Of a stretch of DNA of 64,000 bases, positions 1 through 64,000 are shown piece by piece (the stretch's first letter is position 1; each line of letters begins with the position of its first letter). A model generated the notes under the pieces. It was given only the letters and a program-made list of their open reading frames with translations, was not told where the DNA came from and searched no databases. The DNA lies in NCBI RefSeq assembly GCF_009192765.1, contig NZ_VOHQ01000010.1:124001-188000 (forward strand). The letters are read 5' to 3'. The position numbers were made by a program, and so were the translations under genes. Source of the DNA: Agriterribacter humi (lineage in GTDB: Bacteria > Bacteroidota > Bacteroidia > Chitinophagales > Chitinophagaceae).

Positions 1-470
1 AATTCTCCAAATATTTCTTTTTAAAAAAAAGAATGAATAGATTTAATAACAATTTCAATCCGTCCTGTCAAACATCCCATACGCTTGAATTTCACTTCCT
101 CTTTCATTATCTGTTGCCCCGTGTATTATTGGTTAACAATTATTCATACGCCTCTTCAAGTCTTGTGAAAGCTTTACATATTATTATCCAATTCTGAAAA
201 CCCGACATTTAAAATTAAAGCGTTGTATTTATGTGATCTGTAGAACAGTTCTATGGAGTTCCTTTTGAATACCCCAGGGAGGAAATGTATAGCAGAGGGA
301 TATCCGTTTATAAGCGTTTACAAGTACTTGTAAGTGTTTAAGATAATTATGAAGTATGAAAGTGTTGCGCAAATCAAAGTGTTGGCAACAATTAAGCATA
401 GTAGGATATAGAAAACTAAAAACACATGCTCACGGGAAAATAATTAAATATTTATTTAAAATTTTGACCC
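1..470. other. Left-edge intergenic region, no gene seen
   Basis: AT-rich leader of the flavoprotein gene that starts at 471. No open frame here has convincing coding character. The only notable structure is a perfect 16-bp palindrome at 318-333, listed separately. The region just before the start codon has no purine-rich ribosome binding site, which is usual in this phylum. Confidence 0.6.
318..333. promoter_or_regulatory. Perfect 16-bp palindrome, possible operator
   Basis: TTACAAGTACTTGTAA equals its own reverse complement. It lies 137 bp upstream of the start codon at 471 in otherwise featureless AT-rich DNA, so a dimeric repressor site is plausible. No regulator gene of a matching family is adjacent, so the binding protein is unknown. 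Confidence 0.4.
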
Positions 471-1859
471 ATGTTAGATCAAATAACAATTCAGGAATTT
501 TCGCAAACCTTAAGTCAACCATTAATTATGCCTTTCGATGCAGGGTATGATGAAGGTCGTTCTGTCTGGAATGGAATGGTTGACAAACGACCAGCAATGA
601 TATCAAATTGCAAAAATGCAGATGATATAAAAAAGTGCTTGAATTTTGCTCAACACCATGATTTATTGGTCTCCATTAAAGGAGGGGGACATAATGTTGC
701 AGGAAAGGCAGTTTGCGATGGGGGGCTAATGATTAATCTTTCGCAAATGAATACTGTCATTGTTGATCCGGTTAAAAGAACAGTCAGGGTTGAATCGGGA
801 GCGACAATTGGTGAGCTGGACAGGGAAACTCAAAAATTCGGTTTGGCCACTCCGGTTGGTATTGTTTCAAAAACCGGAATAGCAGGTCTGACTTTGGGAG
901 GGGGCTTGGGCTATTTGGGGCGTAAACACGGCCTTACTATTGACAATTTAATATCCGTAGAACTGGTTACTGCTAAAGGTGATTTAATCTCTGCAAATGA
1001 AACTGAAAATCCTGATCTGTTTTGGGCACTTCGCGGTGGTGGAGGAAATTTTGGAGTGGTTACCTCTTTTGAGTTCAAACTTCATGAATTAGGTCCGGAA
1101 ATCATGGCTGCACAGGTATTTTATCCTATTGAAGATGCGAAACAGGTGCTTAAGTTTTATAGGGAGTTTACATCAAATGCGGCAGATGAACTTGTAGGAA
1201 ATGCTTACGTTTTAAGAGTTCCACCCGCAGATCCGTTCCCGGAAGCGCTTCAGGGAAAAATAGCAATCGCACTCGTGGTATGCTATGCAGGTAGTTTGGA
1301 TGATGGTAAAACGGCTCTGGAACCACTTGAAAATTTTGGAAATCCAATTCTTCGGGTAATAATGCCCATGTCATTTTTAGCACTACAAACAATTTTTGAT
1401 CAGGGTGGCCCCAAGGGAGTGCGATCTTACTGGAAAACACATTATATAGATCATGTTTCAGACGAAGCAATAGATGTTTTTGTTAATCACACCACTCATA
1501 TCCCAGGACCACTTTCAGTTGTTGGATTTGAATCGTTTGGAGGTGCGATCAATCGGGTAGAAGAAAATGCTACAGCCTTCCCTCATAGAAGTGCCTCTTA
1601 TGTTTTTGGGATATATTCAGGTTGGACAAAGGCTGAGAATGACGAAAAAATCATCAGTTGGACTCGTGAATTATATGATAAAATGACAGCTTTTGCTTCT
1701 GGTGGTGAATACAGTAATTACCTTGATCATGATGATAGCGATAAGATAAGAGCTTCATTTGGTTCAAATTATTCGCGCCTGCAACATGTTAAATATAAAT
1801 ATGACCCTAATAACTTCTTTAAAATTAATCAAAATATTATACCAAACCCTGATTTATGA
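471..1859 (+). CDS. FAD-binding (PCMH/BBE-type) oxidoreductase
   Basis: A 462-residue berberine-bridge-enzyme-like flavoprotein. The N-terminal FAD-binding PCMH domain has the GGGHNVAG motif near residues 71-78, where His74 is the expected covalent FAD attachment residue. A glycine-rich stretch near 137-147 and a C-terminal BBE element ending in a YDPNNFF-type motif complete the fold. The second attachment Cys of bicovalent family members appears replaced by Val132, so FAD is probably held by His only. There is no signal peptide, so it is likely cytosolic. Enzymes of this family oxidise sugars or alcohols and release hydrogen peroxide; the substrate cannot be told. The start at 471 is chosen because the reading frame matches family N-termini; Met20 is an alternative. 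Confidence 0.85.
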   Translation: MLDQITIQEFSQTLSQPLIMPFDAGYDEGRSVWNGMVDKRPAMISNCKNADDIKKCLNFAQHHDLLVSIKGGGHNVAGKAVCDGGLMINLSQMNTVIVDPVKRTVRVESGATIGELDRETQKFGLATPVGIVSKTGIAGLTLGGGLGYLGRKHGLTIDNLISVELVTAKGDLISANETENPDLFWALRGGGGNFGVVTSFEFKLHELGPEIMAAQVFYPIEDAKQVLKFYREFTSNAADELVGNAYVLRVPPADPFPEALQGKIAIALVVCYAGSLDDGKTALEPLENFGNPILRVIMPMSFLALQTIFDQGGPKGVRSYWKTHYIDHVSDEAIDVFVNHTTHIPGPLSVVGFESFGGAINRVEENATAFPHRSASYVFGIYSGWTKAENDEKIISWTRELYDKMTAFASGGEYSNYLDHDDSDKIRASFGSNYSRLQHVKYKYDPNNFFKINQNIIPNPDL

Positions 1860-2086
1860 GTGTACTAAAAATGGATTAATAATGTCTTAAATGATTGAGA
1901 ATTTTATTAATGAAAGTGAAAGCTGTGGCTTTTAAAGAGGTGTTGCAAACAATTGCATTAGCATGGCTGTCAATATCCCGGCGTAACAAAAAACACACCC
2001 TTCATCTACTATTATCGTTATTGCTCTACAAAAGGGTGTCAATAAAAATATATGGGTTTTCTTTGCCTTGTAATGAAAAGTTCATC

Positions 2087-2584
2087 ATGAAAAAGGCTAA
2101 ATTATTATCCGCGGCGGTCTTCGTGTTCTATAGTGTTGCATGTAGTCAAACCGAACACAATGTGCAGGCAATGCCGGTAATTTTCGTTGCCAGTACGCCC
2201 TGCACTGTCGGAACCCGGCCATTGCCCGGGATGAGCTTGACAGGAAAATGTGAACTGATAAAATGGAAGCTGCAAATTTTCGGTATTGCGGGAAGTAACA
2301 GCACACGCACTTATATACTCGATTGTGATTATGGTATGGCAAAACAAGGCACCCGCGGACTGGTAGATGGCGGAACACATTTGCACCGGGACGGAAAATG
2401 GGCAATGCAAACCGGTATGCCAGGGAATCCCACTGCTGTAATTTTCTGTCTTGATCCCGGTAAGCCAAAAGAATCTGTGTACCTGCTCAAATTGTCTGAT
2501 GAATTGCTTCATCTGCTCGACAGTGACAGGCAACTGATGACAGGAACAGCCGCGTGGAGTTATACCTTAAACAAATTGCCATGA
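2087..2584 (+). CDS. Small lipoprotein, NlpE-like, first of a tandem pair
   Basis: The start at 2087 is chosen over the longer open frame because it gives a proper lipoprotein signal (Lys-Lys, hydrophobic core, lipobox ending VAC). The mature part holds a TPC motif, several further cysteines, and a C-terminal block (YLLK..DELLHLLD, then SYTLNKL) that closely matches the next gene. The TPC near the start and the final YTL block recall NlpE, the copper-linked outer membrane lipoprotein, but similarity is weak by eye. It overlaps the next gene by four bases (ATGA), so the two are probably translationally coupled. Function is not known. Confidence 0.65.
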   Translation: MKKAKLLSAAVFVFYSVACSQTEHNVQAMPVIFVASTPCTVGTRPLPGMSLTGKCELIKWKLQIFGIAGSNSTRTYILDCDYGMAKQGTRGLVDGGTHLHRDGKWAMQTGMPGNPTAVIFCLDPGKPKESVYLLKLSDELLHLLDSDRQLMTGTAAWSYTLNKLP

Positions 2585-3111
2585 AAATATTTTATACCAT
2601 ATCATTGGGGGCGGTGCTTCTATTGATAGTCAATACACAGTTGAGTGCCCAAACTGCAGCCAAAGACAACATCATATCAGAAAGCATCACTTTCAAAGAT
2701 CCGCCAACAGGCGCAGATATCTATGGCATATTCGAAGGAAGAACACCCTGCAGTCCCATCAGTAAGCAACTGGGTGCAACTGTTGCCCCGGACTGCGATC
2801 ATTTGAAATGGCAGGTTATTTTATACCGGGATACCCTAACCTTGGCACCCACAGCATTTACACTTACTACTGAGCTTTTTGATCGCCGTCCACTGAAAGG
2901 AAAATGGGAAATCGCAGAGGATAAAGAAAATACAGCAGGTACTTTATTAGTCCTTTATTATTCTCCAAACAGAAAGCCGCTCTACCTGTTAAAGGGAGAT
3001 GATAATGTACTTTTTATTCTCAACGACAACAGGCAAATGCTCACCGGGAATGAGGATTTTAGCTATACATTGAACAGGGTAAAAAAGGTAAGGCGGCTTT
3101 CTAATCCCTGA
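2581..3111 (+). CDS. Secreted NlpE-like protein, second of a tandem pair
   Basis: A 176-residue protein starting at 2581 inside the stop of the previous gene (ATGA overlap). The N-terminus is a Sec signal peptide ending in LSAQ. The mature region has GIFEGRTPC followed by a single-domain beta-rich sequence and ends YLLKGDDNVLFILND then FSYTLNRV, matching the preceding protein. This one lacks a lipobox, so it is likely periplasmic or surface-released while its partner is lipid-anchored. The layout suggests duplication of one NlpE-like domain followed by divergence. Substrate or partner unknown. Confidence 0.65.
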   Translation: MKIFYTISLGAVLLLIVNTQLSAQTAAKDNIISESITFKDPPTGADIYGIFEGRTPCSPISKQLGATVAPDCDHLKWQVILYRDTLTLAPTAFTLTTELFDRRPLKGKWEIAEDKENTAGTLLVLYYSPNRKPLYLLKGDDNVLFILNDNRQMLTGNEDFSYTLNRVKKVRRLSNP

Positions 3112-3446
3112 CTGATTGTTCACTGCCCCTGGTGCTCGTGTGTTGGCTATTAATTCATAAAATAAAGCGCTGCGGTGTTCATAATCCGTATAGTTGCTCA
3201 CCGATTGCCACTTTAATAATTTTCCTATTCGCCGGGTTCTCGCTCCACACACAATAGCTTGGCTGTGAAAACCGATGAAACAAAAAAAAGCCAGGCTTAT
3301 AAACAAACAATCAACTTTTATTTATACATTCAACTTCGGGTTTTGGCAGACCGGATTTCAAATATCTCACCTGATCAAAGTTGTGACGCTGGGCGAAGGC
3401 TGGACAACTTCTTTGAATTGAAGTTTATCTGTTTAAACAATGTATA
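3112..3446. other. Intergenic region, no convincing gene
   Basis: 335 bp between two plus-strand genes. Short open frames exist on both strands but have no start signal or family resemblance. No clear terminator or promoter box was recognised. Confidence 0.5.
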
Positions 3447-4178
3447 ATGTCAATGCAAACAACCCACACTTCCCCAAAAAAGTATGCACGACTGGGTGGT
3501 ATCCTTTATTTAATTAATATCGTTTTTGGATTCTTTGCCATTGCTTATGTGGAAAGTAAAATAATGGTTGGCAATGATCCTGCAGCAACGGCAAATAATA
3601 TCATTGCGCATAATTTCTTATACAGGCTTGGCATAGTTGCACACATAATCATTCTTCTTACCAACGTTCCGCTTGCCCTGATTTTTTACCGTTTATTCCG
3701 GATTGTAAATAAAAACGCCACGCTGCTTGTGATATTTTTTACATTGGTTGGGACTGCCATTGAATCAGGCAATTTGTTGAATCAATTTGAGCCCCTGCTT
3801 CTCTTAAGGAATGGTTTGCCGGCCGGTTCATTCAACCGGGAACAAATACACGAGTCGGTATATACCCTGTTGCGTTTGAAAACGGTGGGATTTCACCTGT
3901 CCCTTGTTTTTTATGGATTTTATGGACTCTCAGCAGGTTATTTGATTTTCAGATCTGCATTTCTTCCCAAAGTTATAGGCATTTTTCTGGCAATTGGCGG
4001 TCTCTGTTATATTACGTATAGCTTTACAAGTTTTTTAGTTCCAAAGTTCGCAGCTTCATTGGTGCCCTATATACAAATTCCGTCAGGGCTTGCCGAATTA
4101 ACCTTTTGTTTATGGCTGCTTATAGCTGGTGTGAATTCAAAAAAATGGAAAGAGCAGGAACAAACTGCTATATCCTGA
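3447..4178 (+). CDS. DUF4386 family integral membrane protein
   Basis: A 243-residue protein with six or so hydrophobic segments spread over the whole length, beginning with a short soluble N-terminus and ARLGGILYLINIVFGFFA. The pattern (Ala-Arg-x-Gly-Gly start of the first helix, NNI and LYRLG before the second) is that of the DUF4386 family found in many Bacteroidota. Family function is unknown; it is an inner membrane protein. Met3 offers an alternative start. It stands alone, with about 170 bp before a converging gene. Confidence 0.75.
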   Translation: MSMQTTHTSPKKYARLGGILYLINIVFGFFAIAYVESKIMVGNDPAATANNIIAHNFLYRLGIVAHIIILLTNVPLALIFYRLFRIVNKNATLLVIFFTLVGTAIESGNLLNQFEPLLLLRNGLPAGSFNREQIHESVYTLLRLKTVGFHLSLVFYGFYGLSAGYLIFRSAFLPKVIGIFLAIGGLCYITYSFTSFLVPKFAASLVPYIQIPSGLAELTFCLWLLIAGVNSKKWKEQEQTAIS

Positions 4179-4345
4179 TTTAAAGACTTCGCACAATATT
4201 TATGACCCTCCGGACCTTTATTAAAAGCCATGCCGACAGCCGTGAGACCGGCGATGAAAGAAAACCTGTTATATCATGCTCCCGCATCTTTGTAATGCGA
4301 TGGTATAAAATGATTGTGGACGTTAACTCATAAAATGAAGTTCTA

Positions 4346-6613
4346 CTAATTCATCTTCAGCACTTTCTGTGTTATCGTTTTATCGGTGTACAGCAATTGC
4401 ACGATGTATATACCCGAAGCCATGTGGCTTAGATTAATGGGTATATAATTCAATGCCGTGGAAGCGGTGTATTGCGCCTTCCATATCAACTGACCGGTGC
4501 TGCTGTATACAGCCACGCCTCTTAAGGAGGATGAAGCGGGATAATGCTGTATGGTTAACAGGCCTGTTGTAGGATTGGGTGCAATCAGATATCCTTTCTC
4601 TTTTAAATGCTGCGACAAGCTGCGGGTATAAATATTGATGTCGTCTATATATACATTGTTGCCATAGCCGTTAATGTTGCGAAACTGCACGATAATATTA
4701 TCATACCGTCCCTTTACAAAAGCCGTGATATCGGCGGTATCCGCTACCCATTCATCCGCTGTGGGAATATATTCTGCCGTTGTAAAATCCGGACGCGTTT
4801 TTAAGTCTGCCCCTCCTTTTTTATATACCGATGTAAAGGTTTGGCCACAATCGGATGAAAACAAAATTTCCAGCGTATCGGAATTGATACTGCTGTATTG
4901 CGCTGCCGCCCGCCAGAATGCAATCTTAACCGAATCGGCAGTAAGCGGTATAGCCAGTTGTGGCGTAACGAGCATAGTGCTTTTCCCGAACAACTGGTAA
5001 TTATAGTTATCAAACTTTACAGATGCCGTACCGGAACGCGCAGCATTGGTTGCCCGCACAGGATTGTATTCTATAACGTCGCTGTTATTGGCTATTCCCC
5101 AGCCCTGTGGCGGAAAAACAGTGGACTCAAATCCATGCACCAATGGTTCATTCGCATTGCCAACAACAGAAAAAACCATGGTTGCCGTATCATTAAAAGG
5201 CTGCTGGTCTGCCGCTCCGTTAGGAAGTGTAGTATAAATTTTTACGGAATGATACCCGGCGGTGGCTGCGATGGCATTACCCGGCAGGGTTGTTTCCTGC
5301 AAAGAAGGAAGATTAAGGTTCAGGTTGGTAACAACAGGCTCACCACCATCTATAGCCACATTGAGCCTGATGCTGGTTAAAGGCGAAGCGCCTACGTTGC
5401 GGATGGTTAAGCGGGGAATAATATTTGCAGCGCAACGGATACCGGCGTTTGAAGGCGATACAACAGCCAGCGCCTTTACATCATTATTGTACAACACAGG
5501 CGGTACACAACCATTTGAGCTCATCAGTTGCATACGGTCCGAAAAAGTACTTAACGCGGTTTCCATACGGTCGGCCTGCCCTGCGGTAAACAGGCACATG
5601 GCAGCATCATCCGTGTAATCCATAAAATTCATGAACATTATACCAGGAGCTGTACCGGTACAGGCATCGGTTAAAGGATAAGACGGTGTGCCATATGTGC
5701 ATGTGTTCTGGTTGGGAGTATCATCCACAAAATCTGAGTCAGCACAGGAAGCCTGGCATTCATTAGAACCCCAGGTATGCGAAAGATTAAAGAAATGACC
5801 TATTTCATGTGTGGCGGTACGACCTTTATTGAATGGCGCCGCTGCCGACCCAATGGTTCCAAAAGCATGATAGGCAGTTACCAGTCCCACATCCGAAGCT
5901 GACAGCCCGGGTAAGCCGGGCATAAAAGAGTAACCCAGGTCGTTGTCTCCCATCTTACACACCCATATGTTCAGGTACCTGTTTACATCCCAGGCATCCA
6001 CCCCACCCATTGTGGTGTATTTAACGGGATCGCTATCGCCGGGAATAGATATGGTAGAAGAAGTTTTTCGCGTAATACCGCTGGAAGGTTCGTTGGAGGG
6101 GCTGCGCTGGGCAAGACAAAAACGAATATTACCTTTACCGAATAAAGATTTAAATGCGGCCGGAATCTTCACTGAATCCGCATTTTCGCCGGCGTAATCC
6201 GCATTCAGTACATCCAACTGGCTCTGTACCTGTTCGTCTGTTACCAATGACGGATCATCCATTACAATATGCACCACCACGGGTATGGTAACGATGGCGT
6301 TTAAACGCTGCTGTGCAGGGTTATCTTTTTTTGCACGCCTGAATGCTTCATATTTTTGCTGGAATGCCTGTTGGCTTTGGTCGAACGCCACTTTATCGCG
6401 GGGATATTTCTGAAAATATTTTTCCATCACGGAACCTGTAACACAACGCACCGGCCGGGACGGCTGGTTTTGCGCAAAAACATTTGAAGCGATGCAGAAA
6501 CACAGGCTAATTGCAATAAAACGTAACGAAAAAATTGCGTTCACAAAAGAAAAGTTTAATAATACATTCTCCAAATGTATTGCAAGTGCGGATAAAAAAA
6601 ATGCTTTCCTCAA
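4346..6613 (-). CDS. Secreted M43 (pappalysin-like) zinc protease with T9SS sorting domain
   Basis: A 755-residue secreted metalloprotease. The zinc site HEIGHFFNLSHTWG starts at residue 269 and fits the HExxHxxxxxH metzincin signature of family M43 (cytophagalysin). A downstream NFMDYTDD segment fits the Met-turn. Beta-sandwich repeats follow, and the last 80 or so residues form a type A C-terminal sorting domain (IAPNPTTG...IYSVQL-like, ending QKVLKMN), so export is by the type IX system. The first ATG gives an oddly long N-terminus; a GTG at 6544 would give a standard signal peptide ending VFAQ. Likely role: extracellular protein degradation. Confidence 0.85.
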   Translation of the reverse strand: MRKAFFLSALAIHLENVLLNFSFVNAIFSLRFIAISLCFCIASNVFAQNQPSRPVRCVTGSVMEKYFQKYPRDKVAFDQSQQAFQQKYEAFRRAKKDNPAQQRLNAIVTIPVVVHIVMDDPSLVTDEQVQSQLDVLNADYAGENADSVKIPAAFKSLFGKGNIRFCLAQRSPSNEPSSGITRKTSSTISIPGDSDPVKYTTMGGVDAWDVNRYLNIWVCKMGDNDLGYSFMPGLPGLSASDVGLVTAYHAFGTIGSAAAPFNKGRTATHEIGHFFNLSHTWGSNECQASCADSDFVDDTPNQNTCTYGTPSYPLTDACTGTAPGIMFMNFMDYTDDAAMCLFTAGQADRMETALSTFSDRMQLMSSNGCVPPVLYNNDVKALAVVSPSNAGIRCAANIIPRLTIRNVGASPLTSIRLNVAIDGGEPVVTNLNLNLPSLQETTLPGNAIAATAGYHSVKIYTTLPNGAADQQPFNDTATMVFSVVGNANEPLVHGFESTVFPPQGWGIANNSDVIEYNPVRATNAARSGTASVKFDNYNYQLFGKSTMLVTPQLAIPLTADSVKIAFWRAAAQYSSINSDTLEILFSSDCGQTFTSVYKKGGADLKTRPDFTTAEYIPTADEWVADTADITAFVKGRYDNIIVQFRNINGYGNNVYIDDINIYTRSLSQHLKEKGYLIAPNPTTGLLTIQHYPASSSLRGVAVYSSTGQLIWKAQYTASTALNYIPINLSHMASGIYIVQLLYTDKTITQKVLKMN

Positions 6614-6727
6614 TTTTGCATTATTTAAGCAGGAAAAATATAGTGCAGACCTGTCAAACTATACGTATTATACAATCATTTGGTTTGAATGAACTGAACC
6701 TAATATACCATTAGTACGTATTCATCG

Positions 6728-8365
6728 CTAAAACAGCATTCCCGCTATACAACCGCACATCAGGCAGGCTATGGTTCCTCCTATTAAAGCTTTTATTCCC
6801 AATTCGGTAAGGTTCTTACGCTGGTTGGGCGCCAACTGGCTGATGCCCCCGATCTGTATGCCTATAGACGCAAAATTGGCAAAGCCGCAAAGCGCATAAG
6901 TTACAATAAGCAAAGATTTCGGATTGGTGATCACATTGTTTTGTTTCATTTCGGCAAGAGAAACATAGGCATAAAACTCGTTCAGGATCGTTTTTTCACC
7001 CAGCAACTGTCCTATAGCAACCATATCTGCTTTTGCAACACCGATAAGCCAGGCAACGGGTGCGAAAATATAGCCTAACAGCATATTCAATGAAAGGGCT
7101 TCATACCTGCCCTGTGTAGCCAGGCTGATCTCTTCATTAAGATGCGTAATGCCTCCCAGCCAGCCTAACAATGCATTTGCCACCCACATCATAGCTGTAA
7201 ATACCACCAGCATGGCGCCTACATTTACCGCCAGCTTTAATCCATCGGTTGTTCCTATGGAAATGGCATCTAAAAAATTATCTCCTAATTTTTCCTTTGG
7301 TATGGTAAGATCTTTGGCTATGAGCCGGTGATCGGATTGAGGAAAAAGGATCTTTGAACAAACGATAGCCGCAGGGGCGCTCATAATAGACTGGCTGAGC
7401 ATATGCAAGGCAAAATAATGCTGCTGTGCCACGTCATTCCCACCAAGAAAGCCTACATAGGCCGCCAATACGCTGCCAGCAGTGTTGGCCATCCCTCCTA
7501 CCATAATGCACAGCATTTCACTGCGCGTCATCTTTTCCAGGTATGGACGGATCATCAGCGGCGCTTCTGTTTGTCCCAAGAAAATATTAGCGGCGGTAGA
7601 CAAACTTTCGGACCCGGAAATATTCATCTTGTTTAACAGGTAAGCAAATACATATACTATTTTTTGTAAGATGCCCAAGTAATAGAGGATGGAAGAAAGT
7701 GCGGCAAAAAAAATGATATTGGGCAACACCTGCACGGCGAATATATAGCCCCAGCTTTGCTTGTCGCTTGCCAGGCTACCGAACAAAAACTCCGTGCCTT
7801 TATGACTCAGGTTGATGAGTTCTACAAAAGCGTAAGAAATATTTTCTAAAATAACTTTGAAAATACCGGGGTTACAAACCCTGGTGTAAATAGAAATGGT
7901 AAGTATGGCCAGCGAACATAAAACAGACCATTTTAATATTTCAATAGTACGGGAAGCGAGCCATTTGATGATAAAAGCGAGCACAATAATACTGAGCAAA
8001 ACAGCCATGCCACTATTGGCGAATGTACCATTCCGGATCATCCCGAAAAAGAAAATGCATTGCCAGGCTATGGCCAACACAATACTCAGTCCATCAAAAG
8101 CAATAACGGTATTGTTTTTTTGTACTCTTATAATCCTGTTGATGATGATATATGATAAGATTATTCCAAAAAATACCCAGAAAACAGGCTGCCCCGCAAT
8201 TTTTGTATTGAGCACTCCCATGGCAAACATCAACTGGGCAAAAATACCCATGCCTACTAATTTCCAGTTAATGGCTCTTTTGTTATTGCTGAGGAGATAA
8301 CAAACAAGGATCAGGAAAATCATCCCTAATGTTCCCCTGCTGATATTTTCAAGCTGCAATGACAT
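6728..8365 (-). CDS. NupC/CNT family nucleoside transporter
   Basis: A 545-residue inner membrane protein with many hydrophobic segments. The central block has the concentrative nucleoside transporter pattern: FLGQTEAPLMIRPYL followed by MTRSEMLCIMVGGMANTAGSVLAAY, the region that binds nucleoside and Na+ or H+. The C-terminal half contains a second conserved block (SYALCGFANFASIGIQIGGI). It is longer than E. coli NupC because of extra N-terminal helices, which is typical of Bacteroidota CNT proteins. Role: cation-coupled uptake of nucleosides. It is monocistronic, with about 110 bp to the next gene downstream. Confidence 0.85.
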   Translation of the reverse strand: MSLQLENISRGTLGMIFLILVCYLLSNNKRAINWKLVGMGIFAQLMFAMGVLNTKIAGQPVFWVFFGIILSYIIINRIIRVQKNNTVIAFDGLSIVLAIAWQCIFFFGMIRNGTFANSGMAVLLSIIVLAFIIKWLASRTIEILKWSVLCSLAILTISIYTRVCNPGIFKVILENISYAFVELINLSHKGTEFLFGSLASDKQSWGYIFAVQVLPNIIFFAALSSILYYLGILQKIVYVFAYLLNKMNISGSESLSTAANIFLGQTEAPLMIRPYLEKMTRSEMLCIMVGGMANTAGSVLAAYVGFLGGNDVAQQHYFALHMLSQSIMSAPAAIVCSKILFPQSDHRLIAKDLTIPKEKLGDNFLDAISIGTTDGLKLAVNVGAMLVVFTAMMWVANALLGWLGGITHLNEEISLATQGRYEALSLNMLLGYIFAPVAWLIGVAKADMVAIGQLLGEKTILNEFYAYVSLAEMKQNNVITNPKSLLIVTYALCGFANFASIGIQIGGISQLAPNQRKNLTELGIKALIGGTIACLMCGCIAGMLF

Positions 8366-8555
8366 AGAGCCGTTTTGGTGCTAAAAATTTTATGCAACAA
8401 TATACAACAATGTGGAAAGGGGAACCTCAAAAAATAAATGACTCTCTGCTTTTTGGAACAATAAAAACCTTATACTGGTTTATGCCGCAAATTCCATTGT
8501 CCTGCGTGGGCAAGATGATTTTTGTATACAACAGTTTGCTGTACAGGACAAAGCC

Positions 8556-8613
8556 GCCACGGATACCCGAATAAATCTTTCTTCGGTTAGTCTTCCATTC
8601 GTGTATCCGTGGC
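8556..8613. repeat. Palindromic repeat with GCCAC...GTGGC ends
   Basis: Arms GCCACGGATAC (8556-8566) and GTATCCGTGGC (8603-8613) are perfect inverted copies, 11 bp each, around a 36-bp centre. The right part reads ATTCGTGTATCCGTGGC, which resembles elements at 8774-8826 and 23614-23670, so this is one member of a dispersed intergenic family. Confidence 0.65.
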
Positions 8614-8729
8614 TATCTTTTTCTAAAAAATATCAGGATTATAATATCCCGTTCAGGATAATTTTTGCAACAGGAATAATTTGTTGTACAGAATGCCCGC
8701 CTTAACGGACATCCACCCGGACCGACACG

Positions 8730-8758
8730 CCTGCCTGAACTGCCGAACGATAGGCAGG
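8730..8758. repeat. REP-like inverted repeat CCTGCCT/AGGCAGG
   Basis: Arms CCTGCCT (8730-8736) and AGGCAGG (8752-8758) flank a 15-bp centre that itself contains CTGCCG. A GC-rich motif of the same composition occurs at 58543-58558. Confidence 0.5.
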
Positions 8759-8773
8759 GACCGGGGGGAGGCA

Positions 8774-8826
8774 CGAAATATTAATTGGGCTTCGGTAAAC
8801 CTACACCAATTCGTGCATTCGTGGCG
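8774..8826. repeat. Imperfect inverted repeat with AATTCGTGCATTCGTGGC end
   Basis: The left side contains CACGAA then AATTGG; the right side CCAATTCGTG is their inverse apart from an insertion. The right end continues as CATTCGTGGCG, matching the repeat family described at 8556-8613 and 23614-23670. Confidence 0.45.
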
Positions 8827-8873
8827 TATAAATCGAATAGCCGGAACCTACAACCATGTCTCACCCCTGACAC

Positions 8874-8901
8874 ACAAAAAAAGCAGGCGTTTCCACCTGC
8901 T
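8874..8901 (-). terminator. Intrinsic terminator of trxA
   Basis: On the minus strand AGCAGG and CCTGCT (8882-8887 and 8896-8901) form a stem followed by an uninterrupted run of T (the A run at 8875-8881). It begins 23 bp after the trxA stop codon. Confidence 0.85.
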
Positions 8902-8924
8902 CTTAAAGCTCACACTAAGAAATA

Positions 8925-9245
8925 TTATCCGATATGTTGTTCTATTTTTTTAACAAAATTAGCTTTAGGCTGAGCCCCTACTAATTTATCTACTACTTTA
9001 CCGCCTTTTACAAATAAAATAGCGGGAATAGAAGTAACCCCATAATTAATGGATAACTGCGGATTATGGTCTACATTCACTTTGCCCACATTTATCTTTC
9101 CGGTATATTCTTTACTTAATTCTTCAATAACCGGACCGATTGCACGGCAGGGACCACACCACTCCGCCCAAAAATCAACAACAGAAAGTTTATCAGAATC
9201 CAAAACCTTTTCCTGGAAGTTCGTGTCTGTAAATTCGAGTGCCAT
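8925..9245 (-). CDS. trxA: Thioredoxin
   Basis: A 106-residue classic thioredoxin with FWAEWCGPC (redox Cys30 and Cys33), the IPAILF cis-proline loop and normal family length. It reduces disulfides in cytosolic proteins with electrons from thioredoxin reductase. It is monocistronic, with its own terminator just downstream and a TAAATTTG promoter box about 65 bp upstream. A second, shorter thioredoxin is encoded at 31783-32079 within the efflux/rhodanese island. Confidence 0.95.
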   Translation of the reverse strand: MALEFTDTNFQEKVLDSDKLSVVDFWAEWCGPCRAIGPVIEELSKEYTGKINVGKVNVDHNPQLSINYGVTSIPAILFVKGGKVVDKLVGAQPKANFVKKIEQHIG

Positions 9246-9310
9246 AGTAACTTAATTTTATTTATAGTTTATTGTTTATTGTTCACTGCATATTGGATAC
9301 AATAAGCATG

Positions 9311-9318
9311 CAAATTTA
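9311..9318 (-). promoter_or_regulatory. Candidate -7 box (TAAATTTG) for trxA
   Basis: The minus strand reads TAAATTTG, an exact match to the Bacteroidota TAnnTTTG element, 66-73 bp upstream of the trxA start. No clear -33 TTG was seen at the usual spacing, so confidence is moderate. Confidence 0.45.
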
Positions 9319-9386
9319 AGTCCATTACGCCAAATAAGTTGATATGTCATTATCCACACATGTGCATTAGACAATTTGGCTTTTTA

Positions 9387-12300
9387 TTATTTTTCTAAAG
9401 TGGTCACTTTCACTTCCATATCAGGATTGGCTTCAAGGAAAGCAGCCATTTCGTCATTCATTTCAAAGCTTTTTTCTAATGTGTACATGCTTACTTTCCA
9501 GTTTAGCCTCGGTTCTGCTAATATAAATTTGATACCCGATTTGCCGGGAAATGTCTTTACATTATGATCTATAAAAGCTACCACTTCGTCTTTTAACAAT
9601 TTGGGGTGCAGTTCAACCTGCAGTTGCCGCGTTAACAATCTTTTCACAGTTTCCAGCAGCATTACGCTGCTCAGCTTAAATTCAAAATCTGTTGTACTGT
9701 TCCATCGTGCTTTAAAATTTCCCGTGGCAAAAAGTACATTGCCCAAACTGAAGTGATCTTTAAAACGCACATAATCTTCTCCAAAAAGCGCCAGTTCGGT
9801 TTTACCGGAATAATCTTCTATGGAAAAAACACCAAATTGTTTTCCATTACGCGTAGTGCGGTGCTGTGCATCGGAAACCAATCCTGCTATCCGGAATTGC
9901 CGGAAAGGATTGGGATGGATCAGCAAGGTTTCTTTAAATTCTATAAACTCCGAAATGGTAGTGATACCATAATGTTTCATTTCAAATCTAAAATGATCTA
10001 AAGGGTGACCGCTTAAAAAAATGCCTGTAATGCTTTTTTCATGATCCAGCCATTCCGTTAAAGTCCAGGGTGCGCAATCCGGTAATTTTGGCGGCATTAC
10101 ATCAGGCATCTGCAAATCACCAAATAAGGTATTGGTAGTGTTAACCGACTGGCTCTGATAAATATTGCCAAATTTGATGATCTTCTCCAGTCCCGTGGAA
10201 GTATCACCCTGCGGGGTATAAAAATACTGCGCCCTGTGCATATCGGTAAAGCAATCGAATGCACCTGAATAAGCCAGGCATTCCAATGATTTTTTATTTA
10301 CCATTCGCTGGTTAACCCGTTTTACCAGGTCGAATATGGATTTGTAAGGACCTTTTTTCCGTTCTTCAATAATGCCTTCTATAGCCGCCTCTCCTACTCC
10401 TTTCAATCCTCCCAGTCCAAAGCGTATTTCACCCTTTGCATTAACGGCAAAACCTTTCTGCGATTCATTGATATCGGGGCCAAGCACTTTCAGTCCCATG
10501 CGCTTGCATTCTTCCATGAAGAAGGTTATTTTTTCAATAGCGCCGGCATGATTCAATACCGCAGCCATGTACTCCGATGGGTAATGTGCTTTTAAATAAG
10601 CGGTTTGATATGCCACGAAAGCATAACAGGTAGAATGTGATTTATTGAATGCATACTGTGCAAAAGCTTCCCAGTCTGTCCATATTTTTTCCAGTACTTT
10701 TGCATCGTGTCCTTTTGCGGTAGCGCCTTTAATAAACTGCGCCTTCATTTTATCCAGTACAGATTTTTGTTTTTTCCCCATGGCCTTGCGCAGCACATCT
10801 GCATCGCCCTTGCTAAACCCACCCAACTTTTGAGAGAGCAGCATCACCTGTTCCTGGTATACAGTAATACCATAGGTATCCGATAATATTTCCTCCATTT
10901 CCGGCAGGTCATAGGTAATAGGCTCACGCCCGTGCTTACGGTCAATAAAATCGGGGATATAGGCCAAAGGACCGGGCCGGTATAACGCGTTCATTGCAAT
11001 GAGGTCGCCAAATTTGTCCGGTTTCAGTTCACGCAGGTATTTTTGCATACCCACGCTTTCAAACTGGAAGGTTCCGTTGGTGTCGCCGTGCTGATATAAC
11101 TGGTATGTTTTTTCATCGTCTAACGGAATGGTATCGAGGTCAATTTCAAGCCCATGATTTTGTTTGATGAGCTGCAATGCTGTTTTAAGAATGCTTAGCG
11201 TTTTTAATCCCAAAAAGTCCATCTTAATTACTCCGGCTTCCTCAATTACGCTTCCTTCAATTTGGGTAACCCACAAATCAGAATCTTTGGCAATGGCCAC
11301 CGGTAATAATTCCATTAAATCTTTGGGGGCTATAATAATGCCCGCCGCATGTATGCCCGTATTGCGTACAGAGCCCTCTAATATTTCGGCCTCATGCAAT
11401 ACCTTCGAGTGCATATCGGTGCCATTGTAGAACTGGCGCAATTTCTTTACATTTTCAAGGTCATCCGCCGACAGTCCTTCCTTTTCTTCCAGCGACTTCT
11501 CCCCGTCTTTTATATTAAGCGGTGCATGCAACACCCGTTTTAATACAATGCCCGGCCTGTCGGGCACCAGTTTGGCCAATGCATTGGAGTCGGCCAAAGG
11601 CAGATCCATTACCCGTGCCACATCCTTGATGCTCATTTTAGCGGCCATGGTACCATAGGTGATGATCTGCGCTACCTGGTTTTTTCCGTATTTGCCAACA
11701 ACATAATCAATCACTTTCTGCCTGCCTTCATCGTCAAAATCCGTATCAATATCGGGCATGCTTTTGCGGTCGGGGTTAAGGAACCTTTCAAACAGCAGGT
11801 TATATTTTATAGGATCAATATTGGTAATGCCTATGCAATAAGCCACTACCGAGCCCGCTGCCGAACCACGGCCGGGACCAACAAAAACGCCAATATCCCG
11901 GCCTGCTTTAATAAAATCGCTCACGATCAGGAAGTAGCCTGCAAAGCCCATGGATTTGATGGTGAACAATTCAAAATTGAGCCGTTCTTCAATTTCCGCC
12001 GTTAACGGATCATACCGTTTATGAGCACCCTCATAAGTAATGTGTTTCAGGTATTCCCATTGGTTAAGGTTATTATCGGCATGTACCTGGAATGCTTTTG
12101 GTATGGGAAAATTGGGGAGCAGGATATCCCGTTTCAGGTCCAGCAGTTCTATCTTATCCACAATTTCGCCCGTATTATATATTGCATCGGGCAGGTCATG
12201 GAATACCTGTTTCATTTCCTGCGTGGTCTTAAAATAAAACTGGTCGTTAGGAAAGGCGAACCGTTTGTTTTTTACAGCAATATCATCATCCGAAAATTCA

Positions 12301-13043
12301 CGCAAAGCCGGTGTAGCCTGCTTTTCGCCGGTATTGATGCACAACAGAATGTCATGTGCATTAAAATCCTTCTGGTCTACATAATGAGAATCGTTGGAAG
12401 CGATAACCTTAACGTTGTATTTTTTGGCATATTTCAGCAATACGGCATTCACTTTTTCCTGATCGGGTATGCCATGCCGTTGTAGCTCCACATAATAGTC
12501 CTGCTGAAAAATATTCAGCCACCATTTAAATTCATTTTCCCCTTCCTCCTCTCCTTTCTTTAAAATGGTTTGCGGCACCAGGGCGCCGAGGCAGCAGGTT
12601 GTGGCAATGAGCCCCTCATGGTATTTATGGATAAGCTCTTTATCAATACGCGGGTATTTGCTGTACAGGCCTTCAATAAATCCCAGCGATGTGAGTTTAA
12701 TAAGATTGCGGTACCCGGTTTCATTTTTGGCCAATAATATCTGGTGATGCCGCGGGTCTTTTTCTTCCTTTGAAAATACTTTGCGGTGCCTGGTTTCTGT
12801 AATATAAAATTCACAACCCACAACGGGTTTTACTTTTAAGGGGCTTTTTTTATCATCGGGGTTCACTTTATGCTTATAGGCTTCGGCCACAAAAGCAAAT
12901 ACGCCAAACATATTACCATGGTCGGTAATGGCCAGGGCCGGCATTTCATCTTTAATTGCCTTCTGGTATAAACTACTTATGGATGCCGCACCATCCAGTA
13001 AGGAATATTGTGTGTGAACGTGAAGATGGGAAAACTGGCTCAT
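9387..13043 (-). CDS. dnaE: DNA polymerase III subunit alpha
   Basis: A 1218-residue replicative polymerase subunit. The N-terminal PHP domain begins SQFSHLHVHTQYSLLDG with ITDHGNMFG downstream. The polymerase core has GPGRGSAAGSVVAY and the catalytic MPDIDTDFDDEGR near residue 430. The finger region, a helix-hairpin-helix region and a C-terminal OB fold (FRIAGLVSDAQHRTT...) follow in normal order. The start is placed at 13043 rather than ten codons upstream because the family N-terminus begins just before the PHP HLHVHT motif. It synthesises the leading and lagging strands in the replisome. It stands alone. Confidence 0.95.
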   Translation of the reverse strand: MSQFSHLHVHTQYSLLDGAASISSLYQKAIKDEMPALAITDHGNMFGVFAFVAEAYKHKVNPDDKKSPLKVKPVVGCEFYITETRHRKVFSKEEKDPRHHQILLAKNETGYRNLIKLTSLGFIEGLYSKYPRIDKELIHKYHEGLIATTCCLGALVPQTILKKGEEEGENEFKWWLNIFQQDYYVELQRHGIPDQEKVNAVLLKYAKKYNVKVIASNDSHYVDQKDFNAHDILLCINTGEKQATPALREFSDDDIAVKNKRFAFPNDQFYFKTTQEMKQVFHDLPDAIYNTGEIVDKIELLDLKRDILLPNFPIPKAFQVHADNNLNQWEYLKHITYEGAHKRYDPLTAEIEERLNFELFTIKSMGFAGYFLIVSDFIKAGRDIGVFVGPGRGSAAGSVVAYCIGITNIDPIKYNLLFERFLNPDRKSMPDIDTDFDDEGRQKVIDYVVGKYGKNQVAQIITYGTMAAKMSIKDVARVMDLPLADSNALAKLVPDRPGIVLKRVLHAPLNIKDGEKSLEEKEGLSADDLENVKKLRQFYNGTDMHSKVLHEAEILEGSVRNTGIHAAGIIIAPKDLMELLPVAIAKDSDLWVTQIEGSVIEEAGVIKMDFLGLKTLSILKTALQLIKQNHGLEIDLDTIPLDDEKTYQLYQHGDTNGTFQFESVGMQKYLRELKPDKFGDLIAMNALYRPGPLAYIPDFIDRKHGREPITYDLPEMEEILSDTYGITVYQEQVMLLSQKLGGFSKGDADVLRKAMGKKQKSVLDKMKAQFIKGATAKGHDAKVLEKIWTDWEAFAQYAFNKSHSTCYAFVAYQTAYLKAHYPSEYMAAVLNHAGAIEKITFFMEECKRMGLKVLGPDINESQKGFAVNAKGEIRFGLGGLKGVGEAAIEGIIEERKKGPYKSIFDLVKRVNQRMVNKKSLECLAYSGAFDCFTDMHRAQYFYTPQGDTSTGLEKIIKFGNIYQSQSVNTTNTLFGDLQMPDVMPPKLPDCAPWTLTEWLDHEKSITGIFLSGHPLDHFRFEMKHYGITTISEFIEFKETLLIHPNPFRQFRIAGLVSDAQHRTTRNGKQFGVFSIEDYSGKTELALFGEDYVRFKDHFSLGNVLFATGNFKARWNSTTDFEFKLSSVMLLETVKRLLTRQLQVELHPKLLKDEVVAFIDHNVKTFPGKSGIKFILAEPRLNWKVSMYTLEKSFEMNDEMAAFLEANPDMEVKVTTLEK

Positions 13044-13236
13044 TGGGCAAATTTCGTAAAGTTGGGGCAACATTTAGCTTTGCATTTTCCACATGTATAT
13101 AAAATTGCGGATACCGCATTGCGATTTTGTTTATCACTATGATTAATGAAATGCTAATATCATTTTTTAAAAGCTGCTAATAGCTTGCTGGTCTGGTTTT
13201 TGTGTACTATTTTGCAAAATTAAAAATCACACGGTT

Positions 13237-13953
13237 TTGCGTTATCTTCTATTTCTCGCGGGGATTGCTTTTGTTGGCAGCAGTTGCAGCAGTTTAAAAT
13301 CCACATCCAGGTCTTCGCATGGGGCTTCCCGTGATAATACAAAGCATACATCTCCAAAGTTCCTTAATGATATTGCTATTGGCAGCGATCCGTCTCCTGC
13401 TACCGGGCGCAGTGATGAAGCAGTTCCACACATGCCGGAAAATTATAAATCACCCCGGGTATATATGTTCCCTGCTTTTAATATTGAACAGGGCGGACCA
13501 CTGCAATTCAAGTATGCCATAAAAATGAATGTGGAGGTAGAGCGGCTGGCGAACAGGGATCTGTATAAATTTATTGAAAGCTGGTGGGGCACGCCTTACC
13601 GCATGGGAGGTTCCACACAAAAGGGAGTAGATTGCTCCGCTTTTACGCAAACCTTGATGTCGGTGATTTACGGGCTGCAAATTCCGCGAACTGCCAGTGA
13701 ACAAAAAGCATTCAGTACTGTTGTGGATGAGGATGAACTCCGGGAGGGTGACCTTGTTTTTTTTAATACCCGCGGACGTGGCGTGAGCCATGTAGGCATT
13801 TACCTGCTGGATAATCAATTTGTACATGCCTCCTCTTCAGGTGGCGTGATGATCAGTAATTTGAACGACAATTACTGGCACAAAAGATTTATGAATGCGG
13901 GCCGGGTAGTAGACGAACAAACTGCCGCAGCGGTTTCCCTGAAAAGCAGGTAA
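13237..13953 (+). CDS. NlpC/P60 lipoprotein (peptidoglycan endopeptidase)
   Basis: A 238-residue lipoprotein with TTG as the likely start codon. No in-frame ATG precedes it, and the TTG yields an ideal lipoprotein signal (MRYLLFLAGIAFVGSSC). After a Ser-rich linker, the NlpC/P60 domain carries GTPYRMGG, catalytic Cys133 in VDCSAF, His185 in VSHVGIYL and His197 in FVHAS. Family members cut gamma-D-Glu-diaminopimelate bonds in peptidoglycan stem peptides. It is divergent from dnaE with a 193-bp gap and converges with the M1 peptidase. Confidence 0.9.
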   Translation: MRYLLFLAGIAFVGSSCSSLKSTSRSSHGASRDNTKHTSPKFLNDIAIGSDPSPATGRSDEAVPHMPENYKSPRVYMFPAFNIEQGGPLQFKYAIKMNVEVERLANRDLYKFIESWWGTPYRMGGSTQKGVDCSAFTQTLMSVIYGLQIPRTASEQKAFSTVVDEDELREGDLVFFNTRGRGVSHVGIYLLDNQFVHASSSGGVMISNLNDNYWHKRFMNAGRVVDEQTAAAVSLKSR

Positions 13954-13983
13954 AATTTCAGCACTTCGTCATTTGATGCTACA

Positions 13984-15642
13984 TTACAATTGCTTTGTTC
14001 TTATATAAAAATTCCTGTCCGCACTAAACTCATTTTCCTCTCCCTTTTTTATTTTTATCGTCTTCCATTTTTGTGTTGGGCTGATCCATTTTTCACCGCC
14101 AAAATTTATTTTCAAAGGCATATTAAACCCTTTCACACAATCTGTCCAGCGATAACTCAATTTATTGCCGCTTATTTTATATTCCAGTACCGGTATTTGT
14201 GTTGTTCGCACATACTGGTCAAATACTTTTGAAAAATCAATACCGGATGTTTTACTGATGTATTCTTCCACCTGCTTTCCGGTAACCGTTTGATGGTAGA
14301 AAGTTTCATTCATACCCCGAAGCAACATCCTGAATGATGAATCATTGTTTATGATCTGCCGGATCATATGCACCAGGTTGCCTCCCTTATAATACATATC
14401 ACCCGATCCTTCCTGGTTAACCCCATAGGGACCTTCAATGGGTTTGTCATTTTGAATTTTTTTTCTTGTCCCGATAACATACGCGTTGCCCGCGTCGGTA
14501 CCATATTCGCAGCCGGTAAAAATCGTTTCGGAATAATTGGTAAATCCTTCGTGTACCCACATGTCGGCCACATCTTTGGTAGTAATATTATTGCCAAACC
14601 ATTCATGACCGCTTTCATGCACGATAATAAAATCCCACTTCAATCCCCACCCTGTTCCGGAAAGATCTGTTCCTTTATACCCGTTGGCAAATCCGTTGCC
14701 GTAGGCTACTGCGCTCTGGTGCTCCATTCCCAGGTGGGGTGCTTCTATTAATTTATACCCGTCTTCATAAAAAGGATAAGGCCCAAACCAATGCTCAAAG
14801 CAATGCAGCATCTGTATAACCTGTTTAAATTGCAGTTTCGCTTTTTCCAAGTTGTAATCCAGCACCCAAAAATCACAATCCAGCCGCCCCTTTTCTCCCA
14901 TGTAATCCTCATGCCAGTGTGCATATTTTCCAATGTAGGGAGTGATGTTGTAATTGTTGATGGGGTTCCTGACCGCCCACGTGTAAGTGGCAGTACCATC
15001 TCCGTTTTTTATTTCGCTTCTTAATCTGCCATTAGCTATTGCCGTTAGTGTATCCGGTACAGTCATGCTTAAGGAAGCACTGTCGGGCTCATCGCTTTGG
15101 TGATCCTTGCAGGGATACCACACACTGGCGCCCAACCCCTGACAGGCCACGCTGATCCAGGGATTGCCATTGTCGTCCTTGCTCCAGATCATTCCCCCGT
15201 CCCACGGCGGGTGTAAGGCCGGGCGCGGTATGCCATGATAATACACCGTAACCTTATTTATTTCCTGTTCGTTTTGAGTGGATGGTACTGCAACGAAATA
15301 AGCGTTCTCTTCCCTGCGGAAAGAAAGGTTTTCATTATTGTATAGTACACTGTCAATATCTAATCCCAACTGCAGGTCTATCTGCATTTCTTTTGCGGCA
15401 GCCGATACTATTTTATAGGAAATGATATTATACCCGGAGATGCTTCTTTTGGAAAAATCGAAATTCACGCTCAAACTGTAATGGGTAACATCCCACCATG
15501 CCCGCTCCGGCGTTATTGTTCCACGTAAAGTATCGGCATGGGTAAACTCCTGCTTTTGATGCAGCGGCTGGGCCCGGGAGGTGAATGATAAGAAGTGGAA
15601 AATCAAAAGTGAAAGAATAAAACGATATGGTATTTTTTTCAC
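13984..15642 (-). CDS. M1 family aminopeptidase-like metallopeptidase, secreted
   Basis: A 552-residue gluzincin. A Sec signal peptide ends near SRAQ. The zinc site is HESGHEWFGN with His342, Glu343 and His346, and the third ligand Glu365 lies 18 residues further in VHEGFTNYSE, the exact HExxH-x18-E spacing of family M1. The substrate loop reads GMEHQSAVAYG instead of the usual GAMEN, a variant seen in some Bacteroidota members. It is shorter than E. coli PepN because the C-terminal helical domain is missing. Role: removal of N-terminal residues from peptides in the periplasm. It is divergent from the peptide-binding lipoprotein gene at 15706, so a shared role in peptide use is possible. Confidence 0.88.
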   Translation of the reverse strand: MKKIPYRFILSLLIFHFLSFTSRAQPLHQKQEFTHADTLRGTITPERAWWDVTHYSLSVNFDFSKRSISGYNIISYKIVSAAAKEMQIDLQLGLDIDSVLYNNENLSFRREENAYFVAVPSTQNEQEINKVTVYYHGIPRPALHPPWDGGMIWSKDDNGNPWISVACQGLGASVWYPCKDHQSDEPDSASLSMTVPDTLTAIANGRLRSEIKNGDGTATYTWAVRNPINNYNITPYIGKYAHWHEDYMGEKGRLDCDFWVLDYNLEKAKLQFKQVIQMLHCFEHWFGPYPFYEDGYKLIEAPHLGMEHQSAVAYGNGFANGYKGTDLSGTGWGLKWDFIIVHESGHEWFGNNITTKDVADMWVHEGFTNYSETIFTGCEYGTDAGNAYVIGTRKKIQNDKPIEGPYGVNQEGSGDMYYKGGNLVHMIRQIINNDSSFRMLLRGMNETFYHQTVTGKQVEEYISKTSGIDFSKVFDQYVRTTQIPVLEYKISGNKLSYRWTDCVKGFNMPLKINFGGEKWISPTQKWKTIKIKKGEENEFSADRNFYIRTKQL

Positions 15643-15705
15643 GCCGGTTTATTTTAAAAGCTAAATTTAGGACGTTTTAAGAACTATGGAGTTTAAATTA
15701 CATTA

Positions 15706-17382
15706 ATGAAGATATACAAAGTGGCAAGTGGTAAGTGGTATGCGATAAGTAGGCCGTTTGTTGCTATAAAGCTGTTTATTATTATTGCATCGGGTTGTAT
15801 GCTGGTTTCCTGCGCCGGCCGGAAAGAGGCGGATAAAAAAATATTTCACTATAATCAACCCGAAGGTATCAGCTCCCTTGATCCTGCTTTTGCCAAAAAC
15901 CAGGCTATTATGTGGGGCGTACACCAGTTGTTCAATACATTGGTGGAAGTAGATGAAAAACTGCACATCAGGCCTTCTTTGTGTAAGCGATGGATCATGT
16001 CGGATGACAGGCTTACCTATACCTTTATTTTACGGGATGATGTTTATTTCCACGATAATGCCGTTTTTCCGGGTGGCAAAGGCCGCAAAATGATTGCCGC
16101 TGACGTTGCCTATAGCCTGCACCGCATCATCAATACAACTACCGCATCGCCCGGCGCCTGGATATTTAATAACAGGATAAATAAGGCTGAGGGATTTACG
16201 GCATTAAATGACACTACTTTTCAATTAAAGCTCATCCGGCCCTTTCACCCCATATTGGGCATTCTCAGTATGCAGTATTGTTCTGTTGTACCCCATGAAG
16301 CGATAGAAAAATATGGAGCCGCTTTTCGCAGCAACCCCTGTGGCACAGGGCCATTCAGGTTCACACGATGGGAAGAAGGGCAGGTATTGCTGCTGGCAAA
16401 AAATGAAAAATATTTTGAGCGTGACAGCGCGGGTAACCGCCTGCCCTACTTAGATGGAATCAAGGTTTCCTTTTTAGACAATAAAGCCACTGAATTTCTT
16501 GAATTCACCCAGGGCCGCCTGGATTTTATTAATGATATTGATGCATCCTTTAAAGATGAAGTGCTCACCAAAAAAGGAGAGTTGAGAAAAGAGTGGAAGG
16601 GAAAAGTTGTATTGAGTAAACATAATTTTTTAAATACCGAATACCTGGGTATACTGGCAGATACCACGAATGAGCTGGTTAAAAACCATCCGCTTAAAAT
16701 AAAAGCGGTGCGCCAGGCGATCAATTATGGATTCGACAGAAATAAGATGATCATGTACCTGCGCAATTCCCTTGGTACACCTGCAGAAAGCGGGTTTGTG
16801 CCGGCAGGACTGCCTTCATACGACAGCTCAAAAGTGAAAGGCTATTATTATGATGTTGCCAAAGCAAGACAATTATTGAAGGATGCAGGCTTTGCCGAGG
16901 GCAGAGGCTTACCTGAAATTAAACTGCTGACCATTCCGGTATATGCTGAACTGGGAAGCTTTGTAGCCAAACAACTCGAAGACATTGGCGTGAAAGTTCA
17001 GGTAGAAGTAGTACAGAAAAGTTTATTGCTGGAGCAAACCGCTAAATCGCAGGCCCTGTTCTTCCGGGGTAGCTGGATGGCAGATTATCCGGATGCTGAA
17101 AATTATCTCAGCGTGTTTTACGGCAAAAATCCAGCGCCTCCCAACTATACCCGTTATAAAAACACGGCATACGACAATTTGTACGAAAAAGTCTTACTGG
17201 AAGAGAATGATTCCATACGATATAATATGTACAGGCAAATGGATAAAATGATCATCGCCGATGCTCCTATCGTTCCTTTATGGTATGATATGGTGATCCG
17301 GCTAATACATCCCTATGTAAAAGGTTTCCGGCCCAATAGCTTAAACCTGCTCGAATTAAGAACAGTACAGATCAAAAAGTAA
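15706..17382 (+). CDS. Peptide ABC transporter substrate-binding lipoprotein (SBP family 5)
   Basis: A 558-residue solute-binding protein of the DppA/OppA type. A long positively charged N-terminus precedes a hydrophobic stretch and a lipobox with Cys36 (MLVSC). Typical family blocks follow: ISSLDPAFAKN, LHIRPSLCKRW, YTFILRDDVYFHDN, AADVAYSLHRI and CGTGPFRFTRWEEG. No permease or ATPase genes are adjacent, so partners must lie elsewhere. It is divergent from the M1 peptidase gene with a 63-bp gap. Confidence 0.85.
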   Translation: MKIYKVASGKWYAISRPFVAIKLFIIIASGCMLVSCAGRKEADKKIFHYNQPEGISSLDPAFAKNQAIMWGVHQLFNTLVEVDEKLHIRPSLCKRWIMSDDRLTYTFILRDDVYFHDNAVFPGGKGRKMIAADVAYSLHRIINTTTASPGAWIFNNRINKAEGFTALNDTTFQLKLIRPFHPILGILSMQYCSVVPHEAIEKYGAAFRSNPCGTGPFRFTRWEEGQVLLLAKNEKYFERDSAGNRLPYLDGIKVSFLDNKATEFLEFTQGRLDFINDIDASFKDEVLTKKGELRKEWKGKVVLSKHNFLNTEYLGILADTTNELVKNHPLKIKAVRQAINYGFDRNKMIMYLRNSLGTPAESGFVPAGLPSYDSSKVKGYYYDVAKARQLLKDAGFAEGRGLPEIKLLTIPVYAELGSFVAKQLEDIGVKVQVEVVQKSLLLEQTAKSQALFFRGSWMADYPDAENYLSVFYGKNPAPPNYTRYKNTAYDNLYEKVLLEENDSIRYNMYRQMDKMIIADAPIVPLWYDMVIRLIHPYVKGFRPNSLNLLELRTVQIKK

Positions 17383-17405
17383 AAGAGAAACAATAACTTT
17401 ATGAA

Positions 17406-17436
17406 ACAGGACACATGTGGTTAGGTGATGTCCTGT
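17406..17436. repeat. 8-bp inverted repeat between two plus-strand genes
   Basis: ACAGGACA (17406-17413) and TGTCCTGT (17429-17436) are perfect inverted copies with a 15-nt loop. There is no following T run, so it is not a standard terminator. It may be an RNA hairpin in the leader of the gene starting at 17468 or an operator. Confidence 0.45.
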
Positions 17437-17467
17437 ATATGATCACTATCCTAAACAGATCTGCGTT

Positions 17468-20140
17468 ATGAGAAATCTATTATTACGCTCACTGGCATTT
17501 ATCGTTTTATGCAATACCTTTTGTTACACTGCCACAGCCCAGCAATTGGATGGATACCGGTATAATCCTTCTTTTCAGCCTCAACAGCATACCGTTGTAA
17601 ACAAAATACAATTCAATGGCTATACCAATCACTGGCGGGATGATTATAAAAAATGGGTGCGTTACGGCAACCTGTTCAAAATGAGCGTGCCGGATGTATC
17701 ATCCACCATTATTCAAAGCAAGATTGATATAGCCGAAGAGTTGCATGTACCCGGGTTGTGGATGCAGGAAGGGTTTATGCATGCCCTGCTCGCTTCCAGT
17801 TACACTACGCTTGAAAATCCTTCCGCCACACAGGCCGACCAGGCGATGGCACAGGGCAATGTGCTGATTTTTACAGACTCGGTGTATGATGTAGCTGATC
17901 AATTCCATAAGATTCCTGCACAGGATACCATATGGGGTGAAAAACTAAAGAGCCACCAGTATAAAGCAAAAGACTTTGAAAAGATCAATGCTTATTATCT
18001 TGAAAAAGACAACAGGAAAGTATTTGTTGTTGCCGGCCAAAACAAAACCTCAACCAAACGCTTAAAAGAACTTATAGCCAATACTGTTAGCATCGTACAG
18101 CAATACGATCTGCACAAGGGATGGTTTGGTGCTGAAACCTTATTAAAAAGCGTAACCTGTACGCCCGGTCATCCGTTAGAAGTGATAGGAAAAGGGATGA
18201 ATGAGGGCAACGACTGGTTTGTGTTTGATGGTTATATGGATTTTTTGATGAAAGATGAACTGGAAGGGTGGATCAAAAAGGCGAACATTCCCGTGGTGGC
18301 CGATGTTGGCTTTTCGCCTATATACGGATGCAGCGATTACCGCGGTTTACAGGTCCAGGATATGGGCGGCAAAGAAGCATGGATCAAATATGCACAACAA
18401 AAAGGCGGCTATGTTTTTCGCCCGGTATATGCACCGCAAAGCGATGCCTGGCATTATGATGGCTATATAGCCAGTGCAGGAAACAAAGAGCAAATTGACA
18501 ATGAAAACGTTCCTTTTATTTCTACCACGGGGCCGCTGATCGGCGATGCACTATCCAGTATGGTATTATTCGTAAAAAAAGGGGAAGCCTTTACCAAAGA
18601 AAAAATGTGGGAAGCCATTTTGCAAAGGCGGGCGGTAGCTGTGCTGGATGAAGGTAAGATGATGGGACCAGCCCGCTTCAGAAATGCATTGCAAATGCTT
18701 TTATTAGACCGCGTTTTCACTGAAGACTATTTTGGCGACCGGATTGATCTGCAGGCTAACACCGAAGGATATACGTTGCAGGTAACGGTTTCCAACAACT
18801 ATGATCATTCCGTATCGGGCATGCTTAACATTCAGCTTCCTCCGGAAATTACCGGGGATGAACCGATGATGGCTTCAGCCATCGCCTTGCCGGCGAACAG
18901 CACAAAAACCATTACACTTAAAATACGGCCCACTGCAGCGGGCATGGACAAAACCAATCCCATTGCCATAGCTTATAAATGGAACAATAAAACAAAACGT
19001 ACGCTGGCGATACTGGATCTGCCGCCGGCCATTTCGGTAAACCGCTTGTTGTATGGCCATGCACCTGTAGTTCAATACCCGGTAACGGTTCATAATTTTT
19101 CGGCGGAGGCTTCATTCCCTGTGCAGGTGCAGGTGTTTGAAAAAGGCAAAACCGGCAAAGCCGTTTTTTCCGCTACCCAAAAAATAAACACTGCTCCCGG
19201 AACCTGGCAGGAAATTGTTTTTGACCTGAAACTGGCTTCCGGAGATTATGATGTTAAAACATCCACGTTAAACGTTGCTTATACCAGCCAGTTAGGCGTT
19301 GGGAAAAAAGAGGGACATGCTTATGCATATGAACTTGACCTTAACGCGGATAACGTAAAAGAATACCGCCTCGAAAACGACAGCGTGCAGGTAACGCTCC
19401 TGGCAACAGGCGCCCGGATAATTGAATATATTGTAAAAAGCAGGAAAGACAATGTGCTCTTTAAACTATGGCCCGACAAACCGGAGGATGATAAACGTCC
19501 TTTCAGGAAATATGGTTTTTATCCCTATGGAGGCTTTGAAGATTTTTTGGGGCAGGCCAGCATGGAAACACACCAGGTATATGATGCAAAACTGGTGAAA
19601 AAGGAAGGCGATTATGTGCAGGTGATCATGACGGCGGATTATTTTGGGAACAGGCTACAGAAAACATTTACACTATATAGCAATTCGCCTTTATTAGAAG
19701 TGCGTTTTGCTTTGAACTTCATCAATCCTGAAGCGAATGTAATAGGTCCCCAGCCTATTTTGGAACTTGGTAAAACACATGGAACGGAAGATGTTTTTAT
19801 TGCTCCGGATAAAGACAGCATGCTGCATGTAAGAATGCGTCCGGAAGAATATTTTGGCAGGGTGATCAACTTAAAAGAAGGATGGAATGCCGGGTATGAT
19901 ACCAAAGAAGACATTGGTTTTGTTGGCGCTTATCCTGTTACCCAGCCTTTATTCCTGCACATGTGGATGAACCATCCCAGCAATGGAGAATCGCGTTATT
20001 ATTATACCGAATTTCAGCCCTGGGTGCCCATCATTCAAAAAACAACCATGTATTTTACCTATTATCTCTGGGGCGCCGGCGGCGGATGGGAAGAAAGTGT
20101 AAAAGCATTAAGAAAAAGAAATTTAATTACCGAACGATAA
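17468..20140 (+). CDS. Large secreted protein, likely glycan-related; function unknown
   Basis: An 890-residue protein with a Sec signal peptide (ends TATAQ). I do not recognise a named family. The N-terminal half (to about residue 440) reads as an alpha/beta domain. The middle holds two Ig-like beta-sandwich stretches (near YTLQVTVSNNYDHSVSG and VQYPVTVHNFSAEASFP). The C-terminal third looks like a galactose-mutarotase-like beta-sandwich (RLENDSVQVTLLATGARI), a fold common in polysaccharide lyases and glycosidases. The next gene starts 13 bp downstream and has the same type of beta-sandwich, so they are likely co-transcribed. A role in attack on an extracellular or periplasmic glycan is inference. 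Confidence 0.6.
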   Translation: MRNLLLRSLAFIVLCNTFCYTATAQQLDGYRYNPSFQPQQHTVVNKIQFNGYTNHWRDDYKKWVRYGNLFKMSVPDVSSTIIQSKIDIAEELHVPGLWMQEGFMHALLASSYTTLENPSATQADQAMAQGNVLIFTDSVYDVADQFHKIPAQDTIWGEKLKSHQYKAKDFEKINAYYLEKDNRKVFVVAGQNKTSTKRLKELIANTVSIVQQYDLHKGWFGAETLLKSVTCTPGHPLEVIGKGMNEGNDWFVFDGYMDFLMKDELEGWIKKANIPVVADVGFSPIYGCSDYRGLQVQDMGGKEAWIKYAQQKGGYVFRPVYAPQSDAWHYDGYIASAGNKEQIDNENVPFISTTGPLIGDALSSMVLFVKKGEAFTKEKMWEAILQRRAVAVLDEGKMMGPARFRNALQMLLLDRVFTEDYFGDRIDLQANTEGYTLQVTVSNNYDHSVSGMLNIQLPPEITGDEPMMASAIALPANSTKTITLKIRPTAAGMDKTNPIAIAYKWNNKTKRTLAILDLPPAISVNRLLYGHAPVVQYPVTVHNFSAEASFPVQVQVFEKGKTGKAVFSATQKINTAPGTWQEIVFDLKLASGDYDVKTSTLNVAYTSQLGVGKKEGHAYAYELDLNADNVKEYRLENDSVQVTLLATGARIIEYIVKSRKDNVLFKLWPDKPEDDKRPFRKYGFYPYGGFEDFLGQASMETHQVYDAKLVKKEGDYVQVIMTADYFGNRLQKTFTLYSNSPLLEVRFALNFINPEANVIGPQPILELGKTHGTEDVFIAPDKDSMLHVRMRPEEYFGRVINLKEGWNAGYDTKEDIGFVGAYPVTQPLFLHMWMNHPSNGESRYYYTEFQPWVPIIQKTTMYFTYYLWGAGGGWEESVKALRKRNLITER

Positions 20141-20153
20141 TCATTCAAAACCA

Positions 20154-21959
20154 ATGAAACGTTTACTGCTGAAAATAATATTAACCGTTGCTTTATTGCC
20201 CGGCATATGTACCGTAGCAAATGCGCAGGCCCTGAAGCTTACGAATCTTGAATTAAATTATCCCAATCCCGCTATTCCTTATTATCACATTAAAGCGGAT
20301 ATCAATCTGCCTTCCGCATCTATGATTGAAGTGGAAATGACGGTAAACGGAAAAACTTTGCGGTATACGGATCTTCGGTCCGAACACGATCTGGGTGATC
20401 TTAACCATCCACATCTCACCAACCGTCCTCCATCCGGGTCCGGACTTTCGCAGGACAATGTTTTATACCTGACCCCATCTGTTATTGGTTGGGTAAAGTG
20501 GAATCCCGGCCAGCAATACGATGTGAAGCTAACGGTTCGAATGAAAAAAACTTTGCAGCATGCTAAAAACGATGTATTGCTCACCGTTAGTAAAAAAGTA
20601 ACTGCGCCCTCAGCGGCTGTATATGATACCGCATGGAAAAAATACAAATCGGTGGTGCTGAGTGAAACGGCGGGTATAGACAGGAAAGCTGAGCCGGTAG
20701 AATTGCTCCTCCCCTTTTACCCCGATGAAGTACATGATCTGAAAAGGGAGATCCGCGTGGCTGCTTTTGATCCGCAAACGCACAGCGTTACCGAAGTACC
20801 ATCGCAGGTATATGATATACAGGAATATTTGGTTGAAGATGATCTGGCACCGGGAAAGGATGGCAAGCCTACCCGCGATGTACCCGTATGGATGCCGACC
20901 GTTACGGCAAGGGTAGCTTTTTTAGCCGATGTACCAGCCAGGAACAGCCGCGTATTTTTTGTGTTTTATGATAACAAAGACGCCATGGTGAAAACGTATG
21001 CCACCGATCTGCGGGTGCAGGGAGAAGCGCCCGGTTTGCAAATAGATAATGATTATTTATCGGTTGCATTACATCCCAAATCGGGCCATTTTGACCAGCT
21101 CACCTTAAAAAGCAAGCCGCAATTTCCCTTTTATCACCGCAAAGAAACCAATGGGGCCATTCACTGGAACCCTGAAATATATACCCCGCCCGTACCATGG
21201 ACACATACTTCGGACTGGGATCCGCCGCAGCATGTGCAATCCTTAACCGGGCCCGTTATTGCCTTCAGTGATGTATGGGGAAATTTGCGTGAAATTCCCC
21301 AGGTCGACGCCTCCGTTAGGTATGAATTTTTTCCCGGCAAACCCTATTTCATCAGCACTACCAATTTACGGATCAATGAAACGGTGCAAAGTCTTGCGTT
21401 GCGCAATGCCGAAATTGTTTTTAAACGTGAACTCATTACACATGCCGCCTGGTATGATGTGGTACGCGATTCGGTTATTGAATATGATGTAACCAAAATG
21501 CCCGATCTTACTGATGTAAAAATGCAGGATGATGTGCCATGGATCAGCTTTTATAACAAAGAAACGGGTGTGGGTTTTGCCGGCATACAACTCAATTATT
21601 CCAATGCAGGACTGGAAAACAGGACAAGATTATTAAATCCATTCTTTTACATCACCGGCGGGCCCTGGATTTACTGGGCAAGAGCATTATCATTGAGCTT
21701 TCTGTCATCGAACATGCAGCAAATGATCCCCGTAATGAAGGGTAATTTCTTTACTGAAAGATGGGCGTACCTGCTGTATGAAACAGAAAAAGGCGCCCAA
21801 CCTTATGCACCTGTACTGAGCTGGCAAAAAACGCTTACACATCCCTTGCGCATACAGTTGGTAGAGGAAGTGGATGATCGTGTATCCAAAAGCGTTACTG
21901 AATTGTATATCGAAAAGGGCAAGACCGGCTGGGAAGGAAGAGAAACGGGGAGACATTGA
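20154..21959 (+). CDS. Secreted beta-sandwich protein paired with the 890-residue protein
   Basis: A 601-residue protein with a Sec signal peptide ending VANAQ. The N-terminal 150 residues look like a carbohydrate-binding or Ig-like module. The central and C-terminal part has the galactose-mutarotase-like opening IDNDYLSVALHPKSGHFDQL, comparable to the preceding protein. Trp and Tyr are abundant (TPPVPWTHTSDWDPP), as in sugar-binding proteins. The 13-bp gap from the upstream gene argues for one operon. No catalytic motif was recognised, so lyase, hydrolase or binding roles are all open. Confidence 0.6.
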   Translation: MKRLLLKIILTVALLPGICTVANAQALKLTNLELNYPNPAIPYYHIKADINLPSASMIEVEMTVNGKTLRYTDLRSEHDLGDLNHPHLTNRPPSGSGLSQDNVLYLTPSVIGWVKWNPGQQYDVKLTVRMKKTLQHAKNDVLLTVSKKVTAPSAAVYDTAWKKYKSVVLSETAGIDRKAEPVELLLPFYPDEVHDLKREIRVAAFDPQTHSVTEVPSQVYDIQEYLVEDDLAPGKDGKPTRDVPVWMPTVTARVAFLADVPARNSRVFFVFYDNKDAMVKTYATDLRVQGEAPGLQIDNDYLSVALHPKSGHFDQLTLKSKPQFPFYHRKETNGAIHWNPEIYTPPVPWTHTSDWDPPQHVQSLTGPVIAFSDVWGNLREIPQVDASVRYEFFPGKPYFISTTNLRINETVQSLALRNAEIVFKRELITHAAWYDVVRDSVIEYDVTKMPDLTDVKMQDDVPWISFYNKETGVGFAGIQLNYSNAGLENRTRLLNPFFYITGGPWIYWARALSLSFLSSNMQQMIPVMKGNFFTERWAYLLYETEKGAQPYAPVLSWQKTLTHPLRIQLVEEVDDRVSKSVTELYIEKGKTGWEGRETGRH

Positions 21960-22255
21960 TCAATTTGAAAATTTGAAAATGTGGGAATTTAAAAATGTAG
22001 CAGTTTGCACGCAACAAAAGGAGCGTCAGACCGCGGATGAATGTGAGAAATGTGGAAATGCGAAAAATGTGGAAGATATAATATAAAGCACCAGGAAATC
22101 ACAAAAACAAACCCGTCCTCCGTGTCGGATAAATCTCAAACCCAGCGACCGGCACAGGATATCATCATTCAGCCGTCAGCTATGAATACACTTAACCTGT
22201 GAACTGAAACTTGTAACCTGTAACCTGAAACATCTCCTAATCTTTTACTTTTTTT
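21960..22255. other. Intergenic region with short tandem repeats
   Basis: Just under 300 bp. It contains tandem AATTTGAAAA units near 21961-21985 and a run of AACCTGT-like heptamers at 22191-22232 (AACCTGTG, AACTGAA, AACTTGT, AACCTGT, AACCTGA). No gene is supported. Confidence 0.5.
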
Positions 22256-22972
22256 ATGAAAATATACATATTGTTCCTGCTCCTCTTTTCCTGTCATAAT
22301 ATATTTGGACAGGAATTTGCCCATGGCCCTGATCCCTTGCCGGTGAAACCTTGTACAGATTTTGCAATAACCGGTAAAGGAGAAAATGCTGAATGGCAAA
22401 AAACCAACTGGATAAACCTTCATCAAATAGATGAGGGAAAAAAATATGAAACGAAATATAAAATCCTTTACTCTGTAAAAGGGATATATGTATTGTTCAG
22501 CGGAGAAGACGAAAAAATAACCAGCACATTTGAAAACGATTTCGATAACCTTTTTAATGCCGATGTATTTGAAGTATTCTTTCATCCGGATCCCTCAACA
22601 CCCTTATACTTTGAATACGAGATCAGCCCCCTGAACAAGGAGCTTGTATTGTTAATTCCCAATTTAAAGGGCGGGGCCTACGGCTGGACGCCCTGGCATT
22701 ATAGCGGAGAACGAAAAGTAAAGAAGAACGTGCACTTAGAAGGAGGACAGATGCAACCTGGCGCGGTTATCCGTTCATGGAGCGCAGAATTGTTTTTCCC
22801 CTACTCCCTCCTCAGCCCTTTAAGCAATATTCCGCCTGAAAGCGGCACGATATGGAACGCCAATTTTTGCAGGCTGGATTATGACAGTGGCAGCATGATC
22901 AAATGGTCATGGTCGCCGGTTGAACGGTCTTTTCATGAATTTAAAAAATTTCGTTCTATTCGCTTTGAATAA
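22256..22972 (+). CDS. Secreted CBM9-like carbohydrate-binding protein
   Basis: A 238-residue protein with a Sec signal peptide (ends IFGQ). The body fits the carbohydrate-binding family 9-like (DOMON-related) fold: a start with GENAEWQKTNWI, YSVKGIYVLFSGEDEKI, then NADVFEVFFHPD, YFEYEISPLNKEL, a late WSAELFFPYSLL and final Phe-His-Glu-Phe residues. Such proteins bind glycans outside the cytosol. It is the last plus-strand gene before the tRNA and may belong with the two secreted proteins upstream, although a 296-bp gap separates them. Confidence 0.75.
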   Translation: MKIYILFLLLFSCHNIFGQEFAHGPDPLPVKPCTDFAITGKGENAEWQKTNWINLHQIDEGKKYETKYKILYSVKGIYVLFSGEDEKITSTFENDFDNLFNADVFEVFFHPDPSTPLYFEYEISPLNKELVLLIPNLKGGAYGWTPWHYSGERKVKKNVHLEGGQMQPGAVIRSWSAELFFPYSLLSPLSNIPPESGTIWNANFCRLDYDSGSMIKWSWSPVERSFHEFKKFRSIRFE

Positions 22973-23008
22973 TGCCTATAGGCTATGCTTCAATATTCCA
23001 AAAAGCCT

Positions 23009-23016
23009 TACATTTG
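23009..23016 (+). promoter_or_regulatory. -7 box (TACATTTG) of the tRNA-Leu promoter
   Basis: An exact TAnnTTTG element ends 24 bp before the tRNA. A TTC at 22989-22991 is a weak -33 candidate. The spacing suits transcription starting close to 23022. Confidence 0.55.
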
Positions 23017-23040
23017 CAACCGCTTCAAAAGCAAGCGGAT

Positions 23041-23124
23041 GCCCAGGTGGCGAAACTGGTAGACGCACTACTTTGAGGTGGTAGCGCTGGAAACGGCGTG
23101 CTGGTTCGAATCCAGTCTTGGGCA
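23041..23124 (+). tRNA. tRNA-Leu (anticodon GAG)
   Basis: The acceptor arms GCCCAGG (23041-23047) and CTTGGGC (23117-23123) pair with one G-T pair. A D-arm with GGTAGACGC, an anticodon stem CTACT/GGTAG around the loop TTGAGGT (anticodon 23075-23077), a long class II variable arm and a TTCGAATC T-loop are all present. Discriminator A is at 23124 and CCA is not encoded. The long variable arm and loop place it as leucine. It is directly followed by an intrinsic terminator that lies inside a recombinase remnant. Confidence 0.95.
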
Positions 23125-23127
23125 CAA

Positions 23128-23338
23128 AAGTGGGCAAATCGAAAAATGACTCGGTTTGTCCATTTTTATTTTGGCTGAAACCCTTATCCAGACTGTATAT
23201 TAGCTCAACTGCTTCGTTCAGTCTAGCGGTTCGATATTGGAATCCGTCAAAAACGAGTTTTTCAGGATATATCGAACCAATTATCTCCCGCTTGCCCTTA
23301 TTATCGGCTTTTTCGTATAGCATGTCAATGATATTGGT
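23128..23338 (-). pseudogene. C-terminal remnant of a serine recombinase abutting tRNA-Leu
   Basis: The minus strand encodes about 65 residues that read as the end of a Bacteroidota large serine recombinase: LYEKADNKGKREIIGSIYPE, then KLVFDGFQYRTARLNEAVE and LIYSLDKGFSQNKNGQTESF. No catalytic domain remains. The open frame runs on into the antisense of the tRNA (GFEPARRF...), the usual artefact when an integrase gene ends at a tRNA target site. This points to an old element inserted at the 3' end of the tRNA gene. Confidence 0.7.
23131..23170 (+). terminator. Intrinsic terminator of tRNA-Leu
   Basis: Eleven base pairs (23131-23141 with 23152-23162, two of them G-U) enclose a 10-nt loop, followed by TTTTTATTTT. 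It starts six bases after the tRNA. The same bases on the other strand encode the conserved tail of the recombinase remnant. Confidence 0.8.
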
Positions 23339-23417
23339 TTACGCTTTTATTATCCCTAAAGGAATCGGCAAGAATCTTTACGATTGCGTCCCGGTCATTA
23401 TTTTGGGCTCGTTTCAT
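23325..23417 (-). pseudogene. Truncated GNAT acetyltransferase N-terminus
   Basis: A 30-codon frame begins MKRAQNNDRDAIVKILADSF and continues RDNKSVN before a stop, which resembles the start of a Bacteroidota GNAT family acetyltransferase. It breaks off right where the recombinase remnant begins, in a different frame. The two fragments were probably joined by a deletion. Confidence 0.5.
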
Positions 23418-23481
23418 ATTCTGGCATAGAAAGAAATATAAAATATTGACTACAAGTAATGTACCGGTTTTACCGCTAACT

Positions 23482-23564
23482 GTGGTCTAATAAAACCACG
23501 AAAAGACCTCCCGTTAAGGGTTTTGGCTTAACGGAACTCATATAAGAAAGTTCTTGGAGGCTCT
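23482..23564. repeat. Cluster of nested hairpins, possible structured RNA or element end
   Basis: Four pairings are visible. GTGGT/ACCAC pairs 23482-23486 with 23495-23499. A perfect 8-bp hairpin CCGTTAAG/CTTAACGG lies at 23511-23518 and 23527-23534. GAACT/AGTTC pairs 23534-23538 with 23549-23553. An outer AGACCTCC/GGAGG stem (about 23505-23511 with 23556-23560) encloses the last two as a three-way junction. There is no open frame. It could be a structured transcript, an old mobile element terminus or a chance cluster. Confidence 0.45.
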
Positions 23565-23613
23565 TTAAAAATGGTTTGATAAATTGCCATGGTAGTCTCA
23601 CATAGTGCTTTTT

Positions 23614-23670
23614 GCCACAAATAACGCCAGGTAACAAGAATTAACCCTGCTAATTCGTGTAATTTGTGGC
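23614..23670. repeat. Palindromic repeat with GCCACAAAT/ATTTGTGGC ends
   Basis: Arms GCCACAAAT (23614-23622) and ATTTGTGGC (23662-23670) are perfect inverted copies, extended by flanking T and A runs. The right side AATTCGTGTAATTTGTGGC matches the pattern of the repeats at 8556-8613 and 8774-8826. Confidence 0.65.
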
Positions 23671-23744
23671 AGCAAAAAACGACACTGGGATTCAGCATTC
23701 TATTTTTAGACAGCTTCTTACAGAAAGAAAGGATAACAAAAGCT

Positions 23745-24377
23745 CTAGTTAAATGTATTCATCAGCTTTATCTCATTCCGGTATAAGATGATCTTGCCGT
23801 CATTTTCTAATTGCTTTAACAAACGGGATATTACCACCCTTGATGTAGCCAATTCATCTGCTATAAGGTAATGAGATGCTTTTATAACACTGGAGCCGGT
23901 AAGGCGTTGTTTTTCTTTCAGGTAATGAATGAGGCGTTCGTCTAATTTATGAAAGGCAATACTTTCAATAGATTTTAGCAACTCTAAAAAACGTCCATTA
24001 AAACTACGCATGATGTAGTTTTTCCAGCTTGTATATTTGCATAGCCATTCTTCAAGCTTAATATGCGGTATCGCAAGCAACTCAACATCATCTTCAGCAA
24101 TCGCTCTTACTTCACTTTTTTTTGCTTCCACACAGCAGCTATAGGCCATGGAACAGCTTTCATTGCTGGATAGATAATACAGCAAAATTTCTTTGCCATT
24201 TTCATCCATTCTAAATACTTTGACGGTGCCTTTTATAATCAATGGCATCATACGGATATACTTACCATAATCCATAATAATGTCGCCTTCCTTAAAAAAT
24301 TTATATTCACCAAATTGATGCATTTCCTTTACCAGGGCTGGTTCAAATATTGCATCAAAAGTTGAGGGAGTAGTCAT
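23745..24377 (-). CDS. Crp/Fnr family transcription regulator
   Basis: A 210-residue regulator with a cNMP-binding-type beta-roll (about residues 20-115), a dimer helix and a C-terminal winged helix whose recognition helix lies near 172-190 (ADELATSRVVISRLLKQLEN). It lacks the N-terminal Fnr iron-sulfur cysteines but has Cys75, Cys81, Cys82 (ESCSMAYSCC) and Cys113, which could sense thiol-reactive or persulfide signals. It is the last gene of the minus-strand island and has its own leader. Palindromes at three promoters in the island (31031, 32858, 35813) are the natural candidates for its operators. That link is inference. Confidence 0.85.
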   Translation of the reverse strand: MTTPSTFDAIFEPALVKEMHQFGEYKFFKEGDIIMDYGKYIRMMPLIIKGTVKVFRMDENGKEILLYYLSSNESCSMAYSCCVEAKKSEVRAIAEDDVELLAIPHIKLEEWLCKYTSWKNYIMRSFNGRFLELLKSIESIAFHKLDERLIHYLKEKQRLTGSSVIKASHYLIADELATSRVVISRLLKQLENDGKIILYRNEIKLMNTFN

Positions 24378-24707
24378 GATTTTTAAAAACGGTAATTAAA
24401 AATATAATTTGGCCGCACGATATAAACCTTACTAAAATAGACTTATTGATATTGTAAGTTTAGTTATAAGTAAGGATTTACTACCATTCAAAGCGCTGTA
24501 CCAACCCGTTCAAGGGTATTTGTAAAGATACGCCATATATCGGCGTTAACTGGAATGTTAGCCAAGCTTTATATATCACCTGAAAAATGATTTCTCCCGT
24601 GAAGTTGTACCATAGGAGCCCGATGATGCGCTCAGCAAAATTTCAAATCCGGAAAGCAACCTCCCGTGTTAACTGTTTAGCTTATCAAACATTAAATAGT
24701 TTATATG
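24378..24707. other. Leader of the Crp/Fnr gene with nested inverted repeats
   Basis: No gene is supported. CTTACT (24428-24433) and AGTAAG (24469-24474) form an inverted repeat. Inside it, GTAAGTTTAGTTAT (24454-24467) matches the GTAAC-N4-GTTAC operator at 8 of 10 arm positions, so weak autoregulation is possible. No clean TAnnTTTG box lies at the 22-bp spacing used by the other three promoters. Confidence 0.4.
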
Positions 24708-24905
24708 CTAACAAGACTTCCCTTTTTCTACACCCGCTGCGTCCAGTATCTTTTCCAGCGGGCAAAACTTTGTAAAAGAAGACTGTAATAAATTAACCCC
24801 AACAAATACACCCAGCCAAAGCCATTTGATACTTACATACATGGCAAGTGCAATACTCACTAAAACAATAGTGCCTGCAACAGCACGAACAATTCTTTCT
24901 CTCAT
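24708..24905 (-). CDS. DUF2892 (YgaP transmembrane-like) small membrane protein
   Basis: A 65-residue protein of two transmembrane helices with the family hallmark LLQSSFTKFCPLEKIL, which in YgaP follows a rhodanese domain. Here the rhodanese is separate (31461-31772). These membrane segments are known from sulfur-transfer proteins. It is the last gene of the RND operon, 18 bp after the preceding gene. A role in membrane-linked handling of sulfane sulfur is inferred from the family. Confidence 0.75.
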   Translation of the reverse strand: MRERIVRAVAGTIVLVSIALAMYVSIKWLWLGVFVGVNLLQSSFTKFCPLEKILDAAGVEKGKSC

Positions 24906-24923
24906 GATTATTAAAATTTAAGT

Positions 24924-25232
24924 TTAGTAATTTGATTTTTCTACGGGTACAATAAATGCCCTGACCGGAAAATTGATTTCACTTTGCTCATTGTATTTTT
25001 TGATCAGCTCAATTCCGTTCTCTGCATTTTCATTGGCAGTGAAACTGAACATCATCATAGAATCAAATTTTTCTTTGCCGGCAGCAAACCATTCTTCCAA
25101 AAGATCAGGTGACTGGCTATCTTTGAATCCAATTACATCTGTTGCGCTGAAGACATGAATATTAGCCTCTTTGAATATTTTAGTAACATCATCCTGGTAT
25201 TCTTTTAAACAGGTTACAATGAAAAGTTTCAT
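24924..25232 (-). CDS. Small alpha/beta protein co-encoded with an RND pump
   Basis: A 102-residue soluble protein beginning MKLFIVTCLKEYQDDVTKIF, with alternating strand and helix predictions resembling a ferredoxin-like or PII-like fold. I do not recognise a named family. It lies 10 bp downstream of the RND permease and 18 bp upstream of the DUF2892 gene, so it is part of the same operon. A regulatory or sensing role for the pump is conceivable but unsupported. Confidence 0.6.
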   Translation of the reverse strand: MKLFIVTCLKEYQDDVTKIFKEANIHVFSATDVIGFKDSQSPDLLEEWFAAGKEKFDSMMMFSFTANENAENGIELIKKYNEQSEINFPVRAFIVPVEKSNY

Positions 25233-25242
25233 AACTATAGAT

Positions 25243-28200
25243 TTAGGTTATTTTTTTAGGGTATTTTTTACGTATCATTTTATAATACAATAGCGGCACA
25301 ACCAATAAAGTGAGAAATGTTGAAGTGATCGTTCCACCCATCAATGAAATAGCAAGTCCCTGGAATATTGGATCGAACAAAATAATAATCGCACCCAATG
25401 CTACTGCCCCGGCAGTTAATAAAATTGGTGTTGTACGAACTGCCCCTGCTTCTATGATAGCCTGTTTTAACGGAATACCTTCTCTTAAACGGATATTGAT
25501 AAAGTCAATGAGCAATACCGAGTTTCGGACCATCACACCTGCCAATGCTATAAATCCAATCATTGATGTAGCGGTGAAATAAGCACCCAGCATCCAGTGG
25601 CCTAACACTATTCCGATTAATGATAATGGTATAGCAGCCAGCATTACCAACGGCACAGTAAAGTTTTGAAACCAGCCCACTATCAATATGTAGATTAGTA
25701 AAATAACCACTCCAAATGCAATTCCCAGATCCCTGAATACTTCAAAAGTGATCTGCCACTCGCCATCCCATTTCAGAGTATAGTTGTCTTCCAATTCTGG
25801 TTGATGTGTATATTCTTCTTTTAAAGAGAAGCCTTTTGGAACAGTTATGTTTTTTAAGCTGTCAGAAATGCTTGCAATAGCATAAGAAGGACTTTCAAGT
25901 TTGCCCGACATATCGGCCAGTACATACACTACTTCTTTTTGATTCTTACGATAAATATTTTTCTGTTTGATTTGCCTGGTTACAGTCACCACATCCCTGA
26001 TGGGAACACTATTGCCTTGCATTCCGGTGATTCTTAAATCAAGTATATCATCTATATTGGCTTTGTCAGCATCACTTAACTGCAATTTTATAATGGTCTG
26101 ACTGAAGGATGCAGGTTCATATACATTGCCTACCGGCATGCCCGAAAGGGCAGCATTGATTGTGGCTGTCACCTGTGCAGTAGCAACACCGTGACGCATT
26201 GACTTTTCTTTATCCACCTCAAAGTGGTATTCAGGCTGGTCATCTTCTACCATCCAGTCAGCATCTACCACATCTGCTGTTTTATTAAAAAGCGTTTTTA
26301 CCTGCTTCGCAATTTTTATCTGCTCATTATAATCCGGGCCATAAATTTCTGCAACCAGTGTAGATAATACTGGTGGCCCTGGTGGCACTTCCACGATCTT
26401 TGCGTTGGCATTGTATTTTTTAGCAATTGCCTGGATAGGGGCACGCATTTTTTTGGCAATATCATGACTTTGAATACTGCGATCTTTTTTATCAACAAGG
26501 TTTATTTGTATGTCCGCCACATTATCGCCTCTGCGTAGATCATAATGCCTCACCAAGCCATTAAAACTAATTGGCGCTGACGTGCCAATATAGACCTGGT
26601 AGTTTTCCACCAATGGCTGAGCTGCAACATAACCCGCTATATCTTTTGCAACGGCTTGTGTTTTTTCCAGTGTAGTTCCTTCGGGCATATCAATTACTAC
26701 CTGGAATTCATTCTTATTATCGAAGGGTAGCATTTTTAAGGCCACTGACTTAGTGTAGAATAGCATCATTGATCCTAACAGTATCACAACTATACTGAGA
26801 ATAAATGTCCAGCGTTTCCAGCGTGTTTCCAGCATGGGGTTAATGAAGGCACGATAAATTTTATAGATACGGCCTTCTTCCAGAGCATGCACTTTACTTT
26901 CTTTATGAGCGCCGCCTTTCTTTTCTTTTTCACGAAGAAATATATAACCGAGATAAGGAGTAAGTGTTAATGCAACTATCAATGATAACATCATGGCAAT
27001 GGATGCTCCAATCGGCATCGGACTCATGTACGGGCCCATCATTCCGGATACAAATGCCATTGGCAATACCGCCGCAACCACAGTTAACGTTGCAAGTATT
27101 GTAGGATTGCCTACTTCATTGATCGCATAGATAGCAGCCTGCAGCGGCGGCAGTTTTTTCATCTTAAAATGCCGGTGCATATTCTCCGCAATGATGATAG
27201 AGTCATCTACCACAATACCCGTAATAAATACTAGTGCAAAAAGGGTAATACGGTTTAAAGTATAATCCATCATGTAATAACTGAACAGTGTAAGTGCAAA
27301 CGTTACAGGTACAGATAAGAATACGACAAGACCACCACGCCAGCCCATGGCGAGCATTACAAATAACGTAACCACCACTATTGAAATAAACAAATGAAAC
27401 AACAGTTCCGAAACTTTATCCGATGCAGTTTCCCCATAGTTTCTGCTAACAGTCAATTGTACCTCACTGGGCAGTAATTCTTTTTTAAGGTGCTCAACTT
27501 TATTAATGATTTGTTCTGACAGTTTCATTGCATCTGCACCTTTCTTTTTAGCAACGCTTAAAGTAATGGCAGGGTAATTTGATTTGAAAGCATTCGCTTT
27601 TGAAGTATCTGCATTGCCATAACCAAACAGTACATACTGACTGGCTGTTTCAGGCCCTTCTTCAACCTTTGCTATTTGTTTTAAGTAAACAGGTTGTTGC
27701 TGATTGATACCAATCACAAGATTGGCCACATCATCGGAGGTTGTAAGAAAGTTTCCTGTTTCAACAGAAAATGCGGTATCCTGCTGTAATAAGTTGCCAG
27801 CCTGAACCTGTACATTACTGCCCTGTATTTGTTTGCTGATGGATAAAAAATCAACATGGTTTTCTGCCATTTTGTTTTTATCCAGCAAAACTTTTACTTC
27901 CCGGCTTCTGCCACCTAAAATATTAATGTCCGCAACGTCGGGTATCTTCTTTACTTCATTCGTCAGTGCCTGTGCAATTTGTTTCAACTGGTAGTCATCA
28001 TACTTTTCACTCCACAGTGTTAAGCCTAATACGGGTACATCATCAATTGCTCTTGTTTTTATCAATGGTAGTGTAACACCCTGCGGCATTTTATCCATGT
28101 TTTTCATCAACTCACTGAACAATTTTACCAAAGAACGCTCCACATCTTCGCCCACTTTAAACTGAACAATCAGCATAGCCTGCCCTTTCATGGAAGTAGA

Positions 28201-28458
28201 ATACACATACTCCACACCCTTCACATTGGAGATCATTTTTTCCATAGGTGCCGCTACTTTTGTTTCCACATCTTTGGGTTCAGCACCAGGGTAGCCGATA
28301 AAAATATCCGCCATCGGAACTTTTATCTGCGGTTCTTCTTCCCGTGGAATTAAAAAAGTGCTGTAACCACCAATCAGCAAAAAGGCAATCATTAACAGTA
28401 TCGTTAATTTAGATTGTAAGAAACCTTTGGCTATATTTCCTGAAAGACCGTTTTTCAT
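25243..28458 (-). CDS. RND efflux transporter permease
   Basis: A 1071-residue inner membrane RND pump with the standard twelve-helix plan and two large periplasmic loops. The first helix follows the usual N-terminal SKLTILLMIAFLLIGGY, and the fourth helix holds the proton-relay pair in GIVVDDSIIIAENMHRH. It works with the adaptor and TolC proteins encoded just upstream to move substrates across both membranes using the proton gradient. The sequence resembles the AcrB/hydrophobe-type branch more than CusA. The gene context suggests sulfur or metal stress, but the substrate is not visible from sequence. Confidence 0.9.
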   Translation of the reverse strand: MKNGLSGNIAKGFLQSKLTILLMIAFLLIGGYSTFLIPREEEPQIKVPMADIFIGYPGAEPKDVETKVAAPMEKMISNVKGVEYVYSTSMKGQAMLIVQFKVGEDVERSLVKLFSELMKNMDKMPQGVTLPLIKTRAIDDVPVLGLTLWSEKYDDYQLKQIAQALTNEVKKIPDVADINILGGRSREVKVLLDKNKMAENHVDFLSISKQIQGSNVQVQAGNLLQQDTAFSVETGNFLTTSDDVANLVIGINQQQPVYLKQIAKVEEGPETASQYVLFGYGNADTSKANAFKSNYPAITLSVAKKKGADAMKLSEQIINKVEHLKKELLPSEVQLTVSRNYGETASDKVSELLFHLFISIVVVTLFVMLAMGWRGGLVVFLSVPVTFALTLFSYYMMDYTLNRITLFALVFITGIVVDDSIIIAENMHRHFKMKKLPPLQAAIYAINEVGNPTILATLTVVAAVLPMAFVSGMMGPYMSPMPIGASIAMMLSLIVALTLTPYLGYIFLREKEKKGGAHKESKVHALEEGRIYKIYRAFINPMLETRWKRWTFILSIVVILLGSMMLFYTKSVALKMLPFDNKNEFQVVIDMPEGTTLEKTQAVAKDIAGYVAAQPLVENYQVYIGTSAPISFNGLVRHYDLRRGDNVADIQINLVDKKDRSIQSHDIAKKMRAPIQAIAKKYNANAKIVEVPPGPPVLSTLVAEIYGPDYNEQIKIAKQVKTLFNKTADVVDADWMVEDDQPEYHFEVDKEKSMRHGVATAQVTATINAALSGMPVGNVYEPASFSQTIIKLQLSDADKANIDDILDLRITGMQGNSVPIRDVVTVTRQIKQKNIYRKNQKEVVYVLADMSGKLESPSYAIASISDSLKNITVPKGFSLKEEYTHQPELEDNYTLKWDGEWQITFEVFRDLGIAFGVVILLIYILIVGWFQNFTVPLVMLAAIPLSLIGIVLGHWMLGAYFTATSMIGFIALAGVMVRNSVLLIDFINIRLREGIPLKQAIIEAGAVRTTPILLTAGAVALGAIIILFDPIFQGLAISLMGGTITSTFLTLLVVPLLYYKMIRKKYPKKIT

Positions 28459-28516
28459 TGTGTGTATTAATTCGTTTATAATCTTCGTGGCAGTAGTTGA
28501 AATCTTCCTTCGCTGC

Positions 28517-29617
28517 TTATTTAATTTTTATTGGAATACCATTGTATAATTTTCCGTCCGCAGTTACAACAAACTGTTCATTTTTTTCCAGGCCACTCAA
28601 TACTTCTACTTTATCGCCGAAAGTTTTTCCTAAACGCACCCACCGGAGCAAGGCAGTGTTATTACTGCCGATAGTGTATAAACCAGTTAACTGGTCTCTA
28701 TGCTCAATGCTGGAAACCGGCACCATTACCGAGTTTCCTGTTGTTGTAACAGCTACCGGTTCTTTTACAGGGATCGAAACTGTTGCGTACATACCGGCAT
28801 ACAACCCCTTTTTATCTGCATCAGCAATATTTACTTTTATGATATACTGGCCACCTGTAAATTGTGACGATGGATTGATTTGAACAACAGTGCCTTTAAT
28901 TGTTTTATCAATTGATTTGATAGTTACAAATGCTTCTGCGCCCTGGTGAATTTGATTGATGATATTTTCCGGCACGGATGCACTTACCTGGTAGCTTCCA
29001 CTTTGTTCGATAGTTAATATCGGCATACCCGGATTTGCCATACTTCCGGCATCTGCTAATTTTTGTGTTACAATTCCGGAGAAAGGCGCAGTTAAGCTGG
29101 TGTAACCCAGGCTTGCATTTACTTCATTCCGCATCTGTCTTGCACCTTCTAATCTTGATTTCGCTGAGTTATATTGGAGTGTAACATTGTCCAACTCTTT
29201 TGCAGTAGCACTTTGTTGTTTATATAAAGTAGTAAACCGCTCATAATCCTTTTGCGCACTGTTCAAAGCAGCCTGCGCCTCAGAAATCATTGCATCAGTT
29301 TGCCCTCTTTTTGCTATCATATCCTGGTTACTGATAGTAGCCAGTAACTGGCCTTTACTTACATGATCGCCCACTTTTACTTTCAGCATTGTTATAAAAC
29401 CCATCACTCTTGTGCTGATATTTGCGGTTTGCGATGCTTCAATTTGTCCGCTTACATTTATTCCCTGTTGACCTGTACCGGATGGAGTAGCAACTGTTAC
29501 CATTACTGCTGCATCTGTGTTTGCAATAGCAACTTCTTCTTTGTTAGAAGAACAGGCGCTGAAAACAATCAGTCCGATACCTGCAAATATTTGTGAAGTC
29601 GTTTTTAAATTAATCAT
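28517..29617 (-). CDS. RND periplasmic adaptor lipoprotein
   Basis: A 366-residue membrane-fusion protein with a lipobox at FSAC. The order is a biotinyl-lipoyl half (ISTRVMGFITMLKVKVGDHV), a coiled-coil hairpin (about residues 100-170), the second lipoyl half (TAPFSGIVTQKLADAGSMA) and beta-barrel domains. It bridges the RND pump to the outer membrane channel. It sits between the TolC gene (21 bp) and the pump gene (58 bp). Confidence 0.9.
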   Translation of the reverse strand: MINLKTTSQIFAGIGLIVFSACSSNKEEVAIANTDAAVMVTVATPSGTGQQGINVSGQIEASQTANISTRVMGFITMLKVKVGDHVSKGQLLATISNQDMIAKRGQTDAMISEAQAALNSAQKDYERFTTLYKQQSATAKELDNVTLQYNSAKSRLEGARQMRNEVNASLGYTSLTAPFSGIVTQKLADAGSMANPGMPILTIEQSGSYQVSASVPENIINQIHQGAEAFVTIKSIDKTIKGTVVQINPSSQFTGGQYIIKVNIADADKKGLYAGMYATVSIPVKEPVAVTTTGNSVMVPVSSIEHRDQLTGLYTIGSNNTALLRWVRLGKTFGDKVEVLSGLEKNEQFVVTADGKLYNGIPIKIK

Positions 29618-29638
29618 CTTGCTTGTATTTAAAGTAGT

Positions 29639-30982
29639 TTATTTATTAGTTGAAGTGGTTAGTAATTGTAAATATGCTTTGGTAACATTGGTTGTAAAAA
29701 GTGCCTGCGCCAAAGCAAATTTTTGTTGCGAAAGTTGTGTGGCTGCCTGTAACACGTCGGTAGTATTTACAAGACCCTGTTGAAAGCGATTTTGTAAAAT
29801 TTGTAAAGCTTCAGTAGCCTGTTCGATAGACAACTTTTGCTGCTTAATATCAAATTGAGCGTCCGCAAGATCACGGTAAGCTTTGTTTATTTCTAATTGA
29901 CTTTGCTCTTTTTGCTGCGTTAGTTGTTCAGACAATTTATTGCGTTCTAATTTTTGTGTCGCAATCTTATTCTTAGTGCTGTTTCCTTTAAAAATATCCC
30001 ATGATAATTGCACGCCTGCCAAATAAGCATTAGCACTAAAGCCAAGCATCCGGTTATCATTTAACTGGTAACTTCCAAATGCGTTTAGCTTTGGATAATA
30101 ACTCATTTTATTGGATTGAATCATCAGGTCAGATGCTTCAATCGCTTTTTGCATGGCTACAAAATCTGATCTTGAAGCAGCAATCTTTGTAATCGTATCG
30201 CTTGCTAAACTTTCTGCTTGCATAGCATTATCTACTTTATAAATAAACCCATCTCCCTGCCCCATCAGCAGGCTGAGGTAATCAGATGCATTACGGATAT
30301 TACTGTTGGCTTTTGCAAGATTGGTTTCCACTGTTGTTACTTGTACCTGTACGTTCAATACATCGGATTTTTGAATTAATCCCTGCTTAAAATGGTTATC
30401 TGTAAATGTGTAAACAGATCTAGTTGTTTGCAATGCATCTTCTAAAACTTTCACTGCATCATAGGTCAGTTGGAGTTGCAGGTAAGCTTTTTGTACTTCA
30501 AAAGTTAGATACTCCTTGGTACGTTGTGTTTTGTATTGATATAATTCAGTTTGTTTTGCTGCCGCTTTTCTTTTGTATAACAAATCCATATTTACCAGGG
30601 GCTGCTGTACTTCCAGCTTTGTTGTAAAATCGCCGGTTGCTCCGGGGCTGTTTAACAATGCAGGATTGAAATCATTTTGAGTGATTGATTTTTGCTGCAG
30701 TTTAAATCCAAAAGCATTGAGTGGGTTATTGGTGCTCATGGCAGTGTAAGAAAACCCTACCTGCGGCAAATAGATAGCTTCTGTTTGCTTATAATTGGAT
30801 GCTGCTATACTTTCATCCAGCTTAGCCAGTTGAACGGCTTTGTTGTTATTTAGTGTAGCTTTAATGGCCTCATTTAGGCTTAAATGTTTTGTACTGTCCT
30901 GAGCTAAGGCGACTGACATGATACTGTTTAGAATGAGGGCTACCCCAACAACCTTTAAAACGAAATTTCTTCTTCTGTTCAT
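29639..30982 (-). CDS. TolC-family outer membrane efflux channel
   Basis: A 447-residue outer membrane channel and first gene of the five-gene RND operon. The start at 30982 gives a clean signal peptide (RRRNFVLKVVGVALI... ending ALAQ); the longer open frame upstream would run through the promoter. Two structural repeats of helices and strands are visible, including LSLNEAIKATLNNNKAVQLA and the second-repeat counterpart ending LLTTS. A TAGTTTTG promoter box and a Crp/Fnr-like palindrome lie directly upstream. Confidence 0.9.
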   Translation of the reverse strand: MNRRRNFVLKVVGVALILNSIMSVALAQDSTKHLSLNEAIKATLNNNKAVQLAKLDESIAASNYKQTEAIYLPQVGFSYTAMSTNNPLNAFGFKLQQKSITQNDFNPALLNSPGATGDFTTKLEVQQPLVNMDLLYKRKAAAKQTELYQYKTQRTKEYLTFEVQKAYLQLQLTYDAVKVLEDALQTTRSVYTFTDNHFKQGLIQKSDVLNVQVQVTTVETNLAKANSNIRNASDYLSLLMGQGDGFIYKVDNAMQAESLASDTITKIAASRSDFVAMQKAIEASDLMIQSNKMSYYPKLNAFGSYQLNDNRMLGFSANAYLAGVQLSWDIFKGNSTKNKIATQKLERNKLSEQLTQQKEQSQLEINKAYRDLADAQFDIKQQKLSIEQATEALQILQNRFQQGLVNTTDVLQAATQLSQQKFALAQALFTTNVTKAYLQLLTTSTNK

Positions 30983-31000
30983 TAGCTTTTTTATTTGTAG

Positions 31001-31044
31001 CAAAACTAACTGCATAAAAAAGGTTGAACTGTAACATTTGTAAC
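31001..31044 (-). promoter_or_regulatory. Promoter and putative Crp/Fnr operator of the RND operon
   Basis: On the minus strand a GTTACAAATGTTAC palindrome (31044-31031) is followed after exactly 22 bp by TAGTTTTG (31008-31001), an exact TAnnTTTG box, 18 bp before the TolC start. The operator centre falls near -41 from the expected start site, the class II activator position. The same arrangement occurs at 32828-32871 and 35783-35826. Confidence 0.65.
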
Positions 31045-31460
31045 TTACCACAGAGCTAATTCCTTTCTCGTCAACATGTAACAGGCGTTCGCCTTTCTTA
31101 GGATCCTGTACACCTTTTTGTATTTGTCCTTTTTTTTCATGCTGCAACTATTTTTGACTGATAAGTATTGTATCAGGAAGTAAAGGTTAGTTTATCATAT
31201 CTGTGAAGTATTACACAATAGAAGAAATGACTTGTATCATTCACACATTTGAATAACCGTATTGCCTATTAGAAGAATATTACAAGAAACACAGGCAAAA
31301 GATTACAAATCAAAATAATTGCCGGCCCAAGCGTAGGTTATTCTTGAAAATATTTCATTAGCTGAAAGCCGCCAAACAGCATAGAATTAGTGGAAATAAA
31401 AAAGTACTGTTCCGATATCGAATATCAAAACAGTACTCATTCAATCAATCTCTTGGTTAA
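31045..31460. other. Intergenic region upstream of the RND operon
   Basis: About 415 bp without a supported gene. The minus-strand open frame extending from TolC to 31147 is not preferred because it crosses the promoter. The rhodanese operon terminator occupies 31396-31437. Confidence 0.5.
31396..31437 (-). terminator. Intrinsic terminator of the rhodanese operon
   Basis: On the minus strand AGTACTGTT and AACAGTACT (31429-31437 and 31403-31411) form a 9-bp stem with an inner ATATC/GATAT pairing, followed by a T-rich tract. It lies 24 bp after the rhodanese stop codon. Confidence 0.85.
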
Positions 31461-31772
31461 TTAATTTACATACTGGTTCACATTATTCCATGTACCGCCA
31501 TTTATCACATTGGTAAAACCATTTTGCTCCAATATGGATTTTGCCTGGCTGCTTCTGCCACCACTAAGACAAAAAACAATAATGTTTTTCTTGTTTTTGA
31601 ATTTAGCTAACTGCGTTGGTATAGTATTCAAAGGAATATTAACCGATCCTTTTACATGACCTCCGGCAAATTCTGCGGGATTTCTTACATCTACTAAAAA
31701 TGCACCTTCATCTATTGCGGCTTTAATATCTACTTTGTGGCCACTACCGAATAATTGCTGTAAAATGTTCAT
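31461..31772 (-). CDS. Single-domain rhodanese (sulfurtransferase)
   Basis: A 103-residue rhodanese with the usual LVDVRNPAEFAGGHVKGSVN motif and active-site Cys68 in FCLSGGRS, the loop that carries the persulfide. Length and lack of a signal peptide indicate a cytosolic single-domain enzyme. It moves sulfane sulfur between thiosulfate or persulfides and thiols. It is the last of five tightly packed genes (HMA protein, two membrane proteins, thioredoxin, rhodanese), 10 bp after the thioredoxin gene. Confidence 0.9.
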   Translation of the reverse strand: MNILQQLFGSGHKVDIKAAIDEGAFLVDVRNPAEFAGGHVKGSVNIPLNTIPTQLAKFKNKKNIIVFCLSGGRSSQAKSILEQNGFTNVINGGTWNNVNQYVN

Positions 31773-31782
31773 AGTTATATTT

Positions 31783-32079
31783 TTATATTGTGAATTTTTT
31801 GATTACTCCAACCAATCCTGCTTTCGGTACCACCCCGCTTTGTCTCCACAGCGGTTTGCCGTTTTTAAAAAGTATCAGTGTAGGCACACCCTGTACCTGG
31901 TATTCCTGTGCAGCCTGCGGGCTTTTGTCCACATCTACTTTGATGATGGTCACCGCATCCCCAACTTCTCTTTTTACATCTTTAAGAATAGGTGCCATCA
32001 TTTTGCAAGGGCCGCACCACTCTGCAAAAAAATCAACCAGTACCGGCTTATCTGAATTTATGATCTCGTTAAATGTCAT
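31783..32079 (-). CDS. Thioredoxin of the rhodanese operon
   Basis: A 98-residue thioredoxin with FFAEWCGPCKMMAPIL (Cys22, Cys25) and the VPTLILF cis-proline loop. The start at 32079 (MTFNEIINS) is preferred to the longer frame because it matches thioredoxin length. The gene overlaps the upstream DUF6132 gene by 11 bp. Placed next to a rhodanese it may reduce persulfidated proteins or accept sulfur from the rhodanese. The general thioredoxin is encoded at 8925-9245. Confidence 0.9.
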   Translation of the reverse strand: MTFNEIINSDKPVLVDFFAEWCGPCKMMAPILKDVKREVGDAVTIIKVDVDKSPQAAQEYQVQGVPTLILFKNGKPLWRQSGVVPKAGLVGVIKKFTI

Positions 32080-32308
32080 TTTCCAATCTATTTTTTGTTT
32101 TAAATGATTCTCTTCTATTCTCTTTTTTAAACATACCAAACAACAATGTACCCATGATGGCTCCGTAAATTGTACTGTTGATTGGTTTGGATGTAATCAA
32201 GCAAGTGCCGGTTGCACAGCCAATTTGATGATAGTATACATATCCTGCAATAGCTCCGACAAATGCACCTACAATATAGAGCAGGTTGTTTTTACACCAC
32301 TTCTTCAT
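32069..32308 (-). CDS. DUF6132-like small membrane protein
   Basis: A 79-residue protein with two transmembrane helices (LLYIVGAFVGAIAGYVYY and STIYGAIMGTLLFGMF) and a short loop CATGTCLITSKP with two cysteines. This loop followed by a PINSTIYG-type turn is typical of DUF6132, small proteins found near sulfur-transfer and efflux genes in Bacteroidota. It overlaps both neighbours (17 bp upstream, 11 bp downstream), so translation is coupled. Confidence 0.7.
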   Translation of the reverse strand: MKKWCKNNLLYIVGAFVGAIAGYVYYHQIGCATGTCLITSKPINSTIYGAIMGTLLFGMFKKENRRESFKTKNRLENDI

Positions 32309-32531
32309 AATTGATATCTTTTGTAGTTTCAGAATTTCTTTTTGGAGGAGCCGTAGCACAACCCCCAACCCCACAACAACCAATATTAAATACGGGCATG
32401 ATGGTAAATAATAGTCCTAAAATTCCCATTGTCCAGTCTTTTACAATTACAGATTGAACTATGATAAAAATTCCTAAGCCCAATCTCAAAAACCTCATAA
32501 AATTCCAGTTGCTGAATATTGCCTGTTTCAT
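32292..32531 (-). CDS. Small two-helix membrane protein with C-terminal Cys cluster
   Basis: A 79-residue protein. Two hydrophobic helices (FLRLGLGIFIIVQSVI and MGILGLLFTIMPVF) are followed by NIGCCGVGGCA, a three-cysteine cluster at the membrane exit, then a polar tail. The pattern resembles DUF2892/YgaP-type membrane segments. Its cysteines could carry metal or sulfur. It sits 4 bp downstream of the HMA gene and overlaps the next gene by 17 bp. Confidence 0.65.
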   Translation of the reverse strand: MKQAIFSNWNFMRFLRLGLGIFIIVQSVIVKDWTMGILGLLFTIMPVFNIGCCGVGGCATAPPKRNSETTKDINYEEVV

Positions 32532-32535
32532 AAAT

Positions 32536-32808
32536 TTATTTTATTGTATTGTACCTGCCTACAGCGCAGCTTACAAATGATTTTGCTTTACTTATTAAAT
32601 TGTTACTTCCTTTTTCAGGATAGCCGAGAGCAGCCAGTTTCACCGCAAGGTCATTTCTTTCAATTGTAACGCCAGATACACATACTTTATCTTCAGCTTT
32701 ATCAATTTCTACTGCCGTAACCCCTTTTAGTTTAAGTAAGGCTGTCTTAATGCTATTCATACAGCCGCCACATTTTATGTTTTCTACAAATATTTCATGT
32801 GTTGTCAT
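32536..32808 (-). CDS. Heavy-metal-associated (HMA) domain protein
   Basis: A 90-residue HMA-fold protein with the metal-binding pair Cys13 and Cys16 in NIKCGGCMNSI and the second-strand pattern GVTAVEID. The final 20 residues extend past the normal 70-residue fold and contain another Cys. Members bind copper or other soft metals and hand them on. It is the first gene of the five-gene operon, 20 bp downstream of the TAATTTTA promoter box. Confidence 0.85.
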   Translation of the reverse strand: MTTHEIFVENIKCGGCMNSIKTALLKLKGVTAVEIDKAEDKVCVSGVTIERNDLAVKLAALGYPEKGSNNLISKAKSFVSCAVGRYNTIK

Positions 32809-32827
32809 TACTAATCATTTAATAGTG

Positions 32828-32871
32828 TAAAATTAGGATTTGTACGATTCCTCTTTGGTAACAAAGGTTAC
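32828..32871 (-). promoter_or_regulatory. Promoter and putative Crp/Fnr operator of the HMA-rhodanese operon
   Basis: The minus strand carries GTAACCTTTGTTAC (32871-32858), a perfect 5-4-5 palindrome, then 22 bp, then TAATTTTA (32835-32828), one base off TAnnTTTG. Spacing is identical to the promoters at 31001-31044 and 35783-35826. A related palindrome lies 120 bp further upstream at 32978. Confidence 0.65.
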
Positions 32872-32977
32872 AAATGAAAACGTCTGAAATATTATATAAC
32901 CCGGTTTCCTAACGAGGAAATTAACATCGTTAATTTCCGGGAATGTTGCAAGCTATTTGATCGCTGGTTTTTGTTTG

Positions 32978-33151
32978 GTAACATTTGATACTTACTACTA
33001 TGATTATAATCGGTTATAGAATTTCATTAACCATTGGAGAAAAAAAAGTCTTGTAATGACTGTTACCTCACTTACATAAAACAGCCTGTGTGTAAATCAC
33101 CGGCCGCCATGTCTCTTCGTTAGAGTAAAATCAATTGGTAACTTATATCAC
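32978..33151. promoter_or_regulatory. Three further operator-like palindromes
   Basis: GTAACATTTGATAC at 32978-32991 matches the strong site at 31031 over about 16 of 20 bases including flanks. GTAATGACTGTTAC at 33053-33066 differs from the GTAAC-N4-GTTAC form by one arm base, and GTAACTTATATCAC at 33138-33151 is weaker. No good TAnnTTTG box stands at the 22-bp spacing for any of them. They may be auxiliary sites of the HMA promoter or remnants. The intergenic stretch 32809-33207 holds no gene. Confidence 0.35.
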
Positions 33152-33207
33152 TTAATGATGGTATAGTTAAGTACAAGGAAATTTACATGTTAAAGGCAGC
33201 AATACAT

Positions 33208-33570
33208 TTATATGCTATCAATAAGATAAACGATCAGGAAAACACTTACTAAAAAAATAAATGCAGTAGTAACAGTAATAAGTATGGAGGAATGTTTGTA
33301 ATAACCAAGTGTTATCTGTTTTTCAGAACGCCTGTAACGGATATACGAAAGTACTGCAGTAACAGTGCCTACAGCGACTAAAATTATTCCTACGATGCCA
33401 GAGTACCCCTTTGAAGGAATTACATTTTCCTTTCCGAGTATCACGGAAGGGTATTGTTCAGCCGTCTTTTGCCATATTTCAGCTAAAGAATAAATTTTCT
33501 TCTGCGCATGAGCATCAAGGCTTAGTATCAGGCACCAAAAGGTGGCTGATATAATTATTTTATATCTCAT
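33208..33570 (-). CDS. Chimeric ORF: TolC-family N-terminus joined to DUF202-like membrane domain
   Basis: A 120-residue frame. Residues 1-22 are a signal peptide ending AHAQ. Residues 24-45 (IYSLAEIWQKTAEQYPSVIL) read as the opening helix of a CzcC/TolC-type outer membrane protein. From about residue 55 the sequence switches to two membrane helices with SYIRYRRSEKQITLGYY between them, the signature of the DUF202 C-terminal half. Neither part is complete. The best explanation is a deletion fusing two genes in frame, so the product may be nonfunctional. The C-terminal part of a TolC-family gene survives at 35835-36108. Confidence 0.5.
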   Translation of the reverse strand: MRYKIIISATFWCLILSLDAHAQKKIYSLAEIWQKTAEQYPSVILGKENVIPSKGYSGIVGIILVAVGTVTAVLSYIRYRRSEKQITLGYYKHSSILITVTTAFIFLVSVFLIVYLIDSI

Positions 33571-33661
33571 TTTTATTTTGTAAAATGTAAAATCATTTAC
33601 CTGAAAAGGCGATTAAGCCATCAGATATTAGGAGTAGTGTGAAAAAGAAAAAGTAATCAGA

Positions 33662-34075
33662 TTAGGAGGCTGCGATGCTGAAGGAAGGGGGAACAGGAGA
33701 ATGATAAAAATGGGAAACTACATTGTAACTTAGTCTGGTAGTGTTTAAAAAAGACTGGATATAGTATCCGGTATGATTGGAATTATTTGATGTGTGAGCG
33801 GGAGGATCTACTTGCTTGTGCTGAGATTTATCATCTTGAAAAAGAGATACTTTATTTTTAGCTGAATAACAATTACTATAGCTGCCAAATAGATGTTTGG
33901 AATATTGGGTACTACTTGTTTGATTAGATTTGGAGGGGATAGATGTTTGCGAAACAGAATTATTTATAAATAAACGTTTCAGCGGACAGGAAACAACCAA
34001 TACCAAAATAGCCAGTGCAAACAGGGATGCACTGCACATTTTATTTTGATAAATAGTATTTCTTTTTGTTAGCAT
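33662..34075 (-). CDS. Hypothetical small exported protein
   Basis: A 137-residue frame with one N-terminal hydrophobic segment (SLFALAILVLVVSC) and a Ser/Asn/His-rich remainder that ends HSPVPPSFSIAAS. Met13 is an alternative start. The Cys after the hydrophobic segment is only a poor lipobox. A TAGTTTTG box lies directly upstream. I do not recognise the family. The next gene downstream is the TolC/DUF202 chimera, 91 bp away. Confidence 0.45.
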   Translation of the reverse strand: MLTKRNTIYQNKMCSASLFALAILVLVVSCPLKRLFINNSVSQTSIPSKSNQTSSTQYSKHLFGSYSNCYSAKNKVSLFQDDKSQHKQVDPPAHTSNNSNHTGYYIQSFLNTTRLSYNVVSHFYHSPVPPSFSIAAS

Positions 34076-34080
34076 TTTTT

Positions 34081-34088
34081 CAAAACTA
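34081..34088 (-). promoter_or_regulatory. -7 box (TAGTTTTG) before the small exported protein
   Basis: An exact TAnnTTTG match on the minus strand, identical in sequence to the RND operon box, but only 6 bp before the annotated start. This favours the internal Met13 as start or a near-leaderless transcript. The sequence 22 bp upstream is not a good operator match. Confidence 0.4.
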
Positions 34089-34249
34089 ACTTTTAGCGTT
34101 AATATCCTATCGATTATTTTGACAATTATAAGTTAATAAAAGCTTCCAACACCATAATTGCACAAAAATAAATGGCTTGAAATTATAATATGACATCTTC
34201 TTCTTTGGATACTTTTGTTGCTTTCAAAATTTGCGTGTAAAGAAATTAA

Positions 34250-34282
34250 CTAAAAAGAGAAGGCAACCTTTTACAGTTGCCT
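34250..34282 (-). terminator. Intrinsic terminator of the MBL-rhodanese gene
   Basis: AGGCAAC (34261-34267) and GTTGCCT (34276-34282) form a 7-bp stem with an 8-nt loop. On the minus strand it is followed by TCTCTTTTTAG. It lies 57 bp after the stop codon at 34339. Confidence 0.8.
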
Positions 34283-34338
34283 CCTGGTTTCCATCATGCT
34301 TGAATACACTTTATTGAACCTTAAAGCAGACGCTTTTT

Positions 34339-35754
34339 TTATGCTGTCATTACTTTACTCTGGCACACAAAATCTGTTTTAGGAATTGCTGTTTCGCTGA
34401 TGGCTTTAAAGCCGCCTCCTATTTCAGTAAAATTTCTGTAACCTCTTGCCTGAAGAATAGATGCTGCCATCATGCTCCGGTACCCCCCTTCACAATGAAG
34501 AAAAAAATGTTCTTGGGGGTTTATATCTTTTATCCATTCATTAATAGCAGCAAGGGGCCTGTTATAAGATTCGTCAACATGCTCTGCAGCATACTCAGTT
34601 TCTTTACGAACATCAAAAACTTTGTCTTCACCTATTATCAGATCTTTTGCAAATTGCTCGGCAGATATTCTATCAACTACATCTGCCTCTTTACCTTCCG
34701 TCAGCCAGGCTTCAAAGCCGCCCTTTAAATGTCCCAATATATTATCAAAGCCTACACGGCTTAAACGGGTTACAGCTTCTTCTTCAAATCCTTCATCAGT
34801 AACCAATAACAAGGGTTGTTTTACATCTACAATTAATGCACCAACCCAGGGCGCAAAATCTCCATTCAATCCAATATTCACGGATTGCGGAATAAAGCCT
34901 TTATAAAAATCTGTATTGGCTCTTGTATCTAAAATTAATGCGCCGGTATTTTCTGCGGCTACCTCAAATTCATCAGGTGTTAAAGCCCTCATGCCATTAT
35001 TTAAAACTGTTTCAAAACTTTCGTACCCCTTTTTATTCATGGCTACATTCAATCCAAAATATGCAGGTGGTGGAAGCAAGCCATCGGTTACTGCTTTTAC
35101 AAAGGCTTCTTTATCCGGTTGATTTAATGCATAGTTCATTCTTTTTTGATTGCCCAATCTATCAACCGTTTCTTTCATCATGTTTTTACCACAGGCACTA
35201 CCTGCACCGTGTGCAGGATATACTATTACATCATCAGCCAAAGGCATTATTCTGGTCATTAAACTTTCATATAATAAACCAGCCAATTCTTCCTGTGTCA
35301 TATGTACAGCTTTCTGTGCCAGGTCAGGACGACCAACATCTCCGAGGAATAATGTATCCCCACTGAATATGCAGTAATCTTTTCCAGTGCCATCCTTCAG
35401 TAAATAGGTAGTGCTTTCCATGGTATGCCCTGGCGTGTGCAATACTTTAATGGTAACATCACCAATTTTAAATATCTGATTATCTTTTGCGACGATAGCT
35501 TCATATTCAGGACTTGCATTGGGACCGTACACAATTACGGCTCCGGTCTTTTTACTCAAATCAACATGGCCACTTACAAAATCGGCATGAAAGTGTGTTT
35601 CAAAAACATACTTTAATTTAACGCCATCCTTTTGCAACCTTTTTATATATGGCTCTGTTTCACGAAGCGGATCAATGATGGCAGCTTCGCCATTGGAGCT
35701 GATGTAATAGGCACCTTGTGCTAAACATCCGGTATAAATTTGTTCTACGTTCAT
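34339..35754 (-). CDS. Metallo-beta-lactamase-fold/rhodanese fusion (persulfide dioxygenase-like)
   Basis: A 471-residue fusion. Residues 1-245 form a metallo-beta-lactamase-fold domain with ETHFHADFVSGH (His54, His56, Asp58), HTPGHT, SGDTLFLGDVGRPDL and YPAHGAGSACG, the pattern of persulfide dioxygenases. Two rhodanese domains follow: the first (about 265-350) lacks the catalytic Cys (LLVTDEG), the second (about 370-455) has Cys421 in HCEGGYRS. The domain plan resembles CstB-type fusions, which oxidise persulfides to sulfite and thiosulfate. Gene context (rhodanese, thioredoxin, DUF2892) fits sulfane sulfur detoxification. It is monocistronic, with an operator-type promoter and its own terminator. 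Confidence 0.88.
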   Translation of the reverse strand: MNVEQIYTGCLAQGAYYISSNGEAAIIDPLRETEPYIKRLQKDGVKLKYVFETHFHADFVSGHVDLSKKTGAVIVYGPNASPEYEAIVAKDNQIFKIGDVTIKVLHTPGHTMESTTYLLKDGTGKDYCIFSGDTLFLGDVGRPDLAQKAVHMTQEELAGLLYESLMTRIMPLADDVIVYPAHGAGSACGKNMMKETVDRLGNQKRMNYALNQPDKEAFVKAVTDGLLPPPAYFGLNVAMNKKGYESFETVLNNGMRALTPDEFEVAAENTGALILDTRANTDFYKGFIPQSVNIGLNGDFAPWVGALIVDVKQPLLLVTDEGFEEEAVTRLSRVGFDNILGHLKGGFEAWLTEGKEADVVDRISAEQFAKDLIIGEDKVFDVRKETEYAAEHVDESYNRPLAAINEWIKDINPQEHFFLHCEGGYRSMMAASILQARGYRNFTEIGGGFKAISETAIPKTDFVCQSKVMTA

Positions 35755-35782
35755 ACAATCGTTTTTAATTTTATCAATTGCA

Positions 35783-35826
35783 CAAATATGCTTAGAGTTT
35801 TTGACCAGTTGGGTAACATTTGTTGC
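35783..35826 (-). promoter_or_regulatory. Promoter and putative Crp/Fnr operator of the MBL-rhodanese gene
   Basis: The minus strand reads GCAACAAATGTTAC (35826-35813), 22 bp of spacer, then CATATTTG (35790-35783), one base from TAnnTTTG and 28 bp before the start codon. Spacing and half-site TGTTAC are the same as at 31001-31044 and 32828-32871. Confidence 0.65.
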
Positions 35827-35834
35827 ATTGAAGT

Positions 35835-36108
35835 TTGCTTTTTACAAACCCATCGTTTGGATCATCGTCTTGAAAACAAACAGTATTATGAACAGTTGGA
35901 TATAAGGTTAAAAATGATTGGGGAGTATAAGGAGCTTTTATCAACGTTAAACAATACAACACTACTGAACAAGGCCCTTTCATTGGGACAAATAACCATT
36001 ATTCAATATTTCTACGATGAAAGTTTCTATTTCGCAGCTTATGATAAATACCTGCAGACAAAATGAGAATATCAGCAGGCGGTGGCAAGGTTGTATAAGT
36101 TTCAGTTG
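35835..36108 (+). pseudogene. C-terminal fragment of a TolC/CzcC-type efflux protein with internal stop
   Basis: The plus strand encodes YYEQLDIRLKMIGEYKELL, then LLNKALSLGQITIIQYFYDE and YFAAYDKYLQTK, matching the last helices of CzcC-type channels. A TGA at 36064-36066 interrupts it, and the same frame continues EYQQAVARLYKFQL before the final stop, as expected for the family C-terminus. The 5' part is missing. It is a degraded gene on the strand opposite to the intact operons. Confidence 0.6.
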
Positions 36109-36426
36109 TAGTACAAACCTGGTTAAATAACAATTAATCATTTTACATTTTCAACCACGTACTTTAAGAATTCATGATTTATGAACTTGCCTGCATACTG
36201 AATAAACAATCAATTGTGTCGGTAGCTATGTGCACCCGATGCCAATGATCCTTGTTTTTGGATATATTAACCCCTAATACAAAATAATTAGTGATCACCA
36301 ATGGGAAATGAGATGCAAAAAATAATGTACATTTAGTAAGTATAGTTTCACAGCAATTACAAATATTAAAAATCCTGCCATGCTTTACGAATAAACACGG
36401 CAGGAATAAATTGTAAACCAACCTTT
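36109..36426. other. Intergenic region after the TolC fragment
   Basis: About 320 bp with no supported gene. It contains the terminator of the DUF5602-like gene at 36366-36404 and little else. Confidence 0.5.
36366..36404 (-). terminator. Intrinsic terminator of the DUF5602-like lipoprotein gene
   Basis: CCTGCC (36374-36379) and GGCAGG (36399-36404), extended by an outer T-A pair, form the stem; on the minus strand it is followed by ATTTTTAA. It begins about 22 bp after the stop codon. Confidence 0.75.
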
Positions 36427-37215
36427 TTAGGATTGTAACCGGTAAACAAATTCATCAAGAATAATTTCTGTAACTCCATCGTGCTTTACCACTCTTAATT
36501 TTGTTGGATACCAGCTTGTTTTCTGAACCCTGGCTGGCTGGGGAATACTCCTTATATAATTAGTGTTATTCTTTAAAAACTCCAGCGTTATCATTGGTTC
36601 GTAAAAGTTGACTTTACCATCATATGAGCCATAGATAAAGGTTTGGGTAAAAGGCTGACCATTGAACTCTCCTGAAGTAGGATCAACCCAATGCGCACCC
36701 ATTTGCGGGACGCCGCCCCCGGCATTAAAATACGCAGGTGGCAAATAAGCCGCAGCCGGAGCGTTATCAAATTTATCTTTTGCCATTTCATATGCAGGGA
36801 TAGCAGCAACTTCCTGTGCTGTCATCATATAAAAATGAAAATCAAAATGCGGTTTTCCATATACAGGCTCAGGTTCATGACCGATCGGATTCCAGCCCAT
36901 TCCTACATGATTAAACGGAATTATACTTGCTTTAGGATGAAATTTTAAGACCCAGTTATTTTCCGTATTGCCGTGGTCATGCTCACCCTCATCACCATTC
37001 CCAACAGGCACACTATTGAGCGCTGCATCTGTCAAACTAATGGCTAAACGTAAAGGATCCCCTTTTTTATCCAATTGTATCCATGTCGATGCTTTCCCAT
37101 TATGCACCTGAACTTCAGGCCCTTTAAAGATTCCACTTTTTTCATTGTCTTTATCTTTTTTACAGGAACTGAATAAAGCAATTAATGCTAAAGAAGCGAT
37201 TAAAAATTTTTTCAT
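36427..37215 (-). CDS. DUF5602 (TTHB210-like) lipoprotein
   Basis: A 262-residue lipoprotein. The start at 37215 is preferred to one 16 codons upstream because it begins MKKFLIASLALIALFSSC, a textbook lipoprotein signal. The mature protein is rich in His and aromatic residues (GEHDHGNTENNW, GHEPEPVYGKPHFDFHFYMM) and looks like the TTHB210/DUF5602 family, whose members are small secreted proteins of unknown role. His clusters suggest metal binding, but this is inference. A CATCTTTG box lies at 37246-37253. It is monocistronic with its own terminator. Confidence 0.65.
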   Translation of the reverse strand: MKKFLIASLALIALFSSCKKDKDNEKSGIFKGPEVQVHNGKASTWIQLDKKGDPLRLAISLTDAALNSVPVGNGDEGEHDHGNTENNWVLKFHPKASIIPFNHVGMGWNPIGHEPEPVYGKPHFDFHFYMMTAQEVAAIPAYEMAKDKFDNAPAAAYLPPAYFNAGGGVPQMGAHWVDPTSGEFNGQPFTQTFIYGSYDGKVNFYEPMITLEFLKNNTNYIRSIPQPARVQKTSWYPTKLRVVKHDGVTEIILDEFVYRLQS

Positions 37216-37245
37216 GATTAATGTTTTACTGATTTTTTGATAAAA

Positions 37246-37253
37246 CAAAGATG
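37246..37253 (-). promoter_or_regulatory. Candidate -7 box (CATCTTTG)
   Basis: One base from TAnnTTTG, 31 bp upstream of the lipoprotein start at 37215. The same octamer is found before the gene at 45199. No -33 element is evident. Confidence 0.3.
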
Positions 37254-37877
37254 GTTTAATCACCTACTTTTAGAAATGGAATAGTAAACGAATTGGTTAA
37301 AATGATGAATGAAATGCTTCTATCCAAGGGAAAAGTTATGTGAGAATACTTAATACCGCAATGATTCAAACCTTGCAGCTTATTATATCTTCAGCTATGG
37401 GATTATCAACAGTACCCATTCAGCACAGAAGATAATGTAGCCACCAATCCCAAGAACACCATCTCGTGTCCTCCCGGCAGCAGTAAATTAGACACTGCCA
37501 AAAGAGAGCAAATAACAGGCATGAAAGGTGCAGAGAAAAATGGCGAATATAAAATAACTGTACCTCAGAATGATCTGAATATAGCATGGCATTCCCGTAA
37601 GCCTGGTTCACGATGTTGACGGAATATTTCCGCCGCTGCTACAAACATGCCGCTTTGCATCATCAACTGAGCTATGCCAATGCTGCGCAGAAAGGTGGAT
37701 TTACCGCCCTGATTTGCGCCGGTAATAATCGCGAGCCTGCGGTGTTTGATTTCCACCGCTTATAGATCATAGTAAGACATGGGTATTGGGAGTTGTGCAG
37801 TACCTGCAAGCTTCCCCCGTTTCATTATCTTGCCTATATTACCTCAGATAAGTTATAAAGAAGTGGGAGCTTAATTG
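37254..37877. other. Intergenic region with gene debris
   Basis: About 620 bp without an intact gene. It holds a MutS-like fragment (37621-37765) on the minus strand. On the plus strand an open stretch at about 37396-37620 (DYQQYPFSTEDNVATNP..., then ITGMKGAEKNGEYKITVPQ) looks coding-like but has no start and no recognised family. Confidence 0.5.
37621..37765 (-). pseudogene. Fragment of a MutS-like ATPase
   Basis: The minus strand reads RRLAIITGANQGGKSTFLRS then IGIAQLMMQSGMFVAA, the Walker A region and following helix of MutS-family proteins. An in-frame stop precedes it and the similarity ends abruptly after GMFVAA. Only about 45 residues of a protein normally several hundred long remain, so this is debris of a rearranged gene. 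Confidence 0.65.
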
Positions 37878-38969
37878 TTAAGGATTAATTTTCCATACAG
37901 CTTCTGCACCCGCTTTTCTTTCATCGGTTGCACGAACAACCAAAGTATCTCCATTTTTAAGGTCACCGAAAATTTCAATACCTTTTTCTGTACTCATGCC
38001 CTGGCGTACATCCACCCATTCTGTCTTACCATTTCTGACAGCTATCACGAATTTCCTTTCCTGGTTAGTAGCAATTGTACCCGGTGCCACCACAAAGGAG
38101 GGCGCATCTCTTTGTAAATTAAGTTTTACATACGCAAAGCTCCCGGCTTTGAGCTGATTGTTCTTATTCACGAAGAGATACTCCCAGATTTCGGTCCTGT
38201 TTTTCGGATCAATTGCACCACTTTTTCTGACAAACTGTGCTGCAAAACTTTTGTTAGGATTACTTTGAACGCTAAACTGAACTTCCTTACCGGCAGTCCC
38301 GGTGGACACATACAATTCGGGAACCGCTACCCGCAATCTTAGGGTCCTTGTATGCTGCACCGTAAATATCGGGACCGTTTGACCAACCAATGCACCTCTA
38401 TCAGCATTCCGGGCCGTCACAATACCATCGAAGGGCGCAGTAATTAAAAGATAACCGGCTACTTCATTATAAGATTGGGCAAGACTTTTGGCACTCTCAT
38501 ACGCAGCACTATCCGCCAGTTTCTGGTTACGGCTTTTCTCCAGGTCAACAGGGGCAACGATGCCCGCCGATTTTGCCTGAGAGGCGTTGTATAACCGATC
38601 GTAAACATCTTTACTTGACTGGTATCTCGCCTTTGCAGAAAAAAGCGCGGATTTGTATTCGGCCGACTTTGTTCTTATTTCAGGTGCATCCAGCACAGCC
38701 AGCGTTTGCCCTTTCCTTACTTCGTCACCGATATCTACCCGCATTTCTTTAACATATGCCTCAACTTTTGCTGTCAGGTCTGCTGTTTCGTAAGGCAATA
38801 ACTCAGCCGGAAGTTCGATGGACTTACTCACATCGGAGCTTGTTAGAACAAACACGGGAACGGTATCTCTTACCTCTCCGGCAGTCTCTGTATTTTTTGA
38901 GTTTTTCTTTTCTGTACAGGCTGTAAAGAATAGTATAACTAATGAAAATTGGGCTATTGATTTTGTCAT
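37878..38969 (-). CDS. RND periplasmic adaptor lipoprotein (second system)
   Basis: A 363-residue membrane-fusion protein with lipobox FFTAC. Lipoyl halves (LTAKVEAYVKEMRVDIGDEV and TAPFDGIVTARNADRGALVG) enclose a coiled-coil hairpin rich in Ala, Ser and Lys; beta-barrel domains follow. It is the last gene of a TolC-RND-adaptor operon, 14 bp after the permease gene. It links pump and outer membrane channel. Confidence 0.9.
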   Translation of the reverse strand: MTKSIAQFSLVILFFTACTEKKNSKNTETAGEVRDTVPVFVLTSSDVSKSIELPAELLPYETADLTAKVEAYVKEMRVDIGDEVRKGQTLAVLDAPEIRTKSAEYKSALFSAKARYQSSKDVYDRLYNASQAKSAGIVAPVDLEKSRNQKLADSAAYESAKSLAQSYNEVAGYLLITAPFDGIVTARNADRGALVGQTVPIFTVQHTRTLRLRVAVPELYVSTGTAGKEVQFSVQSNPNKSFAAQFVRKSGAIDPKNRTEIWEYLFVNKNNQLKAGSFAYVKLNLQRDAPSFVVAPGTIATNQERKFVIAVRNGKTEWVDVRQGMSTEKGIEIFGDLKNGDTLVVRATDERKAGAEAVWKINP

Positions 38970-38983
38970 CTTATTGTTTTCGG

Positions 38984-41900
38984 CTAATTTTTATTCAATA
39001 ATTCCGGATCATCGGGATCCAGCGATATTACTTTAAACTTTCGGTTTCCCGCTGCCCATTGATATACTGCCGGCAAGAAGAATAACACGCTTATGGTGGA
39101 AGTGATCAGCCCTCCAATAACCGCTATGCCAAGCGGTGCGATCTGTCCTCCCCCTAATGCCATTGGGATCATGCCGGCGATCATTGCCATACTGGTCATC
39201 AGGATTGGACGGAGGCGTGTTTCGGCAGAAAGCAAATGGGGATTTTGCGTGTTGCCACTTTTCCGAAGAACCTCTGCATTGGTTACAAACAACACGGCAT
39301 TGGCAATGGCAACGCCTATCGCCATGATCGTTCCCATATAGGACTGAATATTCATGGACTGACCAGTGAGCAGCAATAACATTAAAGCGCCTGCAATAAC
39401 GGCCGGTATAACAGCCAACATAACCGCGGCAATCCGAAACGATTGGAAAAATACTGCCATCAGCAGAAAAATGACCACCATTGCTACCAATAACCCAAAC
39501 TGTAAACTGCTTAGCGTTTGAGAAAGTAGTTCTGATTGTCCCCTTAATAATATTTTAGCACCCCTGGGCAACTCAGATCGTATGCTTTCAACAATTTTTT
39601 CAGTTTGCTTGAAAGCCGATCCCAGATCTTTGTCGTGAACATTTGCAGTGACTGTAATATATCGTTGCTGGTTTAACCGGTCATACTCCCCAGGCATAGT
39701 GATCATTTTCCAGGATGCCACTTCGTTTAACAGGTGCGAATTACCGTTACCTGTACTTACAGGTATCATTTCTATCTGTGAAGTAGAATTCATCCGGTAT
39801 TCCGGATATTGGACCTGGACAATATAGGCCGTTCCGGTCGTTTTATCGAGCCAGTAACCAGGCGACATAAAACGTGTGCTCGATGTTGCAGCAACTATAG
39901 AGCGTGTAATCTGTTCAGCGGTTAAATTAAGCTGTCCGGCTTTAACTCTGTCCACATCTATTTTTATAGCAGGATAGTCCAGTGGGGTTGCAATTTGTAC
40001 ATCACGCATGTACGGCAATGCGGACAATTCATTAACTATTTTTTTGGCAGTAACTTTTCCCTGTTCCAGATTTTTATTCACTACTGCAATCTCTACCGGA
40101 TTGGTTGTTCCCATATTTAACACCTGGCTGGCAATGTCACCGGGTTCAAAAGAAATTATTGCATTGGGCAGTTCCTTTTTTACCTGCGCCCTGAGTTGTT
40201 CCTTAAAATCTTCTATCGGTATTGATCCGCTGCGTAGCTTTATTTTTGTTACACTTTCATGTGGGCCACCTGTCCATAAATATATATAGTTGACCGGAAA
40301 ACTGGATGGTTGTGTGCCCACAAAAGCAGAGGTAATTTCTACATTCTCTTTGCCTGCTATTTTCGAAGATAATTGCAGCAATTTTCTCGTGGCATCTTCA
40401 GTTCTTTCCAATCTTGTTCCAACCGGCAGCCTCAACCTCACCTCTGTCTGCCCGGTATCAACTGTCGGAAACAGTTCTGTACCGATGCTGATAAAAAATA
40501 AGACAACCAGGCCAATGGACAGGGCAGAAAACAATAAGGTAACAAGGGCTGTCTTACGGGACAGCCGAACTATAGCGCCTTTATATCTTTTTTTTAATCG
40601 TTCAAAAAGATTATTGGAATGGGTGTTAGCAAGATGGTTTTTCATCATCCAGTTACTTATTACAGGAACAAAGGTTTGAGATAACAGGAAGGAAGCAATC
40701 ATCGCGAAACCAACAGCTAATGACAGTGGCATAAACATGGCCCGGGGAACTCCATTCATAAATAAGGAAGGAACAAACACCGCGAGGATGCTCAGCAGGA
40801 TCAATAATTTTGGGGTGGCGACTTCTTTACAGGCATCAGCTATTGCCTGGCGCTTTTCTTTCCCCATTTCCAGGTGCCGGTGTATATTTTCTATCGTAAC
40901 TGTTGCTTCGTCCACTAAAATTCCTACCGACAAGGCCAACCCTCCAAGGGTCATGATATTAATGGTTTGACCGAAAAGATATAATACCGTAGCTGAAGTC
41001 AGTAACGCTAACGGGATCGTCATGACCACTATTAAAGCGCCTCTCTTGTCCCCTAAGAAAAGCAATACCATCAGGCCCGTTAAAACTGCGCCTAATCCAC
41101 CTTCAAATAATAAACTTTTTAAAGCACTGACTACATATCCGGATTGGTCAAACTCATAAGATACTTTAATATCTTCCGGTATTGCAGCCTGCATATCGGG
41201 TAAGGAAGCTTTTACCAATTTAACAACGTCCCAGGTCGAAGCGTCGGCCCGTTTTGTTACCGGAATGTACACGGAGCGTTTTCCATTAACCAGTGCATAA
41301 CTGGTAGTAACATCAGATCCAATACTGACGGTTGCAATATCTTTTACAAATACTGATGTGCCGCTTCCTTTTTGCAGGGGTGTATTTTCCAGGTCCTGCA
41401 AATTTTCGATCACACTATTCTGAGGCGTTAGGTACGTGCTGTCTCCAATCCTGACATTGCCCGCAGGAGATATGGTGTTGGAAGTAGCTAAAGACTGCAT
41501 CACCTGCTCGGGAGAAAGTTGGTAATTCCGGATTTTATCAGGATCTATATTAACAATAACGGTTTTGTTATTTCCACCGAAAGGCGGCGGGGCGGATACT
41601 CCGGGCAGTGTAGAAAACATCGGTCTCACTCTGAACAACGCCAAATCGGAGATTTCGCCCAATGATTTGGTTTCCGAACTGAATACCAGTTGACCTACCG
41701 GTACACTCCCGGCATCAAAGCGGGTGATGAAGGGAGGAACAGTGCCCGGAGGCATGAATGCCCTGGAGCGATTCACATAACCAACAACCTCTGCCATGGC
41801 CTGCGCCATGTCGGTACCTTCATTAAATTCGATCTTGATAATGGCGGCGCCCTGTATGGATTTGGAGTCAACATATTTTACACCGGTTATATACAAAAAA

Positions 41901-42109
41901 TGATATTCGTAATAGGAAGTAACAAAGCCCTCCATTTGTTCTGGTGAAAGCCCGCCATAAGGCTGGGCCACATATACTGTAGGTAAGCCCAACGTGGGAA
42001 ATATATCTATTTTACTGTTGCGAATGGAGAGATAGGAAAAAAAAGCAATCCCCATAACCGCCACAAGAACAGTTATTGGATGCCTGAGTGCTGATACAAT
42101 AAGTTTCAT
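38984..42109 (-). CDS. RND efflux transporter permease (second system)
   Basis: A 1041-residue RND pump. The fourth-helix proton relay region is SVGILVDEATVTIENIHRH, with only one Asp of the usual Asp-Asp pair, as in several Bacteroidota RND proteins of the AcrB/MdtBC-like branch. Large periplasmic domains and twelve helices are in normal order. Its partners are the TolC-type gene 8 bp upstream and the adaptor 14 bp downstream. The AraC regulator encoded just upstream probably controls it. Substrate unknown. Confidence 0.9.
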   Translation of the reverse strand: MKLIVSALRHPITVLVAVMGIAFFSYLSIRNSKIDIFPTLGLPTVYVAQPYGGLSPEQMEGFVTSYYEYHFLYITGVKYVDSKSIQGAAIIKIEFNEGTDMAQAMAEVVGYVNRSRAFMPPGTVPPFITRFDAGSVPVGQLVFSSETKSLGEISDLALFRVRPMFSTLPGVSAPPPFGGNNKTVIVNIDPDKIRNYQLSPEQVMQSLATSNTISPAGNVRIGDSTYLTPQNSVIENLQDLENTPLQKGSGTSVFVKDIATVSIGSDVTTSYALVNGKRSVYIPVTKRADASTWDVVKLVKASLPDMQAAIPEDIKVSYEFDQSGYVVSALKSLLFEGGLGAVLTGLMVLLFLGDKRGALIVVMTIPLALLTSATVLYLFGQTINIMTLGGLALSVGILVDEATVTIENIHRHLEMGKEKRQAIADACKEVATPKLLILLSILAVFVPSLFMNGVPRAMFMPLSLAVGFAMIASFLLSQTFVPVISNWMMKNHLANTHSNNLFERLKKRYKGAIVRLSRKTALVTLLFSALSIGLVVLFFISIGTELFPTVDTGQTEVRLRLPVGTRLERTEDATRKLLQLSSKIAGKENVEITSAFVGTQPSSFPVNYIYLWTGGPHESVTKIKLRSGSIPIEDFKEQLRAQVKKELPNAIISFEPGDIASQVLNMGTTNPVEIAVVNKNLEQGKVTAKKIVNELSALPYMRDVQIATPLDYPAIKIDVDRVKAGQLNLTAEQITRSIVAATSSTRFMSPGYWLDKTTGTAYIVQVQYPEYRMNSTSQIEMIPVSTGNGNSHLLNEVASWKMITMPGEYDRLNQQRYITVTANVHDKDLGSAFKQTEKIVESIRSELPRGAKILLRGQSELLSQTLSSLQFGLLVAMVVIFLLMAVFFQSFRIAAVMLAVIPAVIAGALMLLLLTGQSMNIQSYMGTIMAIGVAIANAVLFVTNAEVLRKSGNTQNPHLLSAETRLRPILMTSMAMIAGMIPMALGGGQIAPLGIAVIGGLITSTISVLFFLPAVYQWAAGNRKFKVISLDPDDPELLNKN

Positions 42110-42117
42110 GTTGTTTT

Positions 42118-43506
42118 CTAACGATTAAAAAATAAATTCAAATCTCCTTTCGCAACACTGATTTCAAGCAACGAACGCTGTAAGATCAATTGTGCGCCTG
42201 CATTGTTTATTTCGGCCTGCTGCAGTTCATACTGGGATTGTGCCAGGCGTGTAAAATCTACCAACCCAGCCTCGTAACTCAATTTTAAACTATTAAAAGC
42301 ATCTGAAGCACTTTTCTGGCGTATGGCCATCTTTTTAGTTACTGCCAAATTTGATAGGTATTGCTGTATGGCCATATCAACCTGTTTATTCAGATCCAGT
42401 TCAATTTGATTTATGCGGTATTCATCTGCTTTTAGCAATTGCTCATATTGTTTTTTCCTGGCATTCAGTTGATAAAATTGAAGCAGAGGAAAACTTAACT
42501 GGATGCCGATGCCTATGTTGTTTCTGTTAAGGTTAAATCCCTCCGGTTTGTTAATATTTCCTGTCGCATCAATTCCTGAGCCTCTACGATACACATTTCC
42601 CCAAATATCCAGTTTGGGCCGCCATGACATATTAACTTCTTTCAATTGGGCAGCAGTAACATCTTTTTGTGCTGCTGCTGTCAGATAAAACGGATGGCCA
42701 GAAATATTTATGGCTGTATCTATCTCCGTGTTGCGGCTATCAAGACTATCAAACACGGTGTCAATAAGAATGATGTTATAATCTTTGTTTTTGCTTCCAA
42801 TAAGTGCAGACAATTCGATTATTTTTTGCTTATAGTTATTTTCACTTTGCAACAGGTCAATTTCTGCCTGAGCTATGGAACTTTGAATTTGAAGGGTGTC
42901 TATTCCCGGCTTTAAGCCATTCTTCGCCAGGATCAATGACTGTTCCAAATTGCTTTGATACCTGCTGATATTGGATTTATTGCTGGCGATAATTTGCTGA
43001 AAGTAAACAGCCTCTATATAGGCGTTAACCGCCGCAAACTCATATTTGAACGATTCTTCGTTGTAGTCTGCATTAGCTAGTTTATATTGTGATGTCGCCC
43101 TTTGTATAGCTGAGCTTCGCTGTCCGAATGTAATCGGGTGCCAGGTTACAAATGCAGTTGCCGCCGATCCCGGTACGAAATTAATATCGTTATTTGCAGA
43201 GGGCGGCCCGCTGATAGGCATGATCAACCCGGGATAGCTCATACCTGTGATATTATTGAACGTTGCCAGATTAGCCTGGTAGGCAACAGACACATCGGGC
43301 ATTAAACTTCTTTTCTCATAATCAATTAATGATTTGCTTGCCTCTGTGTTCGCTTTAGCCACATGGAGTGCAGGCAGATTAGTTCGTACAAGTAAAGGAA
43401 TGTCATTTAATGACAATCGTTGCTGGGTATGCCCTTCAATGGGAATAAAGAAATTGACTATAAATAGACAAATTACACACCGTATTCTTAATACCGTTTT
43501 ATTCAT
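42118..43506 (-). CDS. TolC-family outer membrane efflux channel (second system)
   Basis: A 462-residue outer membrane channel with a signal peptide ending GHTQQ. Repeats of the TolC fold are visible: LSLNDIPLLVRTNLPALHVA at the start of the first and the long helices ending LLEISVAKGDLNLFF at the C-terminus. It is the first structural gene of the RND operon, 80 bp downstream of the AraC gene on the same strand. Confidence 0.9.
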   Translation of the reverse strand: MNKTVLRIRCVICLFIVNFFIPIEGHTQQRLSLNDIPLLVRTNLPALHVAKANTEASKSLIDYEKRSLMPDVSVAYQANLATFNNITGMSYPGLIMPISGPPSANNDINFVPGSAATAFVTWHPITFGQRSSAIQRATSQYKLANADYNEESFKYEFAAVNAYIEAVYFQQIIASNKSNISRYQSNLEQSLILAKNGLKPGIDTLQIQSSIAQAEIDLLQSENNYKQKIIELSALIGSKNKDYNIILIDTVFDSLDSRNTEIDTAINISGHPFYLTAAAQKDVTAAQLKEVNMSWRPKLDIWGNVYRRGSGIDATGNINKPEGFNLNRNNIGIGIQLSFPLLQFYQLNARKKQYEQLLKADEYRINQIELDLNKQVDMAIQQYLSNLAVTKKMAIRQKSASDAFNSLKLSYEAGLVDFTRLAQSQYELQQAEINNAGAQLILQRSLLEISVAKGDLNLFFNR

Positions 43507-43586
43507 CGAAATGTGTTCGTTTTACAATCCGACTAAAATATAACTATCGGATTCACATTCGCGGTATATTTGAAAATAGTGTGGCA

Positions 43587-44411
43587 CTAACAATGAGCCA
43601 TTCTAAACAATCGGGGAGTGAAAGTGGTGAACCGTTTAAAGTATTTAATAAAGTGAGAGGAGTCGTTAAAATTAAGGTTAAATGCAATTTCCGCAATGGT
43701 ATTATCTGTATAGATTAAATGTCTTTTTGCCTCACTGATTATAAACTCTGATAAAACGTCCGTTGCAGATATATTGCCGGATTTCCGGCATGCTGCGTTC
43801 AGGTTTTGAGGTGAGGTATTTAACTGTGCTGCATAATAAGCAACATTGTTTCTCGGCGCTGTCTCCTGGCTAAGTAATTCCCGGTATAAGCTGTAAAGAT
43901 TTGCGTCTTGATGAAAGCTGACGCTGGAAGGCGTTTCCTCTTGCAATAATTTGGCTAATAACGATTTTAACAATCCTTCAATTACAGCCTGAGAGAAAAC
44001 GTGGTCAACAAAGCTTTCAATTGTTAACAATTGAAATAAATTATCAATAGTATCAGGTTGTTTCAGCCGGATTGCAGAAACCCTGCTCAATTTGTATAAT
44101 AATGTCTTTATTTCTTTATCCAGACTTCTATCAACAAAACTCTTTTTAATAATAAGTACATGTCCTGCCGGTTCCGAAGTCAAATCCCAAAAATGGACCT
44201 GTTCTTTTCTTACAAAAAACACGGTAGGTGGTTTTACTTCGAAGTTTTGCGAATCTATAGAGTGTATCCCGCTTCCCTGAGTAAGAAAAATGATTTCAAA
44301 ATAACTCTTATGCTTATGGGGCGCAGTAGTTCGCACGCCTTTTTTAAAAGGAGCTATTTTTAACGATTTACCCGTCTCCATTTTGTCCTTAATAGCAATT
44401 GCACTATTCAT
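43587..44411 (-). CDS. AraC family transcription regulator
   Basis: A 274-residue regulator. The N-terminal cupin-like sensor domain (APHKHKSYFEIIFLTQGSGI) is followed by a linker and a C-terminal pair of helix-turn-helix motifs. The second is clear in TIAEIAFNLNFNDSSHFIKY then FKRFTTFTPRLFR, the AraC signature. It lies immediately upstream of, and co-oriented with, the second RND operon, so it most likely controls that pump. No operator was recognised in the 80-bp gap. Confidence 0.88.
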   Translation of the reverse strand: MNSAIAIKDKMETGKSLKIAPFKKGVRTTAPHKHKSYFEIIFLTQGSGIHSIDSQNFEVKPPTVFFVRKEQVHFWDLTSEPAGHVLIIKKSFVDRSLDKEIKTLLYKLSRVSAIRLKQPDTIDNLFQLLTIESFVDHVFSQAVIEGLLKSLLAKLLQEETPSSVSFHQDANLYSLYRELLSQETAPRNNVAYYAAQLNTSPQNLNAACRKSGNISATDVLSEFIISEAKRHLIYTDNTIAEIAFNLNFNDSSHFIKYFKRFTTFTPRLFRMAHC

Positions 44412-44674
44412 TTCTTCCTGATCATTTCTAATTCAGCTACCATCATAACTTCAAATATACCATAAAAATCGCCTTTTGCGGTGCTAAATTTGTATGACGG
44501 CTGCGAAAATCTCATTGAAAATGATACCCATACTGCGTATTGCCATTGGCCAGTATTTAATAATCAGGATGAAGATATTGAAAAGGAATTGGGTATTTAT
44601 GACCTGGATCAATTTACACCCAAAATATAGAACCCTGTAGTGGGATTGAAGTATTGATAAAATAAAAAAAGATT
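44412..44674. other. Intergenic region with possible small remnant ORF
   Basis: A GTG-started frame at 44481-44630 (plus strand, 49 codons, containing GCENLIENDTHTAYCHWPVF) looks coding-like in composition but has no recognised family. It may be the tail of a lost gene. Nothing else is supported. Confidence 0.35.
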
Positions 44675-44887
44675 ATGGAATACGCAAATAGTAATAATCC
44701 GCTCGGGCATACGGCTAATTTGAAAAGCAAACTTTCCGAGCTTATAGAACATTTACGCAAGGATATTTTAATGGTGGACGATATAGCAGCCAAATCGCTA
44801 TTTGAAGTTTCTGCTGAAGTGCTGGTTGGCCTTCATAAAGCGTTTACACATTATGAAGAGGGAAAAGAAGATGCCTGGAAAAAATAA
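44675..44887 (+). CDS. Small hypothetical soluble protein
   Basis: A 70-residue, mostly helical protein (KSKLSELIEHLRKDILMVDD, then FEVSAEVLVGLHKAFTHYEE) starting MEYANSNNPLGHTANL. No family recognised. The ordered charge pattern and clean start support a real gene. It precedes the cluster of small SRPBCC/VOC/DinB proteins but is separated from it by about 310 bp. Confidence 0.5.
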   Translation: MEYANSNNPLGHTANLKSKLSELIEHLRKDILMVDDIAAKSLFEVSAEVLVGLHKAFTHYEEGKEDAWKK

Positions 44888-45198
44888 TGCATGATTTAAG
44901 TCGAAGATGGCAGCGCTTCTTTCAAATGACTATTTCACCTGCCTGATCGTCTTCTTTTCGGAGTTAACTGCTTATGTAATCTCCACGTTGCCCGGAGGCG
45001 GGGGCATTGCTACTTCATTTAATTCCGCTTTTGGTATAAACTTTCTGACTGAATAGTTCACTTTACGACATAGATTTAAAATTAAGGCTTTCTGACGCAA
45101 ACTCCCCCTTAAACTGTCACATCTGCCACCTTTAAACCTCGCCGTTTGTATTCATCTTTGTGACGTCAATTAATTATTAAACCATAAAATTTTAGAAC
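44888..45198. other. Intergenic region with a candidate promoter
   Basis: No gene is seen in these 310 bp. CATCTTTG at 45153-45160 with TTT 19 bp upstream (45131-45133) is a plausible Bacteroidota promoter for the SRPBCC gene at 45199. Confidence 0.4.
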
Positions 45199-45648
45199 AT
45201 GTCAACTAACAACGTAAAGCTGCACAGAGTGTTTGCAGCACCACCGGAAAAAGTATTCAGGGCCTTTACTGATGCAGACGCATATGCTTCATGGCTGCCA
45301 CCTTATGGGTTTGTTGCCAAAGTACATGAGATGAATGTAAAAGAAGGAGGCGTTTACAAAATGTCTTTCATCAATTTCTCAACCGGGAATGGCCATTCAT
45401 TTGGAGGGGAATTTTTAGAAATCAAACCCAATGAATTGATAAAATATTCAGACAGGTTCGACGACCCAAATCTTCCCGGTGAAATGATTACTACCATAAA
45501 ACTCAGAGCGGTATCATGTGGTACAGAATTAATCGCAACTCAGGAGGGAATCCCTTCCGCAATACCGGAAGAGATGTGTTATTTGGGATGGCAGGAATCA
45601 TTAGAAAAATTAAAAAAACTGGTGGAACCGAATATACCTGATGCGTAG
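45199..45648 (+). CDS. SRPBCC (AHSA1-like) domain protein
   Basis: A 149-residue START-like fold protein with the AHSA1 pattern: HRVFAAPPEKVFRAFTDADA, WLPPYGF, GGEFLEIKPNELIKYSDRF and a final GWQESLEKLKKLVE. Such proteins bind hydrophobic ligands in a central cavity. It is the first of several small proteins of the kinds often found together in soil Bacteroidota; a candidate promoter lies 39 bp upstream. Ligand unknown. Confidence 0.85.
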   Translation: MSTNNVKLHRVFAAPPEKVFRAFTDADAYASWLPPYGFVAKVHEMNVKEGGVYKMSFINFSTGNGHSFGGEFLEIKPNELIKYSDRFDDPNLPGEMITTIKLRAVSCGTELIATQEGIPSAIPEEMCYLGWQESLEKLKKLVEPNIPDA

Positions 45649-45778
45649 GATAAGCGATGATGCAGTGCTTTAATTAGCTGACTTAAAAGCAATGGCCGAC
45701 ATTGACATTAAAGAAACACCCCGCTATTAAACAGAATAAGGACACAACAATTCAATAAAAATTTCAAAATTTAAAACA

Positions 45779-46183
45779 ATGTCAAAACAAGTATTTATCA
45801 ATCTGCCGGTAACGGATTTAAAAAAATCTATGGCTTTTTATGAAGCAACCGGATTTACCAACAATCCGCAGTTTACAGATGAAACCGCTGCCTGTATGGT
45901 ATGGAGCGATGCCATCTTTGTAATGCTGCTTACACATGATAAGCTCAAACAATTTACAGCTAAGGCTATTATTGACGCCAAACAAACCGTTGGAGTAATT
46001 AATGCACTCTCGCTGGAGAGCAATGAAGAGGTGAATTCTTTTCTTGAAAAAGCAGTAAAAGCAGGAGGCCGGGAATATGCCGAAGCGAAAGACTACGGCT
46101 TTATGCAGCAGCGATGTGTGGAAGATCCGGACGGGCACAATTGGGAAGTGCTGTATATGGACATGAGCAAATTTCCGGGCTAA
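45779..46183 (+). CDS. VOC (glyoxalase-like) family protein
   Basis: A 134-residue vicinal-oxygen-chelate fold protein, beginning FINLPVTDLKKSMAFYEATG and ending with CVEDPDGHNWEVLYMD, the two ends of paired beta-alpha-beta modules. The metal ligands usual in glyoxalase I are only partly recognisable, so catalytic activity is uncertain. It lies 130 bp after the SRPBCC gene and 28 bp before a second VOC gene. Confidence 0.85.
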   Translation: MSKQVFINLPVTDLKKSMAFYEATGFTNNPQFTDETAACMVWSDAIFVMLLTHDKLKQFTAKAIIDAKQTVGVINALSLESNEEVNSFLEKAVKAGGREYAEAKDYGFMQQRCVEDPDGHNWEVLYMDMSKFPG

Positions 46184-46211
46184 AACATTCATTCTTTTAA
46201 AACATACGAAA

Positions 46212-46691
46212 ATGGCAAAGCAAAAAATAACGCCCTGTTTGTGGATAGAAAAAGATGCTAAAAAAGCAGCACAATACTATCTGTCCATTTTTAAAAACGG
46301 CAAACTAAAATCATATAAAGCCTATAAAAATTCAGGTACTCCCAGTGGCGATTTTGATATGGCAACTATGCACTTATTGGGAATGGATTTTCAGATACTG
46401 GCTGCCGGGCCGCTGTTCAAATTCAACGAAGCTGTGTCGTTTGTCGTTACTTGTAAAGACCAGGCAGAGGTGGATTACTATTGGAAGGCCCTCACCGCTA
46501 AAGGCGGCAGCGAAGGCCCCTGCGGCTGGCTGAAAGATAAGTACGGACTTTCCTGGCAGATAGTGCCGGAGCAGTATTTCAAACTGGAATCGCACAAAAA
46601 CAAGGCGAAACAGGAATATGCATTCAAGGCATTAATGAAAATGAAAAAAATAATCATTTCCGATTTGGAAGAAAAACAATTGAAGGTTTAA
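46212..46691 (+). CDS. VOC family protein, PhnB/3-dmu-9_3-mt type
   Basis: A 159-residue protein of the PhnB-like VOC subgroup: KITPCLWIEKDAKKAAQYYL, VSFVVTCKDQAEVDYYW and GWLKDKYGLSWQIVPEQYF are the typical blocks. Despite older names, members are not proven methyltransferases. It follows the first VOC gene by 28 bp and is followed after 9 bp by a truncated copy of a related gene. Confidence 0.85.
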   Translation: MAKQKITPCLWIEKDAKKAAQYYLSIFKNGKLKSYKAYKNSGTPSGDFDMATMHLLGMDFQILAAGPLFKFNEAVSFVVTCKDQAEVDYYWKALTAKGGSEGPCGWLKDKYGLSWQIVPEQYFKLESHKNKAKQEYAFKALMKMKKIIISDLEEKQLKV

Positions 46692-46700
46692 AATACGATA

Positions 46701-46889
46701 ATGAAAAAATGTATCCTGCATGCTGAATTACGAAATGAAAATAGGGTACTGATGGCTTCTGATATGGTTAGCGAAACAGGGCTGTTAAAAGGCAATGCTG
46801 TTTCCCCGCTGCTTAATTGTAAAAGTGAAAAAGAAATAAAAGCGTGTTACAAAAAGCTTTCAACAGGCGGTGAGCAGACACACCCTTGA
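46701..46889 (+). pseudogene. Truncated PhnB-like VOC gene
   Basis: A 62-codon frame matching only the middle of a PhnB-like protein (ILHAELRNENRVLMASDMV, then YKKLSTGGEQTHP). Both the N-terminal module and the conserved C-terminal FGIQW block are missing. It is most likely a deleted gene. Confidence 0.6.
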
Positions 46890-47005
46890 AAGGAATGGCA
46901 AGAGTACAATTCCTGCAAGTCATAAATGAGCCCCGGCTTGTTTAACAATCAGCCTCCATTACGCACCTGTTTGCCAACAGGCAAGCAATTAAAAATTTTA
47001 AAGCC

Positions 47006-47134
47006 ATGCGTAAATTAAAATTACAAATGACCGTATCGCCTGATGGCAAATGGGACCAGGGCATGTGGGATTTTTGCACAGAGCACCTCAGCAATGCAGA
47101 CTGTATATTGCATGGCAGGAAAAGCAAATCATAA
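47006..47134 (+). pseudogene. Truncated RibD/dihydrofolate-reductase-like gene
   Basis: A 42-codon frame MRKLKLQMTVSPDGKWDQGM, then NADCILHGRKSKS. The start and the LHGRK element are the opening and a following motif of the RibD C-terminal (dihydrofolate reductase-like) family, brought together by an internal deletion, with the rest absent. It lies 13 bp before the DinB gene. Confidence 0.55.
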
Positions 47135-47147
47135 AAACCTCATAAGC

Positions 47148-47627
47148 ATGGACAAGAAATCATTAAAACAAAACATTGAAAATGCTTTTGCCAATTTTAA
47201 AGCAGCTATAAACCAACATCAGGATATAAATATAAAGAGAGCCGATGGTGGATGGAGTGTAGGAGAAATTGCCGGCCATATTGTAAAAAGCACTGGTGTT
47301 AATTTTGGAGCAACTCAAAATACAGACCGGCGCTATGACCAGCACGCTGCTGCTGTTAAAGAATTGTTTTTAAATTTTCAAGTGAAGTTCCCGGCTAATC
47401 CCATGTTACACCCTGATGCAAAACAATATTCAAGTGATGAACTATTTTCTTCCATAAATAAGAATCTGGAAGCCGTTCTTAAAATGATAGACAATGATGA
47501 CCTCACAAGAACATGTATTGACATTGCGTTGCCTGTTTGGGGCACGCTTACAAAATATGAATGGCTGATTTTAATGGAAAACCATATCATCCGGCATACT
47601 CATCAGGTAGCTGATTTTAATAAATAA
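47148..47627 (+). CDS. DinB family protein
   Basis: A 159-residue four-helix-bundle protein. The start at 47148 (MDKKSLKQNIENAF) is chosen over the longer frame, which overlaps the truncated dihydrofolate-reductase-like gene. Candidate metal ligands are His near GWSVGEIAGHIVKS and the pair in MENHIIRHTHQ, the normal DinB_2 arrangement. Members often act as bacillithiol- or thiol-dependent transferases, but the function here is unknown. Confidence 0.8.
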   Translation: MDKKSLKQNIENAFANFKAAINQHQDINIKRADGGWSVGEIAGHIVKSTGVNFGATQNTDRRYDQHAAAVKELFLNFQVKFPANPMLHPDAKQYSSDELFSSINKNLEAVLKMIDNDDLTRTCIDIALPVWGTLTKYEWLILMENHIIRHTHQVADFNK

Positions 47628-47647
47628 TATAATTAATATCATTTACT

Positions 47648-48103
47648 ATGGGAACAAATCCAAAACTCAAATTCAGCACAGTTCTGCTTACCGCAGGCAA
47701 AACGGCGACAGGGATAAAAATTCCTGATGAAATAATTGAAAAGTTAAATGGAGGAAAGAAGCCATTGGTAAAAGTAACCATCAACAATTTTACCTACCGC
47801 AGTGCGGTGGCGGTAATGGGCGGTGCTTACATGGTAGGCGTTAATGCCGAAAACCGTGAGGCTGCAAAAGTAAAAGGCGGGGATAAAATTGATGTAACCA
47901 TTGAGCTTGATACAGAGGAAAGAACAGTGGAAGTTACTGCCGGATTTCAACAAGCTTTAAATAGAAATGCAACGGCAAAGAAAATATTTGAAACATTTTC
48001 CAACAGTAAGAAGAAGGCATTGACAGCCCCCATTGCCAATGCTAAGACAGAAGCAACAAGGAACCGGAATATTGATAAAGCGATGAAGGCATTAACCGGA
48101 TAA
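47648..48103 (+). CDS. DUF1905/YdeI-OmpD-associated protein
   Basis: A 151-residue protein. The N-terminal DUF1905 beta-barrel has ATGIKIPDEIIEKLNGGKKP then VKVTINNFTYRSAVAVMGG; the C-terminal YdeI/OmpD-associated helices have the ATAKKIFETFSNSKKK motif and end RNRNIDKAMKALTG. It is cytosolic, with unknown molecular role. It lies 20 bp downstream of the DinB gene, probably in one operon. Confidence 0.85.
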   Translation: MGTNPKLKFSTVLLTAGKTATGIKIPDEIIEKLNGGKKPLVKVTINNFTYRSAVAVMGGAYMVGVNAENREAAKVKGGDKIDVTIELDTEERTVEVTAGFQQALNRNATAKKIFETFSNSKKKALTAPIANAKTEATRNRNIDKAMKALTG

Positions 48104-48413
48104 TAATGAGATTCAAATTTTATATGCTTTTCGACTTACCGGCATTTCATTCACCGGCAATGTACATTGACATGTAATGGTGGTTAACAGCACCAAAATT
48201 GAAGTAAGAATAAAAATAAAAGAGAAGAATACACTGCAGGGTTTTTCAATTGCACTGCATAGCATCCTTTATATGCTTAAACAAATTTTCCAATCTGATA
48301 GGCCTTTCAGGAACAAAAATCATACAAAACAGGAAACCTTAACTTGCATCGTCTGTGAGTAATATAGTTATTTGAAACTTTTTTAAAGCTTGATGTTATT
48401 AAAATCCTGTTAT
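48104..48413. other. Intergenic region, no convincing gene
   Basis: About 310 bp. A 61-codon plus-strand frame is present but is Lys/Ile-rich with no family resemblance, so it is not annotated. Confidence 0.5.
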
Positions 48414-49472
48414 ATGAGATTCAGTTTATTAGTCATTACAACAATTATTGGAGCGTCATTTACAAGCTGTGAAGACGGAAAAAAACAAGACATCACTTCC
48501 GAAGTAATAATAGGCAACGGTCAGATGCCAAACGCAACAAATGATATTACCGGTAATTTTCATATCGTTTTTGGCAGTGGTGACAGTATCATGTATGCTG
48601 CGTCAACAGATCACGGAAAATCGTTTTCTCCTCCAGCCTTAGTTTCAGTTTTACCAGGGCTTGCCGCTTCGCATATGCGCGGGCCGCAAATTGCTGCCAC
48701 ATCAAATGGATTAACTATCATCGCCTGCAATAAGGAAGGTGATATTTTTTCATATAATATGACAGATTCAGGTAACTGGATAAAATCCGCCAGGGTAAAT
48801 GATACAGATACAGTAGCAAAAGAACAATTGATGGCGCTAAGCGGTGACGGGGAAAATATTTATGCTGTATGGCTCGACCTGCGGGATAAGCATAATAAAA
48901 TAGTTGGTGCAGGATCAAATGATGGCGGCAAAAGCTGGTCAAAAAATGTGATGATCTACGCTTCTCCGGATACAACAGTTTGTGAGTGTTGCAAGCCTTC
49001 CGTGGTTATAGAGGGAAATAATGTTCATGTTATGTTTCGTAACTGGTTAAATGGAAACCGGGATTTATATTTAATTCAATCCAGTGATGGAGGGCTTACT
49101 TTCAGCAATGCGCAAAAATTAGGGAAGGGAAGCTGGGCTTTAAATGGTTGTCCTATGGATGGCGGCGGTCTGGTAATACAGAATAACAAAGTACAAACGG
49201 TCTGGAACAGAAAAGGGAAGATATATGCCTGTGAACCGGGGAAGCCTGAGCAGGAAATCGGGGAAGGAAAGAATTGCACTTTGGAAACAGCAGATGGGAA
49301 AAATGTGTATGCCTGGATAGAAAAGGGACAGGTTACATGCCTGTTACCACAGAGCGGGAAAAAAACATTGGGCAAAGGTACTACTCCGCTCCTGAAAGCT
49401 ATAGGGAATAAGCAGGTTTTGTGTGTTTGGGAAAATGAAAATGAAATATACTCATCAATTTTAAGCTTGTAA
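48414..49472 (+). CDS. Sialidase-like beta-propeller lipoprotein
   Basis: A 352-residue lipoprotein with lipobox FTSC (start at 48414 chosen for the signal peptide). Three Asp-box repeats typical of sialidase propellers are present: STDHGKSFS, SNDGGKSWS and SSDGGLTFS. The catalytic Arg triad and Tyr/Glu of true sialidases are not evident, so it may only bind or act as a scaffold. A pair of adjacent Cys (CECCKP, near residue 190) is unusual for a propeller. Its nearest intact neighbour is the cytochrome c/VCBS lipoprotein at 49843. Confidence 0.75.
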   Translation: MRFSLLVITTIIGASFTSCEDGKKQDITSEVIIGNGQMPNATNDITGNFHIVFGSGDSIMYAASTDHGKSFSPPALVSVLPGLAASHMRGPQIAATSNGLTIIACNKEGDIFSYNMTDSGNWIKSARVNDTDTVAKEQLMALSGDGENIYAVWLDLRDKHNKIVGAGSNDGGKSWSKNVMIYASPDTTVCECCKPSVVIEGNNVHVMFRNWLNGNRDLYLIQSSDGGLTFSNAQKLGKGSWALNGCPMDGGGLVIQNNKVQTVWNRKGKIYACEPGKPEQEIGEGKNCTLETADGKNVYAWIEKGQVTCLLPQSGKKTLGKGTTPLLKAIGNKQVLCVWENENEIYSSILSL

Positions 49473-49483
49473 ATTCAATAAAA

Positions 49484-49691
49484 CTGTATCTCTATAAAAA
49501 CATGGTTTGCAGCCGCTGTATAACGGCGGTAAAGCAGGAACTGGAAAATCATTGAGAAGATTAAAAATATTATCATAAAAACTACCCATTATTTTGAATT
49601 GGAGGATCATCAACGATTTTCGGAATTATTAACCGATACAATACCGATCAGGAGCATGTTGAAATATTTACCAATCAGTTTTACTTTCTAA
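49484..49691 (+). pseudogene. Decayed AraC-type regulator with N-terminal metal-binding-like motif
   Basis: A first frame reads LYLYKNMVCSRCITAVKQEL and stops at 49553-49555. In the next frame, from 49557, KIKNIIIKTTHYFELEDHQR follows. Both segments match, in order, the N-terminus (KNMVC.RCI) and the later KIKNIII..VHY region of a Bacteroidota AraC regulator subgroup, with the middle deleted and no helix-turn-helix left. Confidence 0.55.
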
Positions 49692-49842
49692 AAAGCAACG
49701 CCTACGTTTGCCTTGAACCTGATGGAAGAAAGAGTCAACCTTTTATACTCAGTTTTACAAGTCTTTTTATTGTTGGTAGCTCCTTAACTGAACTTAATCC
49801 TTACTTTTATTCAAAGCATCGGTTTCGGTATTTGTAATTTAT
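49692..49842. other. Leader of the cytochrome/VCBS gene
   Basis: About 150 bp following the AraC-type pseudogene. Out-of-frame debris of the lost gene may continue here, but no convincing feature was found. Confidence 0.4.
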
Positions 49843-51420
49843 ATGAGACAACTAATCCCACTTTGCATTGTATTATACCTGCTTGTTTCATGTACAGCTA
49901 AAAAGCAAAATGACACAACCCAATTTGAAGAGCCACCTGTTTCCGGGCGCTCCGGGAAAGAGCTGGCTGTAGCGCATTGCAGCCGGTGTCACGGCTTTGT
50001 GAGCCCTGAATTGTTAACAAAAACCATTTGGAAAGAAGATGTGCTTCCGGCCATGGGATACCGGATGGGCATATACAGCAGCGGAATAAGACCCGACAGT
50101 TTGTTTGATGCCGGCATAAGCGGCAATATGGTACGTGATGCCAATATCTATCCCGAAAACCCGGTGCTGGCAAAGGAGGATTGGCGTAAAATAGAACAAT
50201 ATTTTATGGAGCATGCGCCCGATACCATTCCGCCCCCGCTTCGCAAAAGTCCAATCCGGATGGGACTGCAGCATTTCAAATACAAAGAAGCGTCCTTCTC
50301 TCATCGCCCCTCGCTCACCACTATGGTCAAGATTCTTCCTGGTAACAGGGGTATCGCATATGGTGATGGAAAAAGCAGGCGGAATGTTTTAACTTTTCTA
50401 AGCCCCGATCTTAAAGAAAACTACAGCATACCGCTGCAATCAACGCCTCTTCAGTTTGATGAAAAATCAAACGAGCTGTACCTCACAACTACCGACAACG
50501 GAATTTTTCCAACGGATGCTCCCTGGGGTTCTGTGCAGCGATGGGTAAAAAATGGATCGCAGCCAGGATATAAACCCGGAAACATCGTTATTCCAAATTT
50601 ACAGCGGCCGGTTTGTATAGCATACGGCGATTTGAATAAAGATGGATTTGAAGATGTTGTGGCCTGTGAATTTGGCAACCAAACCGGGCAATTGGCCTGG
50701 TATGAAAATAATGGGAAAGGAGGGTATAACAAAAGGATCCTGCGCGACAAACCCGGTGCGATCACCGCCATTATCAAGGATGCCAATAACGATGGGTTAC
50801 CTGATATTTATGTGCTCATGGCGCAGGGTGATGAGGGTGTTTTCTTTTATGAAAATCAGGGATCGGGTAAGTTTAAGGAAAAGCGACTGTTATCCTTCCT
50901 GCCCCTCAATGGATCTCAATATATTGCACTGGCGGATTTTAATAAAGACGGGTTTGATGATATCGTATACGTTTGTGGAGACAATGCCGATAAAACACCG
51001 GTATTAAAGAATTATCACGGTATTTATATTTTTTTGAACGATGGGAAATCCAACTTTAGGCAATCGTATTTCTACCAGATGAATGGCGCTTATAAAGCGA
51101 TGGTACGGGATTATGACATGGATGGCGACCTGGATATAGCTGCTATTTCTTTTTTCCCCGACTATCTTCGCTATCCGGAAGAAAGTTTTATCTATTTGAA
51201 AAATAAGGGGAATTTAAAATTTGATGACTATTCATTTCCCGAAGCGCCCGGGGGAAGATGGATCGTAATGGATGCGGGCGACATGGACGCTGATGGGGAT
51301 ATTGATCTTGTTCTGGGTTCTTTTGTGTATTTTTTACCGCAGGGTGACACCACCGGACTGGGTAAAAAATGGCTGCTTACCGGTCCTTCTGTTGTTCTTT
51401 TGGAAAACACGATCCGATAG
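49843..51420 (+). CDS. Cytochrome c / VCBS-repeat lipoprotein
   Basis: A 525-residue lipoprotein (lipobox LVSC, Cys17). The mature protein begins with a haem c site CSRCH (residues 46-50), with possible axial Met residues in the following helices (VLPAMGYRMG). From about residue 240 it contains FG-GAP/VCBS repeats with calcium-type loops (DLNKDGFEDV, DANNDGLPDI, DFNKDGFDDI, DYDMDGDLDI, DMDADGDIDL), forming a beta-propeller. A haem domain fused to such a propeller suggests extracytoplasmic electron transfer linked to a dehydrogenase or substrate-binding partner; the partner is not adjacent. Confidence 0.85.
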   Translation: MRQLIPLCIVLYLLVSCTAKKQNDTTQFEEPPVSGRSGKELAVAHCSRCHGFVSPELLTKTIWKEDVLPAMGYRMGIYSSGIRPDSLFDAGISGNMVRDANIYPENPVLAKEDWRKIEQYFMEHAPDTIPPPLRKSPIRMGLQHFKYKEASFSHRPSLTTMVKILPGNRGIAYGDGKSRRNVLTFLSPDLKENYSIPLQSTPLQFDEKSNELYLTTTDNGIFPTDAPWGSVQRWVKNGSQPGYKPGNIVIPNLQRPVCIAYGDLNKDGFEDVVACEFGNQTGQLAWYENNGKGGYNKRILRDKPGAITAIIKDANNDGLPDIYVLMAQGDEGVFFYENQGSGKFKEKRLLSFLPLNGSQYIALADFNKDGFDDIVYVCGDNADKTPVLKNYHGIYIFLNDGKSNFRQSYFYQMNGAYKAMVRDYDMDGDLDIAAISFFPDYLRYPEESFIYLKNKGNLKFDDYSFPEAPGGRWIVMDAGDMDADGDIDLVLGSFVYFLPQGDTTGLGKKWLLTGPSVVLLENTIR

Positions 51421-51641
51421 TGCTGGGTGAAACGTGAGAAGAGAGAGGTGAATGGTGAGAGGTGAAGTACCCGGTTATTACCACCAGGCAATGTATATCC
51501 GGCAATGGAGCAATCGTAAAAATACAAGAGATTATCAGTTTGTCGTATTTCTATTACAAAACAAAAACATCTTATTCTATTTTTCTTACAGCCCATGTGT
51601 CTTTCCTTTGAGGAATCCAATCATCCAAAAAACCAATTCTT

Positions 51642-51890
51642 ATGTCCTTAACCGTAGCTCAATTTTCCGCACTGTCTGAAGTTCAACAACTCGAACTCAT
51701 TGTTAAATGCGCCGTAATACTCGGCGAGAGAAGAGATAATATTTTTGAATATATTCTCTATGATATTGATGGTTTGTATGTAGAAGAAATACGTGGAATT
51801 CATTATTCCGACTGGTATCAATATACTGCCATTGACAACATGGACCTCGTGCTCCCATACACAGAAGAAATACAGGTGGTTTTTGAATAA
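51642..51890 (+). CDS. Small hypothetical protein
   Basis: An 82-residue acidic cytosolic protein starting MSLTVAQFSALSEVQQLELI, with a helical start followed by strands (IFEYILYDIDGLYVEEIRG). No named family is recognised. The clean start and regular amphipathic pattern support a real gene. A purine-rich GTGAGAGGTGA-type repeat precedes it (51430-51465). Confidence 0.55.
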   Translation: MSLTVAQFSALSEVQQLELIVKCAVILGERRDNIFEYILYDIDGLYVEEIRGIHYSDWYQYTAIDNMDLVLPYTEEIQVVFE

Positions 51891-51919
51891 TCTTTTACCT
51901 ACTGTAAAATCAATGTTTC

Positions 51920-52012
51920 ATTCAGGCGCAGGTCTCACAGCCCCGGCTCCCCCGCTTTGCCAGACCTGTGCTTAATACAATTTGCTTTTGTTCATATATC
52001 GTCAGTAACCAT
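51920..52012. repeat. Intergenic palindromic repeat, copy 1
   Basis: Arms GCGCAGGTCT (51926-51935) and AGACCTGTGC (51962-51971) pair around CCCCGGCTCC. The 90-bp element including the tail CTTAATACAATTTGC and TTGTTCAT is closely similar to copy 3 at 53362-53455. Confidence 0.7.
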
Positions 52013-52229
52013 TGCGTTGTTGACGATTTGTCTTTTCAAGATTAGCAAATAGCAGGCGCTGGCCTCAACTACCTGTTGCTGCCGTAAAACCAACGCCAAC
52101 ATTCTATCGCAGGTCTCGTCGCTCCGGGCTCCGTCGCTTAGCCAGACCTATCTTTATTAGGGCCTCCGTAATTAATTGATGATATCAACATGATACTTTT
52201 TATTATTTTGCGATTGCTAAAAAAACAAT
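52013..52229. other. Leader of the DUF4412-like gene
   Basis: Contains repeat copy 2 and, just before the start, TATTATTTTGCG as a weak promoter-like sequence. No further gene. Confidence 0.4.
52108..52150. repeat. Intergenic palindromic repeat, copy 2 (degraded)
   Basis: CGCAGGTCT (52109-52116 region) and AGACCT (52144-52149) with central CTCCGGGCTCCGTCGCTTAG resemble copies 1 and 3, but the right arm is shortened and the tail is missing. Confidence 0.55.
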
Positions 52230-53348
52230 ATGAACCGGTATATAATCCTTATTTCAACTTTAAGCCTTTTTTACGTTAACGCATATGGGCAAAATTTTTC
52301 CGGGAAGATACAGTATACAAACACGTTCACAGACCTGAAGAATAACGACATCACAGACCGTATGTCTTCTTTTTTTGGAAAGGAAACACACTACTTTATT
52401 AACGATAGCAATTATAAGGCGTACAATCAAAATAGCAGGCTTGCGTATCTTTATAATAGTTCCACCAACACATACTATTCATCCGGCGCCGGTAATAGTA
52501 AAATGAATAAAACAGATGCTTCAATCAAAACAACTAAACAATACAGCACCAAAATGCTTCCGGAAAAGATAACTATATGTGGTTATGAATGTATTTCCAT
52601 GGAAGAAAACACAGAATCCTCGACAACGGTTTATTTTTTCAGTCCACTTGTCCGCGTAGATAAAACCAGTTATGCCAAACATAATTTTGGGAACTGGAAT
52701 GCTTATCTGGCAGCCACTAACGGTGCACTACCATTAAAATACATATATACCGATAAAAAAAATGGCTATATATGGACCTGTACTGCTCGTGAAATAAAAG
52801 GACAGCTATTTACGCAAAGCGATTTTGATATTGACCGCGAAAGCGCGGCACAGCAGGACAATATCCCGCAGGCTGATTGGTTGGTATACAGCGCAAAAGA
52901 CTGGAAGGTCAATTTTCCGGACGCTCCCGTTCAATCCACAAAAACAATTCCGACTGCTATCGGAGATCAAACTATGCACATATATATGTACCAGGTACCT
53001 CAGAACGCAATAAAGGATAACATGGTGTATTCCGTTATACAAACGATGCTTCCTGACAGTCTTGTAAATCCCGTTAAGACGGCTTTTCTGGAAGATTTTT
53101 TTCGAAATTCGGTGGATGGCGCAGGGAAAAATGTGCAGGGAAAATTATCATCTGAGTCCTCTATCAGCTATAATTCCTACCCTGGAAGGGAAATTAAGAT
53201 AGCGTTTCACAATGATGCCGCAATAATCAATGCGCGTATTTACCTTGTGAAAAATTCAATATATTTCCTGCAGGCGATCTGTGAAAAAAGCCAGGATAAT
53301 AACGAGTCTGCAAAAATATTTATGGAATCATTCGCACTAAAGAATTAG
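52230..53348 (+). CDS. Secreted DUF4412/GLPGLI-like protein
   Basis: A 372-residue protein with signal peptide ending AYGQ. Residues 20-200 follow the GLPGLI/DUF4412 plan (GKIQYTNTFTDLKNND..., KMLPEKITICGYECISMEEN, LPLKYIYTD). The C-terminal part (DWKVNFPDAPVQSTKTI to AKIFMESFAL) looks like a PsbP-type fold. Role unknown; probably periplasmic or surface. It is bracketed by copies of the palindromic repeat, two upstream and one downstream. Confidence 0.65.
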   Translation: MNRYIILISTLSLFYVNAYGQNFSGKIQYTNTFTDLKNNDITDRMSSFFGKETHYFINDSNYKAYNQNSRLAYLYNSSTNTYYSSGAGNSKMNKTDASIKTTKQYSTKMLPEKITICGYECISMEENTESSTTVYFFSPLVRVDKTSYAKHNFGNWNAYLAATNGALPLKYIYTDKKNGYIWTCTAREIKGQLFTQSDFDIDRESAAQQDNIPQADWLVYSAKDWKVNFPDAPVQSTKTIPTAIGDQTMHIYMYQVPQNAIKDNMVYSVIQTMLPDSLVNPVKTAFLEDFFRNSVDGAGKNVQGKLSSESSISYNSYPGREIKIAFHNDAAIINARIYLVKNSIYFLQAICEKSQDNNESAKIFMESFALKN

Positions 53349-53361
53349 TGTCGTTCCTCAC

Positions 53362-53455
53362 ATTCGGCACAGGTCTTGCAACCCCGGCTCCGCCGTTTTG
53401 CCAGTCCTGTGCTTAATTGCAATTTACCCTTGCTCATTTAATCGTGTAGTCATTC
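53362..53455. repeat. Intergenic palindromic repeat, copy 3
   Basis: Arms GCACAGGTCT (53367-53376) and AGTCCTGTGC (53403-53412) pair with one mismatch around CCCCGGCTCCGCCG. The tail GCTTAATTGCAATTTACC and TTGCTCATTTAATCGT aligns with copy 1. Its end overlaps the stop codon of the S41 peptidase gene. Confidence 0.7.
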
Positions 53456-55750
53456 TTCAATCTCCATGGCTTTTTCAAGAAGTTCATCCCGTCCTTCCCT
53501 TATACCTTTTATAGTAGGATTGATTTTTATATCCGGCACTATCCCCACACGTTGTGTTTCCCTCCCGCCGGGATAGTAAACTCCAATGCTGCTTATTCTT
53601 GTCCTCACTACTCCCGGTAAATATATTTCAGCTATGTTCCCGTCACAACCACCCGTGGTACCACCTATTACAATTGCCCCGGGGAATGCCCGGAACGCCA
53701 TAACATTATACTCCCCCGCACTTTGCGTTTTTTCGTTCACCAAAATGATCAGCTTGCCCTGGTAGCCATTCATATTGTCCCTGCCGATTAACATGCTGCT
53801 GTCACGAAATTCAAATCTCCCTGGATACTTAATATCCACACCAGTGAACCTGGCAAAAGGCATTGGCTTCCAAAACAGCAGGTTTGCCAGATTATAGTAT
53901 AAAAACATATCGTTGGGATAAGCCCGGTAATCAAGGATTAATTTTTTTGAAGACAGTATCTTCTCTTTGATCTTAACCAGGTTCACGCTTTGAAAACTGC
54001 CCATATCCATGTATGCAATATCGGGAGATAACATTTTAAATGAGGTGTCCTTCTCGGCCGACTCCATCATCCTGAACAGGGTTGGCTGGTCTACGCATCT
54101 GATGGTAGCAGTATTACTGTGGCCATTGCGTTGGTATTCGACCGTCAGTACAGTATCGTTAGATTTGAAAATTTGGTATGTCAGTGCATATAATTTGAAC
54201 TGCCGGTTTGAGCCTGAAACAAACCGGGATTTTGTTTCTATGATTTTCGAAATGTCTTCTCCATTTATCCGTTTAATGATATCTCCTGTTTGTAATCCGG
54301 ATTGTTCAAAGATTTGTTTATCAAAATAACCTGTCAAAATGATTTCGTTTTCCACAAAAGAGAAATTCAGGGGAGCCGTATTGCGGCCAAAGTACGCCTC
54401 CAAAACCGGATAGGATCCCCATATTCTCGCATGACCATCTCTGACCTGATCAAAAAGGGACATCAACACAAGTTTATATTCGATCTCATCTCTGGCATCT
54501 ATTATTTCAGGAATAAAATCAGCCAATACGGTATCCCAATTTTGGTCTAATAAATATTTATACGGATAAAAATACTCAACAATATTCCAGTACCTGAACA
54601 AAGACAATAATCTAAGCCCCACGTCCGGATAACTCACAGTTGAGTATGTGTCCTCGTTTTGAAAGATAGGTGCACCGGAAATAGAATCCAGTCTTACATA
54701 ATAGTTCCTGCCCGTTCTTCTGCTGCTTCGTATTGCCTCAAGCTCCGCAGATAATTTTTTGTCAATATCACTTTGAAACCAGCCAAAATCCGGCTCAAGC
54801 TTTACTTTCCTGCCAGGATTTAAGTATGGTCTTTCCTTTATCGCTTCGTATTCAAATTTCTTAACCCATGCTGCCAGTGAATCCTGACATGCAGATATAC
54901 TTTCACTTTTACAGGCTACTGTCAGTATTGGGAATAATTCGTAATCCCAATTGTAATGTCCCTCTGCAACAGCAGGATGATAGTATTTCAGAAAGCCCCA
55001 TACTTTGGCAACCATTGCAAGATTTTGAATTTTCTCTGGTGACAGGTCTTCAATTTTGCTTATACCGGAGGTTGCGCCAGTCTTTTTCCCATCGCTATTT
55101 TGTATTCTCGCCTGTCGTAGTCCCGGAATGGGTTTGCCGTCCAGGAATAATTCAAATTCGTCTACCCATAACTTTCCCTTGCCGGTCAGTATTGCTCCAA
55201 TATATATTTCACGGGCATTTTTCGGGAAGGGCAATTTTATAGAATAGGTAGACCAATCCCGCGTTCCCTGGATATTTTTCTGTAGCATATTATCAAAAGC
55301 CAGGACTTTATGTTGTCTGTAAAGATGTTCCTGACCGGGAATATTGGAAAAAGAATTCCGTCCATCAATTCTCAATAATAAGCCGGCAGCCCCTCCTTTA
55401 ACTTCCTGCATTTTCATTTTTGCTCTTAGCTCCAATGCTTTGCCTGAAAAACCAGTAACCGGAATTTCTGTGCCTACGCAACCAAATACACTCAACGAGT
55501 CGGCACTATTATTACTTCCATCTATCAAAAATGAATATTTGCCTTTGTAAGACACCAGGGAGTCTCTCTTTAGGATAAACTGTCCATGATTTAGATTACC
55601 GGTTTCAAACCAATAATTTGGAAATGGGTCATTTCGTTTTTGCTTCTCAAATCCCAGATTAGTCTTTTGTGCCTTTTTGCTAATACAGGCAGGTGTGTGA
55701 GCAATAAATAAACTGTACATTATGGCTATCAGAAGATTTCGACCAGACAT
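53450..55750 (-). CDS. S41 family peptidase (tail-specific protease-like)
   Basis: A 766-residue exported protein. An N-terminal hydrophobic segment ends with a possible lipobox (HTPAC). After a beta-sandwich region, a helical segment (KVWGFLKYYHPAVAEG) and a PDZ-like region (SGLQTGDIIKRINGEDI), the S41 core carries the catalytic Ser in EKTQSAGEYNVMAF and the oxyanion-region GGTTGGCDG. Such enzymes cut C-termini of periplasmic or outer membrane proteins. The length is above that of minimal CtpA proteases, as in many Bacteroidota members. It stands alone. Confidence 0.85.
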   Translation of the reverse strand: MSGRNLLIAIMYSLFIAHTPACISKKAQKTNLGFEKQKRNDPFPNYWFETGNLNHGQFILKRDSLVSYKGKYSFLIDGSNNSADSLSVFGCVGTEIPVTGFSGKALELRAKMKMQEVKGGAAGLLLRIDGRNSFSNIPGQEHLYRQHKVLAFDNMLQKNIQGTRDWSTYSIKLPFPKNAREIYIGAILTGKGKLWVDEFELFLDGKPIPGLRQARIQNSDGKKTGATSGISKIEDLSPEKIQNLAMVAKVWGFLKYYHPAVAEGHYNWDYELFPILTVACKSESISACQDSLAAWVKKFEYEAIKERPYLNPGRKVKLEPDFGWFQSDIDKKLSAELEAIRSSRRTGRNYYVRLDSISGAPIFQNEDTYSTVSYPDVGLRLLSLFRYWNIVEYFYPYKYLLDQNWDTVLADFIPEIIDARDEIEYKLVLMSLFDQVRDGHARIWGSYPVLEAYFGRNTAPLNFSFVENEIILTGYFDKQIFEQSGLQTGDIIKRINGEDISKIIETKSRFVSGSNRQFKLYALTYQIFKSNDTVLTVEYQRNGHSNTATIRCVDQPTLFRMMESAEKDTSFKMLSPDIAYMDMGSFQSVNLVKIKEKILSSKKLILDYRAYPNDMFLYYNLANLLFWKPMPFARFTGVDIKYPGRFEFRDSSMLIGRDNMNGYQGKLIILVNEKTQSAGEYNVMAFRAFPGAIVIGGTTGGCDGNIAEIYLPGVVRTRISSIGVYYPGGRETQRVGIVPDIKINPTIKGIREGRDELLEKAMEIEE

Positions 55751-55889
55751 AAGCTTTGGTTTTGATTGATGAAAGTATGTCCATAATGAGTATGCAATAA
55801 AAATACATCGGGCCTATTGATTCGTAGCTACCACTCATAAAACATATAATAAACACCGGCCAGCTTTCCTCCCTCCCACCCCAATCCAC

Positions 55890-55897
55890 TATATTTG
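55890..55897 (+). promoter_or_regulatory. -7 box (TATATTTG) before the serine hydrolase gene
   Basis: An exact TAnnTTTG match ending 17 bp before the start codon at 55915, which implies a very short leader. Confidence 0.45.
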
Positions 55898-55914
55898 TTC
55901 CACAATGCTGCTGT

Positions 55915-57597
55915 ATGAAACGATCCATCAAACGCCTTGTTGCTTTTGTCTTTTTATTTCTGGCACTAAATAATACAACCGCGCAAAGCATTCCTGACTC
56001 TCTTGCTCAAAAAATAGACAAGCTTTTCAGCCAGTGGAACAATCCCAACACACCCGGCTGTGCAATTGGCGTGGTACGGAACGATTCGCTGATCTACGCC
56101 AAAGGGTATGGTATGGCCAATCTTGAGTATGGTATCCCCATAACGCCCGAAACTATTTTTCATATGGCTTCGGTATCCAAACAGTTTACGGCCTACAGCA
56201 TCGTGCTGCTCGCCAGGCAGGGAAAGCTGCGGTTAGATGATGACATTCATCAATACCTGCCCTGGTTTCCTGACCTCAAAGAAAAGATCACGATTCGTCA
56301 CCTGCTCAATCATACCAGCGGCATCCGCGATCAATGGCAGTTGCTCGCCATTGCAGGTACCCGTTTAGACGATGTGATTACCCAGGATCATATTGTAAAA
56401 ATATTAAGCAAACAGCAGGCATTGAATTTTAAGCCGGGAGAAAAATACAGTTATTCCAACAGCGGGTTTACCATGCTGGCGGAAATTGTGAAAGCAGTTA
56501 CAGGTCAATCTCTACGCAGGTTTACAGACTCCGCTATCTTTAAACCACTGGGCATGAAGCAAACGCATTTTCACGATGACTATACCGAGATCGAGAAGAA
56601 CCGTGCTTACTCTTACCAGCGGAAAAATCTCTTTACATTCTCCAACAGTGTGCTCTCCTATTCCAATGCAGGCGCCACCAGTTTGTTTACCAATATCAAC
56701 GACCTTTCAAAATGGGTGATGAACTTTTATACGCCTGTTGCGGGCACAGCCGCGGATATTGATCAACTGGTGCAGAAAGGAAAGCTGAACAATGGTGTGG
56801 AACTAAACTATGCGCTGGGCATTAGTTCCGATACATACAAGGGCTATAAACAATATTCACACTCCGGCGGGGATGCAGGGTTCAGAACATATCTTACCGT
56901 ATTGCCGGAACTGAAAATGGGTTTTATGGTGTTCAGCAACCTGGCAGAAGTAAACACATATGAAAAGACTTACCAGTTGGTTGATCTGTTTATCAAAGAC
57001 ACATCAGCTAAAGTAAATGCAGACATAAGGATGGACAGCAGCCGCGCTATTATAAAAGATGAAGGGCGTGCAAAAAATTTCACCGGTGATTTTATTTCCG
57101 AAGATGGCGCGCAGTTCAGCTTTGTGCTGCGCAACCGCAAATTGTACTGGGAGCGTTATGGGAACTCGGATCTGCTGTACCCCGGGTTGAAAGACAGCTT
57201 TACTGTAGCCAGATCACCGGAGATAAAATTCGTATTCAGTACAACACCTGGTAAAAGCGTGCTGGTAAATCAATATTGGCCCGACAATAAACGATTGCTG
57301 GTAAAATATGCTACAGACAGTATTCAAACGGATAATCAACTGCAGATGTACGCAGGCCTGTATTACTGTCCGGAACTGGATTGTAAGTATACCATCGTTG
57401 CAAAAGATCATGAACTAATATTAACCAGCAATAAGTATAACGACAGCAAGCTGAAGCTGGTGGGAAAAGACCATCTTTTTACCGATTACTGGTGGATGAG
57501 GCATTTAAAAACGATCTCAGGTAACAATAAGAAAATAATTGGTTTCGAGGTAAACGATGGCAGGATCATGCACCTGCGGTTCAATAAAATACAGTAA
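55915..57597 (+). CDS. Class C beta-lactamase-like serine hydrolase, secreted
   Basis: A 560-residue protein with signal peptide ending TTAQ. The serine hydrolase core has the SVSK tetrad (Ser86, Lys89), the Tyr180-Ser-Asn182 motif and His316-Ser-Gly-Gly319, the three conserved elements of the beta-lactamase/DD-peptidase (AmpC, EstB) group. A C-terminal lipocalin-like beta domain (about 380-560) follows. Likely activities are esterase, D-aminopeptidase or peptidoglycan-related hydrolysis; resistance cannot be inferred. A TATATTTG box lies just upstream. Confidence 0.88.
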   Translation: MKRSIKRLVAFVFLFLALNNTTAQSIPDSLAQKIDKLFSQWNNPNTPGCAIGVVRNDSLIYAKGYGMANLEYGIPITPETIFHMASVSKQFTAYSIVLLARQGKLRLDDDIHQYLPWFPDLKEKITIRHLLNHTSGIRDQWQLLAIAGTRLDDVITQDHIVKILSKQQALNFKPGEKYSYSNSGFTMLAEIVKAVTGQSLRRFTDSAIFKPLGMKQTHFHDDYTEIEKNRAYSYQRKNLFTFSNSVLSYSNAGATSLFTNINDLSKWVMNFYTPVAGTAADIDQLVQKGKLNNGVELNYALGISSDTYKGYKQYSHSGGDAGFRTYLTVLPELKMGFMVFSNLAEVNTYEKTYQLVDLFIKDTSAKVNADIRMDSSRAIIKDEGRAKNFTGDFISEDGAQFSFVLRNRKLYWERYGNSDLLYPGLKDSFTVARSPEIKFVFSTTPGKSVLVNQYWPDNKRLLVKYATDSIQTDNQLQMYAGLYYCPELDCKYTIVAKDHELILTSNKYNDSKLKLVGKDHLFTDYWWMRHLKTISGNNKKIIGFEVNDGRIMHLRFNKIQ

Positions 57598-57674
57598 GGA
57601 ACAATCACCGATCCCTGCTTTTGACCCAGGGTAAAGATTTATATTTTGAACGGCACATTGAAATCTTGCTTCAC

Positions 57675-58142
57675 ATGACTAAAAAAAGTGCGGGTATTCT
57701 TTTGTATCGCTTCCATAATAAGGTGCCGGAAGTATTGATCGTACATCCCGGGGGGCCTTTCTGGGCAAAGAAAGATTTGGGTTCATGGTCAATCCCCAAA
57801 GGAGAGCTTGGCCCGGATGAAATTCCATTGGATGCAGCAAAAAGGGAACTGGAAGAAGAAACAGGAATAGAAGCAGCAGGAGATTTTATTGAATTAACGC
57901 CGGTTAAACAAAAAAGCGGAAAGCTGGTTTATGCATGGGCATTGCATAAGGATATAGATCCGGCTATCATAAGGAGCAACAATTTTGAAATGGAGTGGCC
58001 TCCAAAGTCGGGTAATAAAAAAGCATTCCCTGAGATAGATGCAGCAGCATGGTTTAACATGGATGAAGCCAAAAAGAAAATGATCAATGAACAGGCTCCC
58101 TTAATTGATGAACTGAAAGCTAAACTTGATGCTATGGGATAA
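57675..58142 (+). CDS. Nudix hydrolase
   Basis: A 155-residue Nudix protein with a complete Nudix box from Gly43 to Ile65 (GELGPDEI..., RELEEETGI). The start at 57675 is preferred to the longer frame since MTKKSAGILLYRF is the standard opening. The sequence style (KKSAGILLYR, WSIPKGELGPDE, WFNMDEAKKKM) is that of the subgroup similar to diadenosine polyphosphate or NTP pyrophosphohydrolases. It is cytosolic and sits 77 bp after the serine hydrolase gene. Confidence 0.9.
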   Translation: MTKKSAGILLYRFHNKVPEVLIVHPGGPFWAKKDLGSWSIPKGELGPDEIPLDAAKRELEEETGIEAAGDFIELTPVKQKSGKLVYAWALHKDIDPAIIRSNNFEMEWPPKSGNKKAFPEIDAAAWFNMDEAKKKMINEQAPLIDELKAKLDAMG

Positions 58143-58845
58143 AGTAATTTGTCTTTTTTCTTCCGGGTTGACTCTCCTTTGATTCATTCTCATTCTCAAA
58201 TTAACAGGGGCCTATCTAAACCCAAAGCTTGCAGAGAACGGCACATTGATTATCTTCCTGCTGAGCTTTGCATTGAGCATCTGGTTAAATATAAGGGACC
58301 GCTATCATCGCAAAAAACAATGAAAAGGAGGGTATGACAAATTGCGCGGGTGTATTTCAATTTGTCAAATAAAAGCATGGCTCCGGCAGAAGAAAATAGA
58401 TCTAATCAAAACATTTAATCCGGAGATGAAATTCCTGATTAATGAATTGTATGACAAATGGCCTCCGCCGGTTTTGTTTCACCGAAAGAGTTATGATTTC
58501 CAACGCAATGAATTGATTGGTGCGGAGATAGACCCTTCCCTACCTGCCGGCAGGCAGGCCGCGGTCAGGGTGACAAGCAATAGTGGATGGTTGAGCTGTA
58601 GTACCAAAGCTGAACCATATTCCCTTGTTTGTCATGCATCTAAAGGGATAAGCATCTGTGCACCATATTCCGTTCTGTTCACTATGGATCACATCCTTCT
58701 CTGCCTGCTCTTTAGTCGTAACCGCCCACACGAAGCAAAGCAGTGCGGCAATCCGAACTTTTCTCACCGAAGGCAAATGCACCCAATTACAGCATTAGCA
58801 AAGAAAAGAAAGCGGTAGATTACATACAGAAAAGTTGAAATTATT
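58143..58845. other. Non-coding region with remnants and a REP-like repeat
   Basis: About 700 bp without an intact gene. A frame at roughly 58178-58323 (ILKLTGAYLNPKLAENGTLI, then a hydrophobic helix and RDRYHRKKQ) looks like the C-terminus of a lost membrane protein. A second open frame from 58342 contains a plausible stretch (FNPEMKFLINELYDKWPPP) then runs through the REP motif, so it is not annotated. Confidence 0.45.
58543..58558. repeat. REP-like palindrome CCTGCCGGCAGGCAGG
   Basis: CCTGCCGGCAGG (58543-58554) is a perfect 12-bp palindrome followed by CAGG. It is similar in composition to the inverted repeat at 8730-8758. Confidence 0.55.
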
Positions 58846-60567
58846 ATGCATAGCCTTTTAAAAATTATTTTCACCTGCTTTTTGTTTATCTCCTGCAAAC
58901 AACCCGGCGGCTTACCCGTTAAGCAACAGGATCTTCAGCGTGTTAAACAGATGGCTGATCTGCCCCAACCCCTTGAAATCATAGATTATCAAAAACTGGC
59001 CCTGAAATTTGATAGCACAGTATATGATTTTAATGCCAATGGAAAATTTTGGCCCCTGGTGTGGAAAGACAGCAGTGAAAAGAATTTCCCCCAAACGGTG
59101 GTTGGCCTGTATACGGCCATAGGTGATGTGCGGCAGGGGCCGGCCAACAACAAAGGCATGTTTCATGAAGCGCTGGCAACAATGGGGGCTGTTATGAGCG
59201 CCACATTGGTGGGTATTGACAAGAGCGATCAGCAGGGCCTCAATTATGCGGGCATGCTGAAAAATTATTTTAACCAGGAAACCGGTTGGGATATTATGAT
59301 GAACAACACCTGCCCCGAAGTGGCGCTCCTGGGCGGAGGATACGGCCGTGACTGGTGGTACGATGTATATCCCAATGTGCTGTTCTACGCTATTTATGAC
59401 CAGTATCCCAATGAACCGGGGTTTACAGCAATAGCAAAGCGTATTGCAGAAAAATTTTACGCAGCCGATTCCATTCTGGACGGAAATTATAACTGGTCTT
59501 ATTTCGATTATGGTAAAATGATGCCCATGAAAAACAATATCTGTGCACAACCGGATGCAGCAGCAGGTCATGCATGGGTATTGTACGCAGCATATAAAAA
59601 ATTTGGTGATGAGCGCTATTTAAAAGGGGCAATGAGCGCATTGAAAGCATTGCAATCCCAATCGTTAAACCCTACCTATGAACTGCTGATGCCTTTTGGC
59701 GCCTATTTATCTGCAAGAATAAATGCGGAGCAGGGAAAGCAATATGATGTAAATAAAATGCTGGGCTGGACCTTCGACGGCACCCCCCTTTGCAGGGAAG
59801 GCTGGGGCGTTTTAACAGGCAACTGGAATGGCATGGATATATCCGGCATTGTGGGCAGTACTGTTGACCATGGAGGCTATGGCTTTTTAATGAACACCTA
59901 TGATGCTGCATGGCCCCTGGTACCTTTAGTACGCTATGATCAGTCGTATGCAAATGCTATTGGTAAGTGGATGCTGAATGCCGCCAATGCGGCAAGATTT
60001 TTTTATCCGCAGTATATGCCCGATGAGCATGAAACCATTCCGCAACTGGACGATGTTACCAAAGGTGTGATCGGGTATGAAGGTATGATCCGCAAATCAT
60101 CTTACCCGCAATATGAAAATATACCTGCGCCTGTTGCGCAGGGCGACGGACCACTATGGGTACCCGGCAAAAATCCACCGGAATCGCAGTTCAGTGTTTA
60201 TGGAAGCGCCCATGCGGGCATATTCGGCAGTATTATCCGTGCTACCAATGTTCCCGGCATTTTACAATTAAATGTGCTGTCCACAGATTTTTATCACGAT
60301 AAGGCTTATCCCTCTTATTTATACTATAATCCCTATGCTGAAGATAAACTGGTTTTAATAAACATAGAGGGTAAAAGTGTTGATCTGTACAATACCGTGT
60401 CGGCACAGTTTATTGCCCGAAATGTTTCATCTTCCGTACAAATAAAACTTCCTGCGCAGCAGGCAGCCCTCATCGTTAGTGTACCCACGGGCGGTAAAAT
60501 CAGTTATGAAGAACAGAAAATGAGTGTAAATGGTGTTGTTGTGGACTATAGATATCGTCAAAAGTGA
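58846..60567 (+). CDS. Lipoprotein with helical-barrel fold, possible glycan-active protein
   Basis: A 573-residue lipoprotein (lipobox FISC). The repeating hydrophobic helices and motifs such as NNTCPEVALLGGGYGRDWWY, GYGFLMNTYDAAWPLVPLVR and a regular supply of Trp and Tyr fit an (alpha/alpha) barrel as in many lyases and glycosidases. A beta-sandwich C-terminus (about 470-573) follows. I do not recognise a named family and no catalytic residues are certain. The gene converges with a LytTR/histidine kinase pair across a bidirectional terminator. Confidence 0.55.
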   Translation: MHSLLKIIFTCFLFISCKQPGGLPVKQQDLQRVKQMADLPQPLEIIDYQKLALKFDSTVYDFNANGKFWPLVWKDSSEKNFPQTVVGLYTAIGDVRQGPANNKGMFHEALATMGAVMSATLVGIDKSDQQGLNYAGMLKNYFNQETGWDIMMNNTCPEVALLGGGYGRDWWYDVYPNVLFYAIYDQYPNEPGFTAIAKRIAEKFYAADSILDGNYNWSYFDYGKMMPMKNNICAQPDAAAGHAWVLYAAYKKFGDERYLKGAMSALKALQSQSLNPTYELLMPFGAYLSARINAEQGKQYDVNKMLGWTFDGTPLCREGWGVLTGNWNGMDISGIVGSTVDHGGYGFLMNTYDAAWPLVPLVRYDQSYANAIGKWMLNAANAARFFYPQYMPDEHETIPQLDDVTKGVIGYEGMIRKSSYPQYENIPAPVAQGDGPLWVPGKNPPESQFSVYGSAHAGIFGSIIRATNVPGILQLNVLSTDFYHDKAYPSYLYYNPYAEDKLVLINIEGKSVDLYNTVSAQFIARNVSSSVQIKLPAQQAALIVSVPTGGKISYEEQKMSVNGVVVDYRYRQK

Positions 60568-60576
60568 GAAGATAAA

Positions 60577-60612
60577 GCCCGCCCCCGTCCGACTGGTGTC
60601 ATCCGGGCGGGC
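60577..60612. repeat. GC-rich hairpin GCCCGCCC/GGGCGGGC
   Basis: GCCCGCCC (60577-60584) and GGGCGGGC (60605-60612) are perfect 8-bp inverted copies 10 bp after the lipoprotein gene. There is no T tract. It may stabilise the 3' end of the transcript. Confidence 0.6.
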
Positions 60613-60794
60613 GGCTGAACACCGTTCGGACGCAGGGTCAAAGAAGTGTTTCACGTTTTGGCATAGCAACTGTACATTGAATTTGGGGTTATAGAACATC
60701 CATCATATTATTTTTTATACCCATGCTTAACACTGCGTGAATATTGCCATGTTCCGCCCGCTCTTTACCCGGAACCGAGGCTAAAAAAGGCATA

Positions 60795-60828
60795 AAAAAG
60801 GGGCAGCATAAAAATGCACCCCGTTTTT
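60795..60828. terminator. Bidirectional intrinsic terminator
   Basis: GGGG...GCAT (60800-60809) pairs with ATGC..CCCC (60814-60822) over a small loop, with AAAAAA on the left and GTTTTTA on the right. It serves the plus-strand lipoprotein gene and the minus-strand LytTR gene. Confidence 0.75.
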
Positions 60829-60968
60829 AAAATCCAATATCCTATGAAAAACCTGAACAAATGTATCCTGCTATTTTGAAAGCAAAGAGGGTTTGTCGTT
60901 CTTTTTAGTAATCGGTATTATTCTCCGTGTAATTAGCAGAAAAACGGGTATCATTTTCTTTGCCCTGG

Positions 60969-61718
60969 TCAGAATTTGGAGAAAAGCTCCATGAATTCCT
61001 GCCGGCGGCTGCGGGAAAGCGTAATGTTATCGTCATTATCCATAACAATATACCCTCCCTCTCCCCGGATAAACTTTTTTACATGATTGATATTGATGAG
61101 AAAAGAACTGTGTACGCGGTAAAAATCAGCACCTCCCAGCGTTTCGTCCAATTCTTTGAGCACTCTTGATACCATGATCTTTCGGCCGCCGGTAAGGATT
61201 ACATTGGTATAATTGCTTTCGGCTTTGCAATAAATGATCTCCCCCGTAGCTACAAATATTAATCCATCGCCAGCCGTAAGTGCAATGCGGGATGGTGTTA
61301 ATTTTGGAGACTGGTTAATATGCTGTAGCAAGAGGGCAAACTGCTCCCTGCTTGGAATAGCCTTTTTTTCTTCTACCCTGTGTATAGTGGCCTTAAGATC
61401 ATCCGGGTCAACCGGCTTTAATAAATAATTCAGCGCAGCGTACTTGAAGGCTTTTATTGCAAACTGGTCATAGGCGGTACAGAACACTACATCAAAAGAT
61501 AAATTTTTAACCTGCTCCAACATGTCAAAGCCATTCATCCGGGGCATTTCAATATCAAGGAATACTACATCGGGCTTATGTTTGTAAATGGCTTCAATAC
61601 CCTTTTCGGCTGTATTGCACAGGGCCACGGTCTCCGCCTGCGGGCAATAGGTTTTGAGCAGCCACTCCATCATTTCAAGCGCATTTGTTTCATCATCTAC
61701 CAGCACACATTTTATCAT
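60969..61718 (-). CDS. LytTR response regulator
   Basis: A 249-residue regulator. The receiver domain (1-120) has Asp8-Asp9, phosphorylated Asp55 in VVFLDIEMP and Lys101 in LLKPVDP. The LytTR DNA-binding domain (about 145-249) has YCKAESNYTNVIL and FYRVHSSFLININHVKKF, the standard blocks. It is encoded 12 bp downstream of the propeller histidine kinase, forming a two-component pair. Targets are unknown; the adjacent convergent lipoprotein gene is one candidate. Confidence 0.9.
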   Translation of the reverse strand: MIKCVLVDDETNALEMMEWLLKTYCPQAETVALCNTAEKGIEAIYKHKPDVVFLDIEMPRMNGFDMLEQVKNLSFDVVFCTAYDQFAIKAFKYAALNYLLKPVDPDDLKATIHRVEEKKAIPSREQFALLLQHINQSPKLTPSRIALTAGDGLIFVATGEIIYCKAESNYTNVILTGGRKIMVSRVLKELDETLGGADFYRVHSSFLININHVKKFIRGEGGYIVMDNDDNITLSRSRRQEFMELFSKF

Positions 61719-61730
61719 ATCATATATTTT

Positions 61731-64000
61731 TTAAGTTTCATCTACAGGAATATTCAGGATCACTTTTGTTCCCATTGCTTCACCATGCTCGTTTTTCATG
61801 TCTTCAATTCCAACCGAAGCATCAAACCCTGCCTGCCGGCTCAGCAACACCAGCCTGCTTTCCGTGAGCTGCATACCCAGTGATTTTCTTGAAGACGCCG
61901 TTTTACTTTTCAATTCCTTTGCTTTCTCCCTCCCTACTCCATTATCCTCAATGATACATTGCAGTATATCATTTCCTTTACGGCTGATATGAACAGATAA
62001 ACAGCCTTCTGTTGTTTTATGCAAGAGCCCGTGCCAGATGGCATTTTCAACATAGGGCTGTATAATCAGCGGTGGTACATATATGCTTTCGGGATACACT
62101 TCTTCCGTAAAACTAATATCACAGGTGAACTTTTTTTCAAACCGGATGCTTTCCATTTCAATATATAGCCTTAATGCTTCCAGTTCACTGGCCAAGGTAA
62201 TAGACTTGTTATTGGAATTATCTAATATCAATCGTATAAGGCGGGCAAACCTGGTGAGGTACAATGATGCTGTTGCCTGGTCGCTTTTTACAATGTAGCG
62301 GTTAATGGAGTTAAGACAGTTAAAAATAAAATGAGGATTCATTTGGGCCCGTAAAGCCTGCATTTCAGCATCTGCCATTTTTTGCCTTGTATCCATAAGA
62401 ATGGATTCGGCTCTGGCCTTTTCGCTATCGGCTTTTGTTTTTATAATTTTATTGGCGCATAGTGAAGCAATGGTGGTAAGTATAGACAAATGTTTTTGCG
62501 TAAAAAACCCTTTTTTAGAATGCCCGCAATATATAACCCCCCATACTTTTTCATCGGTAATAATGGGAACGGCAATTTCTGAAAAATAAGTGCCGACATT
62601 ATCCTTATAACGGGGATCCTTGGTTGTATCATAAACAATTTCAGCCCGGCCTCCTGCAGCCACAGCAGCGGCAATTCCTTTTCCTGTTGTTATCTCAACG
62701 GGTTGGCTTGTTGCAGCGTCTGTCTTGTGTGCCGCTTTTTGCCTTAATACATTCTGCATCCTGTCTGTAGTGTAAATAATACATTCTTCAAAGTGAAGCC
62801 TGCTTATGGCATTTTTAACGATGTCACGGAGAATAGCGCCTATATCGTTTGTTTCATAAATACTGGATGAAAAATAATTGATTGCCTGCGCTGCTTCAAG
62901 CTCATCTTTATGGCTGTTTATTTTGCGCCTGTGATTTAAAATCACCCTTGCTGCTATTGCCGCCGCCAGCAGCACACACAATGCAATAAACCACCAGGTC
63001 ATCCAGAAGGGGTTCAGTATCTGGAAAGCCAGTGTGTTGTTTGCTTTTTTCCAGTCAACCTGGTTCAGGCTCGCTTCCATTTCAAGTAGATACTTTCCCG
63101 GCGCCAGCGATGAAAAACGAACAATATTACCATTGCCAATTTCTTTCCATTCTGTATCCAGCCCATCTAATTTATACCGGTATCTCACTTTTTCGGGATT
63201 ATTGAAATATACGGCTGCAAATACTACCCCCATTGACCTGTCTGAATAATTGATGGGCCCCAAAGTATCAAACGCATACATGGAATAGTCCATGTTGCCG
63301 ATCCTCGCTTTGCTGATATACGCTTCAAATGACTGGTAAGGAGCAGAGAATGTTTCGGGCTGCCAGTAATTAATGCCGTTCAATCCCCCAAAATACAGGA
63401 TGCCTTCCCGGTCCCTGAACCAGCTATTGCTGTTAAAGCCATAGCCCTGGATATTATCCGAGCGGTCAAAAAGATTCAATTTTGAAGTATTGGGATCAAA
63501 GCGGTAAATGCCATTTTCGGAGCTGGCCCAAATGATTCCGTTCCTGTCCTGGTAAACTGTATATAAACCTATATTGTCGAAAACAGTGGTAAATTTTTTA
63601 GTGGTTACTTTTCCGTTATTATAATGGAGGGTGTACAAACCTTTGGTACTTGAAAACAATAGTCCGTTATCCTGCATTATAAAACCACTGAAGCCATGGG
63701 TTATTACGTTGCTTGTAAAATCCTCGGGTACTTCCAGCAGGTAATTCAGTGATGCATCAAAACAGTATACACCCGTTGTGGTTGCAATCCATACTGTTCC
63801 ATCCGTTCCCTGGGCGCAAAAGCTCGCAGATGCATTGCGGATTGCCGGATGATTAAGCCGGCGTAACCGGTATGTTTTTCCATCCAGTACATATACAGCA
63901 TCCCGTGCAACAATAACATGATCGCCATTGAGAAGTGTTATAATATCATTTACAAAATCTCTCTCGCTTATCCGCCGGGTTTCATACGTGTCGTACTCCG
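61731..64000 (-). CDS. Propeller-type sensor histidine kinase (5' end outside window)
   Basis: At least 755 residues are encoded and the frame stays open to the window edge, so the N-terminus is missing. Visible parts: two-component-regulator propeller blades (YQDRNGIIWASSENGIYRF and others, to about residue 270), a Y_Y_Y domain (YRYKLDGLDTEWKEIGNGNI, about 275-335), one transmembrane helix (about 340-360), a GAF-like domain (380-530), and a His_kinase domain with QMNPHFIFNCLNS (His556 of the visible part), followed by an ATPase region with ENAIWHG and DNGVGR. It likely senses an extracellular or periplasmic ligand with the propeller and phosphorylates the LytTR regulator encoded 12 bp downstream. 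Confidence 0.9.
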   Translation of the reverse strand, partial: EYDTYETRRISERDFVNDIITLLNGDHVIVARDAVYVLDGKTYRLRRLNHPAIRNASASFCAQGTDGTVWIATTTGVYCFDASLNYLLEVPEDFTSNVITHGFSGFIMQDNGLLFSSTKGLYTLHYNNGKVTTKKFTTVFDNIGLYTVYQDRNGIIWASSENGIYRFDPNTSKLNLFDRSDNIQGYGFNSNSWFRDREGILYFGGLNGINYWQPETFSAPYQSFEAYISKARIGNMDYSMYAFDTLGPINYSDRSMGVVFAAVYFNNPEKVRYRYKLDGLDTEWKEIGNGNIVRFSSLAPGKYLLEMEASLNQVDWKKANNTLAFQILNPFWMTWWFIALCVLLAAAIAARVILNHRRKINSHKDELEAAQAINYFSSSIYETNDIGAILRDIVKNAISRLHFEECIIYTTDRMQNVLRQKAAHKTDAATSQPVEITTGKGIAAAVAAGGRAEIVYDTTKDPRYKDNVGTYFSEIAVPIITDEKVWGVIYCGHSKKGFFTQKHLSILTTIASLCANKIIKTKADSEKARAESILMDTRQKMADAEMQALRAQMNPHFIFNCLNSINRYIVKSDQATASLYLTRFARLIRLILDNSNNKSITLASELEALRLYIEMESIRFEKKFTCDISFTEEVYPESIYVPPLIIQPYVENAIWHGLLHKTTEGCLSVHISRKGNDILQCIIEDNGVGREKAKELKSKTASSRKSLGMQLTESRLVLLSRQAGFDASVGIEDMKNEHGEAMGTKVILNIPVDET

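Follow-up and report, generated by a model that had tools for sequence, protein, structure and literature searches.

The 64-kb window analysed here, a continuous stretch of 64,000 nucleotides, belongs to a genome of 5.7 Mb in 34 contigs. It carries a gene for tRNA-Leu(GAG) on the forward strand, at positions 23041-23124 (Rfam RF00005, 47.8 bits; ARAGORN places the end at 23125), and the 3' end of this gene is the attachment side. The tRNA gene is followed on the same strand by an intrinsic-terminator hairpin, at 23126-23167, and by a T tract, TTTTTATTTT, at 23163-23172, which is seen in the sequence and in a pattern scan. The hairpin has a minimum free energy of -20.9 kcal/mol with a z score of -5.6, none of 200 shuffled sequences folds equally well, and the terminator pattern scan also picks it up. 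The stem as predicted has 17 pairs, which include G-U pairing and four closing A-U pairs. Its first pair other than A-U is at 23130, six bases past the last base of the tRNA, and its core, at 23132-23161, is bounded by G-C and consists of 11 pairs between 23132-23142 and 23151-23161.

The opposite strand of the hairpin encodes the C-terminal end of a large serine recombinase. By tblastn, the segment 23332-23129 aligns with residues 444-511 of one intact recombinase, L005 (84% identity, E 6e-32), and with residues 448-514 of another, L008 (87% identity, E 2e-31). The remnant, at 23129-23332 of the reverse strand, therefore covers only about the last 70 residues of the intact proteins (approximately residues 444-514). 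It lies in an open frame of 120 amino acids, from stop to stop, at 22979-23338 of the reverse strand, which continues through the antisense strand of the tRNA; the same read-through is found in the relatives. Since tblastn finds no further significant piece of recombinase in the 64-kb window, the copy in the window is a remnant. On its own, it has no accepted match in Pfam or NCBIfam. A preliminary description of this DNA had placed an 11-bp stem with a T tract six bases after the tRNA and had read the same bases, antisense, as the conserved tail of a serine recombinase remnant; both statements are confirmed by the coordinates, the z score and the identities given above.

Recombinase family

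The 71-residue tail, taken without the part that overlaps the tRNA, has matches in 112 of 294 genomes of the same family, which represent 61 of 101 genera (E up to 0.01). The full-length protein has matches in 59 of 396 genomes sampled from the order (E up to 1e-40) and in 32 of 395 sampled from the phylum (E up to 1e-70). At most three candidates per genome were scored in the order and phylum samples, so that copy numbers are lower bounds. With an alignment of 21 relatives as query, 571 genome loci were confirmed and more exist; the best 80 of them, from Flavobacterium, Chitinophaga, Pedobacter, Sphingobacterium, Algoriphagus and other genera, were taken. Of 80 viral contigs fetched with the same 21-row alignment, nine hold family members, judged by HMM score. 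The short tail used as query has no matches in viral contigs, plasmids or phages.

A cut-off of 400 was set on the HMM score, within a gap that extends from 372 to 452. It excludes the window (L001, L004) and the fragmentary loci L012, L014, L022, L024, L031 and L032; of these fragments, L012, L014, L022, L024 and L032 abut a tRNA and have the hairpin all the same. Once duplicates and 10 loci that were too short or fragmentary had been removed, the first set comprised 116 non-redundant members. The phylum sample, which was collected later and to which the cut-off was not applied (L311 scores 372 and L312 scores 331), added 24 loci, which are 26 loci less two duplicates (L291, identical to L082, and L292, identical to L091). 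The combined set has 140 non-redundant members from Bacteroidota, with some near-copies remaining (L045, L046 and L203; L053 and L060; L077 or L103 with L289). The members have common ancestry, and the counts given below are therefore not counts of independent events.

Intact relatives are mostly about 525-545 amino acids long and are composed of a Resolvase domain, a Recombinase domain and a zinc ribbon. The first two are above the curated cut-off in all five relatives scanned; the zinc ribbon is matched in all five and is above its cut-off in L008 only. This domain set (PF00239, PF07508 and PF13408), the resolvase motif and a match to PHROG 95, annotated as 'integrase', are those of the known large serine recombinases. 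An invariant R-V-S-T-D-E-Q-A segment holds S22 in all 21 aligned relatives, and we take this residue of the RVSTDEQ-type motif to be the catalytic serine. The best NCBIfam matches, CcrB and XisF, score far under their cut-offs. A structure predicted with AlphaFold2 from the 21-row alignment has a mean pLDDT of 75 and a pTM of 0.37. Its last helix ends at residue 496, and the successive blocks from residue 481 onward have pLDDT values of 57, 50, 49 and 40. The model, in which parts of the catalytic domain score equally low, gives a slight hint that the tail encoded by the hairpin could be disordered and might tolerate a constraint at the RNA level.

Junction with tRNA genes

Of the 140 members, 109 abut a convergent tRNA gene at its 3' end. 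These comprise 90 of the 116 members in the first set, where a tRNA on the opposite strand starts within 60 nt of the end of recombinase homology, and 19 of the 24 new loci from the phylum sample. The tRNA genes that are abutted represent 12 isotypes and 24 anticodons. A quick tree was made of 108 recombinases, 105 of them different, leaving out rows without an abutting tRNA, with a score under 440, with a stop codon or with too little sequence. On this tree, in which many branches are weakly supported, the isotype label changes 35 times by parsimony, compared with 67.9 times when the labels are shuffled, which indicates frequent retargeting within a preference at the level of clades.

The recombinase frame runs into the tRNA gene. 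In all 90 abutting members of the first set the stop codon lies within or beyond the tRNA, 11-280 nt in, and in 108 of the 109 abutting members the frame reads at least 11 nt into the tRNA. The exception, L296, has its stop 1 nt into the tRNA, after an apparent frameshift. The last residues of the integrated enzyme would thus be written by the host tRNA. Of the 80 members of the first set with a canonical antisense T-loop (TCGAAC or TTGAAC), 79 have it in one common recombinase phase, and in this phase it yields the C-terminal motif G-[FIL]-E-P. The 10 of 90 abutting members that have no canonical T-loop are all at Arg tRNAs. Among the 19 new abutting loci, 14 of 15 canonical T-loops are in the usual phase, with L306 as the exception. 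The motif is also present in 18 members that do not abut a tRNA, in the usual phase in 12 of them and in another phase in six. In L008 and its relatives the motif, found within the last 15 residues or so, is the antisense T-loop, and gene callers may trim or misjudge this overlap.

Antisense hairpin

A hairpin was counted by a strict rule, which allows at most one mismatch and calls for at least three G-C pairs and at least six T in the 10 nt after a G-C pair. This rule was adopted after an earlier one had missed closing A-U pairs, and it was applied alike to members and controls. By the earlier rule, 92 of 116 members have the hairpin (1 of 116 on the other strand), while body windows pass in 83 of 1850 cases antisense and 29 of 1850 sense. 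By the strict rule, the hairpin is found in 84 of the 90 abutting members of the first set and in 21 of the 26 others, compared with 2 of 90 and 1 of 26 on the recombinase-sense strand. Body windows of the same genes pass in 22 of 1850 cases antisense (19 of 699 in a second sampling) and in 4 of 1850 sense. Of the 61 distinct large serine recombinases that are unrelated to the family, one passes. The T tract is on the tRNA strand. A terminator for the recombinase's own transcript was also considered and was rejected, since the hairpin is on the wrong strand for it.

When the strict rule is anchored at the tRNA edge, a hairpin with T tract is found in 101 of the 109 abutting members of the combined set. 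The stem starts 1-11 nt past the tRNA in these 101, and 3-6 nt past it in 87 of them. A rule that allows bulges passes seven more members, with energies from -14.6 to -22.1 kcal/mol except for L017 (-4.6), but it is lax, as it also admits 110 of 680 body windows rejected by the strict rule (129 of 699 pass one rule or the other), and these seven cases count little. L311 has no hairpin by either rule and is the sole such case among the 109. In the phylum sample, the 19 abutting loci divide into 17 strict, one lax and one without a hairpin. The terminator-like hairpin antisense in the recombinase tail is a family-wide feature.

The remaining 31 of the 140 members are not next to a whole tRNA. 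In 25 of them, the hairpin directly follows a stretch that resembles a tRNA 3' end, in part by eye; of the 26 non-abutting members of the first set, 12 have a regular T-loop, and the other tRNA-like ends were judged by eye. Neither a tRNA end nor a hairpin is present in L120, L308, L309 and L310. The only hit of the rule in L223 does not adjoin a tRNA end, and L307, a fragment, lacks the tail. This pattern of presence and absence fits the hypothesis of a replacement terminator. The preliminary description had proposed to check whether relatives end at tRNA genes and whether their tails fold into an antisense terminator, and had named intact homologues away from tRNA genes, or tails without a conserved hairpin, as evidence to the contrary. 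The first point holds for the 109 abutting members, and the second for 101 of them by the strict rule and seven by the lax one, with compensatory change keeping the hairpin, as described below. Homologues away from tRNA genes do exist, the 31 just described, but 25 of them keep the hairpin after a tRNA-like end.

In L030, L068, L086 and L305, a complete tRNA lies about 130-250 nt past the end of homology, with a second tRNA 3' end between the two. This layout could be the scar of a later insertion and excision.

Base pairing in the stem

The 101 strict hairpins have 84 distinct sequences. Several pair types occur at each stem position (103 hairpins, including two duplicates), but each hairpin is represented by its own best stem, so that pairing is there by construction. 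A better measure is a neighbour-pair test, in which the stem of one member was checked in up to three near neighbours, with 96 distinct windows and with member pairs that may count in both directions. Where both sides of a pair have changed, 190 of 230 cells still pair, compared with 27-51% when the partners are slid by 1-3 bases. Where only one side has changed, pairing is kept in 190 of 312 cells (61%), compared with 37-50% in the slid controls. In a test with a fixed structure on a 97-row alignment, the covariation measure is 0.306, above all 500 column shuffles (0.177). The same measure at a slide of -1 is 0.272 and cannot be separated from that at slide 0, because two registers are mixed in the alignment. 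An automatic RNA consensus model gave no consensus pair. The distant members L312 (33% identity to the query) and L306 have wholly different stems in the same place, and the stem of L214, another distant member, is likewise unrelated in sequence.

Resampling of synonymous codons, by each gene's own usage, produces the hairpin in 11.6% of cases, compared with 105 of 116 members observed. Taken singly, just 25 of the 105 positive members fall under 5% in this test, so that the signal lies in the sum more than in single genes. That the hairpin is a by-product of a conserved protein tail, which happens to be palindromic in DNA, is therefore rejected as next to impossible: the 11.6% exceeds the 1.2% of body windows and the individual members are mostly unremarkable, so that the amino acids do favour a hairpin somewhat, but the observed frequency is far higher, codon choice in the tail is not simply the gene-wide usage free of an excess of pairing, the both-sided changes preserve pairs and the stems of distant members have nothing in common.

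Origin of the hairpin

The hairpin could instead be the host tRNA's own terminator, with the element inserted beyond it and the overlap of the frames accidental. In eight genomes, all 13 distinct tRNA-Leu genes that are free of such an element do have a terminator of their own directly after the tRNA (14 rows, 12 strict and two by the bulge rule, two of the rows being one gene). These terminators are all unlike that of the element, by eye. Three unrelated hairpins follow tRNA-Leu(GAG) in G239, G028 and G123, genomes of the same genus as the window. Three Pinibacter genomes, G109 among them, each have a different terminator after the same tRNA-Arg(TCT); one of these terminators is the recombinase tail, and another precedes an ORF that resembles a tyrosine integrase (by eye).

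Recombinases that are at least 90% identical and are found at tRNA genes of the same isotype with another anticodon have hairpins that are 90-100% alike (19 pairs), whereas their tRNAs are 61-89% alike. In one such comparison, L005 at Leu-CAG and L037 at Leu-GAG, both recombinase and hairpin are identical, and the tRNAs are 72% alike. The hairpin goes with the recombinase and not with the host tRNA. Moreover, the residues encoded by the hairpin in the window remnant match intact relatives from other genera, 25 members away from a whole tRNA have the hairpin, and a repeat in G288, which starts 13 nt inside the tRNA, continues into a second copy of the tail. A terminator owned by the host was rejected on these grounds, and we give it almost no chance.

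Attachment sites

The crossover is probably located in the last 13-15 nt of the tRNA, as judged from a few cases. In G288, the last 13 nt of tRNA-Arg are found again 23 kb away, ahead of the second tail copy, and in two elements on viral contigs, L116 and L119, about 14-15 nt of the tRNA 3' end are present. In G109, a match of 14 nt lies 25.8 kb away; it is unconfirmed, and by our own estimate about 0.04 such matches are expected per element. The right flank of this match agrees with sister genomes only from base 207 on, with no tRNA there, and a search with a sister flank found, outside the sister itself, only short dispersed repeats.

A far site was sought through repeats of the tRNA 3' end over 80 kb in five elements, four of which were extended to 140-160 kb, over 120 kb in G207, over about 78 kb in 15 more elements, and in detail at the island edge of G216. 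Over these distances of about 80-160 kb, most elements show no convincing far site, with G288 as the only clear case; the displaced host terminator has consequently not been seen. A pattern scan of eight genomes matches the tRNA-Leu genes as well as L283, L284 and L285, which are not whole tRNAs, and none of these matches looks like a far site. In G216, TraG-like, TraM-like and metal-efflux ORFs were recognized by eye, and past the tRNA G+C is lower over a stretch of about 124 kb. One gene located 455 nt after the tRNA in the sister genome G164 is about 130 kb away in G216 (82% over 220 amino acids). No far site was recognized at this island edge. The G216 element looks like an integrative conjugative element.

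Further copies of the tail or of the tRNA 3' end occur at several loci. In G288 (contig C1), the family tails L359 and L360, at 5003595 and 5026764, are 23 kb apart and form a tandem array in one tRNA. At L249/L255 (G180, contig C7, about 28200-28620), three more tRNA 3' ends, with a spacing of about 138 nt, are found past tRNA-Arg(TCT), and each has its own near-identical terminator, an apparent array of leftover attachment sites. At L285/L286 (G215, contig C57, 20428 and 20538), a second tRNA-Leu 3' end is 110 nt past a whole tRNA-Leu(CAA). A similar partial copy of tRNA-Leu is found on another contig, at L284, and these could be further attachment scars.

Across 97 windows, a GGA found at nearly the same distance from the tRNA is conserved to at least 90%. 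Recombinase binding or the protein may account for part of this conservation. Beside the crossover, large serine recombinases require arms of the attachment site, and the inverted repeat could be mainly a DNA site bound by the recombinase, such as one of these arms, with its likeness to a terminator incidental. A palindrome for binding, however, needs no T tract on one strand, and the recombinase-sense strand has hardly any hits. It should also not accept G-U pairs, whereas the stem cells comprise 1061 Watson-Crick pairs, 94 G-U pairs and 19 mismatches. Together with the unrelated stems of L312, L214 and L306, this makes a mere binding site quite improbable.

Discussion

The most probable explanation is that insertion of the element displaces the terminator of the host tRNA gene and that the element brings a replacement inside the tail of its integrase; we assign this reading a probability of about 0.84. 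The interpretation in the preliminary description is supported by much more than the one remnant in the window. It is built on the observed position, strand and frame of the hairpin, on its covariation and excess over coding constraint, and on its origin in the element. In this mechanism, the large serine recombinase would integrate a mobile element at the 3' end of a tRNA gene, with its own gene at the edge of the element, pointing at the tRNA, and with its last codons running into the tRNA antisense. The tRNA's own intrinsic terminator would be pushed away. On the tRNA strand, the DNA of the last 16 or so codons ahead of the tRNA would provide a hairpin, a few nucleotides past the tRNA, and then a T tract. 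Transcription running out of the tRNA would end at this point, giving a short tRNA transcript and also keeping the tRNA promoter from driving an antisense run into the integrase gene. A replacement terminator makes sense for a convergent integrase, since read-through would be antisense to it. Termination at the hairpin in the cell and displacement of the old terminator are both suggested by this arrangement, and the benefit under selection may be to the tRNA, to the integrase gene or to both.

The terminator might mainly protect the integrase gene, and with it the element, against antisense transcripts that start at the tRNA promoter, with tRNA function secondary. The integrase is convergent with the tRNA and beside it in all 109 abutting members, although this follows from the definition of the class. 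In ICEKp1, insertion displaces the tRNA terminator, a displacement that matters according to a 2026 study, and the integrase gene, which has the same orientation as the tRNA, can then be driven by the tRNA promoter (PMC13023037); the orientation in the present family is the opposite. The hairpin is also kept in members that do not adjoin a whole tRNA, which fits shielding and a benefit to the tRNA alike. We regard shielding as the main role as a tenable idea, with odds somewhat against it.

A further idea is that about 50 bases hold up to four messages, namely the recombinase C-terminus, the terminator, an arm of the attachment site with its GGA, and the antisense tRNA 3' end, and that the C-terminus of the integrated form, written by the host, differs from that of the excised form. 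We consider this combination unlikely. If true, the recombinase protein could vary with its target and with its state of integration.

Islands are known to rebuild the genes into which they insert. Islands and ICEs such as NBU1 and KplE1 insert at tRNA 3' ends and leave the tRNA whole, with the integrase gene beside the tRNA and, in some, convergent with it (PMC2951348, PMC5704250, PMC12884075). The present family resembles them in its insertion at the tRNA 3' end and in the integrase gene that adjoins the tRNA. It differs from islands with a tyrosine integrase, presumably including ICEKp1, in that the enzyme is a serine recombinase whose gene overlaps the convergent tRNA gene, and in that the terminator lies within the coding tail. 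While ICEKp1 loses the terminator, the element of this family supplies a new one.

Serine integrases of IMEs and of streptococcal ICEs are described as inserting inside protein genes (PMC5704250, PMC4701971). Streptococcal ICEs in rumA have direct repeats of 2-21 bp in the target gene and in the integrase gene, and because of the repeat in the integrase gene, integration changes the C-terminus of the integrase (PMC4701971). Their target is a protein gene, unlike the tRNA targets of this family, and the word 'terminator' does not occur in the main text of that paper. In one large survey, the main text does not contain the word 'tRNA' (PMC10083194). Each component described here, serine integrase, tRNA-targeting island and intrinsic terminator, is thus of a known kind. 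In our searches of the open-licence literature of PMC, we found no description of an integrase tail that encodes the terminator of a tRNA, which is the arrangement that combines them.

The family appears to represent an evolved answer to the loss of a terminator, which was kept while the target switched among 12 isotypes. Its many members form a large natural collection of serine integrases that target tRNA genes and that could be of use in engineering Bacteroidota genomes. It is also a clean system for the evolution of one sequence that is constrained as coding DNA on one strand and as RNA on the other.

For the window itself, the best explanation is that the mobile element has been lost and that its surviving end still sits as the terminator of tRNA-Leu(GAG).

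Other features of the window were observed in the neighbourhood. A short dispersed repeat, at 22204-22245, lies ahead of a gene at 22256 and matches several places in its own and sister genomes. Beyond the remnant there are a gene for a Crp-like regulator, at 23745-24377, and two RND-type efflux sets, at 25243-31147 (by eye) and at 37878-43506 (confirmed by Pfam). The G216 element has efflux genes that look similar by eye, and the efflux and regulator genes of the window could in part be old cargo.
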